DNA from: Chloroflexota bacterium
GTDB lineage: Bacteria; Chloroflexota; Anaerolineae; B4-G1
Direction of reading: 5' to 3'
Length of the DNA: 52,539 bases
Assembly (NCBI GenBank): GCA_024232355.1
Contig: JAAEPW010000501.1
Coordinates: 1-52,539, forward strand
A program made the translations under genes and the position numbers. Positions 1-52,539 of the stretch are shown in pieces (the stretch's first letter is position 1; each line of letters starts with the position of its first letter). The notes beneath the pieces were generated by a model. The model made no database searches. It had not been told where the DNA came from and saw only the letters and a program-made list of their open reading frames with translations.

Positions 1-417
1 AACGTGCAGCACGTCGGGTGCGGAGCCGAAAGCGACGACATGCACTGGGGGGATCGGGTGCTTGCACTCGCCGCCCGATATCACGCTCTCGTCGTACCAT
101 AATTGAACAATGGCGATCCTCAAGTCAAGTGCCCCACTAGTCACAGGCATCCGACACGTAACCCGCGCTTGTTCACCCTCAATAAACACTTGCACTTGCA
201 AATCTTCCAAAGCCCGCCATCATTGCGGCTATCTGTTCATCGGTCAACGCGCCTTGGTCAATTTCTGCTGTGGATGTATCGCGTTCAGCATACAGCACAA
301 CGTGACGGGCATTTGGGCTTTTCCAGTTCTTAAATCCTCCCAAAATTTACGGCAGAGAATGTCATAAATCGCACGCGAGTTGCAAAATAACCGACAAAGC
401 TCAAGGAATTCCGTCAT
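1..417 (-). pseudogene. Decayed or frameshifted coding remnant running off the left edge
   Basis: On the minus strand an ATG at 417 has an AAAAGG-type ribosome site about 6 bases upstream and opens a frame of roughly 55 codons beginning MTEFLELCRLF. Coding-like sequence then continues in a second frame (includes HVVLYAERDTSTAEIDQG) and a third (includes EDLQVQVFIEGEQARVT) that runs to the window edge. No frame is open throughout, so at least two frameshifts are present. I do not recognise the family. It may be a dead gene or one with sequencing errors; its position beside an element-interrupted fragment favours decay. Confidence 0.35.
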
Positions 418-448
418 AATCTACCTTTTCAAAGTGTTGTTGACTGCA

Positions 449-840
449 TCACAAAATCTGTTTGGGAGATTTATTTCTCTGGAATTCCCCGACATCGTCA
501 ATCTGCTTCTTGAACATATCTCCCCCCCAGGGCTGTTCAGTTCTAACGATCCTTCAGCACAGATCGCTCACAGCCACCGCACTTGTCCTGGACCGACAGG
601 TACAGGGTTCAGGACAAGTGCGAGGGTTAGAGTCTTGGAAAGCTAGGACTGAACAGCCCTGCCCCCCCGAAAGTGTCCGCCAACGCTCGTGCGAATTTCG
701 CCGCGTCAGTCTCGGCATGGGAGATTAGTCCCTCGACCATCGTCAAATGTTCTTTTTTGACATCAAGATAAAAGTGGTACGAATGCAAAAATCTGGTAAC
801 ATGAGCGCCTACCCAATCCGGAGTAAGAATATAAGCGGTT
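449..840 (-). pseudogene. Gene fragment interrupted by a short inverted-repeat element
   Basis: Reading the minus strand from 840, an open frame of about 59 codons contains YILTPDWVGAHVTRFLHSY and AKFARALADTFGG. It is cut at a run of G residues by the element at 528-661. Beyond the element a short frame (DMFKKQIDDVGEFQR...) ends in TGA at 451-449. The two halves look like one former C-terminal coding region split by insertion. The upstream end stops at a TGA next to the transposase-like remnant at 843, so the N-terminus is missing. Family unknown. Confidence 0.35.
528..661. mobile_element. Short inverted-repeat element, family 1, copy a (MITE-like, 134 bp)
   Basis: The left end CAGGGCTGTTCAGTTCTA is matched, with one mismatch, by the reverse complement of the right end. 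The interior holds a hairpin made of ACTTGTCCTG and CAGGACAAGT around a short loop. About 85 bp of the right side is nearly identical to copy b at 1073-1290. It carries no coding capacity. Runs of C flank both ends, so a target duplication cannot be delimited here. It splits the minus-strand coding remnant around it. Confidence 0.8.
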
Positions 841-842
841 CA

Positions 843-1062
843 TGGCCAAGACGAGCAAAGATTTGGAAATACAAACCCGGCACATTTACAAACCAGAAAT
901 CAAAGTCTGTCCAAACTGTGGGAAGGACCTTGAGGATCGCGCATACTATCAATGTCAATAGTGTTACAAAATATTCGCAAAAATTGAAGGGCGCATCTGA
1001 GGAGTCTTGACAAATGTGGAAACCGTGGCGACCTTGACGACAGAAGGTTACGACGATGCGCT
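843..1062 (+). pseudogene. Possible transposase N-terminal remnant with zinc-ribbon motif
   Basis: An ATG at 843 opens MAKTSKDLEIQTRHIYKPE followed by a CPNCGKDLE zinc-ribbon half, then an in-frame stop at 959-961. Readable sequence continues after the stop (CYKIFAKIEGR) with a further stop. N-terminal zinc ribbons of this kind are common in bacterial transposases, but the match is by motif only. The next stretch is interrupted by the element at 1073-1290 and coding-like sequence resumes after it (DKLAYGPLDHISRFP). Dead in its present form. Confidence 0.3.
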
Positions 1063-1072
1063 ACTTGCTGAC

Positions 1073-1290
1073 CAGGGCTGTTCAGTTCTAACGATCTCTT
1101 GGCATAGAGCGCTCATAGACACCGTCCCGGGGCGGCTCATGCAACAAAACATCGACTTGTGAGTAATTTTCTGCCCCAAATCGCCCTCGGGGACCCTGTA
1201 CTTGGCAGCACCTGTCCTGGACCGACAGGTACAGGGTTCAGGACAAGTGCGAGGGCTAGAGCCTTGGAAAGCTAGAACTGAACAGCCCTG
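1073..1290. mobile_element. Short inverted-repeat element, family 1, copy b (218 bp) with 10-bp target duplication
   Basis: It begins CAGGGCTGTTCAGTTCTA and ends with the exact reverse complement of those 18 bases. The flanks are direct repeats: ACTTGCTGAC at 1063-1072 and again at 1291-1300. That is the signature of transposition with a 10-bp staggered cut. It shares its right part with copy a and has an extra 80-90 bp internal arm, including a CCGTCCCGGGGCGGCTCATG-type segment also seen in copy c near 49 kb. There is no open frame, so it must have been moved by a transposase encoded elsewhere. From 1301 to 1528 I see only remnants and no gene. Confidence 0.88.
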
Positions 1291-1528
1291 ACTTGCTGAC
1301 AAACTGGCGTACGGTCCTTTGGATCACATTTCGCGTTTTCCTCATCGCAGGCAGTTTCTTACCACAGACTGGTGGGTGGCTGCTAGCTGGTGCGTGACTC
1401 ACAAGCCGCTTCCTATCCTCGGTGGTGGTCGTCTTGTCCATAGTGGTCGATGATGGTCGACGTGTACTATATCGTAATCCTATTCAACTGAACCAGTGCT
1501 CAAACGTAATGCCAAGGAGAAACCTTAC

Positions 1529-1963
1529 GTGAATGACTGCATATTCTGCGAAATCCTATCGGGCAACATGCCGTCGAGCATCGTCTACCAAGACGACGTC
1601 TGCACGGCATTTCTGGATATCCAACCTGTCAATCCTGGGCACTTGCTCGTGATTCCAAACCGCCACGCTGCGTTTCTCGCCGATCTGGACGAGGAGACCG
1701 GCGCTCACATATTCCGGGTTGCGCAGCGACTGGCACAGGCACTGCGCGACAGCGGCATCAAGTGTGAAGGGGTGAATTTGTTCCTGTCCGATGGCGAGGC
1801 AGCGATGCAAGAGGTCTTTCACGTCCACCTCAACGTATTTCCCCGCTACAAGGGAGACGGATTTGGCCTGACGTTCGACCCATCCTACCGCAACAAACCA
1901 GAGCGGTCCGAGTTGGACGAGGTGGTAAAGAAAATAAGAAAAAAGGTGAATAGGAAAAAATGA
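1529..1963 (+). CDS. HIT (histidine triad) family nucleotide-binding protein
   Basis: 144 residues if started at GTG 1529, chosen because AAGGAG at 1514-1519 sits 9 bases upstream; an upstream GTG at 1496 lacks such a site. The N-terminal DCIFC pair, the HLLVIPNRH segment and the C-terminal motif H98-V-H100-L-N102-V-F are those of HIT hydrolases/transferases, which act on nucleoside phosphoramidates, dinucleotides or nucleotidyl-sugars. The usual third histidine of the triad is Asn here, while the central (nucleophile) His is kept. Its stop overlaps the start of the next gene (ATGA at 1960), which implies translational coupling to the sugar kinase/nucleotidyltransferase fusion and perhaps a role on its nucleotide-sugar or adenylylated products. 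Confidence 0.9.
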   Translation: MNDCIFCEILSGNMPSSIVYQDDVCTAFLDIQPVNPGHLLVIPNRHAAFLADLDEETGAHIFRVAQRLAQALRDSGIKCEGVNLFLSDGEAAMQEVFHVHLNVFPRYKGDGFGLTFDPSYRNKPERSELDEVVKKIRKKVNRKK

Positions 1964-3882
1964 AAATCTTTGTTCCCGGACGTATCTGTCTATTTGGAGA
2001 GCATTCGGATTGGGCCGGCGGATACCGGCGCATCAACGCCGACATCGAAAAGGGCTACACGCTGCTCACCGGAACCGATCAGGGCATCTATGCCGAGGTT
2101 GAACCCCATCCCACGGCGTTGGTACTCAGCTCGACCACGCCCGACGGCGAAAAACGTGGTCCGTACGAAATCCCGATGGAACCCAAGGTGCTGCTGGAAG
2201 AGGCCCAGCGCGGCGGTTTCTGGAGCTATATCGCCGGGGTCGCGTACCAGATCTTGACTCACTACCACGTGCGCGGGTTGGTGATCGACAATTACAAGAC
2301 CGACTTGCCGGTTAAAAAAGGGCTGTCGTCGAGCGCGGCGGTCTGCGTCCTGGCGGCGCGGGCGTTCAACCGCGTCTATGACCTCAAGATGACCGTCCGG
2401 GGCGAGATGGAATTGGCCTACCAGGGCGAGATCACGACGCCCTCTCGTTGCGGACGGATGGACCAGGGCTGTGCTTTTGGCAACCGTCCCATTTTGATGA
2501 CCTACGACGGTGATCACTTGGACGTGACCGAGTTGCAGGTGCCGGAGGACATGTATTTCGTCATTGTGGATTTGCAAGCGCAAAAGGATACGATGGAGAT
2601 CCTCGCCCGGTTGAACCGCAGCTATCCCTTTGCCGATAATGAGGTCGAGCGCGGCGTGCAAGAGCTGCTGGGTCCGATCAACAAGCGCGTGGTGCACCAG
2701 GCCATCGAGGCGCTCCAGGCGGGAGACATCCAGCGGTTGGGCACACTGATGGTCGAGGCACAGGCCTTTTTTGATCGCTACGCCGCCCCAGCCTGTCCTG
2801 AGGAACTGACCGCCCCCGTGCTCCATCGCGTCTTGAACTATGAACCGCTCAAACCCCACATTTGGGGCGGCAAGGGCGTCGGCTCGCAGGGTGATGGTAC
2901 AGCGCAGTTCATCGCCCGCAGCCAGGTCGACCAGCAAGCGGTGATCGACATCATCAAGCGCGACTTGGAGATGCCGTGCCTCACGCTGACATTGAGCACG
3001 GGGCAAAAGGTGCGCAAGGCCATCATCCCGGCGGCGGGTTTTGGCACGCGCCTCTTTCCGGCTACCAAGGCGACCAAAAAGGAACTGTTCCCCATCATAG
3101 ACCAAGATGGGATCGCCAAGCCCGCCATTCTGTTGATCGTTGAGGAGGCGCTCGATGCTGGTGTGGATGAGGTAATCATCATTGTGCAGGAGCACGACTT
3201 GGAGGCGTTCCAGTCCTTTTTCAACGTCCAGGTGTCGATCGAGAATTACAACAAGCTGCCGCGTCACTTTCAAGCGTACGCGCGCCGCATCCTAGAGATC
3301 GGGCGTCAGGTCACGTTCGTGACCCAGGCAGCGCAGGAAGGTTTCGGGCACGCTATCTACTGCGCGCGGGAGGCGGTCGGCAACGAGCCGTTCCTGCTGA
3401 TGCTGGGAGACCACCTCTACCGCTCCTGCGGCGAAAAATCGTGCGCGCGCCAGTTGATCGAGACGTACAACCAGCACGGGATCAGCACGTTGGGCCTGCA
3501 TCGCACGCCAGAGAACAAGATTGCCAACTCTGGGACGGTGACAGGGGTATGGCTCGATGACAATCGCCTGTTGAACGTCACCGAGTTTGCCGAAAAGCCC
3601 ACGGTCGACTATGCCCGCAACAACCTGCGCGTGTCTGGCTTGCCGGAAGACGAGTATCTGACCGTCTTTGGGCAGTACATCATCAAGCCACAGGTATTCG
3701 ACTATTTGGAGGAGCACATTGCCAACAACGTGCGCGAGCGGGGCGAGTTCCAGCTCACATCGGCGCTGGACCGCCTGCGACAGGAGGACGGGTTCTTGGG
3801 GGTGATGGTGGACGGGATGCGGTATGACATTGGATTGCCGTCGTGCTACCTGGAGACGCTGCGGACGTTTAGTGAGGCATGA
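1960..3882 (+). CDS. Bifunctional GHMP sugar kinase / sugar-1-phosphate nucleotidyltransferase
   Basis: 640 residues, two enzymes in one chain. Residues 1-345 are a GHMP kinase: PGRICLFGEHSD (6-17), the ATP-loop LPVKKGLSSSAAV (116-128), GRMDQG with the catalytic-type Asp (165-170) and a glycine-rich third motif (303-313). Residues 352-640 are a GalU/UTP-glucose-1-phosphate uridylyltransferase-like domain: IIPAAGFGTRLFPATKATKK, then KPAILLIVEEALDAG and a LGDHLY Asp motif. The layout suggests phosphorylation of a sugar at C1 and direct conversion to the NDP-sugar, as in salvage of glucuronate, galactose or arabinose; the sugar cannot be read from sequence. The kinase start resembles glucuronokinase/arabinokinase-type GHMP proteins. 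It overlaps the HIT gene by ATGA. Confidence 0.88.
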   Translation: MKIFVPGRICLFGEHSDWAGGYRRINADIEKGYTLLTGTDQGIYAEVEPHPTALVLSSTTPDGEKRGPYEIPMEPKVLLEEAQRGGFWSYIAGVAYQILTHYHVRGLVIDNYKTDLPVKKGLSSSAAVCVLAARAFNRVYDLKMTVRGEMELAYQGEITTPSRCGRMDQGCAFGNRPILMTYDGDHLDVTELQVPEDMYFVIVDLQAQKDTMEILARLNRSYPFADNEVERGVQELLGPINKRVVHQAIEALQAGDIQRLGTLMVEAQAFFDRYAAPACPEELTAPVLHRVLNYEPLKPHIWGGKGVGSQGDGTAQFIARSQVDQQAVIDIIKRDLEMPCLTLTLSTGQKVRKAIIPAAGFGTRLFPATKATKKELFPIIDQDGIAKPAILLIVEEALDAGVDEVIIIVQEHDLEAFQSFFNVQVSIENYNKLPRHFQAYARRILEIGRQVTFVTQAAQEGFGHAIYCAREAVGNEPFLLMLGDHLYRSCGEKSCARQLIETYNQHGISTLGLHRTPENKIANSGTVTGVWLDDNRLLNVTEFAEKPTVDYARNNLRVSGLPEDEYLTVFGQYIIKPQVFDYLEEHIANNVRERGEFQLTSALDRLRQEDGFLGVMVDGMRYDIGLPSCYLETLRTFSEA

Positions 3883-3895
3883 TACGTAAGGAAAT

Positions 3896-4046
3896 GTTAC
3901 TACTCAGCCAATGCTCCTAGTCTCCGTCCCGGGGACGGCTTGTGCGGCAAATAATTGCTCAAAATGTGACACTCTTGCCAGAACTGCCCTCGGGACAAGG
4001 GCTGCGAGCCTAAAACATCCGATTTTGCAGCAGCCCGAGTAGTAAC
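3896..4046. mobile_element. Short inverted-repeat element, family 2, copy a (151 bp) with 8-bp target duplication
   Basis: The ends are GTTACTACTCAG and the near-exact reverse complement (CCGAGTAGTAAC). The 8 bases AAGGAAAT occur directly outside both ends (3888-3895 and 4047-4054). The interior has paired GTCCCGGGGAC and CCCTCGGGACAAGGG-type hairpins. A second copy of identical length lies inverted at 14687-14837. No coding capacity. It sits between the kinase fusion stop and the next gene's start and may act as a terminator or may have displaced the next gene's leader. Confidence 0.9.
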
Positions 4047-4079
4047 AAGGAAATTCCAAGAACGTCAAAATGAAAAACT

Positions 4080-4739
4080 ATGAACGCTTCTAAAAGTTGG
4101 CCGTCGTTTATTCAACTGTGGGGGCTTTGGATTCTTGTCACGGCCTTGGGTTCGGCGGGAGCTGGCGCTTTAGGTGCTGCTGGTTCAGGAGGTGACCCAG
4201 AGGTATGGGGATTGTTCGGTATGCCTATAGCTTGCTTTACTGGTGGTATCTTTATAGGCATAGGACAAGAGCTAATTCTACACAAAAAAGTACGCAAGAC
4301 TGGACTATGGACACTAGCTACATTTGTTGGTCGCTTTCTTGGGTGGCCAATGGCTGCTGCATCAGTACTGCCCACCAGTATGCTAATAACTTTAGCTATT
4401 GGGCATTCCTGGGTCGAGTGGGAAAGGAATTCTGAATATTTTCAAGTAGCCACTGTACTTGTGGCCGGTGCAATTCTTGGTACGGTTCAGGGGATGGTTT
4501 TGTGTACCAAATTCAAAAGAGTGCATTGGTGGGTTCTGGCATCAAGTATCGGTTGGGCTTTGGGTGTTGTTGCTGAATCGTGGGTTGTGAGAATCCTGGA
4601 GCCCTTTATTCGTTATAATGATGTTGCACTCGTCGCATTTATTGGGTTTGCGTATGGAGCTACCAGTGGAGTTGTTGCGGGAGCTGTTACAGGAGTTGCA
4701 ATGGCACTATTGCTGACCAGAGGAAAATTTCCAGATTGA
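4080..4739 (+). CDS. Integral membrane protein of unknown function
   Basis: 219 residues with about six hydrophobic, Gly/Ala-rich segments (for example IQLWGLWILVTALGSAGAG near the start and VVAGAVTGVAMALLL at the end) and short charged loops such as LHKKVRKTG. I do not recognise a family. The DNA is visibly less G/C-rich than the neighbouring enzymes and there is no good ribosome site right before ATG 4080; AAGGA lies about 29 bases upstream next to the family 2 element. Together these suggest an acquired gene or one whose leader was altered by insertion. Confidence 0.7.
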   Translation: MNASKSWPSFIQLWGLWILVTALGSAGAGALGAAGSGGDPEVWGLFGMPIACFTGGIFIGIGQELILHKKVRKTGLWTLATFVGRFLGWPMAAASVLPTSMLITLAIGHSWVEWERNSEYFQVATVLVAGAILGTVQGMVLCTKFKRVHWWVLASSIGWALGVVAESWVVRILEPFIRYNDVALVAFIGFAYGATSGVVAGAVTGVAMALLLTRGKFPD

Positions 4740-4768
4740 CATATGATCTGTACCCAAGTTCTACTTTT

Positions 4769-4797
4769 TTGACAGAATTCGACCAACGCACTATAAT
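4769..4797 (+). promoter_or_regulatory. Sigma-70-type promoter of the riboswitch/EamA unit
   Basis: TTGACA at 4769-4774 and TATAAT at 4792-4797 with a 17-base spacer: a consensus match at both boxes. Transcription would start near 4804, just before the riboswitch aptamer. Confidence 0.9.
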
Positions 4798-4808
4798 GCT
4801 CCCATCGT

Positions 4809-4908
4809 CAATCAGGTGGCTAGGGTTCCGTTAACCACCGGTTAGGTCTGAACCGAGCGTCGCATAAGCCATATATCGGCGGGTACCTGAGAAGATAAAA
4901 GCCTAGAG
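4809..4908 (+). promoter_or_regulatory. ykkC-class riboswitch aptamer (guanidine-I or a related ykkC subtype)
   Basis: The segment contains, in order, GGCTAGGGTTCCG (4818-4830), GGTCTGAACCGAGCG (about 4845-4859), CGGCGGG (about 4877-4883) and ATAAAAGCC (about 4895-4903). These are the conserved blocks of ykkC RNAs. Subtypes of this scaffold sense guanidine (subtype 1) or ppGpp, PRPP and nucleoside diphosphates (subtype 2 variants). I cannot settle the subtype by eye. The leader lies between a consensus promoter and an intrinsic terminator, and the regulated gene is an EamA transporter, so ligand-controlled read-through is the simplest model. Confidence 0.85.
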
Positions 4909-4951
4909 GGGTTAGGTTGGTGTGCGGTTTTGCATACCCTGGCCCTTTTTT
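4909..4951 (+). terminator. Intrinsic terminator, expression platform of the ykkC riboswitch
   Basis: GGGTTAG (4909-4915) pairs with CTGGCCC (4939-4945) and GGTGTGC (4919-4925) with GCATACC (4932-4938), loop GGTTTT, followed by six T at 4946-4951. The 5' arm starts directly after the aptamer's 3' end. Formation of the aptamer versus this hairpin probably decides whether the transporter is transcribed. Confidence 0.85.
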
Positions 4952-4967
4952 ATTCTCGGAGGTAAAA

Positions 4968-5870
4968 ATGTTTAAAAATATTTCACCCCACGTTCGCACT
5001 GTTCTCCAGGCACTATTTGTCACCTTTTTGTGGTCCACGTCTTGGGTGCTGATCAAGATCGGCCTCAAAGACATTCCACCCCTAACCTTTGCCGGGCTGC
5101 GTTACGCGTTGGCCTTTGCGTGTTTGCTCCCCTTTGCCATCCGATCTCGCCAGCTTGGGTCGCTGCGCACCTTACCTGTTGGAACCTGGGCGCGGTTGAT
5201 CGCGTTGGGCTTGCTGCTCTACTCGGTCACGCAGGGCGCGCAGTTCCTGAGCTTGTTTTACCTGCCAGCGGTGACCAGCAGCCTGATGCTCAGCTTTACG
5301 ACGGTTATCGTCGCACTGATGGGTATTTTCCTTCTGGGAGAGCGTCCTACGGTCGTACAGTGGATCGGCACCGGATTGTACTTGATGGGCGTGTTGGTCT
5401 ACTTTTACCCGGTATCGCTGCCAGATGGTCAGGTGATCGGGATGATTGTGATTAGCGTTGGGGTATTGGCCAATGCCCTGTCTTCGATCTTGGGGCGGCA
5501 CGTCAACCGCAGCGACGGCCTCACCCCGATGACGGTTACCGTCGTCAGCATGGGCATTGGTGCGGCTGTGTTGTTGGCCGTCGGGATCGTGGTGCAGGGA
5601 TTGCCCCGCCTGACACTGACAAACTGGGCCATCATCCTGTGGCTGGCGGTGGTGAACAGCGCCTTTGCGTACACGCTGTGGAACCGCACGCTGCAGACCC
5701 TCTCGGCGATGGAATCGAGCATTATCAACAATACGATGTTGTTTCAGATCACCATGTTGGCCTGGGTGTTTCTCGGTGAGAATCTGACGTGGCAAGAAGT
5801 AGCGGGGATGGTGTTGGCAGCGCTCGGTACGGTGATCGTGCAAATCCGCAAGCGACAGCCCCAGGAATGA
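4968..5870 (+). CDS. EamA/DMT-superfamily transporter under ykkC riboswitch control
   Basis: 300 residues from ATG 4968, chosen because GGAGG at 4958-4962 lies 5 bases upstream and after the terminator. Ten hydrophobic segments form two EamA repeats: residues 10-140 (LFVTFLWSTSWVLIKIGL, then SLMLSFTTVIVALMGIFLLGE) and 150-290 (ending MLAWVFLGENLTWQEV and AALGTVIVQIRKRQ). EamA proteins export or import small metabolites across the inner membrane. With a guanidine-sensing leader it would be expected to export guanidinium; with a ppGpp- or PRPP-type leader an amino-acid or nucleotide-related substrate is more likely. The substrate is not readable from sequence. Confidence 0.88.
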   Translation: MFKNISPHVRTVLQALFVTFLWSTSWVLIKIGLKDIPPLTFAGLRYALAFACLLPFAIRSRQLGSLRTLPVGTWARLIALGLLLYSVTQGAQFLSLFYLPAVTSSLMLSFTTVIVALMGIFLLGERPTVVQWIGTGLYLMGVLVYFYPVSLPDGQVIGMIVISVGVLANALSSILGRHVNRSDGLTPMTVTVVSMGIGAAVLLAVGIVVQGLPRLTLTNWAIILWLAVVNSAFAYTLWNRTLQTLSAMESSIINNTMLFQITMLAWVFLGENLTWQEVAGMVLAALGTVIVQIRKRQPQE

Positions 5871-5877
5871 TAGAGTG

Positions 5878-5968
5878 CTTGCAAAACCCGCATCGCATTT
5901 AGGAATGCTCGCTCCTCAATCACGGCAGTGAGGAGTGAGCACACCCATGTGCGAGTGGGTCTTGCAAG
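5878..5968. repeat. REP repeat pair downstream of the REP-associated transposase
   Basis: An inverted pair: CCCGCATCGCATTTAGGAAT followed by GCTCGCTCC, then GGAGTGAGCACACCCATGTG and GCGAGTGGGT. The outer arms CTTGCAA and TTGCAAG also pair. It lies between the EamA stop and the stop of the RAYT gene. The same units recur at 6582-6734 and, degenerate, near 48.2 kb. It could act as a bidirectional terminator for the convergent genes. Confidence 0.85.
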
Positions 5969-6014
5969 TCTTGTTTTATTCTCTATCCTCAAAGTAGAAA
6001 TCTTGCAAATGATT

Positions 6015-6554
6015 TCATAGCCATTCCCGATCGATCTCGATCAACCATTCTTCGTCCAGTACATAATTGCGATAGCTTGAATATGGATAATCCTGTGGCT
6101 GCTCAACCAAATTAGCACGCATCGGATTGCGGTGAATATAATTCAACTTTTGGCGCAAGAAACGCTCCGTATAAATGTTTGTATCCCAGTAGCTGTCTTG
6201 CCAAACCTTGTTCTCACTCCGACCGGTTTCATGTCCTGCTTTGCGAAAGGCTGTGATCCAGTCCTCAATATTCTCGACTTGGGCCTGTCGAATGATCCGC
6301 TTGGAGGTAAAGTGTTTGTAATCTCGCATAATTTCCGAGACAGTGGATTTGCCAAAAGGCCAGATCACGAGATGGATGTGGTCGGGCATGATTACATAGC
6401 CCAGTAGTTTGAATTCTCGTTTGTGGCGATAAAAGTTTAGGCTGTCGAGCAGGGGGACGACAAAGCTGGGACGAGTGAACACGGGGATACGATTGTGAAC
6501 CACGGTAGTGATGTAATAGATGTGCCCCTCGATGTGAAATCTTGGGAGGTTCAT
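6015..6554 (-). CDS. REP-associated tyrosine transposase (RAYT, Y1/TnpA_REP family)
   Basis: 179 residues from ATG 6554, chosen because AAGGA lies about 10 bases upstream; a longer frame to 6596 would begin inside the REP unit. Key motifs: VIMPDHIHLVIWP, the HUH metal site of Y1 transposases, and a C-terminal LNYIHRNPMRANLV...YPYSSYRNY region with the conserved Tyr-bearing helix. RAYTs are single-strand nucleases that recognise and spread REP sequences. REP units flank this gene on both sides, exactly the expected arrangement. Length is typical and the frame is intact, so it may be active. Confidence 0.92.
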   Translation of the reverse strand: MNLPRFHIEGHIYYITTVVHNRIPVFTRPSFVVPLLDSLNFYRHKREFKLLGYVIMPDHIHLVIWPFGKSTVSEIMRDYKHFTSKRIIRQAQVENIEDWITAFRKAGHETGRSENKVWQDSYWDTNIYTERFLRQKLNYIHRNPMRANLVEQPQDYPYSSYRNYVLDEEWLIEIDREWL

Positions 6555-6581
6555 ATTGTGTTGATCCTTATTGTCGAAATC

Positions 6582-6734
6582 AAGGAGTGAGCACACCTAT
6601 GTGCGAGTGGGTTTGGCAAGACCCGCATCGCATTTGGGAATGCTCGCTCCGCGCTCTCAAAACTGAGGAGTGAGCACACCTATGTGCGAACGGGTTTAGC
6701 GGGACCAGTATTGCATTTGGGAATGCTCGCTCCC
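6582..6734. repeat. Two REP units upstream of the RAYT gene (BIME-like cluster)
   Basis: Unit one, 6582-6650, runs GGAGTGAGCACACCTATGTG ... GCGAGTGGGTTT ... GACCCGCATCGCATTTGGGA ... GCTCGCTCC. Unit two, about 6664-6734, repeats the same order with GCGAACGGGTTT in place of GCGAGTGGGTTT. Each unit is itself an inverted pair. They separate the divergently placed RAYT start from the 3' end of the methyltransferase gene. Confidence 0.87.
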
Positions 6735-6737
6735 CTG

Positions 6738-7463
6738 TTATTCTTTTTCTATTATTAATAGGTGTGAAAGTCCGAATATTCGCAACGGGGTACGTTCCAG
6801 GGCGTAGGTAAAGGCACGCAAGGTTCGCCCCAGACCAGGGGCGCGGGCAACGATGTTGTCATAGCCGGGAAAGATCTGCGTGTGGTGAATGATGCGTGCG
6901 GGGAGATCGTCAAATAGGCGGTAGAGACCACCGGCAGTGTATGCGCGGACGTGGGGAGCCAACCGGTCGCGCAGGGGGGAGGGTAGCCAGTTGACCAGCG
7001 GCGCGTTGCCAAAACGGTAGCGCCCGCGCCAAAAGACGCCGTGGGTCTCAAAGGGGTAGAGCCGGTTGGGGACAAAGACGACGACGCGCCCGCCTGACCG
7101 GGTCACGCGCACCATCTCGGCCGCACAGGCCCGGTCGTCGGTGACGTGTTCCAGCACCTCGTGGGAAAAAACGACGTCAAAGGCGGCATCAGGGAAGGGG
7201 AGGCGCTCGCCAGGCGATTGGACTACGCCAGCGGCCCGCTTCTGCCCTTGTGCCTCTGACGCCCGTTCGTGCTCGATCTCGATACCAAAAACCTGGGGAG
7301 TCTCGCGCAGGAAAGCGTTCGTGTACATCCCGAGGCCGCAGCCCACGTCGAGCACCCGCTGTCCAGTGAGCGGTGCCCAGCGACACACCATCTGAAAGCG
7401 CCGGTCCTGCCCCGCCCGCCAGACGTAGGAGGGATGGCCGCGCGTAATAGCCTTGTCAGACAT
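6738..7463 (-). CDS. Class I SAM-dependent methyltransferase, downstream of menG
   Basis: 241 residues. SAM-binding motif I is RVLDVGCGLGMYT (about 36-48), acidic motif II FGIEIEHE, and motif III-like LPFPDAAFDVVFSHEVLEHV. The C-terminal third (PLRDRLAPHVRAYTAGGL...) is Chloroflexota-style methyltransferase of unknown substrate. ATG 7463 overlaps the end of menG by 8 bases, so it is in the menA-menG operon. It might modify menaquinone or an isoprenoid lipid, but the substrate is unknown. Confidence 0.85.
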   Translation of the reverse strand: MSDKAITRGHPSYVWRAGQDRRFQMVCRWAPLTGQRVLDVGCGLGMYTNAFLRETPQVFGIEIEHERASEAQGQKRAAGVVQSPGERLPFPDAAFDVVFSHEVLEHVTDDRACAAEMVRVTRSGGRVVVFVPNRLYPFETHGVFWRGRYRFGNAPLVNWLPSPLRDRLAPHVRAYTAGGLYRLFDDLPARIIHHTQIFPGYDNIVARAPGLGRTLRAFTYALERTPLRIFGLSHLLIIEKE

Positions 7464-8166
7464 TGCTTTCGCGTTCTCCCACGTGTAGGGCGACCGTCCC
7501 CATCATCAGCATCCGATAACGGACGTTTCGCAACCCTGCGTGTTCCATCGCGGTCTTTAGTTTCTCTGGTGTCATGAAACGCTGCACCGAGCGCGGCAGG
7601 TAGCGGTAGGCGGCGTACTGACCGCTCAATATCCCCGTGATACGGGGCATCAGGTTTGCAAAGTAGAACCGGAACAACGGTCCCAAGATCGGTGTGCGCG
7701 GCCAGGTCATCTCTAGGCAGACCACGCGCCCACCGGGCCGCACCACACGGCACTGCTCGGCCAGCGCGCCTGGCACATCACCGACGTTGCGCAGCAGGAA
7801 TGAACTCGTGACGGCGTCAAAGTGGGCGGTGGGGAAGGAGAGACGCAGGCCGTCTCCTTGTGTCCAACGCACCGTCTCAGCGTTGGGCTTGCCCTGCCCG
7901 ACGCGCATCATCTCTAGCGTGGGGTCTATGCCCGCCACGGTGCTGCCAGGCCAACGCTGCCGCAGGGCCAGCGCCATATCGCCGGTGCCGACTCCCACGT
8001 CGAGCACCCGCCCGCCATCTGGCAGGTGGGCAGCCTCGGCCGCAATCTGTCGCCAGCGACGATCCTGCCCAAACGACATCAGGTGGTTCAGGGCGTCGTA
8101 CCGCCGGGCTACGTCGCTAAAGGAGAATGGTTGGTTGGCAGGTCCAGTATCTGGCAGCGTTTCCAC
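7456..8166 (-). CDS. menG: Demethylmenaquinone methyltransferase (UbiE/MenG family)
   Basis: 236 residues from a GTG start. The family signatures are present: FSFSDVARRYDALNHLMSFG with RRWR at the N-terminus, GRVLDVGVGTGDMALAL as SAM motif I, and SSFLLRNVGDVPGALAEQCR with a PGG turn, typical of UbiE/MenG. It performs the last step of menaquinone synthesis, C-methylation of demethylmenaquinone. It starts 4 bases after the menA stop on the same strand, which supports the MenG assignment. Confidence 0.93.
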   Translation of the reverse strand: METLPDTGPANQPFSFSDVARRYDALNHLMSFGQDRRWRQIAAEAAHLPDGGRVLDVGVGTGDMALALRQRWPGSTVAGIDPTLEMMRVGQGKPNAETVRWTQGDGLRLSFPTAHFDAVTSSFLLRNVGDVPGALAEQCRVVRPGGRVVCLEMTWPRTPILGPLFRFYFANLMPRITGILSGQYAAYRYLPRSVQRFMTPEKLKTAMEHAGLRNVRYRMLMMGTVALHVGERESNV

Positions 8167-8170
8167 TCGT

Positions 8171-9124
8171 CTACAGCAACCGCCCGACGATGCCTTGAAT
8201 CACATAGCCAAGTGTGACCAAAAGACCCGTCATCAAGTGTACCTGGATGGTGGCAGCGTTTGCCGGTGTCAACTCTTGTGGGTTGTCGTAGTGGACTCGA
8301 GCCACGCGATACGCCTTGACGGCGATGGGCAGCGTCAACAGACCCAACAACGCAAAGGGCGTGACCACGCCGAACAAAACGCCTACGACCACCGACAAAT
8401 AGACCAATGCCAGCGATATCCCGTAGACGGTGACTGAACGCTTCCGGCCCAGCCGTACCACCCAGTGGTTCTTGCCCACCGCGGCGTCGGCCTTCATATC
8501 CTGGAACTGGTTGATCCACACTACCAGCGTAATGAGTATCCCTACCGGCAGCGCGGCGATGACGGGCTCCCAAGTGACCGCCTGGGTCTGGGTGTAATAA
8601 CTGCCCAACACCATCAGTGGGCCAAAGCACAGCCCGATCAACAGCTCGCCCAGACCAACGCCGACCAACCGGAAAGGCGGCGCGGTGTAAAAATAGCCGG
8701 CAAAGACGCCGATGAGACCCAGCCATAGCACCCACGGACCGCGCGTAAGGGTAAGCACCAGTCCGATGAGGCTGCCGACGACAAAGAATCCAATGCCCTG
8801 TCGTAAAAAGACCTCGGGTTTGACCATCCCCATCTGGATGAGGCGGCTTCCGCCGGTAAAGGGATTGACGAATTCGGTGTTGACCTCGTCCGAACCCCAC
8901 TTGTGGTCAAAATAGTCGTTGGTCATGTTGGTGCCCGCGTTGAGGCAGATGGCGCCGACCAACGTCAACAAAAAGTACCACAGGTTGAATGTGTCAGTTT
9001 GCGCCCAGGCGATGGCAGCCCCCAGGCAGACGGGCGCCAGGTCGGCGGTAAAGAACGGGGCGCGTGTTTTAATGACCCACAAGGGTGGCATTTTGGCAGC
9101 CGGAGCTGCTTGATTATTTGTCAC
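8171..9124 (-). CDS. menA: 1,4-dihydroxy-2-naphthoate polyprenyltransferase (MenA)
   Basis: 317 residues, GTG start at 9124 with GGAGG about 6 bases upstream. UbiA-superfamily membrane prenyltransferase with about nine hydrophobic segments. The first aspartate motif is NMTNDYFDHKWGSDE (about 68-82), the second DMKADAAVGKNH (about 208-219). It joins a polyprenyl chain to dihydroxynaphthoate in the membrane. First gene of a menA-menG-methyltransferase operon, so the organism respires with menaquinone made by the classical route, or at least carries its last two steps. Confidence 0.92.
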   Translation of the reverse strand: MTNNQAAPAAKMPPLWVIKTRAPFFTADLAPVCLGAAIAWAQTDTFNLWYFLLTLVGAICLNAGTNMTNDYFDHKWGSDEVNTEFVNPFTGGSRLIQMGMVKPEVFLRQGIGFFVVGSLIGLVLTLTRGPWVLWLGLIGVFAGYFYTAPPFRLVGVGLGELLIGLCFGPLMVLGSYYTQTQAVTWEPVIAALPVGILITLVVWINQFQDMKADAAVGKNHWVVRLGRKRSVTVYGISLALVYLSVVVGVLFGVVTPFALLGLLTLPIAVKAYRVARVHYDNPQELTPANAATIQVHLMTGLLVTLGYVIQGIVGRLL

Positions 9125-9148
9125 GATATTCCTCCACAGGCTAAAAAT

Positions 9149-9652
9149 TTAATCTCTTACGCGAGCCATCACGTGGGTGTCCACGTATTCGCCCTCGCGA
9201 TAGGCATACTTGCGTTTGGTTCCCTCGATGACAAAGCTGAATTTCTCGTACAGGTGAATGGCCGCTGCGTTGTCGGCATAAACCGTCAACTCGATCCGTT
9301 TGATGTCGAGCCAGTTGTCGGACAGGTCCACGACGGCGGCGATCAGGGCCGCCCCCACGCCCCGGTTCCAATAGTCGGGGTGGACGCTCAGCCCACAACC
9401 GGCCACATGCCGCAGGCGCGGGGAGTGTTCACATCTCAGGGTGGTCGCTCCGACCACTTTGCCTTCCACCTCGGCCACCAGCCGGTACATCCCCTCCGGC
9501 GCGGTCTCGACCTTTTTTCTGACCTCGTCCTTCGACTGGAACGGCACTTGGAGCGTTCCCCAACAGACTTGAGGGGTGGTCCAAATTTCGTACAGGTCGC
9601 GCCAATCGGCGGCGTTCACCACCCGCACTTGAACATCTGCTTTGCTGTTCAT
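9149..9652 (-). CDS. GNAT-family N-acetyltransferase
   Basis: 167 residues from ATG 9652 (MNSKADVQVR), preceded by GGGAGGA; an upstream in-frame ATG at 9682 has no such site. The acetyl-CoA motif A is present as GCGLSVHPDYWNRGVGAALI, with R/Q-x-x-G-x-G/A spelled NRGVGAA, followed by RIELTVYADNAAAIHLYEKFSF, the beta-5/alpha-4 segment common in RimJ/RimL-like acetyltransferases. The substrate is unknown. It is 24 bases upstream of menA on the same strand and probably cotranscribed. Confidence 0.88.
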   Translation of the reverse strand: MNSKADVQVRVVNAADWRDLYEIWTTPQVCWGTLQVPFQSKDEVRKKVETAPEGMYRLVAEVEGKVVGATTLRCEHSPRLRHVAGCGLSVHPDYWNRGVGAALIAAVVDLSDNWLDIKRIELTVYADNAAAIHLYEKFSFVIEGTKRKYAYREGEYVDTHVMARVRD

Positions 9653-9706
9653 TGGTCCTCCCGGTGGTGCACTATACCACAAAAAGTCGCAATTGCCAGT
9701 TTTCTG

Positions 9707-11692
9707 TCATTCCCCTTTTAAAACCACAGGCAGATACACAAAGATGTTGGTGGGCATCGCCCGCACTGTGTCGGTCAGGAAGGGGGTGCTGTCGAGCATG
9801 GCATTGAGGGTGACGGTGTACCATACATAGTTGCTCAGGCCGCTCAGCGTGTGGGCGCGGGTGGGGCTGATCTCGGTGATGGGAGTGTAGAGGGTGCCGC
9901 TCTGGCTGCGGTAGTCGATCTGCCAGGTGCTGGTGGGTGGCAAGTCGTCGCTGACGGTCCACTTGAGGTGAATGGCCTGGTTGGCCGAGGTGGCGGTCAG
10001 AGTTAGGGCAAGCGGCTCGTCAACGGGTCTGGGGCCGTAGTGGGGGAGGGGGGCGTCAACCTCATAAGCGCCCAGGTCGGGGGCAGTCCCGTTAAAATCC
10101 TCGTTGATGTTTGCCAACGCCACGCCCGCGTCGACGGCGTTGCAATTGGGGTCTAGGGTCATGAACTGGAGCGGCATCGAGGCCGGGGGCGCGTTGGGTA
10201 CGTCAAAAGTCTCAAAGCACGTGTCCTTGTCCACCCGAATCCCGTGGGGTTGTAACCCTGTGGCCGAGGTGAAACTTGCTAGATCTGGGTATCTGCCGCT
10301 TCCTCCCCATTTGAACGCATAGACATTGTCTCCCCAGTCAAAACCATCGTAATCCAGACTAGTTCTCCAATCCGGCGTCCCACCGCTGCCGTTTTCCCAA
10401 GCGTACCAATCCGTGACCGATATCCACAGGTTGTTGTTGGATTGGACGGACAGCAAATATTGCGCCCCAGATTTTTGTACACCTTGCCAGCCCACGAACG
10501 TGTTGTGCGCGATGAGTGCTCTATCCACCTGATCCCGAAATTTGAGCGCGCTTTCCACCGGAGCAGCAACCTGATTGCGCAGGATGTACCAGGGCGCGCC
10601 GTTCATTGGCTGGAAACTGATCCCGTTGTGGTAGGCGTTGGAAATACGGTTTCCCCAAACGCGGACATTAGCATATCCATAATCCGGCTCGATGCCGTCG
10701 TCCGAGACGTCAAAAATATCGTTGCCGTAAATGTCGCAATTGCGATGGGGATATGAGACGCCGTCGGCCACGTAACTGATGCTGTTGTACGCCACCACGT
10801 GACCGCTGCTATGCTGCAACTCGATCCCCTCGCCACTAAAACTGCCGCTGTCGGGCGAGACGTCGCCCACGATCAGGTTGTCGGTGATGGTCCAATTCTC
10901 GCCGCCATGATTCAACCAGATGCAGTAATGGCAATCAGTGAACGTATTGCGGTGAATGACGACATCCTCCGGCGATGAATAGGTCAAGAGGCCATTCTCG
11001 GCGGTAACCGTCAACCCTTCCAACCAGATGTGATCGGCGTCAATGCGTACCCCTTCGAGGATCGCGTTGCCATCGCCGGCACCTTTCCAGACGATATAAT
11101 TGCCTGCCGCGCCGGATACGTCAAAGAGCACTCGACCGCCATAGTTCCCGGCGTGAAGGAGAAAAACGTCGCCGGGTTGGGCCGTCGCCTGCGCCGCGTC
11201 GATGCCCTGGAATGGGTCACCTTCCGAGCCATCGCCGCCGCCTGTTCCGGGCACGACGTGAAGCGTTCTGCCATCGCTAGGCTCTTGCGGCACGGCGCGC
11301 GTGGCGATGGTCATGGTCTGGCTGTCGGACCCACCGTCCGGGTCCGAGAGGTCCAATTGCACTTGATAGGAGGTGCCCGGTTCGAGAAAAAAGATGCTCC
11401 CGGCCAGCATGTTGGAGTCGTTGAAATCCACCCGAAACAAGGGCACTGCTTGTTTCCAGGCGTTCGCCCCCAGGGCTCGATATTGCACTTGGCATTCGGC
11501 GTCGTGGTCGGCGTCACCGGTGATGTCCCATTCGATGCCGATGGAATGGATCGTGGCATAGCTGCGCAACTCTCCGGGTACGGCGTTTGGAGCATTGGGA
11601 GCTTGCACGGTTGTCGAAGCATTCACCGTCCCGATCAGTGCCGTCAGTAGGATGAACAGAAGAACCAATCTGAAGAACTGTGAGATTTTCAT
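9707..11692 (-). CDS. Secreted right-handed beta-helix protein with FN3-like domains (pectate-lyase-fold)
   Basis: 661 residues from ATG 11692 (MKISQFFRL), giving a clean signal peptide of about 24 residues; a longer frame upstream is only the eda gene read out of phase. Residues about 40-135 look like a fibronectin-type domain (YATIHSIGIEWDIT ... GTSYQVQLDLSD). About 150-520 are short imperfect beta-helix turns (IVWKGAGDGNAILEGV, VVIHRNTFTDCHYCIWLNHGG, VRVWGNRISNAYHNGISFQ). A second FN3-like domain follows (IHLKWTVSDDLPPTSTWQI), and the chain ends YLPVVLKGE. Overlap ATGA with eda and the next gene kdgK suggest a role in binding or cleaving a uronate polymer such as pectin, but catalytic residues cannot be identified. 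Confidence 0.83.
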   Translation of the reverse strand: MKISQFFRLVLLFILLTALIGTVNASTTVQAPNAPNAVPGELRSYATIHSIGIEWDITGDADHDAECQVQYRALGANAWKQAVPLFRVDFNDSNMLAGSIFFLEPGTSYQVQLDLSDPDGGSDSQTMTIATRAVPQEPSDGRTLHVVPGTGGGDGSEGDPFQGIDAAQATAQPGDVFLLHAGNYGGRVLFDVSGAAGNYIVWKGAGDGNAILEGVRIDADHIWLEGLTVTAENGLLTYSSPEDVVIHRNTFTDCHYCIWLNHGGENWTITDNLIVGDVSPDSGSFSGEGIELQHSSGHVVAYNSISYVADGVSYPHRNCDIYGNDIFDVSDDGIEPDYGYANVRVWGNRISNAYHNGISFQPMNGAPWYILRNQVAAPVESALKFRDQVDRALIAHNTFVGWQGVQKSGAQYLLSVQSNNNLWISVTDWYAWENGSGGTPDWRTSLDYDGFDWGDNVYAFKWGGSGRYPDLASFTSATGLQPHGIRVDKDTCFETFDVPNAPPASMPLQFMTLDPNCNAVDAGVALANINEDFNGTAPDLGAYEVDAPLPHYGPRPVDEPLALTLTATSANQAIHLKWTVSDDLPPTSTWQIDYRSQSGTLYTPITEISPTRAHTLSGLSNYVWYTVTLNAMLDSTPFLTDTVRAMPTNIFVYLPVVLKGE

Positions 11693-12372
11693 TTTACACT
11701 TTCTTGCCGCGCTTCCCTGATCCACTGCAACACCCGCCGCACGTTGGCCGTGATCTCGACCCAATCCCCCGCTGCTACCAGGTCTTTGCGGATCAGCTTG
11801 GAGCCGATGCCGACGCACGCCACCCCGGCCCCAAACCAGGCATCGATGCTTTCCTGGGTGGCGTCGACGCCGCCGGTGGGCATGAGGGATGTCCAGGGGC
11901 AAGGCCCCAGCACCGCCTTGGCAAAAGCTGGGCCACCCACCGCGCTGCCGGGAAAGACCTTGACGATCTCGACGCCCAACTCCTCGGCTTGAGAGATTTC
12001 GGTAGCGCTGCCGCATCCGGGCGAGTAGGCCACCTTTCTGCGGTTGCACAGACGGGCGACCTGTTCATTCAGCACCGGACCGACCACAAAGTTAGCGCCA
12101 TAGGCGATGTACATCGCGGCAGTCGGCGCGTCGATGATCGAGCCGATGCCCAAGATGGTCCGGGGCAGTTCCGAGCTGACGTAGCGCGACAGCTCTTTAA
12201 AAACCTCTGGCGCCATATCGCCCCGATTGGTAAACTCGACCACTTTGGCCCCGCCCTCGGCGCACGCCGCCACGATCTTTTTGGCGACCTCCACGTCGGC
12301 GTGGTAAAAGACCGGCACCAACCCGGTCTCGATGATGGTATTGAGCACTTGGAGCCTTTTGAAACGAGCCAT
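11689..12372 (-). CDS. eda: 2-dehydro-3-deoxyphosphogluconate aldolase (KDPG/KHG aldolase)
   Basis: 227 residues, ATG start with GAGGAGG ahead of it. Class I aldolase features: GLVPVFYHADVE near the N-terminus, VVEFTNRG with the general-base Glu, YSPGCGSATEI, and IVKVFPGSAVGGPAF with the Schiff-base lysine, then MPTGGVD. It splits KDPG to pyruvate and glyceraldehyde-3-phosphate in the cytosol. Immediately downstream of kdgK (12-base gap), so the pair converts KDG via KDPG, the end of pectin/uronate or non-phosphorylated Entner-Doudoroff catabolism. Confidence 0.93.
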   Translation of the reverse strand: MARFKRLQVLNTIIETGLVPVFYHADVEVAKKIVAACAEGGAKVVEFTNRGDMAPEVFKELSRYVSSELPRTILGIGSIIDAPTAAMYIAYGANFVVGPVLNEQVARLCNRRKVAYSPGCGSATEISQAEELGVEIVKVFPGSAVGGPAFAKAVLGPCPWTSLMPTGGVDATQESIDAWFGAGVACVGIGSKLIRKDLVAAGDWVEITANVRRVLQWIREARQESVK

Positions 12373-12384
12373 CGTTTTCCTCCT

Positions 12385-13416
12385 CTATCGCGACACGCGT
12401 CCCGATGCGTCGCCGCCCATCAGCTTTTCCACCTCGGAAACACTGACCAGATTGAAGTCGCCAGAGACGGTGTGCTTGAGGCACGAAGCCGCCACGGCAA
12501 AGTCGAGCGCCTGCTGGGGATCGCCGCCGGTGGACAGGCCATAGATCAGGCCGCCGCAGAAACTGTCACCGCCGCCGACCCGGTCCACGATGGGAGTGAT
12601 GTTGTAGCGAGGCGCGGTATAGGTCTGGCCCTGATGCCACAGAATCCCGCTCCAGGTGTTGTGACTGGCCGAGAGCGATCCGCGCAGGGTGATGGCGATG
12701 GTGTCGAGATTGGGAAAACGCTCGGCCAGCATCTGGCAGACCTGGACGTAGGCGTCCGCCTCGACCTGACCACCGGTGACGTCGGCCCCGGCCGCGCGGA
12801 TGCCAAAGACTTTGTCGGCGTCCTCCTCGTTTCCGACCGCCACGTCACAATAACTGACCAATTCTGGCATGACCTCGTTTGGCTCTTTGCCCCACTTCCA
12901 GAGCTTTTTGCGATAGTTTAGGTCGCAGGAGACGGTCAGCCCCATGTCCTTGGCCGTTCGCACCGCTTCCAGACAAGTCTGGGCCGCGCCCTCGGAAATG
13001 GCGGGCGTGATGCCGGTCCAATGGAACCAGCCCGCGTCGGCAAAGACGGCCTGCCAGTCCACCATGCCGGGCTGGATCGTCGCGAGGGCCGACCCCGCCC
13101 GGTCATAGACAACCTTGCTACCGCGTTGAGCCGAGCCCATCTCTAAAAAGTAGATGCCCAGCCGGTCGCCGCCACGGATGATGTGCCGGACGCCGATTCC
13201 GTACTGGCGCAAATAGTTGAGACAGGCATCGCCGAGGTCGTTGGCGGGCAAGCGGGTGACGTACTCGACGGGCAGGCCATAGTTGGCCAGGCTGGCTGCC
13301 ACGTTGGCCTCGCCACCGCCATACACGGCGTCGAAACTGCGCGCCTGAATAAAACGTTGGAACCCTGGCGGCGAGAGGCGCAGCATGATCTCGCCAAAGG
13401 TCACGATGATTTTCAT
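12385..13416 (-). CDS. kdgK: 2-dehydro-3-deoxygluconokinase (PfkB family)
   Basis: 343 residues. PfkB motif 1 is FDAVYGGGEANVAASLANYG (about 29-48) and the C-terminal motif DRVGGGDSFCGGLIYGLS, with the catalytic Asp of GGGDSF. The opening TFGEIMLRLSPPGFQRF is typical of KDG kinases, which often start with GE.M.R. It phosphorylates 2-keto-3-deoxygluconate to KDPG using ATP. First gene of kdgK-eda-beta-helix on the minus strand; AGGAG lies ahead of the ATG. Confidence 0.92.
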   Translation of the reverse strand: MKIIVTFGEIMLRLSPPGFQRFIQARSFDAVYGGGEANVAASLANYGLPVEYVTRLPANDLGDACLNYLRQYGIGVRHIIRGGDRLGIYFLEMGSAQRGSKVVYDRAGSALATIQPGMVDWQAVFADAGWFHWTGITPAISEGAAQTCLEAVRTAKDMGLTVSCDLNYRKKLWKWGKEPNEVMPELVSYCDVAVGNEEDADKVFGIRAAGADVTGGQVEADAYVQVCQMLAERFPNLDTIAITLRGSLSASHNTWSGILWHQGQTYTAPRYNITPIVDRVGGGDSFCGGLIYGLSTGGDPQQALDFAVAASCLKHTVSGDFNLVSVSEVEKLMGGDASGRVSR

Positions 13417-13439
13417 ATCTCGTCTCCTCGTATCAAGAT

Positions 13440-13583
13440 CGGGAATAATTTTTTACCATGAATTAAGGCAACCGCAGGTTGCACCGAATTAAGGCAACCG
13501 CAGGTTGCACTGAATTATCACGAATACAGACACAGTGGAACAATTTGTGGAAATTTGTGCAATTCGTGACGAAAATTATTCCA
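13440..13583. repeat. Family 3 palindromic intergenic element, copy 1, with tandem 26-bp unit
   Basis: Outer arms GGGAATAATTTT and its complement AAAATTATTCC enclose CACGAATT-type repeats. Inside, a 26-bp unit containing GGCAACCGCAGGTTGCAC is present twice in tandem. The core GCAACC-GCA-GGTTGC is itself a hairpin and recurs at about 27605 and 43760. It sits in the 346-base gap between divergent kdgK and the gene at 13764; the rest of the gap, 13584-13763, shows no feature I can defend apart from a possible TAGAAT box near 13640. Confidence 0.75.
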
Positions 13584-13763
13584 GTGCCCTGTCCATATAT
13601 CCCAAATTGACAACCGTGCTCAATTTCTCTATTTGTGGTAGAATGTGCGTGTTTCGGTCAAGTGTACACGCTCTCGTTGAGGCTGTCAAACAACGCTTGC
13701 GCAGAACGAAAATAAACGTATACTACCGATCACATAGCCTGTTATATTGCAAGAGGGATTTGT

Positions 13764-14648
13764 ATGCGCGAATATCGCCAACTAATGGAACAACAACGTG
13801 CCAAAGAGCTTCGATTGACGATTACGGGGCTCGTCGTCGTTTTTCTATGCGTCATCATCGCACTGATTGCACGAGCCATATTGCCATCCGATGCGCCCGA
13901 GCTGACCATCACGCCAACCATCACCGCTGCCCCGGCCACGCTCACGGCAGTGCTCGCGCCGATCTCTACCAACACGCCTGCACCGATCCCCACAGCTACT
14001 CCCGTGCCGACCGAGACGCCGCTGCCGACTCCCATCATCCAAGTATCCCCAGCCGATGCCCAGGGCGACGTTGTTTCTTACAACGATCTCGTCCCGGTTC
14101 AGAGCGTGCCCGCCGGTGTCGACATCCGTGCCGCCAGCGCCGCCCCCGATCTGCGAATCACGCTTCAGGGCGCTGGGAACGTGCCGTCTGAACTGTCTGG
14201 TTGGGCCGAGGGAGAGGTCTTGCTGTGGGTTGCCCTGTACGAGCCTGTCCCCGATCCTCCATCGGCCTACACCGAGTGGCTTTTTGTCCTCGATCTGGAC
14301 GGCAACACCGAGACCGGACGCCCGCCCGGATCTCTCCACACCAACCCAGACCTGGGAGTCGAGGTCGCCATCGCTGCTTATTATGACCCTAACGTTGGAG
14401 CGTACGAGACCTATTCCCTGGTGTGGGACCCGACCGTCGGAAACTGGGCGGACGGACCCGCAGGCGTACACTTTACCCTCAGCGAATCCCGCGCCGTCGT
14501 CGGGATAGCCTTGCCGATGGACGCTCTCACGCAATCGGCGGCTCAGGTTGCCGGCGTGACCGTCGCGCCTGGTGCTGTGCGAGGCCGGGCGGCGACGCTT
14601 GCCACGGTGGATCAGAGGATCATCGACTTTTACCCAGACCGGCCTTAA
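13764..14648 (+). CDS. Membrane-anchored protein with Pro/Thr stalk and extracytoplasmic domain
   Basis: 294 residues. A short cytoplasmic head (MREYRQLMEQQRAKELR), one membrane segment at about 18-38 (LTITGLVVVFLCVIIALIA), a Pro/Thr/Ala-rich stalk at 45-95 (PAPIPTATPVPTETPLPTP), then a compact C-terminal domain (120-294) with ITLQG, TEWLFVLDLDGNTETG and GIALPMDAL segments resembling beta-rich lipoprotein-type domains. No family recognised. It faces the kinase triad convergently, with a family 2 element between them. Function unknown; probably displayed on the cell surface. Confidence 0.75.
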   Translation: MREYRQLMEQQRAKELRLTITGLVVVFLCVIIALIARAILPSDAPELTITPTITAAPATLTAVLAPISTNTPAPIPTATPVPTETPLPTPIIQVSPADAQGDVVSYNDLVPVQSVPAGVDIRAASAAPDLRITLQGAGNVPSELSGWAEGEVLLWVALYEPVPDPPSAYTEWLFVLDLDGNTETGRPPGSLHTNPDLGVEVAIAAYYDPNVGAYETYSLVWDPTVGNWADGPAGVHFTLSESRAVVGIALPMDALTQSAAQVAGVTVAPGAVRGRAATLATVDQRIIDFYPDRP

Positions 14649-14686
14649 TAATAGGTTATACTTGGAGAGCTACCCATTCCACATCG

Positions 14687-14837
14687 GTTACTACTTAGAC
14701 TGCTGCAAAATTGGATGTTTTAGGATTACCGCCCTCGTCCCGAGGGCGGTTCTGGCAAAAGTGTCACATTTTGAGCAATTATTTGCCACACAAGCCGTCC
14801 CCGGGACGGGGACTAGGAGCATTGGCTGAGCAGTAAC
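14687..14837. mobile_element. Short inverted-repeat element, family 2, copy b (151 bp) with 8-bp target duplication
   Basis: Inverted relative to copy a at 3896-4046, the same length and about 90% identical by eye. Ends GTTACTACTTAG and CTGAGCAGTAAC. Direct repeats CCACATCG at 14679-14686 and 14838-14845 flank it. It lies in the 337-base gap between two convergent genes. The rest of that gap, 14846-14985, is A-rich on the minus strand but shows no gene, and I found no reverse transcriptase to go with it. Confidence 0.92.
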
Positions 14838-14985
14838 CCACATCGCTCATAAGGGATCTGCGATCCCGCTCTTGCCTGCGGTTTGTTGGTTGCAGGTGAT
14901 TTTGTTTTGATTGTGCGGGGAGAGCATTAGCGTCGCCAAAAACGCGGACGGCACGTCCACTGAGAGCGCTAGGGTGAGAGGACAA

Positions 14986-17016
14986 TCACTCGGAGACTGG
15001 CACCACGCACCGAAAGCCCACGTCAATGTTCCGGTAGGTAGGGATGGCGTGGCTGCCTCGGGTAGACGTGCGAGCCATATCTTGCCCGTTCCCATTCATC
15101 CAATCACCCCCGCGCATCACTTTGTGGGTGCCGCTGTCCGGGCCAGGCGGGTTGCTGGATGGCGAGACGCTGTAATAATCTTCCTGGAACCAGTCGTGGA
15201 CCCATTCCTGGACGTTGCCCGCCATGTCGGCGCAGCCGTACGGGCTGTCTCCCTCCGGCGAATAGCTTCCCACTGGCATTGGGCCGCCGACCTCTGATTC
15301 TCTCGTGTTGCACAGGCCGGCACTAAAACTGTTGCTCCACGGGTATTCCCGGCCGTTCGTGCCCCGGGCGGCCTTTTCCCACTCGGCCTCGGTGGGTAGT
15401 CTGCCGCCTCGCCATTCGCAATAGGCTTGCGCATCGAACCAGTTTGCCAAGACCACCGGGTGATCAGCATAGCTCTCATCCGCCTGCCACACGTCGTTCT
15501 GCGGGTACAGGTGGACCCACTGGCTCCTCGCTTTTGGAAACGTGGTGACAATGATGCTATCGGTGCGCTGCTCGTTGAGAAAGGCTGCAAACTGGGCGTT
15601 GGTCACCTCGTACTGGTCGATGTAGAAAGCGTCCAGCATGACCATACGGACCGGCTCGACCAGGTGCCCGATGCCCCCCAACACGAATGGCCCGGCGGAG
15701 ACAAAGACCATCGGCACGCCGCGAGCGTCGGTGGTCCCTTGCACCACAGGGATGTCTGTGGGCTGCGGCGTCAATTGGGAGAGGGGGGCAGTTGTGGGGA
15801 ACAACGTTGTGTTTCCCGTAAGAGGTCTCACCCCCAAAGCAAATATGCAAGGTAACAAAAGCAGTCCTATCAGTGCCAGCAGGACCAGGTAGGTCAGAAA
15901 TTGACGCCTTGTCATTGGTGTTTTGGGTAAAACTCTGGTAGGCTTTCTAATCGGCGAGGCTCGGTACACCGGTTGGACGACAATTTCTGGGGCAGGCGGG
16001 GGCGTGACCGGCTGCCGACGCTGTCGTGGGGCGGCTTGGGTGCGACACTTGGGGCAAGTGTCTGTATAGTTGGAATAATAATGCCCTTGAGGACACGCTG
16101 TCAGGTTGTCCTCTGCTGTGCCTAGGGCTTGCTTCCACTCGCCCGGCGTGGGTCGTGCGCTGGGCTGCTGGTGCCCGTCCGCAAAGCAATGCTGTATCAG
16201 ATTGACCACCTCGGGATGCAGTGTGTCTAGCCCGAGACCAGTCGGGGGTGGGGCGACCGGCCCCGATATGCCCATAAAGTAAGGGAACAATCCCCGGCGG
16301 ATCTTTTCTTCCATCGGCGGCGGATCGCCGCTCCCTAACCACCGCCCTCGAAATGGGTGGTTGCCCTCCATCAACAGTTGAAAGATCAGCACTCCCAAGC
16401 CAAAGTGATCGTGCTCGGGTGTGCGCCGAACCTCTTGAAAGTGCTTTCCCTGCAACTCGGGCGGCGTGTACTCGGGCTTGCCGACGATACAAGGGTAGAA
16501 TGCTTCCGCCGTCTCTACTTGGAACGAGTCGGTGTCGATCAACGTCACCAGCGCCGACGACGTGACCATAATGTTGCTCTCGTGCAGGTCGCCGATGACG
16601 TAATCGCGGGCGTGCAGCGCCTCGACCGCCGCCGCCAGGTTTAGGGCCGTGCGGTGGAGGTAGCGCCGGTCGAATTTGGGCAGTGTCTTTATCCGGAGGC
16701 GCGGGTTAAAGACCTTGAGCGCGGTGACAGCGTTCTGAACGCGGGGCATCAAATAGCCCACGAACACGCCCTTTTCGTCGTAGAGCATCACGATGGGCCA
16801 GGCGAAGGAGGCGTGCTCCGGCTGGTCGGTGGGATCGTTGGGGGGATGGCTCAGCATCCAGGCCAGCTTTTGCTCGTAGATGGCGATGTGGGGCGTGGTG
16901 TAGCGTTTGATCAAATAGTTGGGATGGTCCGCGACGTGGTATACGGCGGACTCACCCCCCTGACCGATCTGGCGTCCAAATTCGACGGGCCTGCGTTTCG
17001 AGTCGTAAACCACCAT
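14986..17016 (-). CDS. TerY-P-type protein kinase fused through a membrane segment to an FGE/SUMF1-like domain
   Basis: 676 residues. Kinase domain about 10-300: glycine loop GQGGESAVY (18-26), Lys37, catalytic loop IGDLHESN (Asp143, Asn148), and DTD (161-163) in place of DFG. Next comes a zinc-ribbon-like C308PQGH...C321PKC324 segment and a Pro-rich linker, then one membrane helix (372-395) and a Pro/Thr stretch. Residues 430-673 are a formylglycine-generating-enzyme/C-type-lectin-like domain (FYIDQYEVTNAQFAAF, GGRLPTEAEWEKAARG, GNVQEWVHDW, DVGFRC). The paired catalytic Cys of true FGEs are not seen near GGDWMNGNG, so the domain is probably a ligand-binding sensor outside the membrane. It starts 12 bases after the PP2C gene in the order vWA-PP2C-kinase. 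Confidence 0.88.
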   Translation of the reverse strand: MVVYDSKRRPVEFGRQIGQGGESAVYHVADHPNYLIKRYTTPHIAIYEQKLAWMLSHPPNDPTDQPEHASFAWPIVMLYDEKGVFVGYLMPRVQNAVTALKVFNPRLRIKTLPKFDRRYLHRTALNLAAAVEALHARDYVIGDLHESNIMVTSSALVTLIDTDSFQVETAEAFYPCIVGKPEYTPPELQGKHFQEVRRTPEHDHFGLGVLIFQLLMEGNHPFRGRWLGSGDPPPMEEKIRRGLFPYFMGISGPVAPPPTGLGLDTLHPEVVNLIQHCFADGHQQPSARPTPGEWKQALGTAEDNLTACPQGHYYSNYTDTCPKCRTQAAPRQRRQPVTPPPAPEIVVQPVYRASPIRKPTRVLPKTPMTRRQFLTYLVLLALIGLLLLPCIFALGVRPLTGNTTLFPTTAPLSQLTPQPTDIPVVQGTTDARGVPMVFVSAGPFVLGGIGHLVEPVRMVMLDAFYIDQYEVTNAQFAAFLNEQRTDSIIVTTFPKARSQWVHLYPQNDVWQADESYADHPVVLANWFDAQAYCEWRGGRLPTEAEWEKAARGTNGREYPWSNSFSAGLCNTRESEVGGPMPVGSYSPEGDSPYGCADMAGNVQEWVHDWFQEDYYSVSPSSNPPGPDSGTHKVMRGGDWMNGNGQDMARTSTRGSHAIPTYRNIDVGFRCVVPVSE

Positions 17017-17028
17017 AGAGGGGGTTTC

Positions 17029-17796
17029 TCACCACCTGTCGGGAACGGAAACCGCCAGTACCAGCGTTTTGTCATCGTCGGTACGGGCAGAGACCCGTTC
17101 GGAGGCCAGGAAGGCGGCCAATTGCTCCTGGGCTTTTTTCTCATCCTCCATCTCGGTCGCAAACTTGAGCAGAGGCTGGAAAAAGGGCGTATGGGGCGCA
17201 TTGTCGACGGCGTTCACCGCCAAGCGTACCACGCCGTCGGACATCAGTACCAGGGTCTGGACCGGGGGGTAGACGTGAACCTGGAGTTGGTCGAGGGCGC
17301 CTTTCATCGTCAGAAAAAAGGTCTCGTTGGCATATTCCCCGCGTTGGAGCTGGGTGGCGACAAAGAGCGGGTCATCCGGGCCTTTTTGGGCGACGGCGAG
17401 GCAGTCCCCGATCTGCCCCACGGCCAACCCTTCGTTGGATGCGACGGCACAGGTCAGGGTGGCGGCGAAATCTCGCGCCGAATCATTTTGCCACCGAGCG
17501 TGCCCGACAATGTCCTCGCGGGCCTGGCGGAACGCGGCGTTCATCAACTGCTGCCACTCGAATTCGGTTCGCGGCACGTTGTACGCCAGGTCCCGTTCCA
17601 GCGAGTCGAGCGCTTGCTTGACGGCCCGTTGCGCGCCTTCGTCCGATCGGCTGGCTGTGCCTGCGCCATCGGCCACGGCGACCACGACCGCGCCATTCAG
17701 CAAGACCCGGTGGCCGTGCGCGTCTTGGCAGGGGATGTCGTTCTTTTCATGGGATGTGCCCGGCACCGATGCCCCAACGACGTGCCACTTGCTCAT
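17029..17796 (-). CDS. PP2C-family serine/threonine phosphatase of the vWA-PP2C-kinase triad
   Basis: 255 residues from ATG 17796 (MSKWHVVG), whose ATGA overlaps the vWA stop; a longer upstream frame is only vWA sequence out of phase. PP2C metal motifs are intact: VVAVADGAGTASRSDEGA (Asp43), FAATLTCAV, GQIGDCLAV, LVLMSDGVVRL and TDDDKTLVLAVS. The N-terminal GASVPGTSHEKNDIPCQDA resembles the PP2C of TerY-P triads. It probably reverses phosphorylation by the adjacent kinase. Confidence 0.9.
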   Translation of the reverse strand: MSKWHVVGASVPGTSHEKNDIPCQDAHGHRVLLNGAVVVAVADGAGTASRSDEGAQRAVKQALDSLERDLAYNVPRTEFEWQQLMNAAFRQAREDIVGHARWQNDSARDFAATLTCAVASNEGLAVGQIGDCLAVAQKGPDDPLFVATQLQRGEYANETFFLTMKGALDQLQVHVYPPVQTLVLMSDGVVRLAVNAVDNAPHTPFFQPLLKFATEMEDEKKAQEQLAAFLASERVSARTDDDKTLVLAVSVPDRW

Positions 17797-18536
17797 TCGA
17801 ACCGGCTCGTGTCGGGGATCAGGTCCGAACCGAACGTGGCCCAACTCAGATCGGGCAGCGGCACCTGGACGCCCGGCGTGGAATGGGCCACCACCGACAG
17901 GCTCTTGGACAGCCACTGGAACAGCTCGCCAAAGGCCAGTTCCTTGAGCTGGAACGGCGGCCTGTCAAAGGGGGTGAATTGGGCCAGCGTCGCCATCACG
18001 GCGTCCGTGGTGCCGATGCCGTAAAAGCTCACGCCCTTGCGGTCTTCTTCCTCCCGCACTTGCTGGGCGGCCTGCTGCCACTCGTCGGTCGGTTGGCCGT
18101 CGGTGATGAGGAACATCCAAGGGCGGTAATAGTCCAGCCCGTTCTGTTTGTAGATGTCCTTGCGCTCTCGCAGCAGCGTCAGGCTCCGGCGAACGGCCTC
18201 GCCCATCGGCGTGGGGCCGCCAGCCGCCAATATCGGCGGGCGAAAACCGTCCACGGTGACGAATGCTTGATTGGCGTCGAACTGGACCGGTTGCGCCGCG
18301 CCGCTGCGGACGTCGATAGCGTGGACTCTACCCCCAAAGGTGACGATGGCGACCTCGACCCGCAAGGCGGCCAGGTGGTCTCCTTTCAGGGCCTGGTCAA
18401 AAGCGCGCAAGCCCTCGTTCAATTGATCGATCGGCTCGCCTTTCATAGACCCCGACGTGTCCAGGAGCAGCACGACCGGGCAGCGTGGTTCGGGATTGTC
18501 TGCGAATTCGGCCTGTTCAAGCAGTATATTGCTCAT
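17793..18536 (-). CDS. TerY-like von Willebrand factor A domain protein
   Basis: 247 residues from ATG 18536 (MSNILLEQ); GGAGG lies 5 bases ahead, while the ATG three bases earlier would be too close to that site. One vWA domain with an intact MIDAS: DTSGSM (26-31), the Thr motif GGPTPMGEA and the Asp motif LITDGQPTDE. VVLLLDTSGSMKGEPIDQLN and the following helix are characteristic of TerY. Metal-dependent protein-binding module, first gene of the triad, coupled to PP2C by ATGA. Ter-linked and antiphage roles are reported for related triads. Confidence 0.92.
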   Translation of the reverse strand: MSNILLEQAEFADNPEPRCPVVLLLDTSGSMKGEPIDQLNEGLRAFDQALKGDHLAALRVEVAIVTFGGRVHAIDVRSGAAQPVQFDANQAFVTVDGFRPPILAAGGPTPMGEAVRRSLTLLRERKDIYKQNGLDYYRPWMFLITDGQPTDEWQQAAQQVREEEDRKGVSFYGIGTTDAVMATLAQFTPFDRPPFQLKELAFGELFQWLSKSLSVVAHSTPGVQVPLPDLSWATFGSDLIPDTSRFE

Positions 18537-18599
18537 CATAACCTCCACTGGGGTGATTTTAGATTGGTTGATTTTAGATTGAGAGATATTTGTAGGTAA

Positions 18600-18827
18600 G
18601 CGTTGCGCGTCCTCATTTATTTTACCACAGTTGGCACATTGACGAAAATAGCGAGGTGTTTCAGTGCCTTGCTATCAATACGAAAGCTGTTGAAACGGGT
18701 TGCAACAAGACCTGGCAGGTCTGTGCGAGAGGTACCACGCTTGACCCGCCCCCGAGGAGGGTGGCTGAGAGCAATAAGGAGCGAGTACGAACACTATTGT
18801 ACTCACGAGTTGTGATTTGGTTTTCAT
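18600..18827 (-). pseudogene. Broken third copy of the secreted-protein paralogue, with a GACCTGGCAGGTC palindrome
   Basis: On the minus strand, ATG 18827 starts MKTKSQLVSTIVFVLA, almost the same as the start of the gene ending at 18831 (MKTKSQLVNTIMLVLG), and the leader before it is a near copy of the leader at 19704-19720. After about 17 codons similarity stops and no long frame follows. A palindrome AGACCTGGCAGGTCT lies at 18708-18722, close to the break. This looks like a truncated tandem duplicate. Confidence 0.6.
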
Positions 18828-18830
18828 TTG

Positions 18831-19703
18831 TTATTTTCCCCAGAAACCATACGTACGAGAAACGTCAGGAAATGGTACTATCTCGTAAGAAATATCTGTA
18901 TAATCGCCTACGCCATACTCCAAGAGGCCCGCCGTTGCATTTCTCAGTCGAATCTCTTGATCCTCTTCCAGGAACAAAAACCACCAGGTAGACTCCAATC
19001 CCTGAATCTTGGTCCAGACTGTGATTCGATAGTTATAATACCAATAATCAGAGCTCCCTTTGGCTGCAGCCCAAGGCCCATCCTCTCTGCGCCAATCATA
19101 GAAGGCGACATCATCTTCGATGTGATTGGGTAACGTCATCAACACCAACGCCTTGGCGACTAGCTCGCGGTTCTCTGCGGTGATGACGACGTCGTTTACC
19201 TTGAGCAACTCGTTGAAGGTATCGGCGGTGTAGCATTGGTCGTCTTGCCAAGCTACCAATCTGGTGCGACGGTAATAGTCGTGCTCAGGCTCTTGATAGC
19301 GACCTGTCAGCCCAATCACGTAGAAACTTGTGTCAAGAAACAACTGCTTCCACTCTGGCCGTACAATCAGTTGGATGGAATCAGGCCATACACAAGCTTT
19401 AACTTTTCCACTTTCAAATGCTTGTTCGCACTCTGTTCGCGTTGGGCTGTAGTTGCTGTACTCTTGTCCTACAGCCGCTGCCGCTTTTTCTCTTTTTGTC
19501 AGCGTGGGAGTAGGTGCTGGTGTGGCGCTGGCAGTTGGTGTGAGCGCCCGTGTAGTGGTCTGGGGCACGGTGGAGTTTGGCGTCACAGGTGGGGTGTGTT
19601 CTTGCTGGCTGTTGCACCCGGCCAACAGCGTCGATGCGCCTAGGAATAATCCCACGCCCAGTACGAGCATTATTGTGTTGACGAGTTGTGATTTGGTTTT
19701 CAT
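18831..19703 (-). CDS. Secreted lipoprotein, member of a local paralogous family
   Basis: 290 residues. Signal peptide with lipobox LLAGC (Cys30), then a Thr/Pro-rich stretch (TPTASATPAPTPTLT) and a C-terminal domain with EWKQLFLDTSFYVIGL, TADTFNELLKVNDVV, AENRELVAKALVLMTLPNHIEDDV and WTKIQGLESTWWF. The last two blocks are closely shared with the next gene upstream. Function unknown; extracytoplasmic. The A/T-richer composition than flanking enzymes hints at acquisition or lineage-specific expansion. Confidence 0.8.
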   Translation of the reverse strand: MKTKSQLVNTIMLVLGVGLFLGASTLLAGCNSQQEHTPPVTPNSTVPQTTTRALTPTASATPAPTPTLTKREKAAAAVGQEYSNYSPTRTECEQAFESGKVKACVWPDSIQLIVRPEWKQLFLDTSFYVIGLTGRYQEPEHDYYRRTRLVAWQDDQCYTADTFNELLKVNDVVITAENRELVAKALVLMTLPNHIEDDVAFYDWRREDGPWAAAKGSSDYWYYNYRITVWTKIQGLESTWWFLFLEEDQEIRLRNATAGLLEYGVGDYTDISYEIVPFPDVSRTYGFWGK

Positions 19704-19706
19704 TTG

Positions 19707-20474
19707 TTATTCTCCACGAAAGTAGTAGTGTTGGGTTGAAGGAATAGGCAGTTCAAGAAAGAACACGTCAATATAGTCCCCGATATTAGACTCAACAACC
19801 CTAAATCTCGTAGCAGCTCTTAACCGATTATCATTGAATGCAAACCACCACCAAATCTCCAAACCCTGGATTTTCGTCCAGGCTTTTAAATAGTTGGTAT
19901 ATATCAATAGCCCAGAATCCCACTCGCCCACATCCCACTCAGTGAAAACAACCTCTTCTTCGAGATAGTCGGGAATGGTCATAAGCGCGAACGCCTTGGC
20001 GACCAGTTCGCGGTTCTCGTCAGTGATGGCGGTGACACCATTGGCCTTTAGCAAGCGGTCAAAAGTCTCGGCGGTGTAGTGTTGGTCGTCATACTCGATG
20101 ATGAGCCAGTCACGTGGTCCTCCCCCATCCCCAGGTTCTCCTCCAGGCACCAGATAGCTCTTTACCAAAAAGAACTCGGTTTGGGGAAGTAATTCTTCCC
20201 ACTCGGTACGTGTGATAGGTGCCGCGGACTTGATCACGCTGCACGACAATTCGGTTTCAAGAGTTTTACCGCACTCGTCCATTGAAAATGTGACCTGGCC
20301 CCTTGGTTGTATCAATTCTCGCGCCAGCGCCTCGCCTGGCCTCAATGTTGGTGTGGGTTTGGGTCTAGCTATGAATGTGAATAGCCTTCCACGCTGCATG
20401 AATGCCACTGCCAGCACCATGGCGCTTGTGGCGAGTAGTGCTGCGATCAGGATTGATCGGGTTTTGGTGTTCAT
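19707..20474 (-). CDS. Secreted or membrane-anchored paralogue of the lipoprotein at 18831-19703
   Basis: 255 residues from ATG 20474 (MNTKTRSILIAALLATS), which has AGAGGT about 7 bases upstream. One N-terminal hydrophobic segment without a lipobox Cys, then a short Pro/Thr linker (PKPTPTLRPG) and a domain sharing ITDENRELVAKAFALMTIPDYLEEEVVF and WTKIQGLE with its neighbour (in short blocks). Unknown function. The two genes are 3 bases apart and probably cotranscribed. The 343 bases upstream hold only the add promoter and a partial GACCTGGCAGGTC palindrome at about 20719-20732. Confidence 0.78.
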   Translation of the reverse strand: MNTKTRSILIAALLATSAMVLAVAFMQRGRLFTFIARPKPTPTLRPGEALARELIQPRGQVTFSMDECGKTLETELSCSVIKSAAPITRTEWEELLPQTEFFLVKSYLVPGGEPGDGGGPRDWLIIEYDDQHYTAETFDRLLKANGVTAITDENRELVAKAFALMTIPDYLEEEVVFTEWDVGEWDSGLLIYTNYLKAWTKIQGLEIWWWFAFNDNRLRAATRFRVVESNIGDYIDVFFLELPIPSTQHYYFRGE

Positions 20475-20735
20475 CGTATTACCTCTTGCCAAGTTGTCTT
20501 GGTCACGCAAAGATTACCACGGATATGGAAATACACGATGTTTAGCCGCCGAGACACAATGATCGTGTATTTCTTCATCCGAGGTAGTCTTTTTCCACAA
20601 GTACAATTCCACGCTTCGAGTACACCTATCTATTACATGCGGTTTCCGTCGAAAAGTTCACCCGTATTCCTGATGACTTGAGTATAGTACATTCAGGAAA
20701 AAAATGCCATGGGGCGAGAACCTGGCAGGTCTTGA

Positions 20736-20764
20736 TTGACAAGAGCGCCAAGTTCGAGTATCCT
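20736..20764 (+). promoter_or_regulatory. Probable promoter of add-cobO
   Basis: TTGACA at 20736-20741 and TATCCT at 20759-20764, 17-base spacer, about 54 bases before the add start. Confidence 0.6.
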
Positions 20765-20817
20765 TTTGGTGCATTATTGACCCTTCCCGCAAAATCCATA
20801 TGCTAGGAGGAATGGAT

Positions 20818-21819
20818 ATGATTGACACTACTTTTCCCCTGATTGACCTGCACCGCCACTTGGACGGCGCCGTGCGCCTAGAGACGATCCTCGACATGGG
20901 CCGTCAGCACAACCTGCCGCTGCCTGCCTGGGACCTGGAAGGACTGCGCCCGCACGTCCAGGTGACGGAACCTGAACCCGGTCTCGTGGCGTTTTTCGCC
21001 AAGTTCAAGTGGATGACGGGCATCCTGGTGGATTATGATGCTTGCCGCCGGGTGGCGCGCGAAAACGTCGAGGATGCCCAGCGCGAGGGCATTGACTATA
21101 TCGAGCTGCGGTTCAGCCCGTGGTTCATGGCCGAGCCTAACGGCCTGGATCCGGCGGGCGTGGTCGAGGCTGTGGCCGACGGCGTGGAGACTGGCGCGCG
21201 CGATTTTGGCGTCCAAGCCAAGCTGATCGGAATCCTCAGCCGCACCTACGGCCCGGACGTTTGCCAGAAAGAACTGGAGGCCCTGCTGCGCCATCGCGAC
21301 CGGCTGGCGGCCATAGACCTGGCCGGGGACGAGATAAACTGGCCGGGCGACCTGTTCGTGGCGCACATCCGGCAGGCACGGGAGGCGGGCCTGCACGTGA
21401 CGATCCACGCGGGTGAGAGCGGTGGTGTGGAAAACGTCTGGCAGGCCATTCGTGATCTGAAAGCCACTCGCATCGGCCATGGGATACGGTCCATCGATGA
21501 CCCGGCGCTGCTGGACTATTTGGCCGAGCACCGGATCGGCATCGAATCGTGTATGACCAGCAACGTGCAAACCAGCCTCGTGCCCGACTATGCCAGCCAT
21601 CCGCTGCGCACCTTTCTGGAACGAGGGATACTGGCGTCCATCAACACCGACAACCCGGGCATCAGCGGCATCGATCTGCCTCACGAGTACGAGGTCGCCG
21701 CGCCAGCCGCTGGCCTGACGCCTGATCACACCCGGCAAGCCCAGCGCAATGCGCTTGCCATTGCTTTTCTCTCGGCGGATGAACGGGCTGCCCTGACTCA
21801 ACGAACGGACAAGCAATGA
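20818..21819 (+). CDS. add: Adenosine deaminase
   Basis: 333 residues from ATG 20818, 7 bases after AGGAGG at 20805-20810; ATGs at 20800 and 20812 are too early or too close. Metal site HRHLDGAVR near the N-terminus, then [40 protein letters not shown] (metal His and catalytic Glu region), RIGHG and INTDNPG with the metal/catalytic Asp. It converts adenosine to inosine. The overall similarity to the enterobacterial Add pattern ([16 protein letters not shown]) favours adenosine over aminodeoxyfutalosine as substrate. Coupled to the next gene by ATGA. Confidence 0.92.
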
Positions 21820-22349
21820 CCAATTCACAACTCTCACAAGGCTACGTCCAAATCTACACTGGCGACGGCAAAGGCAAGACCACCGCCGCTCTTGGCCTAG
21901 CGCTGCGGGCTACGGGCCACGGGATGCGTACCTACATCGGCCAGTTTATGAAGGGGCAACCCTACGGCGAACTGGACGCCCTGCGCGACCATCCCCTCAT
22001 CACCATCGAACAGTACGGGGACATTCGGTGCATCCGCCGGGAAGAGGTCACGCCCGAACACATCGCCCAGGCCCAGCGTGGGCTGGAGAAAGCGCGGCAA
22101 GCGATCCAATCGGGCCAGTACGACATCGTCGTGCTGGACGAGGTCAACGTGACGGTGTGGTTCGGACTGCTGACCGTGGAAGAGGTGCTGGCCTTTCTGG
22201 ACGAGCGCCCCGCCCACGTCGAAGTCATCCTCACGGGCCGCCGCGCCCCGCAGGAACTGATCGAGCGGGCCGACCTGGTGACCGAGATGCGCGAGATCAA
22301 GCATTATTATGAACAAGGGGTGCCAGCGCGCAAGGGCATCGAGCGATAG
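21816..22349 (+). CDS. cobO: Cob(I)yrinic acid a,c-diamide adenosyltransferase (CobO/BtuR)
   Basis: 177 residues. Walker-A-like P-loop [31 protein letters not shown], the [17 protein letters not shown] segment and [14 protein letters not shown] are diagnostic of the CobA/CobO/BtuR family. It adenosylates cobalt in corrinoids to give coenzyme B12 forms. Starts at ATGA 21816, overlapping the add stop. No B12 riboswitch is seen upstream. Confidence 0.93.
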
Positions 22350-22440
22350 ATATTTTTAGCCACGAATTACACGAATTATAAGCGAGTAAAAAATTAGTGG
22401 AAATTCGTGCAATTCGTGGCAAAAGAAAGTATTTGGTAGT
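22350..22440. repeat. Family 3 palindromic intergenic element, copy 2
   Basis: Arms AGCCACGAATTACACGAATT and AATTCGTGCAATTCGTGGC face each other across an A/T-rich loop. It occupies the gap between cobO and the next ribosome site, the same placement as copies 4 and 5. Confidence 0.75.
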
Positions 22441-22462
22441 GAACAATACCAGGAGGAATTAA

Positions 22463-23161
22463 ATGACCGCAACCGTTACTCAAATCAGCTTGGGGCAAGC
22501 CAACGTATTTCTGATCCGTGGACAGGCAGGGTGCGTGCTGGTGGACACCGGCGCCCCCGACTCTGCCGACAAGATTCTGGAAAAGCTAAAGGCGCACGAC
22601 GTAGCGCCCGATGACGTCCGCATGATCCTGATCACCCACGGGCACATTGACCACTTTGGAAGCGCATTGGCCCTGCGAGAACGAACCGGCGCGCCGGTAG
22701 CCATCCACACCCTGGACGCCGACGATCTGCGGCAGGGGACTAACCAACAGGACAGCCTGCGGCAGGCTTCGAGGTTGGTGTCCTTTCTGATGGGAATCCC
22801 GGCCTTGCAGCGCCTCCTCGGCCCCGATAGCATCCCATCTTGCGAGCCGGATGTCGTGTTCGAGGGCGAGGAGACCCGGCTGGACGAGTACGGCGTGGCC
22901 GGTCGAGTGGTCCACACGCCGGGGCACACCCATGGCTCCGTCTCGATACTGCTGGACAGCGGCGAGGCCATCATTGGTGATGCAGTGATGGCCAAGATGA
23001 TGGGCCTGATACGCAAACCCGGACACCCCTTTATCGCTTGGGACCTGGCACAGAACCGGGACAGTGTTCGCCGGTTGCTCGCGCTCTCGCCGCACACCGT
23101 CTACGTTGGGCACGGCGGGCCGTTTGAGGCTGAGGATGTGTCCAGGCTTATGGCGGAGTGA
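22463..23161 (+). CDS. Metallo-beta-lactamase-fold hydrolase
   Basis: 232 residues, AGGAGG 7 bases before ATG. Metal motif ITHGHIDHFGSA (HxHxDH) at about 53-64, further His in HTPGHTHGSVS, Asp in AIIGDAV and the C-terminal VYVGHGGPF. Broad glyoxalase-II-like family of thioester and phosphodiester hydrolases; substrate unknown. Stands alone between a family 3 element and an A/T-rich unknown gene. Confidence 0.88.
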   Translation: MTATVTQISLGQANVFLIRGQAGCVLVDTGAPDSADKILEKLKAHDVAPDDVRMILITHGHIDHFGSALALRERTGAPVAIHTLDADDLRQGTNQQDSLRQASRLVSFLMGIPALQRLLGPDSIPSCEPDVVFEGEETRLDEYGVAGRVVHTPGHTHGSVSILLDSGEAIIGDAVMAKMMGLIRKPGHPFIAWDLAQNRDSVRRLLALSPHTVYVGHGGPFEAEDVSRLMAE

Positions 23162-23271
23162 GTTGGGGAGATAGGTGGAGAGCGAGCAAGAGCATATAGT
23201 TGTGCGAAACCGAACGTACTGCCAGAGATTGAGCAGCACACACGCTGAGAATTATCGAACGATTGTGAGAT

Positions 23272-24357
23272 ATGGGTGATACATACCAAGTGGTTCAATG
23301 GGCTTTAGAGTATACTTGCCCAATGCGATATGGAGAGAATTGGGTAGAGTCAGAGGTTGCTTACGAGCAACTTGTTAACATTAAGCGTTATTCTCGGGCT
23401 CTGGCACAAGGAACCATTCTAGGTGACATATGTGTTTGTGAATGGGATACTTCAGATACTGGAGTACGTCTGCCGGAGTATGGCTTGATAATAAGCCATA
23501 CATTTGACAGGTATGGTGGAGTAGCAGTTGTCGAAGAGAGCTGTCAGAATTGCACTGTCAATCTCAATGTTTCAAGCCGAGCAGGTCCGTTGGCGGGTTG
23601 TTCGAGTAGCTTTTACTGTCCTCCGTGGGATGAACAGTTAGCCCAATCTTTGGAAAAGATCATTCTCAAAAACGGGTTGGAAGCTGAACTTAAGAATGTG
23701 TTTGTGAGCACAAATCCAATTTGGTTTGGACTCTGGATCAAATCTTCCCTAACTCAAGAACAATGTGAGATTCTTTCCATCATCCTTTCTGATCTCCCGC
23801 TCAAGAAAGAGCAATTCGGAATTCAACACTTTTTGTCAGCGTTAAAGGTTTATATCGAACAGGGAATTCGAGTTCACGTGTCGTTAGTCCCGCCTGGCCA
23901 TTCTGATATGGGATGGTACACAGTATTTGATCATTGTCCACAATGTAAAGCAAGCCCTTGGATGTTGCAAATGGAGCAAGCTTTACCCTCAGAAGCCATT
24001 ACTTGTAAAGTTTGCGGGTATTGCTACATTCCATCCTTAACGTTTTCAAGTAAACGAGAGGGAATCAATGATATTTTTGGTGACTCGCTTGAGGAAATTC
24101 TTGGCATTGAGAAATATCGGACCTTTGCTAGGGATTATTTGAGTGACAAGGGAGTTTCTTCAAAGCAAATTGAACAAGTATTAGAGCATAAAAAGTACTT
24201 GAAGCAACTGTATCGAAATGGCCTTGATCTGGTCTTTATCAATGAACTGGAAAATCTTGTGGTACAAGGGAAGATAATTAATGCAGTGATAAAGTATCAA
24301 AAGAGGATGAATTGTAGCTTGAAGGAAGCGAGAAAGTATATTGAATCGTTGAAATAG
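23272..24357 (+). CDS. Unknown protein with Cys-rich ribbon and L7/L12-like C-terminal tail; probably acquired
   Basis: 361 residues. Not recognised as a whole. The middle has CPQC (about 224-227) and CKVCGYC (about 248-254), a zinc-ribbon arrangement. The last 40 residues include INAVIKYQKRMNCSLKEARK, which resembles the C-terminal domain of ribosomal protein L7/L12 (the K..AIK..R..TGL.LKEAK pattern). The DNA is clearly more A/T-rich than all neighbours and codon use differs, so transfer is likely. No strong ribosome site before ATG 23272. No partner gene is evident. Confidence 0.7.
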   Translation: MGDTYQVVQWALEYTCPMRYGENWVESEVAYEQLVNIKRYSRALAQGTILGDICVCEWDTSDTGVRLPEYGLIISHTFDRYGGVAVVEESCQNCTVNLNVSSRAGPLAGCSSSFYCPPWDEQLAQSLEKIILKNGLEAELKNVFVSTNPIWFGLWIKSSLTQEQCEILSIILSDLPLKKEQFGIQHFLSALKVYIEQGIRVHVSLVPPGHSDMGWYTVFDHCPQCKASPWMLQMEQALPSEAITCKVCGYCYIPSLTFSSKREGINDIFGDSLEEILGIEKYRTFARDYLSDKGVSSKQIEQVLEHKKYLKQLYRNGLDLVFINELENLVVQGKIINAVIKYQKRMNCSLKEARKYIESLK

Positions 24358-24472
24358 TACTCAAAATCTTGCACAATACGTGGTTGATGAAACAGCTTGT
24401 GATTGTGGTGCCTTTTGTTGTGCAAGGATGACAAAACAAATGATAGAGGGTTTGTAGAGAGAGGAATACCAA

Positions 24473-25099
24473 GTGCTAGATAACAAGGGATTCGACAACT
24501 GGTCCGGCGCGTACGATCAAGATATCCTGAAAATGCAGGACGAGGGCTATCCGTTTGAAGGATATTACGATACCCTGGGATACATTCAAAACCAAGTCCA
24601 AGCCGGGGGAGCAAAAACGGTTCTGGACATTGGTATCGGGACCGGGTTGTTGACGGAAACGCTGTACAAAGCAGGGATAGCCATCACGGGAGTCGATTTT
24701 TCGACCAAGATGCTTGACCTGGCGAGAACGAGAATGCCCCAGGGGAGATTTGTCCAGTTTGATTTCAATCAAGGTCTGCCCAAGGAATTGGCGGGGGAAA
24801 CTTTCGATTTCATTGTTTCGTCATATGCCGTTCACCACATTGACGACAAGCAAAAGGTGACATTCTTTCGAGGGCTGGTGCAACATCTAAATGACGAGGG
24901 GCAAGTATTGATCGGGGACGTAGCCTTTGAGACGCAAAGGGATATGGAGAACGTGCGGGCGCAATCGACCGGTTGGGATAATGCCGAGTATTACATGATC
25001 GCAGAGACAATGATCAGAGAATTGGCAAAGCATCAGTTACGGTCCGAGTTTGTGAAAACCTCCAGTTGCAGCGGGGTATTGGTGATTCAGAGGCAGTAG
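24473..25099 (+). CDS. Class I SAM-dependent methyltransferase
   Basis: 208 residues from GTG 24473 with GAGAGG 9 bases ahead. Motif I VLDIGIGTGLLTE (about 44-56), acidic TGVDFSTKMLDLA, DFIVSSYAVHHIDD as motif III-like and LIGDVAFET near the end. Resembles YrrT/Mg-protoporphyrin-type small-molecule methyltransferases. Substrate unknown. It ends 5 bases before the response regulator start, so may be read with it. Confidence 0.85.
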   Translation: MLDNKGFDNWSGAYDQDILKMQDEGYPFEGYYDTLGYIQNQVQAGGAKTVLDIGIGTGLLTETLYKAGIAITGVDFSTKMLDLARTRMPQGRFVQFDFNQGLPKELAGETFDFIVSSYAVHHIDDKQKVTFFRGLVQHLNDEGQVLIGDVAFETQRDMENVRAQSTGWDNAEYYMIAETMIRELAKHQLRSEFVKTSSCSGVLVIQRQ

Positions 25100-25104
25100 A
25101 GTCA

Positions 25105-25788
25105 ATGGCACACATCTTGGTAGTAGACGACGAACCCGCCATCGTCACCGTCGTGCGGGAGCGGTTGGAGCGGGAGGGATTCGGTGTGCAGGCAGTCGCC
25201 AGCGGCGAGGAGGCACTGGCGCACCTCGAAACCGATGCTGCCGACCTGGTCGTGCTCGACGTGATGCTGCCGGGGATAGATGGCTTTGAGGTCATACGCC
25301 GCCTGCGGAGCGCGGGCGATCGGGTGCCCGTCATCCTGCTCACAGCCCGGGACGACGACGTGGACAAGATCGTGGGACTGGAGCTGGGGGCAGACGATTA
25401 CCTGGTCAAGCCGTTCAACCCCCGCGAGTTGAGCGCCCGTGTCCGAGCCGTTCTGCGCCGTCAATCCGAACCCAAAGCCCCGAAATCCCGGCCCGAACAA
25501 GGGCTGCGCTTTGATCACCCCCGTCGTCGGGCCTGGTTCCAGGGCCAACTGTTAGAACTGCGCCCCAAAGAGTATGACCTGCTCCACTTTTTGAGCCAGT
25601 ATCGTGGGCAGGTCTTTACTCGTGAATCGCTTCTCTCGCACGTTTGGGGCCACGAGAGCTATATTGATGAGCGCACTGTGGACGTCCATGTGCGCCGTCT
25701 GCGAAGCAAGCTGTCCGCCATCGCTCCCGACACCCACGTCATCCTCACCGAATGGGGCGTGGGCTACCGCTTGGCTGAGGATGCGTGA
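25105..25788 (+). CDS. OmpR-family response regulator (receiver plus winged helix)
   Basis: 227 residues from ATG 25105 (MAHILVVDDEP), selected because the receiver domain begins there; an earlier in-frame start overlaps the methyltransferase. Receiver: DDE (8-10), phospho-acceptor Asp52 in VVLDVMLPG, the T/A switch in ILLTARDDD, and Lys in DYLVKPFNPREL. C-terminal winged helix with RPKEYDLLHFLSQYRGQVFTRE and ERTVDVHVRRLRSKL. Its likely partner kinase is at 27699-29099, separated by the ArsR/ArsP cassette. Confidence 0.92.
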   Translation: MAHILVVDDEPAIVTVVRERLEREGFGVQAVASGEEALAHLETDAADLVVLDVMLPGIDGFEVIRRLRSAGDRVPVILLTARDDDVDKIVGLELGADDYLVKPFNPRELSARVRAVLRRQSEPKAPKSRPEQGLRFDHPRRRAWFQGQLLELRPKEYDLLHFLSQYRGQVFTRESLLSHVWGHESYIDERTVDVHVRRLRSKLSAIAPDTHVILTEWGVGYRLAEDA

Positions 25789-25935
25789 AAAACCTCCGTG
25801 CAAACATCCGGGGCTTCCGAGCGCTCAACCTGGGGTTTTGCATAAGGAAAAGCTTGGTTGAGCGCTAGCGTGGACATGGAGCTTTGGCCTTTCATTTCCC
25901 CGGTGAACCAAGGGGGCTTTTCCGGCTTTTCCCGT
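25785..25935. repeat. Structured 150-bp repeat (family 5) overlapping the response regulator stop
   Basis: It begins GTGAAAAACC, inside which lies the response regulator stop codon, and ends GGCTTTTCCCGT. Nearly the same 150 bp recurs at 29083-29232 after the sensor kinase. Internal pairs: CCGAGCGCTCAACC with GGTTGAGCGCT and a C/G-rich hairpin before GGGGGCTTTT, a terminator shape. The ends form weak inverted repeats (TGAAAAACC / GGGAAAAGCC). Either a mobile element or a conserved bidirectional terminator between convergent genes. Confidence 0.75.
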
Positions 25936-25941
25936 GATCGC

Positions 25942-27048
25942 TCACATCACCCAACTGTATACGTACCCCAACACAATCGCTCCGACCAGCGAGAACGAGA
26001 TGTATAGGGCAAATACCCGTCGCGAGGTCAAACCCCATACCGCAGACATTGCGGGCAGCGTGGTGGTTGGGCCAGCGATCAGAAAGGCCAGGGCCGCAGC
26101 CGGGTTCATTCCCTGTGCCAGCAAGCCACTCACCATCGGCAATGCAGACATGTTGCTGGCATAGGCCGGTACGCCGAGAAAAGCGGCGGTCAAAATAGCC
26201 CACGGATTCTGGCGACCCAACAACCCCGCGATCCATTCGGAAGGGATGTACAGAGTGATCAGGGCATTTAGGAAAAAGGCCAACAGCATAAACTTGGCTA
26301 CCATGAGGGTGGCGTCCCAGGTCTCGTTCAGCAGACGACGGCGAAAGGGGATGGTTTCTGTGCTGCAACTGTCACCACAACCAGAGTCGCAATCTGATGC
26401 TGGCTCCGGAGCGAGCGGGGCTATCGGGCTGGTATTGCTGATCCCCGCAGTCGCAGTGGCGGAGCAACAAACTGCCTCGGTGGCCAGGACGGGGCGTTTT
26501 ACCGTCAACCGGGGAAATGATAGGGACGATAGGTTTTGCTTGAATCCCTGCCACCTATTCTTCAAGCGTGTCCAGGGGCTTTGTGCAGAGGACGGTTGTT
26601 GTTGGCGCAGCGTATACTCGCCCAGCCAGCCTCGTTCCGCGATAAAGTGGGTCACAAATCCGGCGCTCAGGCTCAGGACGAGCGTGGCAAGCAGTCGCCA
26701 CACGGCTAGCTCCCAGCCGATGGTGCTGACGCTCAAAAAGAAGGCTTCTGGATCCATCGAGGGGGACGCGATCCAAAAGGACATCACCGGCGCCAGCGGC
26801 ACTCCGCTCATTAGCAAGGCCGCGATCACCGGGATGACGCCGCAAGAGCAGAACGGGCTAAAAGCCCCGACCGCCGTAGCCAGGAAAATCGCCACTATCG
26901 GGCGTGCCTGAAAGGCGCGGTTGATATACTTGGCAGCACCGGAGAGATTGACTGCCACCGCCAACGGAATAGTGATCAGCAAGTAGGGCCAGATGTGCAA
27001 AAAAGATGCAACGATGAAATCGAGTATTTCTGAAATTTGTTCCAACAT
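25942..27048 (-). CDS. ArsP-like permease (predicted permease family, UPF0718/DUF318)
   Basis: 368 residues; AAGGAG 9 bases before ATG. About eight membrane helices in two halves, with PFCSCGVIPVIAALLMSG (about 65-82) and the second-half APVMSFWIASPSMDPEAF. A central cytoplasmic loop (about 150-235) is Cys-rich: EAVCCSATAT and DCDSGCGDSC, likely metal or metalloid binding. Family members export organoarsenicals or other thiophilic compounds. The adjacent ArsR-type gene with operators before both genes supports metalloid-regulated efflux. Confidence 0.88.
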   Translation of the reverse strand: MLEQISEILDFIVASFLHIWPYLLITIPLAVAVNLSGAAKYINRAFQARPIVAIFLATAVGAFSPFCSCGVIPVIAALLMSGVPLAPVMSFWIASPSMDPEAFFLSVSTIGWELAVWRLLATLVLSLSAGFVTHFIAERGWLGEYTLRQQQPSSAQSPWTRLKNRWQGFKQNLSSLSFPRLTVKRPVLATEAVCCSATATAGISNTSPIAPLAPEPASDCDSGCGDSCSTETIPFRRRLLNETWDATLMVAKFMLLAFFLNALITLYIPSEWIAGLLGRQNPWAILTAAFLGVPAYASNMSALPMVSGLLAQGMNPAAALAFLIAGPTTTLPAMSAVWGLTSRRVFALYISFSLVGAIVLGYVYSWVM

Positions 27049-27067
27049 GATTGTTTTCTCCTTTTAT

Positions 27068-27083
27068 ATCGTATTTTTACGAT
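27068..27083. promoter_or_regulatory. ArsR-type operator between arsR and the permease
   Basis: Perfect inverted repeat ATCGTATTTTTACGAT, identical to the one before arsR, with an extra half-site ATCGTA at 27089-27094. It lies 20 bases before the permease start, which suggests separate or reinforced control of the permease. Confidence 0.8.
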
Positions 27084-27110
27084 GATGTATCGTAAAAAAA
27101 TTTATTGGGG

Positions 27111-27443
27111 CTAGAAAATTTTCCCAACTTGGGTCCTGAACCAGGCAATGTTTTCTTTGTGCAAACAATAGCTGGTCGCCGGGCCGTCTACCGTACCATC
27201 GATCCAGCCACTGTTTCGCAAAATCTTGAGATGTTGCGAAACAGTGGCCTGGGCTAGGGGTAAAAATTGTACAATATCGCCAGTGATGCAACCGGGACGA
27301 GTTACCAAGAATTTCATGATCTCAAAGCGGTGGGGGTTTCCAAGGGCTTTGAACATGGTCACAAGCCGATCCTGCTCGGCGCCAGAGATATCCAGCGTGC
27401 AGCAGACGGGCGGGACAGTGCGCGGCTCTTGGTTTGTAGTCAT
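27111..27443 (-). CDS. ArsR/SmtB-family metal-responsive repressor
   Basis: 110 residues; GGGAGG about 6 bases before ATG. Winged helix with FKALGNPHRFEIMKFLV, DIVQFLPLAQATVSQHLKIL as recognition helix region and a PATSYCLHKEN wing. An N-terminal vicinal Cys pair (PVCCTLD, about 14-15) and a Cys in GCITGD could bind As(III) or a similar metalloid. It sits just downstream of an operator/promoter pair and upstream of the ArsP-like permease. Confidence 0.92.
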   Translation of the reverse strand: MTTNQEPRTVPPVCCTLDISGAEQDRLVTMFKALGNPHRFEIMKFLVTRPGCITGDIVQFLPLAQATVSQHLKILRNSGWIDGTVDGPATSYCLHKENIAWFRTQVGKIF

Positions 27444-27459
27444 AATTCGCCTCCCCTAT

Positions 27460-27475
27460 ATCGTATTTTTACGAT
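27460..27475. promoter_or_regulatory. ArsR-type operator before arsR
   Basis: Inverted repeat ATCGTATTTTTACGAT, 16 bases before the arsR start and overlapping the predicted transcription start, so a bound repressor would block initiation. Same sequence as 27068-27083. Confidence 0.85.
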
Positions 27476-27478
27476 AAT

Positions 27479-27507
27479 ATTATACCATGCAAAAAACTGT
27501 TTGTCAA
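27479..27507 (-). promoter_or_regulatory. Sigma-70-type promoter of arsR
   Basis: On the minus strand, TTGACA (27507-27502) and TATAAT (27484-27479) with a 17-base spacer: consensus at both boxes, directly upstream of the operator. Confidence 0.88.
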
Positions 27508-27530
27508 CCCCCAATGTTGCCTAAATTGAT

Positions 27531-27677
27531 TCACTACCGGACACTTTTGACAAGTGAACAACAGATACTGAATTTTTAGCCACGAATTTACACTAATTTT
27601 TGATTTACATTCGGTGCAACCTACGGTTGCCATAATTCGTGAAATTCGTGGCTAAAGAAAAAAGTGTCCGGTAGCAA
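27531..27677. repeat. Family 3 palindromic intergenic element, copy 3 (best terminal repeats)
   Basis: Ends CACTACCGGACACTTTT and AAGTGTCCGGTAGC are inverted repeats. The interior has AGCCACGAATTTACACTAAT, a GTGCAACCTACGGTTGCC hairpin core, and AATTCGTGAAATTCGTGGCT. It lies between the arsR promoter and the histidine kinase ribosome site. Confidence 0.82.
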
Positions 27678-27698
27678 ATAAATTGAAGGAGTTTGGAT

Positions 27699-29099
27699 GT
27701 GACAGAAAACGCACCCAAGAGGAGACAGAGCCTAGCCCGGCGGCTGACCATGACTTATCTCTTGACCATGTGGATCATCGTGATCGGCCTCGGCACCACG
27801 GTCTATGCAGCGACCACCTTTTACCTCGACGATCGCCTGAACGCGGAACTGGCTGCCCAGGCTGATTTTTACGCTGCCTACGCCGCCAATCTGGCCGCCG
27901 ACGAGCGTGTGCTGGCTGGTCTGGCCCCGACTATTGTTGGCCTTTTTGCCCCGCAGGCCGACCTCAACGTGCGCTTTTTCGCGGCCAGCAACGGTGCACT
28001 CTTGGCCGCCACTCGGGATATCGGGCCACAGCCCAGCCAGGCGGCCCTGACCGAGCTGGGTTACCGCAGCCCGACCGTGTTCACCCAACCCAGCCGCGAC
28101 TTGCCGCAGAGAAGCTATACTGCGCGACCGGTCGTGGTTGGCAAGCAGATCATTGGTGTCGCCGAAGTATCCAAATCCACCCAAGACGGCGAACGGTTCC
28201 TGAGTACCTTGCGCTACATGTTGTTGATCGCTGTCCTAGTCGCCGCCGTGACGTCTCTGTTGGTTAGCATATTCCTGGCCCGCCGGTTGAGCCGGCCCAT
28301 CCGCGAGATGGAGCAAGCAACCCAACGCATCGCCGCTGGCGATCTGGACGTTCGTCTGGGCGGCTACCCGCCGGATGAGGTGGGGCGTTTGGCTGAGAGC
28401 GTGAACCGTATGGCCGGACGGCTCAAGCAGTTAGAGATCGCTCGCGCCCAGTTCATCGGCGAAATATCTCACGACCTGCGAACGCCGTTGACGGCCATCA
28501 AAGGGCTGCTGGTCAACTTGATTGACGAGTCTCAACCTGACAATCGATCTTCTCTAGAGCTTGCCGAGCGCGAGACCGACCGTCTGATCCGTCTGGTCAA
28601 CCAGTTGCTGGACTTGGCGCGGTGGCAGGGTGGGCGGCTGGAATTGGATTGCCGTCCCGCCAACGTCGGCGCCATTGTCCACGATGCCGTGGACCTTGTC
28701 GCTGGACGCGCTCGTCATCGTAACATCACCCTGAAAACCGACATCTCTGCTACCCTGTCGACGATCTCTGCCGACGCCGACCGGTTACAGCGCGTCATCC
28801 TCAACTTGCTGGACAATGGGATCAAATTCACGCCGGGCGGTGGGCAGGTGACGATAACCGCGGTGCATCAAGCGGAAGCGATCGAGATCAGCGTGCAAGA
28901 CACGGGGCCAGGGATGAGCGACGAGGAACGGGAGCGGGCCTTTGAGCCATACCACCGGGGGCAGGGGGGTGGGACCGGCCTGGGATTGACCATCGCGCGC
29001 GCCATCGTAGAGGCGCACGGTGGACGGATGGGTATCGAAAGCACCATAGGCCAGGGCAGTCGTATGTGGTTCACTCTGCCCTGTGAAAAACCCCAGTGA
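27699..29099 (+). CDS. Membrane sensor histidine kinase
   Basis: 466 residues from GTG 27699, 7 bases after AAGGAG. Two membrane helices (about 18-40 and 172-193) bracket an extracytoplasmic sensor of about 130 residues. HAMP follows (RRLSRPIREMEQATQRIAAG), then HisKA with His258 in GEISHDLRTPLTAIKG, and HATPase_c: N box LLDNGIKFTPGGG, G1 VQDTGPGMS, F box RAFEPYHRG, G2 GGTGLGLTIAR. The last four codons (EKPQ) come from the family 5 repeat. Probable partner of the regulator at 25105. Confidence 0.92.
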   Translation: MTENAPKRRQSLARRLTMTYLLTMWIIVIGLGTTVYAATTFYLDDRLNAELAAQADFYAAYAANLAADERVLAGLAPTIVGLFAPQADLNVRFFAASNGALLAATRDIGPQPSQAALTELGYRSPTVFTQPSRDLPQRSYTARPVVVGKQIIGVAEVSKSTQDGERFLSTLRYMLLIAVLVAAVTSLLVSIFLARRLSRPIREMEQATQRIAAGDLDVRLGGYPPDEVGRLAESVNRMAGRLKQLEIARAQFIGEISHDLRTPLTAIKGLLVNLIDESQPDNRSSLELAERETDRLIRLVNQLLDLARWQGGRLELDCRPANVGAIVHDAVDLVAGRARHRNITLKTDISATLSTISADADRLQRVILNLLDNGIKFTPGGGQVTITAVHQAEAIEISVQDTGPGMSDEERERAFEPYHRGQGGGTGLGLTIARAIVEAHGGRMGIESTIGQGSRMWFTLPCEKPQ

Positions 29100-29232
29100 G
29101 AATATTTGAGACTTTCGAGTGCTCAGCCTGGGGTTTTTCATAAGGAAAAGCCTGATTGAGCGTTGGTATAAATGTAGCATTTGGATCTTTTAGCCACCTT
29201 GGTGCACCAGGGGGCTTTTTGGCTTTTCCCGT
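29083..29232. repeat. Structured 150-bp repeat (family 5) overlapping the histidine kinase stop
   Basis: Near copy of 25785-25935. It opens with a strong hairpin, GAAAAACCCCAG with CTGGGGTTTTTC. A second hairpin, AGCCACCTTGGTG with CACCAGGGGGCT followed by T5, has terminator form. An outer pair, AAGGAAAAGCC and GGCTTTTCC, encloses the latter. The kinase's stop codon lies inside its first 15 bases. Confidence 0.78.
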
Positions 29233-29270
29233 AACAATTGTTAATATTTTGATAATCGCCCTGTCACACA

Positions 29271-29299
29271 TTGACAATACTTTTGTGATACACTATAGT
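29271..29299 (+). promoter_or_regulatory. Sigma-70-type promoter of the lipoprotein-ABC transporter operon
   Basis: TTGACA at 29271-29276 and TATAGT at 29294-29299, 17-base spacer, about 107 bases before the lipoprotein start. Confidence 0.82.
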
Positions 29300-29327
29300 C
29301 GCTTGCAGGCGAATAAGCTTTGCAGCC

Positions 29328-29371
29328 GTAGACGCGATTTCCATAGCGCGCGGTATGGAAACCGCGACTAC
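29328..29371. repeat. Inverted repeat in the 5' leader of the lipoprotein gene
   Basis: GTAGACGCGATTTCCATA and TATGGAAACCGCGACTAC form an 18-bp stem with two mismatches around GCGCGCGG. It lies in the transcribed leader, so it may fold in the mRNA. It resembles dispersed GTAGTCGCGGTTTCC repeats. Confidence 0.75.
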
Positions 29372-29405
29372 ATTTGTACTTTCCATATCATAAAAGGAGT
29401 GACAA

Positions 29406-30494
29406 ATGAACAAGCGACAATTTTTGGTAACGAGTATGGTGACACTTTTAATACTTGCTTTGCTGCTGACCGGGTGCCAGAGCGGACCGACCGCTGAAGA
29501 GGTCGTGGCCAAGATGAAAGAGGTCGAGGCCAGTATCGAGGATGCCCACGCCGTCTTGGAGGCCAATGTCCAGGCCCAGGGAATGGACGAAAGCGCAATA
29601 GTCGAGGTGTGGGAGAAAATGCCCAACAAGTTCCGGGCTGAGGTGCTGGAATCCAGCAAGTCGGAGCTGGTAGGGACCATATCTGTGACGGATGGCGAGC
29701 AAGCCTGGATGTACAACCCCGTCGAAAACGAGGTGATGGTTGGTGATTTGGGCGATCTGGAGATGGAAGAGGAGATCGACCCCAGCCAGATGATCCAGAT
29801 GATGGAAGAGATTATCCAGCAGGTGTCGGACACCAGCGACGTGGAACTGCTGGGCGAGGAGGAAATCTCTGGCATCGCGACGTACAAGCTCGAGTTCACC
29901 CCCAAGGAAGACGTGGAAGAGACGATTCTGCCCGTGGGCAGCGTGGCTACCCTGTGGGTGGAGCAAGAGCGTTGGATTGTGTTGCAGGCCCACATTGTCA
30001 ACGATATGTTTGGCGAGGGCTGGCTGCACGTCCGCTCCTTCGAGTTCAACACCGGGATACCGGACGAACAGTTCCAGTTCGAGATCCCCCAAGGCGCAGA
30101 GGTGACCGAGCTTGAGGATATGCGCCCCACGCCGCTCACCTTGGACGAGGCGCGGGAGCAGTTCGCCCAGCAGGCCGAGTCTGCCTTGCTGGTTCCCACC
30201 TACGTGCCAGAAGAGGCTACTCTGATTGACGTATTCGCCGTGGAAGGGGCTCTGGTTCTCTATTATAATCATGCCGAGACCTCGTTCACCGTTGTGCAAG
30301 GCTCGTTCCCAGGGATGAGAGAAGAGCCCAGCGGTGAAGCGGTTGAGGTCACCGTGCGCGGCCAGACCGGTACGCTGATTACCGACGACCAGGGGAACAG
30401 TTTCTTGACCTGGGAGGAAGAGGGTGTGACCATTACGATTGCAGGTCATATCAGTCAGGATCAAGTTTTGCAGGTTGCTGAATCGTTGCAGTAG
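29406..30494 (+). CDS. LolA-like lipoprotein upstream of an ABC transporter
   Basis: 362 residues. Lipoprotein signal with lipobox LLTGC (about 20-24). Residues about 28-235 are a LolA/LppX-type half-barrel fold (VVAKMKEVEASIEDAHAVLEA, EVWEKMPNKFRAEVLES, DGEQAWMYNPVENEV, LWVEQERWIVLQAHI). About 245-362 resemble DUF4367 (LVPTYVPEEATLIDVF). AAAGGAG lies before the ATG. Extracytoplasmic; its place directly ahead of a MacB-type transporter suggests it handles a lipid or lipoprotein substrate. Likely controlled by the neighbouring two-component system, by position only. Confidence 0.85.
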   Translation: MNKRQFLVTSMVTLLILALLLTGCQSGPTAEEVVAKMKEVEASIEDAHAVLEANVQAQGMDESAIVEVWEKMPNKFRAEVLESSKSELVGTISVTDGEQAWMYNPVENEVMVGDLGDLEMEEEIDPSQMIQMMEEIIQQVSDTSDVELLGEEEISGIATYKLEFTPKEDVEETILPVGSVATLWVEQERWIVLQAHIVNDMFGEGWLHVRSFEFNTGIPDEQFQFEIPQGAEVTELEDMRPTPLTLDEAREQFAQQAESALLVPTYVPEEATLIDVFAVEGALVLYYNHAETSFTVVQGSFPGMREEPSGEAVEVTVRGQTGTLITDDQGNSFLTWEEEGVTITIAGHISQDQVLQVAESLQ

Positions 30495-30536
30495 CTTTGC
30501 ATTAACAGGTGCGGCGCACTTTGTCTTGTTTAGTCC

Positions 30537-30620
30537 GCCGGGCGCTGAACCGCCCGGCTCAAAGCTCAACCCTCCTTTGGAGGCTACAGATGAGCCCGCG
30601 GAGCGGGGTTTAGCTGTGAG
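30537..30620. repeat. GC-rich hairpin repeat, family 4, copy a
   Basis: GCCGGGCGCTGAACCGCCCG forms a hairpin, followed by GGCTCAAAGC, a CCTCCTTTGGAGG hairpin, and GAGCGGGGTTTAGC inverted to the start. The same modules are at 40814-40942. It fills the gap between the lipoprotein and ABC ATPase genes. Confidence 0.7.
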
Positions 30621-30645
30621 CGCGGCGGCAGTGGAGAGAAAATAT

Positions 30646-31320
30646 ATGGAAACTGTAGTACGCACGGTGGGCCTGACCCGCCGGTACAAGATGGGTGAGA
30701 GTTTCGTGGACGCGCTGCGGGGCGCAGACTTGACCATCACCCGTGGGGAGTTTGTGGCTCTGGTAGGCCCGTCGGGTTCCGGCAAGTCTACGGTGCTCAA
30801 CCTCATCGGCGGGTTGGACCAGCCCACCGATGGTCAGGTGTGGATCAATGGCACCGAGTTGAGCGCCAGCGACGAGCGCACCCTGACCCAACACCGCCGC
30901 CAGCACGTGGGATTCGTTTTCCAGAGCTTTAATCTGCTGCCCCGACTGACGGCCGAGGAGAACGTGGCCCTGCCCTTGATGTTCAGCGGGGTTCCAGAGA
31001 AGGAACGTCTGGCGCGGGCGCAGACGCTCCTGGAGCGGGTGAGACTGAAAGCGCGCCTGGATCATCGTCCCACGCAGCTCAGCAGCGGCGAGCAGCAACG
31101 GGTGGCGATCGCGCGCGCCCTGGTGGGCCAACCGGCCTTGCTCCTGGCCGACGAGCCGACAGGTAATCTGGACACCGTCACCGGCGCAGAGATCATGCAG
31201 CTGCTCAGAACGTTGAATCAGGACCAGGGGTTGACCTTGTTGGTCGTCACCCACGACCCAGAAGTGGCCGCCTTTGCCGACCGCGTGGTCAGATTACGAG
31301 ATGGGCAGGTGGAACAATGA
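30646..31320 (+). CDS. ABC transporter ATP-binding protein (MacB/LolD type)
   Basis: 224 residues from ATG 30646 (GGAGAG about 8 bases ahead). Walker [10 protein letters not shown] (about 42-50), Q-loop [17 protein letters not shown], signature [15 protein letters not shown], Walker [13 protein letters not shown] and switch His in VVTHDPEV. LolD/MacB-type ATPases drive extrusion or extraction of lipoproteins, peptides or drugs without moving substrate through the membrane helices. Its ATGA overlaps the permease start. Confidence 0.93.
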
Positions 31321-32600
31321 CCTTTAAAGATCTGGTAAAGACCTCTTTCGGCAATCTGAGTCGTCACAAGGTGCGCACGATCCTCAGCGCCATCGGCGTG
31401 ACCGTGGGCATCCTGACAATCGTGACCATGCTCTCCTTGGGCATCGGCGTGCAGCAAGAGATCATCGGGGTGTTCCAGAGTGCCGGGTTGGAGACAGTGA
31501 CCATTCGCCCAATGACGGAGGAGCAAACCGCCTTTAACCAATTCACCGAACCCAAGCGAACGATGATCATCACCTCAGATTTGGTCCAAGAGATGCGCGC
31601 ACGGGATGACGTGCTGGAAGCATCTCCCCATGTGTTCTTGCCTCGGTCTATGGACGTCTCCCTAAGAATTGGGGAGGAAATGACACAGATAAATGTGGGC
31701 AGATCTTATATGGGGATGAACGATCCCTTCACCCTAGCACCGGATATGATCGCTGGAGAGGAACTGGTCGATGGCAGTCAGGGAGAGATTGTCGTCAACA
31801 CAAGCACCTTGGAATTGTTGGGGTACGAAGGACAGGACGAAATCGACAACCTGATCGGACGACAAATTGACCTGGTGCTCAAAGCCCCGCGAGGCGACAC
31901 AGAGACCTTTTCCTTTCGTCTGGCAGGCATACTCGAAACCAACATGGGAGTCGATGGTCCCTATTTCGACGCCGAGCTTGATGCGGATGATGTCTTGGCT
32001 CTGAAAGGGTGGTGGTACAACGACCCCAACATCATAGAAAATGAGGGCTATGATGTACTGGTGATCAAGGCCGTTTCCCTGAACGATGCTGCCCAAATCA
32101 TCTCACAACTCCAGGGGCGGGGTTTTGAGGTCGAATCGCTGGAGACGCTGTTGGACATGGTCAACAAAGCGATGGTCATTTTGCAGACCATGCTCAGCTC
32201 GGTGGGGGGGCTGGCTTTGCTGGTGGCCTCTATCGGCATCGCCAACACGATGGTAATGTCGGTCTATGAGCGCACGCGGGAGATCGGCATTCTCAAGGCC
32301 GTGGGCGCGTCGCCCCGCGATATCCGCTTGCTCTTTATGGCAGAGGCGTCTCTCATCGGCCTGCTGGGTGGGGTGACCGGCACGATCTTTGGCTGGCTGC
32401 TGGGGTTGGGTCTCAACGAGGGCATCCTGGCTTACCTGGCGTGGAAAGAGATACCCGTAACGGGCGCATTCTTTGTGGTGTCTGGCTGGCTGGTGGCATT
32501 GGCATTGGCCTTTGCTACTTTGATCGGATTGCTGGCCGGACTATATCCGGCGGCGCGGGCGGCAAAGCTCGATCCGCTGGAGGCGCTGAGGTCTGAATAA
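31317..32600 (+). CDS. MacB/FtsX-type ABC transporter permease
   Basis: 427 residues. One N-terminal membrane helix (TILSAIGVTVGILTIVTMLSLG), a MacB-like extracytoplasmic domain of about 230 residues (ETVTIRPMTEE ... SPHVFLPRSM), and three C-terminal helices with ERTREIGILKAVGASPRDIR, the FtsX-domain coupling motif. Translationally coupled to the ATPase at 31317. With the LolA-like lipoprotein this forms a three-gene export or lipoprotein-handling unit. Confidence 0.92.
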   Translation: MTFKDLVKTSFGNLSRHKVRTILSAIGVTVGILTIVTMLSLGIGVQQEIIGVFQSAGLETVTIRPMTEEQTAFNQFTEPKRTMIITSDLVQEMRARDDVLEASPHVFLPRSMDVSLRIGEEMTQINVGRSYMGMNDPFTLAPDMIAGEELVDGSQGEIVVNTSTLELLGYEGQDEIDNLIGRQIDLVLKAPRGDTETFSFRLAGILETNMGVDGPYFDAELDADDVLALKGWWYNDPNIIENEGYDVLVIKAVSLNDAAQIISQLQGRGFEVESLETLLDMVNKAMVILQTMLSSVGGLALLVASIGIANTMVMSVYERTREIGILKAVGASPRDIRLLFMAEASLIGLLGGVTGTIFGWLLGLGLNEGILAYLAWKEIPVTGAFFVVSGWLVALALAFATLIGLLAGLYPAARAAKLDPLEALRSE

Positions 32601-32615
32601 TTCTCCTGAAAAGAT

Positions 32616-32632
32616 CAGACCTGCCAGGTCTG
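32616..32632. repeat. Palindrome CAGACCTGCCAGGTCTG
   Basis: Perfect 17-base palindrome after the permease stop. Close variants lie at 18708-18722 and about 20719-20732. It may be part of a dispersed short repeat; protein binding is not shown. Confidence 0.7.
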
Positions 32633-32647
32633 GTTCGCATCATATAC

Positions 32648-32675
32648 TTGACGCCGTGTCTTGCTTTGTTATAAT
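32648..32675 (+). promoter_or_regulatory. Promoter of prfA
   Basis: TTGACG at 32648-32653 and TATAAT at 32670-32675, 16-base spacer, about 60 bases before the prfA start. Confidence 0.78.
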
Positions 32676-32734
32676 ACAGCCAGTGCGTGGGGCGGCCTGC
32701 CCAGGCCGCCTCACTGCGTATACTGAGGGGGTTT

Positions 32735-33808
32735 ATGTTAGACAGACTGAACAAGATTGAGGAACGATACGAGGAACTGGCGCGCCTAATGGCCGACCCA
32801 AAAGTGGCGCAAAACTATGCGCGCGTGGCCGAGTATGCCAAAGAGCGGTCCAGCCTCGAAGACATCGTCAGTACCTATCGGGACTATAAAAATACAGCCA
32901 CAGAGTTGAAGGAAGCGCACACTCTATTGGACGACGACACCGATCCGGAATTCCGAGAGTTGGCCGAGATGGAAATCGCCGAGTTGCGGCCTCGGCTGGA
33001 AGAATTAGAGGCCAAACTCCATCAAATGTTGCTTCCCAAAGACCTACGCGATGCCAAGGACGTGATCATTGAGATTCGCGCTGGGGCTGGTGGTGACGAG
33101 GCTGGTCTTTTTGCCGCTGAACTGTACCGGATGTACAATCGTTACGCCGAGGGGCGGAAATGGAAAACCCAGTTGTTGAGCGAGCATTCGACCGGCGTCG
33201 GTGGGTTCAAAGCGGTGGTCTTTGGCGTGCGCGGGCAGGGAGCCTTTTCCCGCTTTAAATTTGAGAGCGGCGTCCACCGTGTGCAGCGCATACCCGTCAC
33301 CGAATCGTCCGGACGCATCCACACCTCCACTGTCACCGTGGCTGTTTTACCAGAAGTAGATGACGTCGAGATTCACATCGACCCCAAGGATTTGGAAATT
33401 GTCGCCTACGGTGCTTCTGGCCCTGGCGGACAGCATATGCAGAAAAATGCTACCGCTATCCGCATCGTCCACGAGCCAACGGGCATGGTCGTTTCCTGTG
33501 AAAGCGAGCGCTCGCAAACGCAGAACCGATTGCGGGCGACGGCAATCCTGCGGGCACGTCTTTACGAGCAGGAACGCTTAAAGCAAGAGGCGGAGGTCGC
33601 CGCGTCACGACGCTCTCAGGTGGGCACCGGAGAGCGCAGTGCGAAAATCCGCACGTATAATTATCCCCAGAATCGAGTCACTGACCATCGCGTCAAGGTG
33701 AACCATGGGCTGTCCGGCGTGCTGGATGGCAAGATCGACGTTTTCATCGACGCACTGGCCGCACAGGAGCAGACAAAGCGGCTAGAGGCGATGGGAGAGG
33801 CTGACTAG
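32735..33808 (+). CDS. prfA: Peptide chain release factor 1
   Basis: 357 residues from ATG 32735 (MLDRLNKIEERYEELARL), with a G-rich site GAGGGGG ahead. Domain order is that of class I release factors: N-terminal helical hairpin, then RIPVTESSGRIHTST with the PVT (PxT) codon-recognition motif of RF1, then GPGGQHM with GGQ for peptidyl-tRNA hydrolysis. The GGQ context HMQKNATAIRI differs from the common HVNKTDSAVRI but keeps GGQ. It reads UAA and UAG. Housekeeping. Confidence 0.95.
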   Translation: MLDRLNKIEERYEELARLMADPKVAQNYARVAEYAKERSSLEDIVSTYRDYKNTATELKEAHTLLDDDTDPEFRELAEMEIAELRPRLEELEAKLHQMLLPKDLRDAKDVIIEIRAGAGGDEAGLFAAELYRMYNRYAEGRKWKTQLLSEHSTGVGGFKAVVFGVRGQGAFSRFKFESGVHRVQRIPVTESSGRIHTSTVTVAVLPEVDDVEIHIDPKDLEIVAYGASGPGGQHMQKNATAIRIVHEPTGMVVSCESERSQTQNRLRATAILRARLYEQERLKQEAEVAASRRSQVGTGERSAKIRTYNYPQNRVTDHRVKVNHGLSGVLDGKIDVFIDALAAQEQTKRLEAMGEAD

Positions 33809-33823
33809 GCGTTGTTCAGAAAT

Positions 33824-33935
33824 TTACTACCGGACACTTTTCACACGTGATTGAAAAGCATTGATTTTTTTCGCCACGAATTGCACGAATTTTTTCTACA
33901 TTCGTGCAATTTGTGCAAAAGCGTTCGGCAGCAAA
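33824..33935. repeat. Family 3 palindromic intergenic element, copy 4
   Basis: Starts TTACTACCGGACACTTTT as copy 3 and ends GCGTTCGGCAGCAAAA, the degenerate inverted end. Central arms CGCCACGAATTGCACGAATT and ATTCGTGCAATTTGTGC. It fills the gap between prfA and the S9 peptidase ribosome site. Confidence 0.78.
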
Positions 33936-33958
33936 ATATCACAGCCAGGAGGAGAACT

Positions 33959-35983
33959 ATGCCAACCCGTAAAAAGCGCCCCATCACCGCCGATGATTTG
34001 TACCGCATTCAACTGGTCACCGATTGCCAAATTTCGCCGAACGGACAGCACGTGATCTTTGCTGTCGAACGGGTGGACAAGGAAACCGAAAAGAAATACG
34101 CGAATTTGTGGGTCGTCTCCACCGGCGGGGGACAACCTCGGCAGTTTACCTATGGCGATCAGGTGGACGGTCAGCCCCGGTGGTCGCCTAGCGGCGATGA
34201 GATTGCCTTTGTCTCCAATCGCAGTGACAAAGATCAGCCGCAAATCCATGTGATCCCCTTTCACGGCGGAGAAGCACGGCCGCTCACCAACCTAAAAGGC
34301 GAATTTGCTGCGTTCGAGTGGTCGCCCGACGGCAAACGGCTCGTCTGCCAGTTCCGCAAAAAGGATCAAGAGGCCATCGAGCGGGAAGACGACGAGCAAA
34401 AGAAAGAGTTGGGCATCGTCTCGCGCCACATCACGCGGGTCTTTTTCAAGTTGGATGGATACGGCTTTCTGCCCCAAGAGCGCTGGCACGTCTGGACGAT
34501 AGACGCCCGCACGGGCAAGGCCAAGCAACTGACCGACAGCGACGTCTACGACGAGTTGTCCCCACGCTGGTCACCGGATGGGGAAAGCATCGTCTTTCTC
34601 TCCAATCGCAGCGACGCCCCCGACCTCGACCCGGATGCCATAGGTTTGTTCGTCATCCCAGCCAACGGCGGAGAGCTGGACGAGATCGAGACGCCAATCG
34701 GGGAAAAGTCGACCCCCGTCTTTTCGCCAGACGGAGCGTGGGTGGCCTATCTGGGCAAAGAGGGGCACGGGGCGTGGTGGAAGAACGCCAATCTGTGGAT
34801 CGTCCCGGCAGACGGCAGCGCCGAGGCACAGAATCTCACGGAAGCATTCGATTTCCACGTGGCGAGTGTGACCAGCAACGATTTGCCCGGTTCGCTGCCG
34901 ATGACGCCTCCCACTTGGTCAAAGGATGGGCACACGCTCTATTTCCAGGTGTCGCGGCATGGCAGCACTGTGCTCAAATCGTTGACGCTGGACAGAGATC
35001 TGCAAACGGTGATCGATGACACGGGTTCTGTTGGCACGTTCAATTTCGACGGTGCCCAGTCGAAACTCACCTATCTTCATGGCAATATGACTGACTTGGC
35101 CCAGGTCTGGGTGCAGGATGTGCCTGCCGGGCGCTCGCACAAGCTGACGCGCGTCAACGAGAATTTGCTGCAGGCGCGAGATATGGGAGAGATCGAAGAG
35201 GTCTGGTTCAAGGGTGCAGACGGCAACGACTTGCAGGGATGGATCCTCAAACCGCCCGGATTTGACACGTCGAAAAAGTATCCCTCGATCTTGGAAATTC
35301 ACGGCGGCCCACGGATGCAGTACGGCAATCTCTTTATGCACGAGTTTTACTATTTGGCGGCCCAGGGCTATGTGGTCTATTTTTGCAATCCGCGCGGCGG
35401 GCAGGGCTACGGCGAGGCGCACTCCAAGGCTATCGTGGATAATTGGGGCACGGTAGATTATGCTGACCTGATGGCGTGGGCCGACTTGGTGCAGCAGAAA
35501 CCGTACATCGACGCGGAAAAGATGGGCGTTACCGGTGGGAGTTATGGCGGCTATATGACCAACTGGATCATTGGCCACACGGAGCGCTTCAAGGCGGCGG
35601 TCACGCAGCGGAGCGTCAGCAACTTGATCAGTATGTGGGGGTCCAGCGACTTTAACTGGACTTTTCAAGCCGAGTTTGGAGACCAGCCGATCTGGGAGAA
35701 CGTCGAAAACTTTTGGCGGCAATCTCCGATGAAACACATCGGCAACGCGAAAACCCCTACCCTAGTCATTCACAGCGAGCAGGATTTGCGGTGCGCTATC
35801 GAGCAGGATGAGCAGGTATTCGTGGCGCTAAAAAGGCTGGGCGTAGACACCGAGATGGTCCGCTTTCCCGATGAACCTCACGGTCTCTCGCGCGGCGGGC
35901 GCACAGACCGGCGCATCGAAAGGCTCAAACATATTCTGCGCTGGTTCGACCGGTATTTATTGTCGGAGCCCCCTGTAGGATAG
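33959..35983 (+). CDS. S9-family prolyl oligopeptidase / acylaminoacyl-peptidase-like serine peptidase
   Basis: 674 residues from ATG 33959 (AGGAGGAG about 6 bases ahead). N-terminal beta-propeller with DPP4/TolB-like repeats (WSPSGDEIAFVSNRS, WSPDGKRLVCQF, WSPDGESIVFLSNRS). C-terminal alpha/beta hydrolase: ILEIHGGPRMQYG oxyanion region, nucleophile in GGSYGGYMT, Asp in LVIHSEQDLRC and His in DEPHGLSRGG. S9C-type, lacks a signal peptide so probably cytosolic. It hydrolyses short or acylated peptides. Confidence 0.92.
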   Translation: MPTRKKRPITADDLYRIQLVTDCQISPNGQHVIFAVERVDKETEKKYANLWVVSTGGGQPRQFTYGDQVDGQPRWSPSGDEIAFVSNRSDKDQPQIHVIPFHGGEARPLTNLKGEFAAFEWSPDGKRLVCQFRKKDQEAIEREDDEQKKELGIVSRHITRVFFKLDGYGFLPQERWHVWTIDARTGKAKQLTDSDVYDELSPRWSPDGESIVFLSNRSDAPDLDPDAIGLFVIPANGGELDEIETPIGEKSTPVFSPDGAWVAYLGKEGHGAWWKNANLWIVPADGSAEAQNLTEAFDFHVASVTSNDLPGSLPMTPPTWSKDGHTLYFQVSRHGSTVLKSLTLDRDLQTVIDDTGSVGTFNFDGAQSKLTYLHGNMTDLAQVWVQDVPAGRSHKLTRVNENLLQARDMGEIEEVWFKGADGNDLQGWILKPPGFDTSKKYPSILEIHGGPRMQYGNLFMHEFYYLAAQGYVVYFCNPRGGQGYGEAHSKAIVDNWGTVDYADLMAWADLVQQKPYIDAEKMGVTGGSYGGYMTNWIIGHTERFKAAVTQRSVSNLISMWGSSDFNWTFQAEFGDQPIWENVENFWRQSPMKHIGNAKTPTLVIHSEQDLRCAIEQDEQVFVALKRLGVDTEMVRFPDEPHGLSRGGRTDRRIERLKHILRWFDRYLLSEPPVG

Positions 35984-36068
35984 GATCTTGTGCCTGTTTT
36001 TGAGCTATTTGACTGCGCACGAGCCGCCCACTACATCTCTCTGACACTGGTGACACTGAGGGGATTAT

Positions 36069-36935
36069 ATGCTCAAAGTTGTTCTCGATTATGACGGCAC
36101 GCTGACCGCCGAGGAGCGGCAGGTGCCCGAGGTGACCCACCGCTCGCTGCTAGAGCTTGCAGACCAGATACTGAGTGTGCCACTAAAGGAACTGGAGACT
36201 GCGTACGCGGATACGGTTGCCCGTCTGCTAGCCGCGCCGCACAAATATCATTGGCAGGTGAACGGTGTGTGCGTGTCTTACTGTGACGAGGGGGCTTTTA
36301 TCCTCAACACCGTAGCGCTGCAGACCATGCTGGCTGATAACTCGATCTATTCGGAAAAGGTGGCGAATCACTTTGCGAATGCCGAATACGATCCTATCGC
36401 CGTATGTACCAATCATTTGTTTCACACGCACACCGCTTCGCTGCAAGTTCCATTTTATGAGGCTACTCCTGAGACGTTGCGTTGGCTGATCGCCCATCCT
36501 CAAGTCGAACCGTTGGTGCTGACCAACTCGCTGGGCGCAAAGGTGGAACACAACCTCGGGCGATTGGATCTGCCGCCGGTCCGCGTCTTGGGCGACACCC
36601 GTCAGTATGACCTAGACCCGAACTGGGCGCCGCCCTTTGGAGATGGGGAACAATTTTTGACAGTGGATGATCTACATACGGTGGACCTACGGCGGCGCAT
36701 CTACCATGATGCGTTGACCCGTGAGTTGGCTGATGGCAGCCGTCTCGCCGTGATCGCCGATACTCTGTCATTGCCAGGCGCACTGCCATTGGCAATGAGC
36801 ATCCCCTTTGGGCTGCTGCGCACGAGTTATACGCCGAGTTGGTGTGCCGCTTTCGTCGATCGTCATCCGATGGGGATGGTGCTGGACGACCTGGCGGCGA
36901 TTCCTGCTTGGGTAGAACGTCTGCTGCTGGAATAG
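36069..36935 (+). CDS. HAD-like hydrolase, function unknown
   Basis: 288 residues. N-terminal HAD motif I VVLDYDGTLT (Asp nucleophile 7, Asp 9). Motif II-like VLTNSLGAKVEHN around 150 and an acidic motif near LAVIADTLSLPGALPL that could be motif IV. The middle cap is long and unusual. Possibly a phosphatase; substrate unknown. About 85 bases after the peptidase gene on the same strand and convergent with comM. Confidence 0.75.
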   Translation: MLKVVLDYDGTLTAEERQVPEVTHRSLLELADQILSVPLKELETAYADTVARLLAAPHKYHWQVNGVCVSYCDEGAFILNTVALQTMLADNSIYSEKVANHFANAEYDPIAVCTNHLFHTHTASLQVPFYEATPETLRWLIAHPQVEPLVLTNSLGAKVEHNLGRLDLPPVRVLGDTRQYDLDPNWAPPFGDGEQFLTVDDLHTVDLRRRIYHDALTRELADGSRLAVIADTLSLPGALPLAMSIPFGLLRTSYTPSWCAAFVDRHPMGMVLDDLAAIPAWVERLLLE

Positions 36936-36956
36936 TTGATCGACAGCAGAAACCGG

Positions 36957-38480
36957 TCAGACTGTTCGCCTCGGGCGATACTGGATCGCCTCCGCCAGAT
37001 GGGCCGTTTCGATATTCTCCGCTCTCGCCAGATCCGCGATGGTGCGCGAGAGTTTGAGGATGCGATGAAACGCCCGCGCGCTCATCTGTAACTGCTGCAT
37101 CGCCGCGCGCACCAACCCCCGGCCTGTCTCGTCCAACTGACAGATCTCGCGCACCTGTCCAGGCCCCATATCAGCGTTGCTCGATAACGGTGTCTCCGCG
37201 AAACGTTCTCGCTGCATATTCCGCGCTTGCTCCACCCGCGCCCGGATCGTCTCTGATGGTTCCCCCAGTCGCTCGTCGGTCAGCTTGTCGTAATCCACGC
37301 GGGGGACTTCGATGTGGATGTCGATGCGATCGAGCAGTGGGCCAGAGATTCGTTTTTGGTATCGGCTGATGGTCTGCATCGAGCACGAGCACTCACGCGC
37401 CGGGTCGCCGTAATAGCCGCAAGGGCAGGGGTTCATCGCCGAGATAAACATGAATCGGGCGGGAAAGGTCAGTGTGCCGGTGGCGCGGGATATGGAGACG
37501 ATGCCATCCTCCAGCGGCTGTCGCAGCCCCTCCAACGTGCGCGTGCCAAACTCGGGCAGCTCGTCCAGAAAGAGCACACCTCGGTGGGCCATGCTGATCT
37601 CGCCCGGTCGCGGCCAATGCCCGCCGCCGACCAGCCCGGCGTGGCTGGTACTGTGGTGTGGTGCACGGAAAGGCCGATGCCGGATGAGGGGCGTATCGTT
37701 GGGCAAAACTCCCGCGATGCTGTAAATTTTTGTCACTTCTAACGCCTCGTCCACCGTCATCGTGGGCAGGATGGACGGCATCGAGCGGGCCAGAAGCGTC
37801 TTGCCAGCTCCTGGTGGGCCGCTAAGAAGAACATTATGGCCGCCAGCCGCCGCCACCTCCAGCGCCCGCTTGACGTGTTCCTGCCCCTTGATCTCGGCAA
37901 AGTCGGTGGCGTATTGCGGGGGCGGCAGGGTGGATGGGTTCAGGTCCGGTTCGTAGGGTGGGATGGAGCGCAACCCTTGCAAGTGTACGGCCAGTTGGCC
38001 CAGGCTCTCGACGGGGATGACCTCCAGGCCGCCGATCAGGGCCGCTTCGGGGGCGTCGCAGGCGGGGACAAAGACGCGCTGCAACCCCTGCTGCTTGGCC
38101 AGCGCGGCGATGGACAGTACACCATTGACGTGGCGCACCGAGCCATCGAGCGAAAGTTCGCCCACAAAGAGCGCGTCCTCCACTGCCTGGGGCCACGCCT
38201 GCTCCGAGGCGATGAGCACGCCCACAGCGATGGGTAGATCGTAGGACGGACCGGCCTTGCGAATGTCTGCCGGGGCCAGGTTGACGGTGATACGCTTGCC
38301 GGGGAAAACGAGGCTCGAATTTTTGATTGCGGACCGCACCCGTTCGCTCGATTCCTTGACCGCGGCGTCGGGCAGACCGACGATTATGAGCGACGGCATC
38401 CCACGAGAGGTATCCACCTCCACATCGACGATGACACCTTCCAGACCGACTAGGGCGCAACTGGTGACTTTGGCAAGCAT
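36957..38480 (-). CDS. comM: ComM/YifB-family Mg-chelatase-like AAA+ ATPase
   Basis: 507 residues from ATG 38480 (MLAKVTSCALVGLEG), the conserved family start with GGAG 6 bases ahead; a longer frame upstream is not supported. N-terminal ChlI-like domain (MPSLIIVGLPDAAVKESSERV), Walker A SGPPGAGKTLLA, Walker B VLFLDELPEF, sensor region GILVSISRATG and NPCPCGYYGDP. C-terminal Mg-chelatase helical domain. In Gram-negative bacteria ComM is a hexameric helicase promoting branch migration in natural transformation. Confidence 0.93.
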   Translation of the reverse strand: MLAKVTSCALVGLEGVIVDVEVDTSRGMPSLIIVGLPDAAVKESSERVRSAIKNSSLVFPGKRITVNLAPADIRKAGPSYDLPIAVGVLIASEQAWPQAVEDALFVGELSLDGSVRHVNGVLSIAALAKQQGLQRVFVPACDAPEAALIGGLEVIPVESLGQLAVHLQGLRSIPPYEPDLNPSTLPPPQYATDFAEIKGQEHVKRALEVAAAGGHNVLLSGPPGAGKTLLARSMPSILPTMTVDEALEVTKIYSIAGVLPNDTPLIRHRPFRAPHHSTSHAGLVGGGHWPRPGEISMAHRGVLFLDELPEFGTRTLEGLRQPLEDGIVSISRATGTLTFPARFMFISAMNPCPCGYYGDPARECSCSMQTISRYQKRISGPLLDRIDIHIEVPRVDYDKLTDERLGEPSETIRARVEQARNMQRERFAETPLSSNADMGPGQVREICQLDETGRGLVRAAMQQLQMSARAFHRILKLSRTIADLARAENIETAHLAEAIQYRPRRTV

Positions 38481-38615
38481 ACGTGGCTCCTGCGAGTAGT
38501 GTGACGTGCTGGGATAGTGTAGCACAGAGGGGAAAAGGTGACAAGGGGACGGGGAGACAGGGAGAGGAGGGGACAAGGAGCAGAGGAGACGCATCACGTT
38601 TTACGCGTCACAAAC

Positions 38616-38644
38616 TTGTCAGGCAAACGCGCATCGTGTAGAAT
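38616..38644 (+). promoter_or_regulatory. Promoter of xpt-guaA
   Basis: TTGTCA at 38616-38621 and TAGAAT at 38639-38644, 17-base spacer, 33 bases before the xpt start. The short leader leaves no room for a purine riboswitch. Confidence 0.75.
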
Positions 38645-38677
38645 GATGCAAATCTAATAGGGAGGGTATAGTTAGCA

Positions 38678-39250
38678 ATGGAAGCACTCAAACAGCGTAT
38701 TCTGGCCGAGGGCGAGAACCTCGGACGTGGCATTCTCAAGGTAGATCATTTCATTAATCATCAGATCGACACCCAGTTGATGTTCGAGATGGGGCGCGAG
38801 ATGGCTCGTCCTTTTGAGGGCATCGGCGTGACCAAGATCATCACAGCCGAGATATCGGGCATAGCCCCGGCGCTGGCGACGGCGTATCCGTTGAACGTGC
38901 CCGTTATCTATGCCCGCAAGGCCCGTCCGATCACGATGACGGGGCTGGTCTACGTCGAGATCGCCCGCTCGCGCACCAAGGGCGGCAAAGACGTGTTCCT
39001 GATGGTGGCGTCCGAGTATCTGGCCCCCAGCGACCGGGTGCTGGTGGTGGACGACTTTTTGGCCTCGGGTGCGACGATCGCGGCTCTGGCCCGGTTGGTC
39101 GAGCACGCCGGCGCGACGGTGGTCGGCTTTTGCGCGCCCATCGAGAAAGGGTTCGAGAACGGGCGGGCAGAGTTGGACGAATTTGGCGTGCCCGTTATCA
39201 CGCTGGCCAACATCACCGATATGAGCGACGGCACGATCGTGGTCGAATGA
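38678..39250 (+). CDS. xpt: Xanthine phosphoribosyltransferase
   Basis: 190 residues; AGGGAGG before ATG. Xpt signatures: [16 protein letters not shown] start, [27 protein letters not shown], and the PRPP loop [17 protein letters not shown] (about 112-128). It salvages xanthine to XMP. Its stop overlaps guaA (ATGA at 39247), so XMP made here is converted to GMP by the next enzyme. Confidence 0.93.
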
Positions 39251-40812
39251 TGATGGACAAAAAGAACGCCATCGCCATTCTCGACTTTGGCTCGCAGTAC
39301 ACCCAGTTGATTGCCCGCCGCGTGCGAGAGGCGCACGTCTATTGCGAGCTTTTTCCCTGGGACGCCCCGCCCGAGGACGTGCTGGCACTGCAGCCCCGAG
39401 GGATCATCCTTTCTGGCAGCCACGCCAGCGTCTACGACTCGGGCGCGCCCCGCCTGCTTGATTACGTGCTGGAGCAAGGCGTGCCCGTGCTGGGCATCTG
39501 CTACGGGTTGCACCTGCTGGCCCGCCGCCTTGGCGGCAAGGTGATCGCCGCCGACAAGCGCGAGTATGGACCGGCAGAAATAGAATTTATCGGCCCGGAT
39601 AATCCCCTGTTCGCCAGCCTCACACCTCACGTCTCACGCCTCAAGGTCTGGATGTCTCACGGCGACAGCGCCGAGGCGGTACCGCCGGGCTTTGAGGTGC
39701 TGGCCCGCAGCGCCAACTCGCCCATAGCGGCGATGGGCGACATGTCTCGCAAAATCTACAGTGTCCAGTTCCACCCCGAGGTTGTGCACACGGAGCGGGG
39801 GGACGAAATCCTGCGCAACTTTGTCGTCGATGTCTGTGGCTGCGCGCCCGATTGGACGTCGGAGGCTTTTATCGAGCAAACCGTGGCGGCGATTCGGGAC
39901 CAAGTGGGAACGAATCGGGTGGTGTGCGGGCTGAGCGGCGGGGTCGACTCTTCTGTGACCGCGACCCTGGTCCACCGAGCCGTGGGCGATCAGTTGACGT
40001 GCATATTCGTCAACACGGGGATGCTGCGCCAGGGCGAACCGGCGCAGGTGGTGCAGACATTCCGGGAACAGTTGGGGATGCACTTGATACCCGTTGACGC
40101 CACCGAAGAATTCCTGAGCGCCCTAAAAGACGTGACCGACCCGGAGCAAAAGCGGATCATCATCGGCGAACGTTTCATCCGCATATTCGAGCGAGAGGCG
40201 GCCAATCTGGATAACGCACAGTTTCTGGCCCAAGGTACCCTCTACCCCGACGTGATCGAGAGCCGCGGTCCCGAACGGCAGACGGCGGCCCGCATCAAGA
40301 CCCACCACAACGTGGGTGGCCTGCCGGAGGATATGGCGTTCGATCTGGTTGAGCCGCTGCGTTATCTTTTCAAGGATGAGGCACGGGCGGTGGGAGAGGC
40401 GATGGACCTTCCCGAAGAGATCGTGTGGCGCCAGCCATTCCCCGGCCCGGGACTGGCAGTGCGCATCCTGGGCGAGGTCACATGGGAGCGCCTGGAGACG
40501 CTGCGCGCCGCCGACGCCATCCTGTTGGAAGAACTCGCCGCAGAGGGCCTGCTGCGCGACGAGACGCAACAATCGTTCGCCGTGCTGCTGCCCGTGCGAA
40601 GCGTCGGCGTGATGGGAGATGAGCGCACCTACCGGCACGTGATCGCCATCCGCGCCGTCACGACCGAGGATTTTATGACCGCCGATTGGGCGCGGCTGGA
40701 TTACGAGCTTTTGGCCCGCATCAGCAATCGCATCGTCAACGAGGTCTCGGAAGTCAATCGCGTGGTGTACGACATCACGTCCAAGCCCCCGGCGACGATC
40801 GAGTGGGAGTAG
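39247..40812 (+). CDS. guaA: GMP synthase (glutamine-hydrolysing)
   Basis: 521 residues; three successive ATG codons (39247, 39250, 39253), the first overlapping the xpt stop. Class I glutamine amidotransferase: [18 protein letters not shown], nucleophile Cys in PVLGICYG, His-Glu in [12 protein letters not shown]-pyrophosphatase domain with [12 protein letters not shown] and the C-terminal dimerisation domain ending KPPATIEWE, the canonical GuaA end. It makes GMP from XMP. Coupled to xpt. Confidence 0.96.
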
Positions 40813-40813
40813 G

Positions 40814-40942
40814 TTCGCAGGGCGCTAAACCGCTCTGCTCAAAGCGGAACCCTGCTGCGCAGGCTGGTTTGTAGACCACGTAGCGGGCGTGGATGCTATG
40901 CATCCCAAGCTATCGGCCCGGCAGTTCAGCGCCGGGCGACGG
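40814..40942. repeat. GC-rich hairpin repeat, family 4, copy b
   Basis: It opens GCAGGGCGCTAAACCGCTCT, then GCTCAAAGCGGAACCCTGC as in copy a at 30537. It closes with GGCAGTTCAGCGCCGGGC, the inverse of the opening modules. It separates guaA from the next gene. Confidence 0.7.
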
Positions 40943-40979
40943 TGACTTTTCACAAACACCAAATTTAGGAGACTGTGAG

Positions 40980-41951
40980 ATGGACCTGTTCTACGTCTTC
41001 CGCCGCGCCTGGGAGATCACCCGTCGGCACAAGGCTCTGTGGCTGTTCGGTTTTTTGGTCAGCCTGGGCACGGTGAGTACACGGTTTGGCTCTGGCAGCA
41101 CTCGTTGGGAACAACTGTCGCGCGAACTGCCGCCAGAGGTGCAGCCTATTGTCTCTGATTTCCTCGCCAGCCCCTACTTGCCCATATTGGTGGTGTTTTT
41201 CGCGTTATTGGGATTGGCCATCGGTGTGGGGCTGGCGCTGCTGGGTACATTGGGCCGGGTGGCGTTGGTGGACCAGACGCGGGCCGCCGAAGATCGCGGG
41301 GCTGTCAGCCTGCGGGATGGCTGGCAGGCTGGTCGGCGTCACCTGTGGCCGGTCTTTTTCATCCGGCTGCTGCTTGGCTTGCCTGCAGGCGTGGTGACGT
41401 TGGTCGGTGCGCTGCCAATGTTGGGGACGGCGCTCTTAGTCGCCGGACAGGATCGACCGGAAGTGGTGATCCCCGGCATCGTGGCGGTCGAGTTTGCGCT
41501 TTTTGCCTGCTTTGTGCCCGCCGTCTGCCTGGCGGTGTTGCTCTCTCTGCCCTTCAGCCTGTTGCAGCGGCTGGCCGTCCGGGCTTGCGTGCTGCAGGAA
41601 TATGATGTGCGCCAGAGCATCACTCGCGCCTGGACCATGCTGCGGGCACACCTAGCATCGCTGGACGTGATCTGGCTGATCCTCTTGGGCGTCGGCATCG
41701 GCGTGATGGTCGTAGTCATCTTGCCGATGGTACTGGTCGCGATGACTCTCGTTACAGCGGCCTTGCTGACGGTACTCGTCTCGCCCCTGCTGTTCACCGT
41801 GCTGACGCTGCTCATCGGCGTGCTGGCATGGCTGGTGGGCGCGGCCGTCTACAGCGTGGTAGAGACCTTTAGCTCTGCCGTGTGGACGTTGGCCTACCGC
41901 GACTTGACGGGGCTGGGATTGACAGGAGAAGTAAAGGTGGAATCCAAATGA
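40980..41951 (+). CDS. Multi-pass membrane protein (glycerophosphodiester-phosphodiesterase-membrane-domain-like)
   Basis: 323 residues from ATG 40980 (AGGAG about 8 bases ahead). N-terminal DLFYVFRRAWEITRRHKALWLFGF is a motif seen in bacterial DUF-type six-helix proteins related to YrvL/GdpP-membrane domains. About six long hydrophobic segments with a central RQSITRAWTMLRAHLASLDVIW, the repeated helix motif. Function unknown. ATGA overlap with an SRPBCC protein suggests they act together. Confidence 0.78.
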   Translation: MDLFYVFRRAWEITRRHKALWLFGFLVSLGTVSTRFGSGSTRWEQLSRELPPEVQPIVSDFLASPYLPILVVFFALLGLAIGVGLALLGTLGRVALVDQTRAAEDRGAVSLRDGWQAGRRHLWPVFFIRLLLGLPAGVVTLVGALPMLGTALLVAGQDRPEVVIPGIVAVEFALFACFVPAVCLAVLLSLPFSLLQRLAVRACVLQEYDVRQSITRAWTMLRAHLASLDVIWLILLGVGIGVMVVVILPMVLVAMTLVTAALLTVLVSPLLFTVLTLLIGVLAWLVGAAVYSVVETFSSAVWTLAYRDLTGLGLTGEVKVESK

Positions 41952-42409
41952 TCAAATTGACAAAAAACGTCACTGTTGGTGCTCCGCCGGAAAAAGTATT
42001 CGACGTGGTCGACGATACAGCTAATCTGCCAGAGGTATGGCGCAACCTGTCAAACGTCCGCAATCTCAAGATGCTGCCGAACGGCGGACACAGTTTCCAG
42101 TTTGATTACACCATGGCTGGCGTACGCATCAAAGGCTCCAGCGTCGATCTCGAACACGTTCGCCCGCACCGCATCGTCACCCGTACAACTGGTGGCATTA
42201 TCAGTACGCTTGCGTGGGATTTTCAGCCGATCTCTGAAGGCACGAAAACAGATTTGCATCTTGAGATTGAATATGAGGCGCCCGTGCCTGTGATCGGCAA
42301 GCTGGCCGAGATCATCGTCGCCAAGGTCAACGAGACGGATATTGTGTACGTTCTGAATTATCTCAAGCTCAAGTTGGAAGGGATAGAACGCAAGCCAAAT
42401 CCCACCTAA
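41948..42409 (+). CDS. SRPBCC/START-like ligand-binding protein
   Basis: 153 residues. Begins MIKLTKNVTVGAPPEKVFDVVDD, the usual beta-1/helix start of polyketide-cyclase/SRPBCC proteins, and continues with FDYTMAGVRIKGSSVD, HRIVTRTTGGIISTLAWDF and a long C-terminal helix. These small proteins bind hydrophobic ligands in a cavity; no catalytic residues can be assigned. Translationally coupled to the membrane protein. Confidence 0.85.
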   Translation: MIKLTKNVTVGAPPEKVFDVVDDTANLPEVWRNLSNVRNLKMLPNGGHSFQFDYTMAGVRIKGSSVDLEHVRPHRIVTRTTGGIISTLAWDFQPISEGTKTDLHLEIEYEAPVPVIGKLAEIIVAKVNETDIVYVLNYLKLKLEGIERKPNPT

Positions 42410-42493
42410 TTGCATAATGAGAAATCCAAGTGTGTCCCTGCTTGTTGCATCAGTACGGAGATGACAGTATAATATTTACAAGGAGACGATAAC

Positions 42494-43372
42494 ATGAAAG
42501 TGACCAACATTTGGAATACGAGCCAAAAACCGACGATCTCGTTCGAACTATTTCCCGCCCGGTCCGAAAAGGCCGCCGCAAACCTGGAAAAGGCCATCGA
42601 CGCATTGGCCGCCCTGGAACCGGATTTCGTCTCTGTCACCTTTGGGGCTGGGGGATCGACGCGCGAAGGTTCACGCCGGCTCATAGAAAAGCTCAAACAC
42701 GAAAAGGGGCTAGAGACCGTTGCCTATTTCGCCGGATACGGACTGGGGCCGGACGACGTTACAGTTGTTCTGGATAACTATCAGTCGATCGGAATTGAGA
42801 GCATCCTGGTCGTGCGCGGGGATCCGCCCCACGATAAAGAGTTCGAGCCCCATCCAGACAGCTTGACCTACGCCTCTGACCTGATGGCCTTTATCCGACC
42901 CAAGTATGATTTTTGCACCGGCGTGGCTGGGTATCCCGAAGGACACATCAACGCCCCCAGCAAAGAAAAAGACCTGGAATTCCTCAAGCTAAAGGTAGAC
43001 CGGGGAGCCGAGTACATCATCACCAACTATTTTTACGACAATGCGTACTTTATCGATTTTTGCGAGCGCTGCCGGAACGTTGGTATCGAGGTGCCCATTG
43101 TGCCGGGCGTGATGCCCATCTATAGCATCAAGATGATGGAAATGTTGGCCGGTCTGTGTGGCGCGACCATCACCGATGAGATACGCCAGGGAATCGCGGC
43201 GCTGGATGAGGGGGACAAGCAAGCACTGGTGGCATTTGGAATCGAGTTTGCTGTGCGCCAGTGCACAGAATTGCTGGAAGCGGGCGTGCCGGGACTGCAC
43301 ATTTACACGATGGACCGTGCCAAGTCTACGGTGCAGGTGGTCAATCAGTTACGAGACAAAGGGCTGTTGTAA
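42494..43372 (+). CDS. metF: Methylenetetrahydrofolate reductase
   Basis: 292 residues; AAGGAGA ahead of ATG. TIM-barrel with SFELFPARSEKA (usual FEFFPPK segment), DFVSVTFGAGGSTREG, VVRGDPPHD, CTGVAGYPEGH, TNYFYDNAYF and VPGVMPIYS. FAD enzyme that reduces 5,10-methylene-THF to 5-methyl-THF for methionine synthesis or, in acetogenic chemistry, the methyl branch. Which electron donor is used cannot be told here. Confidence 0.93.
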   Translation: MKVTNIWNTSQKPTISFELFPARSEKAAANLEKAIDALAALEPDFVSVTFGAGGSTREGSRRLIEKLKHEKGLETVAYFAGYGLGPDDVTVVLDNYQSIGIESILVVRGDPPHDKEFEPHPDSLTYASDLMAFIRPKYDFCTGVAGYPEGHINAPSKEKDLEFLKLKVDRGAEYIITNYFYDNAYFIDFCERCRNVGIEVPIVPGVMPIYSIKMMEMLAGLCGATITDEIRQGIAALDEGDKQALVAFGIEFAVRQCTELLEAGVPGLHIYTMDRAKSTVQVVNQLRDKGLL

Positions 43373-43384
43373 TTGGAAATGTAA

Positions 43385-43750
43385 ATGCCGCAAATCATGT
43401 TGGAATACACCGACAACATTGATCAACCCATCGAGTTTCGCGATCTTTTTGCCGATCTGCACCAGGCTCTGGCCGACGCAGCCGGGATAAACATCGCCAA
43501 CTTTAAGAGCCGCGCGCGCTGCCTTGATACGTATCTCGTTGGGGAAGGGGATGCAAGGAATGCATTTGTGCATCTTGACCTCCAATTGTTCGAGGGCCGG
43601 TCGTCAGAAATCAAGCGAGAAATTGGCGAGCACGGTCTCACTGTGTTGAAAAAGCATTTTGCGCAATCATTGAGCGATTACAACATGCAGATCACATTCC
43701 AAGTGCGCGATATTCAAAGACAGGCGTATTTCAAGGTGGTTTCAGAGTAG
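43385..43750 (+). CDS. 5-carboxymethyl-2-hydroxymuconate isomerase-like tautomerase
   Basis: 121 residues. The initiator Met is followed by Pro2, the catalytic base in the tautomerase superfamily: MPQIMLEYTDNI. Conserved LFADLHQALADAAG, NFKSRARCLDTYLVGEG, AFVHLDLQLFEGRS and the C-terminal MQITFQVRDIQRQAYFK match the CHMI (HpcD) family. It isomerises an aromatic-acid ring-cleavage product in homoprotocatechuate breakdown, but no other genes of that route are nearby. It follows metF by 12 bases. Confidence 0.88.
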   Translation: MPQIMLEYTDNIDQPIEFRDLFADLHQALADAAGINIANFKSRARCLDTYLVGEGDARNAFVHLDLQLFEGRSSEIKREIGEHGLTVLKKHFAQSLSDYNMQITFQVRDIQRQAYFKVVSE

Positions 43751-43817
43751 TGACAATTCGGTGCAACCTGCAGTTGCCTTAATTCGTGACGGAAGAAAAA
43801 TACCCGATGGCAAACAA
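43751..43817. repeat. Family 3 palindromic intergenic element, copy 5 (partial)
   Basis: Contains AATTCGGTGCAACCTGCAGT, TTGCCTTAATTCGTGACGG and the closing ACCCGATGGCAAACAAG. Right half of the element; the left arm is missing. It lies just before the 925-residue gene. Confidence 0.65.
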
Positions 43818-43844
43818 GTGGATCGAGTACGGAGTTAAAGTCAG

Positions 43845-46622
43845 ATGAGTTCACCTAATCCCGTTGACCCCACAATTGAACCGATCACCGGTGCGTTGCG
43901 CATCGTCAATGGACAGCGCCTGCAAGATGCAGCTCCCTGCGTTGTGACGCTGTGCCCACCATTACAAGCGGCCCAGGCCCGGCGCAAAGAGCAGTTGTTC
44001 CTTTTGCTAAACCTGACCGGCCTGGTTTCGGCACATCTCTATCGAGAACTGCGCGAGGTGGTGGCGCAGACGTATTGGGCTGCCACGGGCAGCACCACGG
44101 CGGCACTGCGCCTGGCGGCGGCTGCTGCGAATCGACACCTGCTGCGGACAAATTCGCAATCTGTTCCCGCTGACCAGTGTCGTGGCGGTCTCATCTGTGC
44201 CGTTCTGCAAGACAAAGACCTCTTTATCCTACTCTCTGGCCCTACTGGTGCTTGTGTCTTTCGTGGGGGGCGCATCAGGCGCTTTTCTCAGGGGGAGACG
44301 ATGTCTCCCTTGGGTGTGGGTCGGTTGCCCGACACCCGCCTTCACCACGCCTACGTCGTCTCGGGTGATAAATTGCTGCTCTCATCGTCTGGGCTGTCTC
44401 AAGCGACGGACGACGCCGGGCTCATCCGCGTGCTGGCCCAGGTTGGGATAGAAGAGATGTTGGAAGGGCTGGAACAGGTAGGGTTTGGGGTTGATTTTTC
44501 TGCATTGGTTATACGCTGGCCGCTGCCGGGCGAGCCTCCGGTAGTTCGTAAAAGCCCTCCGCCCGTCTCTCGTCTCAAGGCCCTAACGGAATCCAGGTCC
44601 GAGCCGCGCAAGTGGCCTTGGTCGAGACATCGTGAAAAGCTGCCGGCAAAAACCAAGGTTCCACGGCAATTCCCCACGTTCAAAACAAAGGTCGAAGCAA
44701 GCGTGGTCGAGTTACCCGAACAAACCATTACACCACACGAGCCTCCGCTACCAGAACCTGTGGAATCGGACACTGTTGCACCAAGCACGATGGATTTGCT
44801 CACCCGAACGGTCGAGCCAAGTGAGCTATCTCCGCCGAAACCTGCAGAAGAACGAAAAGCAGTAGAGCAGACGCATTCCCCTCCCGCCCCTGTGACCGGG
44901 CCGACCAAGTCGTACGCGCCCATCCCGCCAAAACCTGAGGAAGAGCGAAGACATGTAGGGCAGACGCATTCCGCCCCTCCTCCGAAACCTACGCAAGAGA
45001 AAAGAGTCGCGGAGCAGGCTCCTTCTCCTCCCCCCCCCGCGACCGAGCCAATCAAATCGTACGAGCCACTTTCGCCGAAACCTGTGCAAAAGCGCCGAGT
45101 TCCAGAGCGGGCATATTCTCCTCCTTCCCCTGCGTCCCCGCCGGTCAAATCGTACGCACCACTCCCACCGGAGACTATGGAAGAGCGGGTAGTTGTAGAA
45201 CAGTCGTATCCCTTCCCGGCGGCCGTGCCCGAGCCGGTCGAGCCATACGAGCGCGTGCCATCCCGCGAACCGGGGCCCAGCTTGGGAGAACGCATGGGAG
45301 ATGCCGCCCGTTCTGTCGGGCGCGGAGTTGCCGCTGCCGGTGGAATCGTGGTCGGCGGGGTGAGCACTCTGGCCGGGCGCATGCTGCCCAATGCCAAGAA
45401 AAGAGGACGTCGCCCGGCGCGTGCTTTGCCTCCACGCACTGCCCGTTCGATTCCGCAAGAAGACCCTGCCTTGATGATGATCCTCGCCATCGGCATTCCG
45501 GTCGTGTTGGCCATCACGGTTGCCCTGGCTTACCGGTCGCTGGGGGCAGACGCGCGCTTTCGGGGGCTTGTCCGACAGGCCGAGGAATCGGCCGGGCTAG
45601 CCCAGACTCCTGGAGTCACCTCCGAATCCTCTCGATCTCATTGGCAAACGGCGCTGGGGCACGCCCAGTCTGCCGTAATCCTGCGTCCGGATGACCAGGT
45701 CGCCACCGCGCTGCAAGCTCAAGCCCAGGTCGCCCTCGACTCTCTCGACGGTATCATCCGCTTGCAGCCGGTCACGCTGCACGATTTTGGATCAAGCACC
45801 GCCCTACGAAGACTCGTCATCCATGGACAGATGGTCTTTGTGCTCGACCCGGACGGTGAATGGGTGTCGCGATTGACCTTGAATCAGGCTGGGGATAGCG
45901 TGATCGATCCCGGAGGCATGTCGATCATCAGAATGGACCAGTCCATTCAAGATGGTACCGTGGGCGATTTGGTGGATTTCGTTTGGGTAGACCTGGCGGG
46001 CGGGCGGCAGACCAGTGGGCTGCTCATTCTCGAACAGGATGGCGCGTTGGTCAGCTATGATCCCACCTGGGAGGGCGAAGGAGGAGCACTCCAGTTGCAG
46101 CGCTCGTTTATCGGCATGCCGCCCGAATCGCCCAAGGTCATCGGCACTTACGATGGTCGCCTCTACGTTCTGGATACCGTCCTCAACCAAATCCGGCGCT
46201 ACGAGCCGCGAGGAGACACCTACCCCGAGCGGCCCGACCACTACTTTGTCGTCACTCCAACCAGACCGTTGGCCGAGACGGTGGATATGGCCATAGACGG
46301 TTACATCTATCTCCTCTACGCCGACGGTGCGATCGCCAAATTCCTGAGCGGCAACCCCGAAGCATTCGACGTGCGCGAATTGCCCCTCGATCTCAGCCAG
46401 GCGGTCGCGTTGGCCGTGGATCCAGACAGCGGCAGCGGGACGATTTATGTGGCAGATCGCGGAAATCGGCGGATAGTTGCGTTGGCGCCTGACGGGCAAT
46501 TCCAGGCGCAATTTTACGCCAGGGACGCCTTTGACGCGCTAGAAACCTTGGCAGTGGATGAGGCGACGCGCCGGTTGTATGTGATCAGCGGTGGGCGACT
46601 TTATGTTGCACCACTGCCATGA
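43845..46622 (+). CDS. Degenerate PP2C-like protein with Pro-rich repeats, membrane segment and C-terminal beta-propeller
   Basis: 925 residues. About 1-235 look like a PP2C-family fold (CRGGLICAVLQDKDLFILLS, HAYVVSGDKLLLSSSGLSQA) but the metal-binding Asp of the usual SDG motif is Ser (SSSG), so it is probably inactive. About 310-480 contain five imperfect 30-35-residue repeats (PPKPxEER..EQTHSPPxP..KSYAP). One membrane segment follows (MMILAIGIPVVLAITVALAY, about 545-565), then an NHL/YWTD-type propeller (YDGRLYVLDTVLNQIRRYE, VAVDPDSGSGTIYVADRGN). Possibly a signal receiver or scaffold. The downstream LCP gene has its own promoter. Confidence 0.75.
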   Translation: MSSPNPVDPTIEPITGALRIVNGQRLQDAAPCVVTLCPPLQAAQARRKEQLFLLLNLTGLVSAHLYRELREVVAQTYWAATGSTTAALRLAAAAANRHLLRTNSQSVPADQCRGGLICAVLQDKDLFILLSGPTGACVFRGGRIRRFSQGETMSPLGVGRLPDTRLHHAYVVSGDKLLLSSSGLSQATDDAGLIRVLAQVGIEEMLEGLEQVGFGVDFSALVIRWPLPGEPPVVRKSPPPVSRLKALTESRSEPRKWPWSRHREKLPAKTKVPRQFPTFKTKVEASVVELPEQTITPHEPPLPEPVESDTVAPSTMDLLTRTVEPSELSPPKPAEERKAVEQTHSPPAPVTGPTKSYAPIPPKPEEERRHVGQTHSAPPPKPTQEKRVAEQAPSPPPPATEPIKSYEPLSPKPVQKRRVPERAYSPPSPASPPVKSYAPLPPETMEERVVVEQSYPFPAAVPEPVEPYERVPSREPGPSLGERMGDAARSVGRGVAAAGGIVVGGVSTLAGRMLPNAKKRGRRPARALPPRTARSIPQEDPALMMILAIGIPVVLAITVALAYRSLGADARFRGLVRQAEESAGLAQTPGVTSESSRSHWQTALGHAQSAVILRPDDQVATALQAQAQVALDSLDGIIRLQPVTLHDFGSSTALRRLVIHGQMVFVLDPDGEWVSRLTLNQAGDSVIDPGGMSIIRMDQSIQDGTVGDLVDFVWVDLAGGRQTSGLLILEQDGALVSYDPTWEGEGGALQLQRSFIGMPPESPKVIGTYDGRLYVLDTVLNQIRRYEPRGDTYPERPDHYFVVTPTRPLAETVDMAIDGYIYLLYADGAIAKFLSGNPEAFDVRELPLDLSQAVALAVDPDSGSGTIYVADRGNRRIVALAPDGQFQAQFYARDAFDALETLAVDEATRRLYVISGGRLYVAPLP

Positions 46623-46634
46623 TTGTGTTATAAT
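46606..46634 (+). promoter_or_regulatory. Promoter of the LCP gene
   Basis: TTGCAC at 46606-46611 and TATAAT at 46629-46634, 17-base spacer. It overlaps the last codons of the preceding gene. Confidence 0.78.
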
Positions 46635-46658
46635 TTACCCACGAGTTAGATAATTCAA

Positions 46659-46687
46659 ACACCGCCGCGAGCAAGCGGTGGTGTTTT
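46659..46687 (+). promoter_or_regulatory. Leader hairpin before the LCP ribosome site
   Basis: ACACCGCCGC and GCGGTGGTGT form a 10-bp stem around six bases, followed by TTTT and then the GGGAGG ribosome site. Terminator-like, but placed between promoter and gene, so it may attenuate or stabilise the transcript. Confidence 0.7.
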
Positions 46688-46702
46688 GTGGGAGGATCTC
46701 TA

Positions 46703-48082
46703 GTGCGACGTAGCAGAAAATTAAATCGTGGTTCAAGTAGTATCGCTCAAATACTTTTCACCACAGGCCTGATCGTGCTTCTTTTAATCATTGCTGGCGC
46801 GGCTGGCCTGTTTGTTTTTGACCGGGTATACGATTTCACCTTTGCTTCTGACATATTGCCCAACTTTACCGTAGAAGAACCGAGCGAAGAGCCCAGTGAA
46901 GTGGTCTTTGACCCGGGCGAGCCGCTGCCGCGTTGGGAAGGAACTGAGCGCGTCAACATCCTGGTGATGGGTATCGACCAGCGCGAATTTGAAGAGGGTC
47001 CCTGGCGCACCGACACGATGATGGTGCTGACCATCGACCCGGTCACAAAGAGCGGGGGGATGCTGTCGATTCCGCGCGACCTGTGGGTGCCTATCCCCGG
47101 CTACGAAGAGGGGCGCATCAATCAGGCTCACTTTTTTGGCGAACTCTACGACTATCCCGGCGGTGGTCCGGGGCTGGCAGTCGAGACCGTCCAGTACAAC
47201 CTGGGCGTTCCCATTCACTATTATGGACGTTTCAATTTCACGGCCTTTGAAGAACTGGTAGACATTATCGGCGGGGTCGACGTCCTAGTACCAGAGGAAA
47301 TAAACGATAATACTTATCCCGACGAGGCGTATGGCTACGATCCGTTGCACATCCCGGCCGGTCAACAGCATCTCAACGGCGAGATGGCTCTCAAGTACGC
47401 GCGCACCCGCCACTCTCCCGATGGAGATTTTGGCCGCGCCAAGCGCCAGCAGCAAGTGATTATGTCCATATTCGATCAGGTCACGCGGCTCGAACTGCTG
47501 CCTCAGTTGGCTTCCCGCGCCCCCGAATTGTGGCAGACGCTGCAAGGCGCTGTAGAGACCGATCTGACCATCGATCAAATCATCGCGCTGGCGCAGCTTG
47601 GCAGTGAATTATCGACCGAAAACATCCGCTACGGAGTTATTGACGAGTATTACACCCAATTTTGGACCACTCCCGACGGCCAGCAAGTCTTGATCCCTCT
47701 GCGCGACCGGATGCGCGAGATGCGCGACTATATTTTCACCTCCCAGGCCCCTATACCCGAGTATGCAGACGACCCGGCTGCACGTCTGGCAGAAGAAGCC
47801 GCCACCATAAAAGTGATGAACGGAACCATGACAGAAGGACTGGCTGGACGCACGTCCAACTACCTTCAACTCGAGGGCTTTCACGTAATCACCCCTACCA
47901 ACGCCGACCGCTCTGATTATACTGAGACGTTGATCATCGTCTACACCGGCAAGATCTACACGGCCGAGTATCTGACCCATTTCCTCAACCTCCCGGCGAC
48001 GGCCGTCATCCACGGTCCTGATCCCAACGCCGCGCACGATATCTCGCTCATCTTGGGTACTGATTATCAGCCGGTGGAGTAG
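46703..48082 (+). CDS. LytR-CpsA-Psr (LCP) family cell-wall glycopolymer transferase
   Basis: 459 residues from GTG 46703, 8 bases after GGGAGG. N-terminal membrane helix (TTGLIVLLLIIAGAAGLFV), then the LCP catalytic domain: NILVMGIDQR, RTDTMMVLTIDP, LSIPRDLWVPIPG (phosphate-binding Arg) and ALKYARTRHSPDGDFGRAKR. The C-terminal LytR_C domain begins near IKVMNGTMTEGLAGRT. LCP proteins transfer lipid-linked glycopolymers onto peptidoglycan or surface proteins outside the membrane. Confidence 0.92.
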   Translation: MRRSRKLNRGSSSIAQILFTTGLIVLLLIIAGAAGLFVFDRVYDFTFASDILPNFTVEEPSEEPSEVVFDPGEPLPRWEGTERVNILVMGIDQREFEEGPWRTDTMMVLTIDPVTKSGGMLSIPRDLWVPIPGYEEGRINQAHFFGELYDYPGGGPGLAVETVQYNLGVPIHYYGRFNFTAFEELVDIIGGVDVLVPEEINDNTYPDEAYGYDPLHIPAGQQHLNGEMALKYARTRHSPDGDFGRAKRQQQVIMSIFDQVTRLELLPQLASRAPELWQTLQGAVETDLTIDQIIALAQLGSELSTENIRYGVIDEYYTQFWTTPDGQQVLIPLRDRMREMRDYIFTSQAPIPEYADDPAARLAEEAATIKVMNGTMTEGLAGRTSNYLQLEGFHVITPTNADRSDYTETLIIVYTGKIYTAEYLTHFLNLPATAVIHGPDPNAAHDISLILGTDYQPVE

Positions 48083-48167
48083 GCAGGGTAATCACTGCAG
48101 TAATTCCCAGTTAAAAAATTTTCAAGAGCGAGACATTCCCAAATACTAGTTTTGATCTCGTAGGCAC

Positions 48168-48240
48168 CGTTCGCCTTGCTGAATGCGGAGCGGGTTTTGT
48201 AAACCTGTTCGCACGTAGGTACGCTCACCTTTCGAGTTGA
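48168..48240. repeat. Degenerate REP unit, fourth copy
   Basis: On the minus strand GGTGAGCGTACCTACGTGCG then AACAGGTTTACAAAACCCGC align to the REP units at 6582-6734 with scattered mismatches. It is about 42 kb from the RAYT gene and shows the family is dispersed. The remainder of the gap 48083-48259 holds nothing else I can support. Confidence 0.6.
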
Positions 48241-48259
48241 AAAATCGTAGGAGGTAATT

Positions 48260-48985
48260 ATGCAACCTGATCCAACCCACTTGCTTGAGAAAATCGGTCT
48301 CGATACTCACCTCATCGGATTCTACGACGCGCCCGATCCCGCTCCGTTTGCGCCCCTGGTCAAACCAGGGCCGGGCAAACGTCAGTGCATTTTCGCTCTC
48401 TACAACCAGTGGAAAAAGGGAAAAACACTGCACATTACGGACAAGAATTCCGGTTGCCGTGGGGCCAATCACTGGCTTTGCGGTGTCGAGGTGATGTCTC
48501 GTGAGGAATTTGTAAAGTTCCTCGCGGACGACGAAGGGCTGAAAGCGTCGCACGACCTGATGAACCAGTGGCTCGATCACCACAAACCCTACAAACAAGA
48601 ACATCCCCACATCCTCATCGGCCCTCTCCAAGGGAACCAGTACGAGTATCTCAAGAGCATCACGTTCTATGTCAATCCTGACCAATCGAGTCTGCTCATA
48701 TTGGGCGCGCAGTACAATCACGCGCCAGGAGATCCCCTGCCCGTCATCGCTCCATTTGGGTCGGGTTGTATGCAACTGCTGCCATTGTTCGAGGATTTGA
48801 ACGTTCCGCAAGCCATCATCGGCACGACGGACATCGCCATGCGCCGGTTCCTGCCGCCAGACATTATGGCGTTCACCGTCACCAAGCCTCTGTTCGAGCA
48901 GCTTTGCGCGCTGGATGAGCGTAGTTTCCTCTACAAGCCGTTCTGGCAGCGTCTCAGAAAGGCAAGAGGACTTGCAGATTCTTGA
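48260..48985 (+). CDS. DUF169-family protein
   Basis: 241 residues; AGGAGG about 7 bases before ATG. The DUF169 pattern is visible: N-terminal LIGFYDAPDPAPF..., several Cys (GKRQCIFALYN, SGCRGANHWLCGVE) with spacing typical of the family, and the C-terminal FGSGCMQLLPLFED and IGTTDIAMRRFLPPDIMAFTVT. Function unknown; the Cys residues may bind metal. Stands alone before a family 1 element. Confidence 0.85.
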   Translation: MQPDPTHLLEKIGLDTHLIGFYDAPDPAPFAPLVKPGPGKRQCIFALYNQWKKGKTLHITDKNSGCRGANHWLCGVEVMSREEFVKFLADDEGLKASHDLMNQWLDHHKPYKQEHPHILIGPLQGNQYEYLKSITFYVNPDQSSLLILGAQYNHAPGDPLPVIAPFGSGCMQLLPLFEDLNVPQAIIGTTDIAMRRFLPPDIMAFTVTKPLFEQLCALDERSFLYKPFWQRLRKARGLADS

Positions 48986-49001
48986 GAAGGCATTGATACG
49001 C

Positions 49002-49154
49002 CAGAACTATTCAGTTTTCGCACAAGACGCTCAGGCCCCCGTCTCGGGGGCGGCTCATGCAACGGCGTATATTTGTGGCAAAAACTTTTGTCTCCAAACC
49101 GTCCCCAGGACGGGGGCTAAGAGCATTGGAAAACTAGAGCTGAACAATCTTGAT
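49002..49154. mobile_element. Short inverted-repeat element, family 1, copy c (degenerate, about 153 bp)
   Basis: Ends AGAACTATTCAGTTTT and AAAACTAGAGCTGAACAATC are imperfect inverted repeats matching the family 1 termini. Interior CCGTCTCGGGGGCGGCTCAT and GTCCCCAGGACGGGGGC match the extra arm of copy b. Flanks ATTGATACG and ATTGACATG may be an eroded target duplication. It ends a few bases before the lipase-like start and may have removed its ribosome site. Confidence 0.72.
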
Positions 49155-49158
49155 TGAC

Positions 49159-49818
49159 ATGTCAGACGATTACGCGGTACTGCTGCACGGCCTGGGACGC
49201 ACCAGATGGTCAATGTACGTGCTGGAGCGCATCTTGTCACGGGGGTTCCGTGTTATTAACATCGGTTACCCTTCCAGAAAATATCCTGTCGAGCAGTTGG
49301 CCGAGTGCGTTGGGAGGAAAATCCGCCAATGCTGCACCAACGAGGTAAAAAAGATCCACTTTGTCACGCACTCGTTGGGTGGAATCATTCTGCGTTGCTA
49401 TTTGAAACAAAATCCATTGCCGAATCTCGGTCGCGTCGTGATGCTCAGCCCGCCCAACCAAGGCAGCGAGTTGGTAGACGCTTTTAGGGGAAACATTCTT
49501 TTTGAGATTGTCGCAGGCCCAGTGGGGGCACAACTTGGCACCGAAGCAACCAGTGTTCCCAATATACTGGGGCCCGTGGATTTTGAGGTCGGCGTCATCA
49601 CGGGGGACGGGAGTTTAAATCCCATTTTCTCCCACTTGATTCCGGGCGCGGACGACGGCAGGGTGTCGGTGAAAAGGTCTCAGGTTGAGGGCATGGCCGA
49701 CTTGACGATCGTGCCCCAGCACCATTCTTTTATTATGAACAGCTCTGAGGTGGTCGAGCAAGTGATTTGCTTTCTAAAGAAAGGCCAGTTTCGAAAGGAG
49801 AAGAAAAAAACGCCATGA
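49159..49818 (+). CDS. Alpha/beta hydrolase (triacylglycerol-lipase/PGAP1-like)
   Basis: 219 residues from ATG 49159; an in-frame TTG at 49150 is possible. VLLHGLGRTRWSM oxyanion region, nucleophile elbow HFVTHSLGGIILR (Ser78), RVVMLSPPNQGSEL, Asp in ADDGRVSVKRS and His in VPQHHSFIMNS form a plausible triad, as in bacterial esterases of the YpfH/lipase type. No clear ribosome site because a family 1 element abuts the start. Overlaps the next gene by ATGA at 49815. Confidence 0.85.
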   Translation: MSDDYAVLLHGLGRTRWSMYVLERILSRGFRVINIGYPSRKYPVEQLAECVGRKIRQCCTNEVKKIHFVTHSLGGIILRCYLKQNPLPNLGRVVMLSPPNQGSELVDAFRGNILFEIVAGPVGAQLGTEATSVPNILGPVDFEVGVITGDGSLNPIFSHLIPGADDGRVSVKRSQVEGMADLTIVPQHHSFIMNSSEVVEQVICFLKKGQFRKEKKKTP

Positions 49819-52319
49819 AAAGAAAATTGCGAGGTCTCAAACGCCGTGACATCCAACTGGACTATAGCCTCTACCGGGTCGACGTGCCCATTCGCGGCCT
49901 CTCCGACGTCGAGTTGAGCGTCGTGGACATCTGGCCGGAGGGAGCCGAGCGGACGATCATGTTTGTGCACGGCTATGCCGGTTGCGCCGAGACGTGGGAG
50001 TACCAGATCAATCACTTTGCGAATAAATGTCGCGTCATAGCGCCCGACCTGCGCGGTCACGGCCAGAGTGATGCCCCTTTTACCGAATACACCATGTCCG
50101 AGTTGGTGGACGATATAAACGGGATTGCGGATACACTCAACCTGCCGGAGAAATTCGTCCTGGCCGGGCATTCCTTTGGCGGCTCGATCTGTGTCGAATA
50201 TGCCAACGCGCACCCAGAGCGGCTGGAAAAACTGATCTTGATCGCGACCGCTGGCGAATACCCGCTCCCTCGCGGGACATCTTTGCTCACGCGTGTTCCG
50301 GCAGCCGCTTTTCGACCTTGGTGGAAATATCGCCCACGTTGGAACGCCGAGGTCCACGTCCTAAAGCGCATGATGCTGAACAATATGCGCGAGTGGAAAG
50401 GTTGGCCGCTGTTGGAAAATATCAGCACGCCGACGCTCGTCATCACCGGTGAAAGAGACCGGTACTTTCCGCGCTGGGTCTTTGAGGGCATAGGCAACAA
50501 GGTGCCGGGAGCCGAGGTCATGGACGTGGGTGCGTCCAAGCATAAAGTCCAGCTCGAACGTCATCAAGCGGTCAACCGGGCCATCGAACGTTTCGTCGGT
50601 GACGAGGCAGAAGGGCGGCGCATCTCGTGGCGTGAGCAGACCACCCAACTAGAACCGCCGGAGGACCGTCCCTGGCTCCACAACTATGGCGACCACACAC
50701 CTCCCACCGTGCCCATCCCGCGCCAGCCGCTGCACAAATTCCTGGAAGCAGCGGCAGACAACGTGCCCAAAAAGACGGCGACCGTGTTCTATGGCTCTAC
50801 GATGACCTATCAGCAACTGGAGCAGCGGGCCAATCAGTTCGCCCACGCGCTGCACGGCCTGGGTGTCAAACCGGGAGCGCGCGTCATGCTGGTGCTGCCC
50901 AACGTGCCACAGATGATCGTCGCCTACTATGCCACGCTCAAGATTGGTGGTGTGGTGGTGCTGCCCAATCCCGATGCCGACGGACCCGCCATCATCCAAC
51001 AGATCAGGGAAACCGACGCACAGGTGCTGGTCACGTTGAGAGAGTTTGGTGGGTTGGCACAGGCTGTGCAAGCGCACGCCCCGCTCACCCTCGTCTTTGC
51101 CGACATCCGTGAAGCCGTCTCGACCAGCGTCTACAAACAGCTTTTGGCCCGTTGGGAAGCGGCCGGTCTTGGCGAACAGGTCAAAGCCGACAAAAGTTAC
51201 GGCGGACACCTGATGAGGCAACTACTGATGGACGCGGTGCGGACGCCGCCCGACATCAAGGTCTCTAACGAGGACCTGGCTGCCATTCTCTATACCAGCG
51301 GAACTACCGACGAACCCAAGGGGGTTTGTCTGACCCACGGCAACCTGGTCGCCAACGCGATCCAGACCCGTCATTGGATTCCCGATATGCACTATGGCCA
51401 AGAGACCTTTCTCTCGGTCATTCCCCTGACCCACAGCTATGGCATGACCACCGCGATGAATATCCCGGTAGTTATGGGCGCGACGATCGTGCTGTTGCCC
51501 GTTTTCGAGCTGGGACAGGTACTTGAGCACATCAAGCAGTTCAAACCGACCATATTCCCCGGCGTCCCGTCGATATACATGGCCATCAACCAAGCGCCCG
51601 ACGTGCGCTCGTACGGACTATCGTCTATCAAGGCCTGCATCAGCGGTGCTGCCCCTCTCCCCATCGAGGTGCAAGAAGCGTTTGAGAAGCTCACGCACGG
51701 CCTCTTGGTGGAAGGGTATGGATTGACGGAAGCTTCACCGGTGACCCACGCCAATCCTCTCAAAGGCAGACGCAAGGCCGGTTCGATCGGTATCCCCATC
51801 CCCAATACCAGTGCCAAGATTGTGGACCTGGCAACCGGTGAGGATTTGGGGACCGGACAGATCGGCGAACTGGCGGTCAAAGGCCCTCAAGTGATGCGCG
51901 GGTACTGGACTCGAAAGGACGAGATAGATGCCGAGTCTGTGCTAAAAGATGGTTGGCTCCACACCGGCGACGTGGCCGTGATGGACGCCGATGGTTACGC
52001 ACAGATCATTGGGCGCAAGAGAGACACGATCTTTGCCGGTGATTACAGCGTTTATCCTCGAGATATCGAAGAGGTATTGTACGAAAACAGCAAAGTCTTG
52101 GAGGTAGCCGTCGTGGGCGTTCCGAGCGGAGAAAGCGGGCAAAAGGTCAAGGCATTCATTGTACCTCGCCCAGGCAGCAACCTCTCCAAAGACGAGTTGT
52201 TAAACCTTTGCCGCAAGCGTCTGGAAGAGTATGCCGTGCCGTGGGAGATCGAGTTCCGCGAAAAACTACCAAAGTCGTTCGTGGGTAAAGTGCTGCGTCG
52301 TATGCTGACCGGGGAGTAG
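49815..52319 (+). CDS. Fusion of alpha/beta hydrolase and acyl-CoA synthetase (AMP-binding)
   Basis: 834 residues from ATG 49815 (MKRKLRGLKRRDIQ). Residues about 30-260: alpha/beta hydrolase with MFVHGYAGCAETWE, DLRGHGQSD, nucleophile LAGHSFGGS and a C-terminal His in GASKHKVQLERHQ. Residues about 300-834: adenylate-forming enzyme, with LAAILYTSGTTDEPKG (P-loop), GYGLTEASP, LHTGDVAVMDADGY, GRKRDTIFAG and the catalytic Lys near the end in SFVGKVLRRM. The pairing suggests an ester or thioester is cleaved and the acid activated to acyl-CoA. It follows a second, separate hydrolase by ATGA. Confidence 0.9.
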   Translation: MKRKLRGLKRRDIQLDYSLYRVDVPIRGLSDVELSVVDIWPEGAERTIMFVHGYAGCAETWEYQINHFANKCRVIAPDLRGHGQSDAPFTEYTMSELVDDINGIADTLNLPEKFVLAGHSFGGSICVEYANAHPERLEKLILIATAGEYPLPRGTSLLTRVPAAAFRPWWKYRPRWNAEVHVLKRMMLNNMREWKGWPLLENISTPTLVITGERDRYFPRWVFEGIGNKVPGAEVMDVGASKHKVQLERHQAVNRAIERFVGDEAEGRRISWREQTTQLEPPEDRPWLHNYGDHTPPTVPIPRQPLHKFLEAAADNVPKKTATVFYGSTMTYQQLEQRANQFAHALHGLGVKPGARVMLVLPNVPQMIVAYYATLKIGGVVVLPNPDADGPAIIQQIRETDAQVLVTLREFGGLAQAVQAHAPLTLVFADIREAVSTSVYKQLLARWEAAGLGEQVKADKSYGGHLMRQLLMDAVRTPPDIKVSNEDLAAILYTSGTTDEPKGVCLTHGNLVANAIQTRHWIPDMHYGQETFLSVIPLTHSYGMTTAMNIPVVMGATIVLLPVFELGQVLEHIKQFKPTIFPGVPSIYMAINQAPDVRSYGLSSIKACISGAAPLPIEVQEAFEKLTHGLLVEGYGLTEASPVTHANPLKGRRKAGSIGIPIPNTSAKIVDLATGEDLGTGQIGELAVKGPQVMRGYWTRKDEIDAESVLKDGWLHTGDVAVMDADGYAQIIGRKRDTIFAGDYSVYPRDIEEVLYENSKVLEVAVVGVPSGESGQKVKAFIVPRPGSNLSKDELLNLCRKRLEEYAVPWEIEFREKLPKSFVGKVLRRMLTGE

Positions 52320-52330
52320 ACTCGATACAT

Positions 52331-52440
52331 GGCTGTTCAGTTCTAACAAATTCTCGACACAAAACGTCGATCTGACCGTAAACGCTCGTAGCTACCGTCT
52401 CGGTGGTTACGAGCGTTCGTGCATTGAGAGCACTGGACGG
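52331..52440. mobile_element. Family 1 element, copy d, truncated or rearranged
   Basis: Left end GGCTGTTCAGTTCTAAC matches the family 1 terminus. The interior is replaced by a 16-bp-stem hairpin at 52381-52417 (AACGCTCGTA with TACGAGCGTT), and the right part GAGAGCACTGG resembles the conserved GAGCATTGGA near family right ends. The right terminus is unclear. Confidence 0.6.
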
Positions 52441-52506
52441 TGACAGCGGAGGCGATTGATCCGGCGGACGGCACGGCGTTGCGCGGTCTGGTTTGAACAG
52501 ATGTAG

Positions 52507-52530
52507 GGCGGGTTTGCTACCCGCCGTTTT
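52507..52530. terminator. GGCGGGT/ACCCGCC hairpin followed by GTTTT
   Basis: A perfect 7-bp stem with a 5-base loop, then GTTTT. It may terminate the hydrolase-synthetase transcript, or be part of a dispersed GGCGGGTTTGCTACCCGCC repeat. Confidence 0.5.
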
Positions 52531-52539
52531 GTCTGGCGT

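Follow-up and report, generated by a model that had tools for sequence, protein, structure and literature searches.

A TerY-P-type vWA-PP2C-kinase triad with an FGE-fold domain fused to its kinase in a Chloroflexota bacterium

Organization and TerY-P identity of the triad

The 52,539-nucleotide stretch of Chloroflexota DNA analysed here (the window) carries a vWA-PP2C-kinase triad whose kinase continues into an FGE-fold (C-type-lectin-like) domain, and we propose, with a probability of roughly 0.6, that a TerY-P switch has here been turned into a one-pass receptor kinase, gated by a ligand and reset by the PP2C phosphatase. The three genes, adjacent and co-oriented, occupy positions 18536-14986 of the minus strand. 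The vWA gene, of YegL/TerY type (17793..18536; 247 aa), has an intact MIDAS and 50% identity to E. coli YegL, and its stop codon is overlapped by the ATG (as ATGA) of a PphC-type PP2C gene (17029..17796; 255 aa; PP2C_2 match of 157 bits; 35% identity to PphC) with the metal-binding Asp motifs present. A 12-bp gap then precedes the kinase gene (14986..17016; 676 aa). An alternative ATG for the vWA gene lies at 18539.

The kinase domain (residues 1-305; 16102..17016) contains K37, E48, D143, N148 and D161 and is followed by a zinc ribbon (CPQGH..CPKC, residues 308-324; 16045..16095) predicted to bind zinc. Identity to E. coli YegI was 31% over residues 3-324, Cys motif included. Judged by homology, all three window proteins are of TerY-P type, and the genes, motifs and domains agree with the first-pass annotation, which had described such a triad with an FGE-fused kinase; its concern that the vWA and PP2C proteins might group outside the TerY-P families was not borne out, given their matches to YegL and PphC.

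The FGE-fold domain of the kinase

Beyond the zinc ribbon, the kinase gene (minus strand throughout) encodes a single predicted membrane helix (residues 378-396; 15829..15885) with its positive side facing the kinase, a Pro/Thr-rich stalk (residues 397-432; 15721..15828; pLDDT <50 over 395-417) and the 244-residue FGE-fold domain (residues 433-676; 14989..15720). The predicted structure model, a check proposed at the outset, supported the FGE fold for residues 433-676. In the alignment the FGE active-site cysteine pair is absent, cysteines within residues 420-676 being found only at 533, 569, 595 and 670; the window gene is therefore not classed as an FGE enzyme, and fold model and cysteine positions both match the original description of a C-type-lectin-like domain lacking that pair. 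The charge bias around the membrane helix suggests that the domain faces outside.

The domain includes a variable-region-like loop (residues 638-666; 15019..15105), one of its least conserved segments, with a mean pairwise identity in the ten-member clade of the window kinase of 40% vs 65% in the FGE core.

Recurrence of the fusion among relatives

Among the matches listed, 23 TerY-P-type kinases carry an FGE domain. The FGE label needs 7 changes on the kinase tree (89 rows; 5 or more of them forced by starred branches; 6-7 in bootstraps) and 7 on the FGE tree (74 rows; at least 6 forced; bootstrap 7-8), and an FGE-type sensor was probably added to the TerY-P switch several times. Recurrence across both trees argues against a neighbouring gene fused by error, a possibility raised in the first-pass annotation.

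The survey of relatives that had been suggested gave a divided answer. Fusion and a single helix between zinc ribbon and FGE domain were found in 10/10 members of the window's clade, in five of which the sequence continues behind the FGE domain (CARDB-like by eye in P0006-P0009, partial in P0004), but the kinase-FGE helix is missing in 5/13 FGE-fused relatives outside that clade (P0239, P0243, P0246, P0249 and P0250). For P0249 (locus L237, genome G1411), no vWA or PP2C match was detected within the 12 kb read, so that neither membrane nor triad is obligatory for the fusion. The idea of an outside sensor placed on a kinase/phosphatase pair stands as a prediction, its outside position resting on the charge bias and the helix-less relatives counting against it. 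In a relative 82% identical to the window kinase (P0002), Asn replaces the catalytic Asp; some members may do without kinase activity, or the P0002 sequence may be faulty.

The kinase tails of relatives comprise WD40, TPR, LRR, polytopic and zinc-ribbon types, and such variety on one kinase type is what a sensor slot would be expected to show. In relatives, TIR and CHAT domains occur among the partners of FGE.

In the window's class, 18/396 genomes contained the kinase at E 1e-60; in the stretches read from these, a split version occurred once (L003) and a fusion never. At E 1e-100 two of 400 genomes of the phylum passed (G002 and G042), neither with a fusion, and at E 1e-70 the kinase was found in 8/390 genomes in the order of G002, where, among the seven besides G002, G1411 has the helix-less fusion and the others gave no FGE match. 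The kinase was present in 57/339 Cyanobacteriota at E 1e-120; among the matches listed none extends past query position 452 of 662, and the 20 cyanobacterial kinases read have polytopic or one-helix tails. A search of the class of G752, run without a positive control, returned 0/52 genomes, and no relative of the kinase was detected in viral_contigs.

Loop variation and diversity-generating retroelements

In L003, from the Anaerolineales MAG G002, the vWA-PP2C-kinase triad is present and the FGE domain is encoded by a membrane gene of its own, which begins 7 bp after the kinase. The variable loop of this FGE protein resembles the loops of CHAT, TIR, NACHT and AAA proteins encoded in G002, and this MAG also contains diversity-generating retroelements (DGRs). 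In the C22-C135 comparison for the L003 FGE domain, variable-region differences were distributed over codon positions as 9/7/3, vs 25/30/58 upstream (one-sided Fisher 0.003); the C740 and C437 comparisons gave 0.02 and 0.03, all three sharing C22 and thus not being independent. Variable-region differences in this domain favour codon positions 1/2, unlike those in the rest of it. No class-A template for the loop was found among the matches in G002, and L003 ends inside the loop.

The DGR-type signature was seen only in this relative. Within the window, a blastn search with the loop as query gave nothing better than controls, and an adenine-tolerant template scan returned 18 non-A mismatches in 70, vs 17-19 in five shuffled controls; a DGR in the window was rejected as a candidate. 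Hypervariation within the window's own clade was likewise not counted, since P0008 and P0009 differ at 4 sites in residues 644-650 while their identity over the entire loop, at 85%, is only slightly lower than the 93% of the core. The alignment blocks of P0241, P0244 and P0246 are no more than suggestive, with 77-100% identity in the kinase and 39-57% in the last FGE block.

TerY-P triads could conceivably be the read-out of hypervariable surface FGE receptors, rewritten by DGRs in some lineages, in a form of receptor-kinase immunity of which the window would hold a fused member and L003 a still diversifying one; we consider this broader view improbable. If the DGR link in L003 holds, TerY-P would join CHAT, TIR and NACHT as an output of hypervariable sensors.

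Proposed mechanism and alternative explanations

The proposed receptor kinase would derive from a TerY-P phospho-switch homologous to yegL-pphC-yegI. By analogy with PphC and YegI (PMC13232886, excerpt), the PP2C protein would reset the phosphorylation of the kinase. The signal would start at the non-catalytic FGE/C-type-lectin-fold domain, which, if outward as predicted, may use its variable loop to bind a ligand; this would alter how the membrane-held kinase assembles and thereby its (auto)phosphorylation. The vWA protein may dock or scaffold partners through its MIDAS. That one switch has probably recruited the same ligand-binding fold more than once offers a direct handle on what TerY-P kinases sense.

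The closest competitor, clearly less probable, holds that the FGE domain is a fixed anchor binding wall or self glycans and that the triad serves as a housekeeping switch for envelope or growth, for which PASTA kinases provide the comparison, and not a sensor of foreign molecules. It would suit the ordinary, metabolic neighbours found in the scan of window proteins, the presence of a LytR-CpsA-Psr protein some 30 kb from the triad, the lack of a retroelement template in the window and the extra domain behind FGE in five relatives, but it accords poorly with a loop that is so weakly conserved and with the TIR and CHAT partners of related FGE domains.

We regard as doubtful, too, an anti-phage or conflict system resembling the kinase-OB TerY-P-like modules, with FGE as the invader sensor. 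OB-fold TerY-P-like modules act as stand-alone antiphage systems (PMC11090510, excerpt), FGS/FGE domains have been proposed as invader sensors (PMC8195603, excerpt), and the FGE protein of the split relative has a variable-region class common to CHAT, TIR, NACHT and AAA proteins. Yet no defence gene was recognised among the scanned window proteins, PADLOC gave only partial hits, most of them to kinase domains and none above 33 bits, and the triad operon has no effector; the phage link mentioned in the first-pass annotation thus found no footing at this locus. A paralogous pair upstream (18831-19703 and 19707-20510; 39% identical to each other), with no Pfam match and no match in any of 153 fetched loci, was left out as members of the system.

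That FGE is an enzyme working without the cysteine pair, as PvdO does, and modifying envelope proteins while the fusion merely co-regulates it, is very unlikely, since a C-x4-C pair occurs in 0/116 other FGE hits examined, so that nothing in the close family points to FGE catalysis, and the loop bearing the cysteines in FGE is highly variable here.

Comparison with known systems

Conventional kinase-TM-FGE proteins of Chloroflexota resemble the window protein in joining a kinase to a C-terminal FGE domain (19/120 FGE matches listed, with a predicted helix in 19/19), and differ in kinase type: in the two sequences that were read, the first 330-360 residues show HRD and DFG motifs and lack a zinc ribbon. 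We know of no vWA/PP2C triad with conventional kinase-FGE proteins. Kinase-FGE/CLec proteins have been described for Chlamydia (PMC1262709, excerpt) and cyanobacteria (PMC7517822, excerpt). Unlike DGR-diversified FGE/C-type-lectin sensors (TvpA; conflict-system targets), the window shows no template and, among its 43 proteins scanned, no DGR reverse transcriptase.

TerY-P triads of CoCoNuT and other systems consist, like that of the window, of vWA, PP2C and a kinase with a C-terminal zinc ribbon (PMC11090510, excerpt), whereas the window kinase has the FGE domain added; no CoCoNuT, restriction or tellurite genes were recognised among the same 43 proteins. The third GAP1-N2 theme, a kinase-zinc ribbon protein with TM or beta domain plus PP2C and vWA, came close and was set aside, being described as confined to actinobacteria and to GAP1-N2 neighbourhoods, and with a kinase lacking FGE (PMC7159879).

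The E. coli K-12 genes yegL, pphC and yegI encode homologues of all three proteins (50/35/31% identity), with yegL and pphC adjacent as in the window, but with yegJ between pphC and yegI. YegI homology to the window kinase ceases to be significant past residue 324, so no FGE domain was found in YegI. Membrane anchoring had been presented in the first-pass annotation as undescribed; because YegI is already a membrane-bound, autophosphorylating Ser/Thr kinase, which PphC dephosphorylates (PMC13232886, excerpt), a TerY-P kinase bound to the membrane has a precedent. We found no published description of an FGE ectodomain on a TerY-P switch, and it is this predicted ectodomain on a TerY-P kinase that appears new here, the switch itself and its membrane-bound kinase (YegI) being already known.

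Identity of the triad and variety within its kinase family

The first-pass annotation had placed the three minus-strand genes (18536-14986) in the TerY-P type, an assignment that holds, as they show all features of the published triad, described as a TerY-like vWA protein, a PP2C and a kinase with a fused C-terminal zinc ribbon (PMC11090510). The vWA protein shares 50% identity with E. coli YegL, the PP2C 35% with PphC and the kinase, including the zinc ribbon, 31% with YegI (residues 3-324). The vWA protein (17793-18536) also matches a PHROGs family of unknown function (phrog_28389, 212 bits), and kinase residues 4-325 match another (phrog_37888, 147 bits), so sequences catalogued as phage or prophage include YegL/YegI-like genes as well. 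In P0002, a close homologue (82%), the catalytic Asp is replaced by Asn (GNLHESN).

A search with kinase residues 1-420 identified 2138 homologues among 7996 candidates scored. The tails found among the best 120 of these 2138 were zinc-ribbon arrays, WD40, TPR, polytopic membrane parts and FGE, and a simple hydropathy scan of the region behind the kinase gave one helix in 25, several in 35 and none in 60; fetched loci added an LRR and a YegI-like tail (by eye). The ten FGE proteins among the same 120, window included, form a single clade. Of 25 loci in one set, 11 have vWA and PP2C genes directly adjoining the kinase and two more have PP2C alone, some of the remainder being truncated at contig ends; in a second set of seven loci, five have both genes. 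The triad is thus common in the kinase family, not universal. Tandem arrangements were also seen: in P0237 a helix and then an LRR tail come after a pair of TerY-P-type kinase-zinc ribbon units, and locus L123 (G166 C135) encodes three tandem TerY-P-type kinases with TPR, helix-bearing and LRR tails (assigned by eye).

Recurrence of the kinase-FGE fusion

A profile built from the ten clade members scored 1786 hits among 7996 candidates, and the best 120 of the 1786 included 13 further TerY-P-type kinases with FGE (P0238-P0250, BLAST-checked), bringing the total to at least 23. The fusion singled out in the first pass therefore recurs, but the membrane helix does not always accompany it: eight of these 13 proteins have one separating the kinase from FGE, and none was found in P0239, P0243, P0246, P0249 and P0250. 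P0247 joins a PP2C fragment, TerY-P kinase, zinc ribbon, two helices and FGE in a single open frame, and the position of the fragment before the kinase points to a PP2C neighbour in its lineage.

In a kinase tree of 89 rows (all 23 FGE-fused proteins and 66 others hand-chosen from fetched sequences), the FGE label changes seven times, at least five of these changes being forced by starred branches, and one clade was recovered in 0% of 200 bootstrap trees. An FGE tree of 74 domains (24 TerY-P-linked and a chosen sample) gave seven changes of the TerY-P link label, at least six of them forced, and again one clade in 0% of bootstrap trees; TerY-P-linked domains are interspersed with FGE of conventional kinases, TIR and caspase proteins. 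Changes in either tree may be gains or losses, bootstraps are not fully settled and some FGE-tree rows are long-branched. A single FGE gain with many losses is thus formally conceivable, but the FGE tree counts against it and speaks for several recruitments of FGE to TerY-P-type kinases. A search with the FGE domain alone scored 7903 hits among 8000 candidates; in the best 120 of the 7903, FGE is joined to a conventional kinase in 19 proteins and to TIR in 11. The C-x4-C pair occurs in none of 116 matches (these 120 minus P0001-P0004), so its absence is ordinary in these FGE relatives.

The FGE loop and its surroundings

Across the ten-member clade, mean identity is 40% in the loop (residues 638-666), against 65% in the FGE core and 76% in the kinase, with the linker (33%) and helix (21%) below the loop. 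Such a fast-changing loop is compatible with ligand binding and is no proof of it. No template-like repeat was found in the window, and neither a reverse transcriptase nor a recognised defence family was found among the 43 window proteins scanned with Pfam (the window has 82 ORFs of at least 150 aa, many being overlapping shadows). Neighbouring genes include KDPG aldolase, PfkB, adenosine deaminase, CobO, a release factor, GMP synthase and MTHFR. Upstream of the triad lies a minus-strand pair of secreted or lipoprotein-like paralogues (18831-20510; 39% mutual identity), with no Pfam match and no hits in 153 fetched loci. An IS200-like transposase (6015-6596, minus strand; Y1_Tnp, 37.6 bits) is the only mobile-element gene among the scanned proteins.

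A split relative in a genome with DGRs

Locus L003 (CAIQJJ010000022.1, uncultured Anaerolineales) encodes in order vWA, PP2C, a kinase with zinc ribbons and a separate FGE gene, which begins 7 bp behind the kinase stop, after AGGAGAG. Read by eye, its product starts like a zinc ribbon and continues through a membrane helix; the FGE domain follows, and the contig ends inside the variable loop of that domain.

The genome, G002, has 24 FGE and five reverse transcriptase matches, and two template/variable pairs show that it contains DGRs. On C761 (L194), where a variable region (395-500) and a template (4491-4596) share the contig with a reverse transcriptase, 15 of 15 mismatches, with one gap codon, fall at template adenines (hypergeometric 2e-11); for the pair formed by C850 and C618 it is 17 of 19 (9e-10). 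Reverse transcriptase frames with IGNLTSQ lie on C518, C761 and C863, in agreement with the SQ motif typical of DGR enzymes. Four FGE matches (C22, C740, C793, C139) break off at position 236 of the profile, close to the ends of contigs, as if variable regions common to them had broken the assembly.

The loop class of L003 also occurs on FGE of two CHAT proteins and one each of TIR, AAA/TPR and NACHT type (the last at 26.4 bits, slightly below the cut-off of 26.7). Its differences lie for the most part at codon positions 1 and 2. For four of six counted pairs, whose members recur across pairs, one-sided Fisher tests compared counts by codon position in the loop with those upstream: C135-C437, 8/7/0 versus 56/61/95 (p 2e-4); C22 (the L003 contig)-C135, 9/7/3 versus 25/30/58 (p 0.003); C22-C740, 6/3/3 versus 20/24/68 (p 0.02); and C22-C437, 7/7/3 versus 54/58/88 (p 0.03). 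The other two gave 4/4/0 (C740-C135) and 12/7/9 (C437-C461, a weaker case). Counting against DGR variation in the L003 loop are three third-position differences in every L003 comparison, and no template of this loop class was found among the matches in G002. The MAG is fragmented and its DGR parts are on contigs other than that of L003, so a binning error is possible.

Proposed mechanism and comparison with known systems

The best supported mechanism is a receptor-kinase switch, of which we infer ligand, gating and output: the FGE domain, predicted to lie outside, would bind a ligand, the membrane-held kinase would then alter its own phosphorylation, the PP2C would reset it and the vWA protein would dock partners. 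The opposition of kinase and phosphatase is known only from the E. coli homologues.

Components of this design have precedents in earlier reports, namely chlamydial kinases ending in a DUF323 (FGE) domain (PMC1262709), cyanobacterial kinase-CLec fusions diversified by DGRs (PMC7517822), FGE/FGS domains proposed as invader sensors (PMC8195603), conflict systems with DGR-diversified FGE/CLec sensors (PMC10907252) and the actinobacterial GAP1-N2 theme, in which a kinase-zinc ribbon with a TM or beta domain accompanies PP2C and vWA genes (PMC7159879). Our literature search retrieved no paper linking FGE or DGRs to the TerY-P triad; the founding TerY-P paper (PMC4104200) lay outside it and may mention such fusions. 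Membrane anchoring, initially taken as an undescribed feature, is not new for a TerY-P-type kinase because YegI, an autophosphorylating kinase dephosphorylated by PphC, is itself membrane-bound (PMC13232886). Compared with YegI, the window kinase is set apart by its FGE domain, not by its membrane anchoring.
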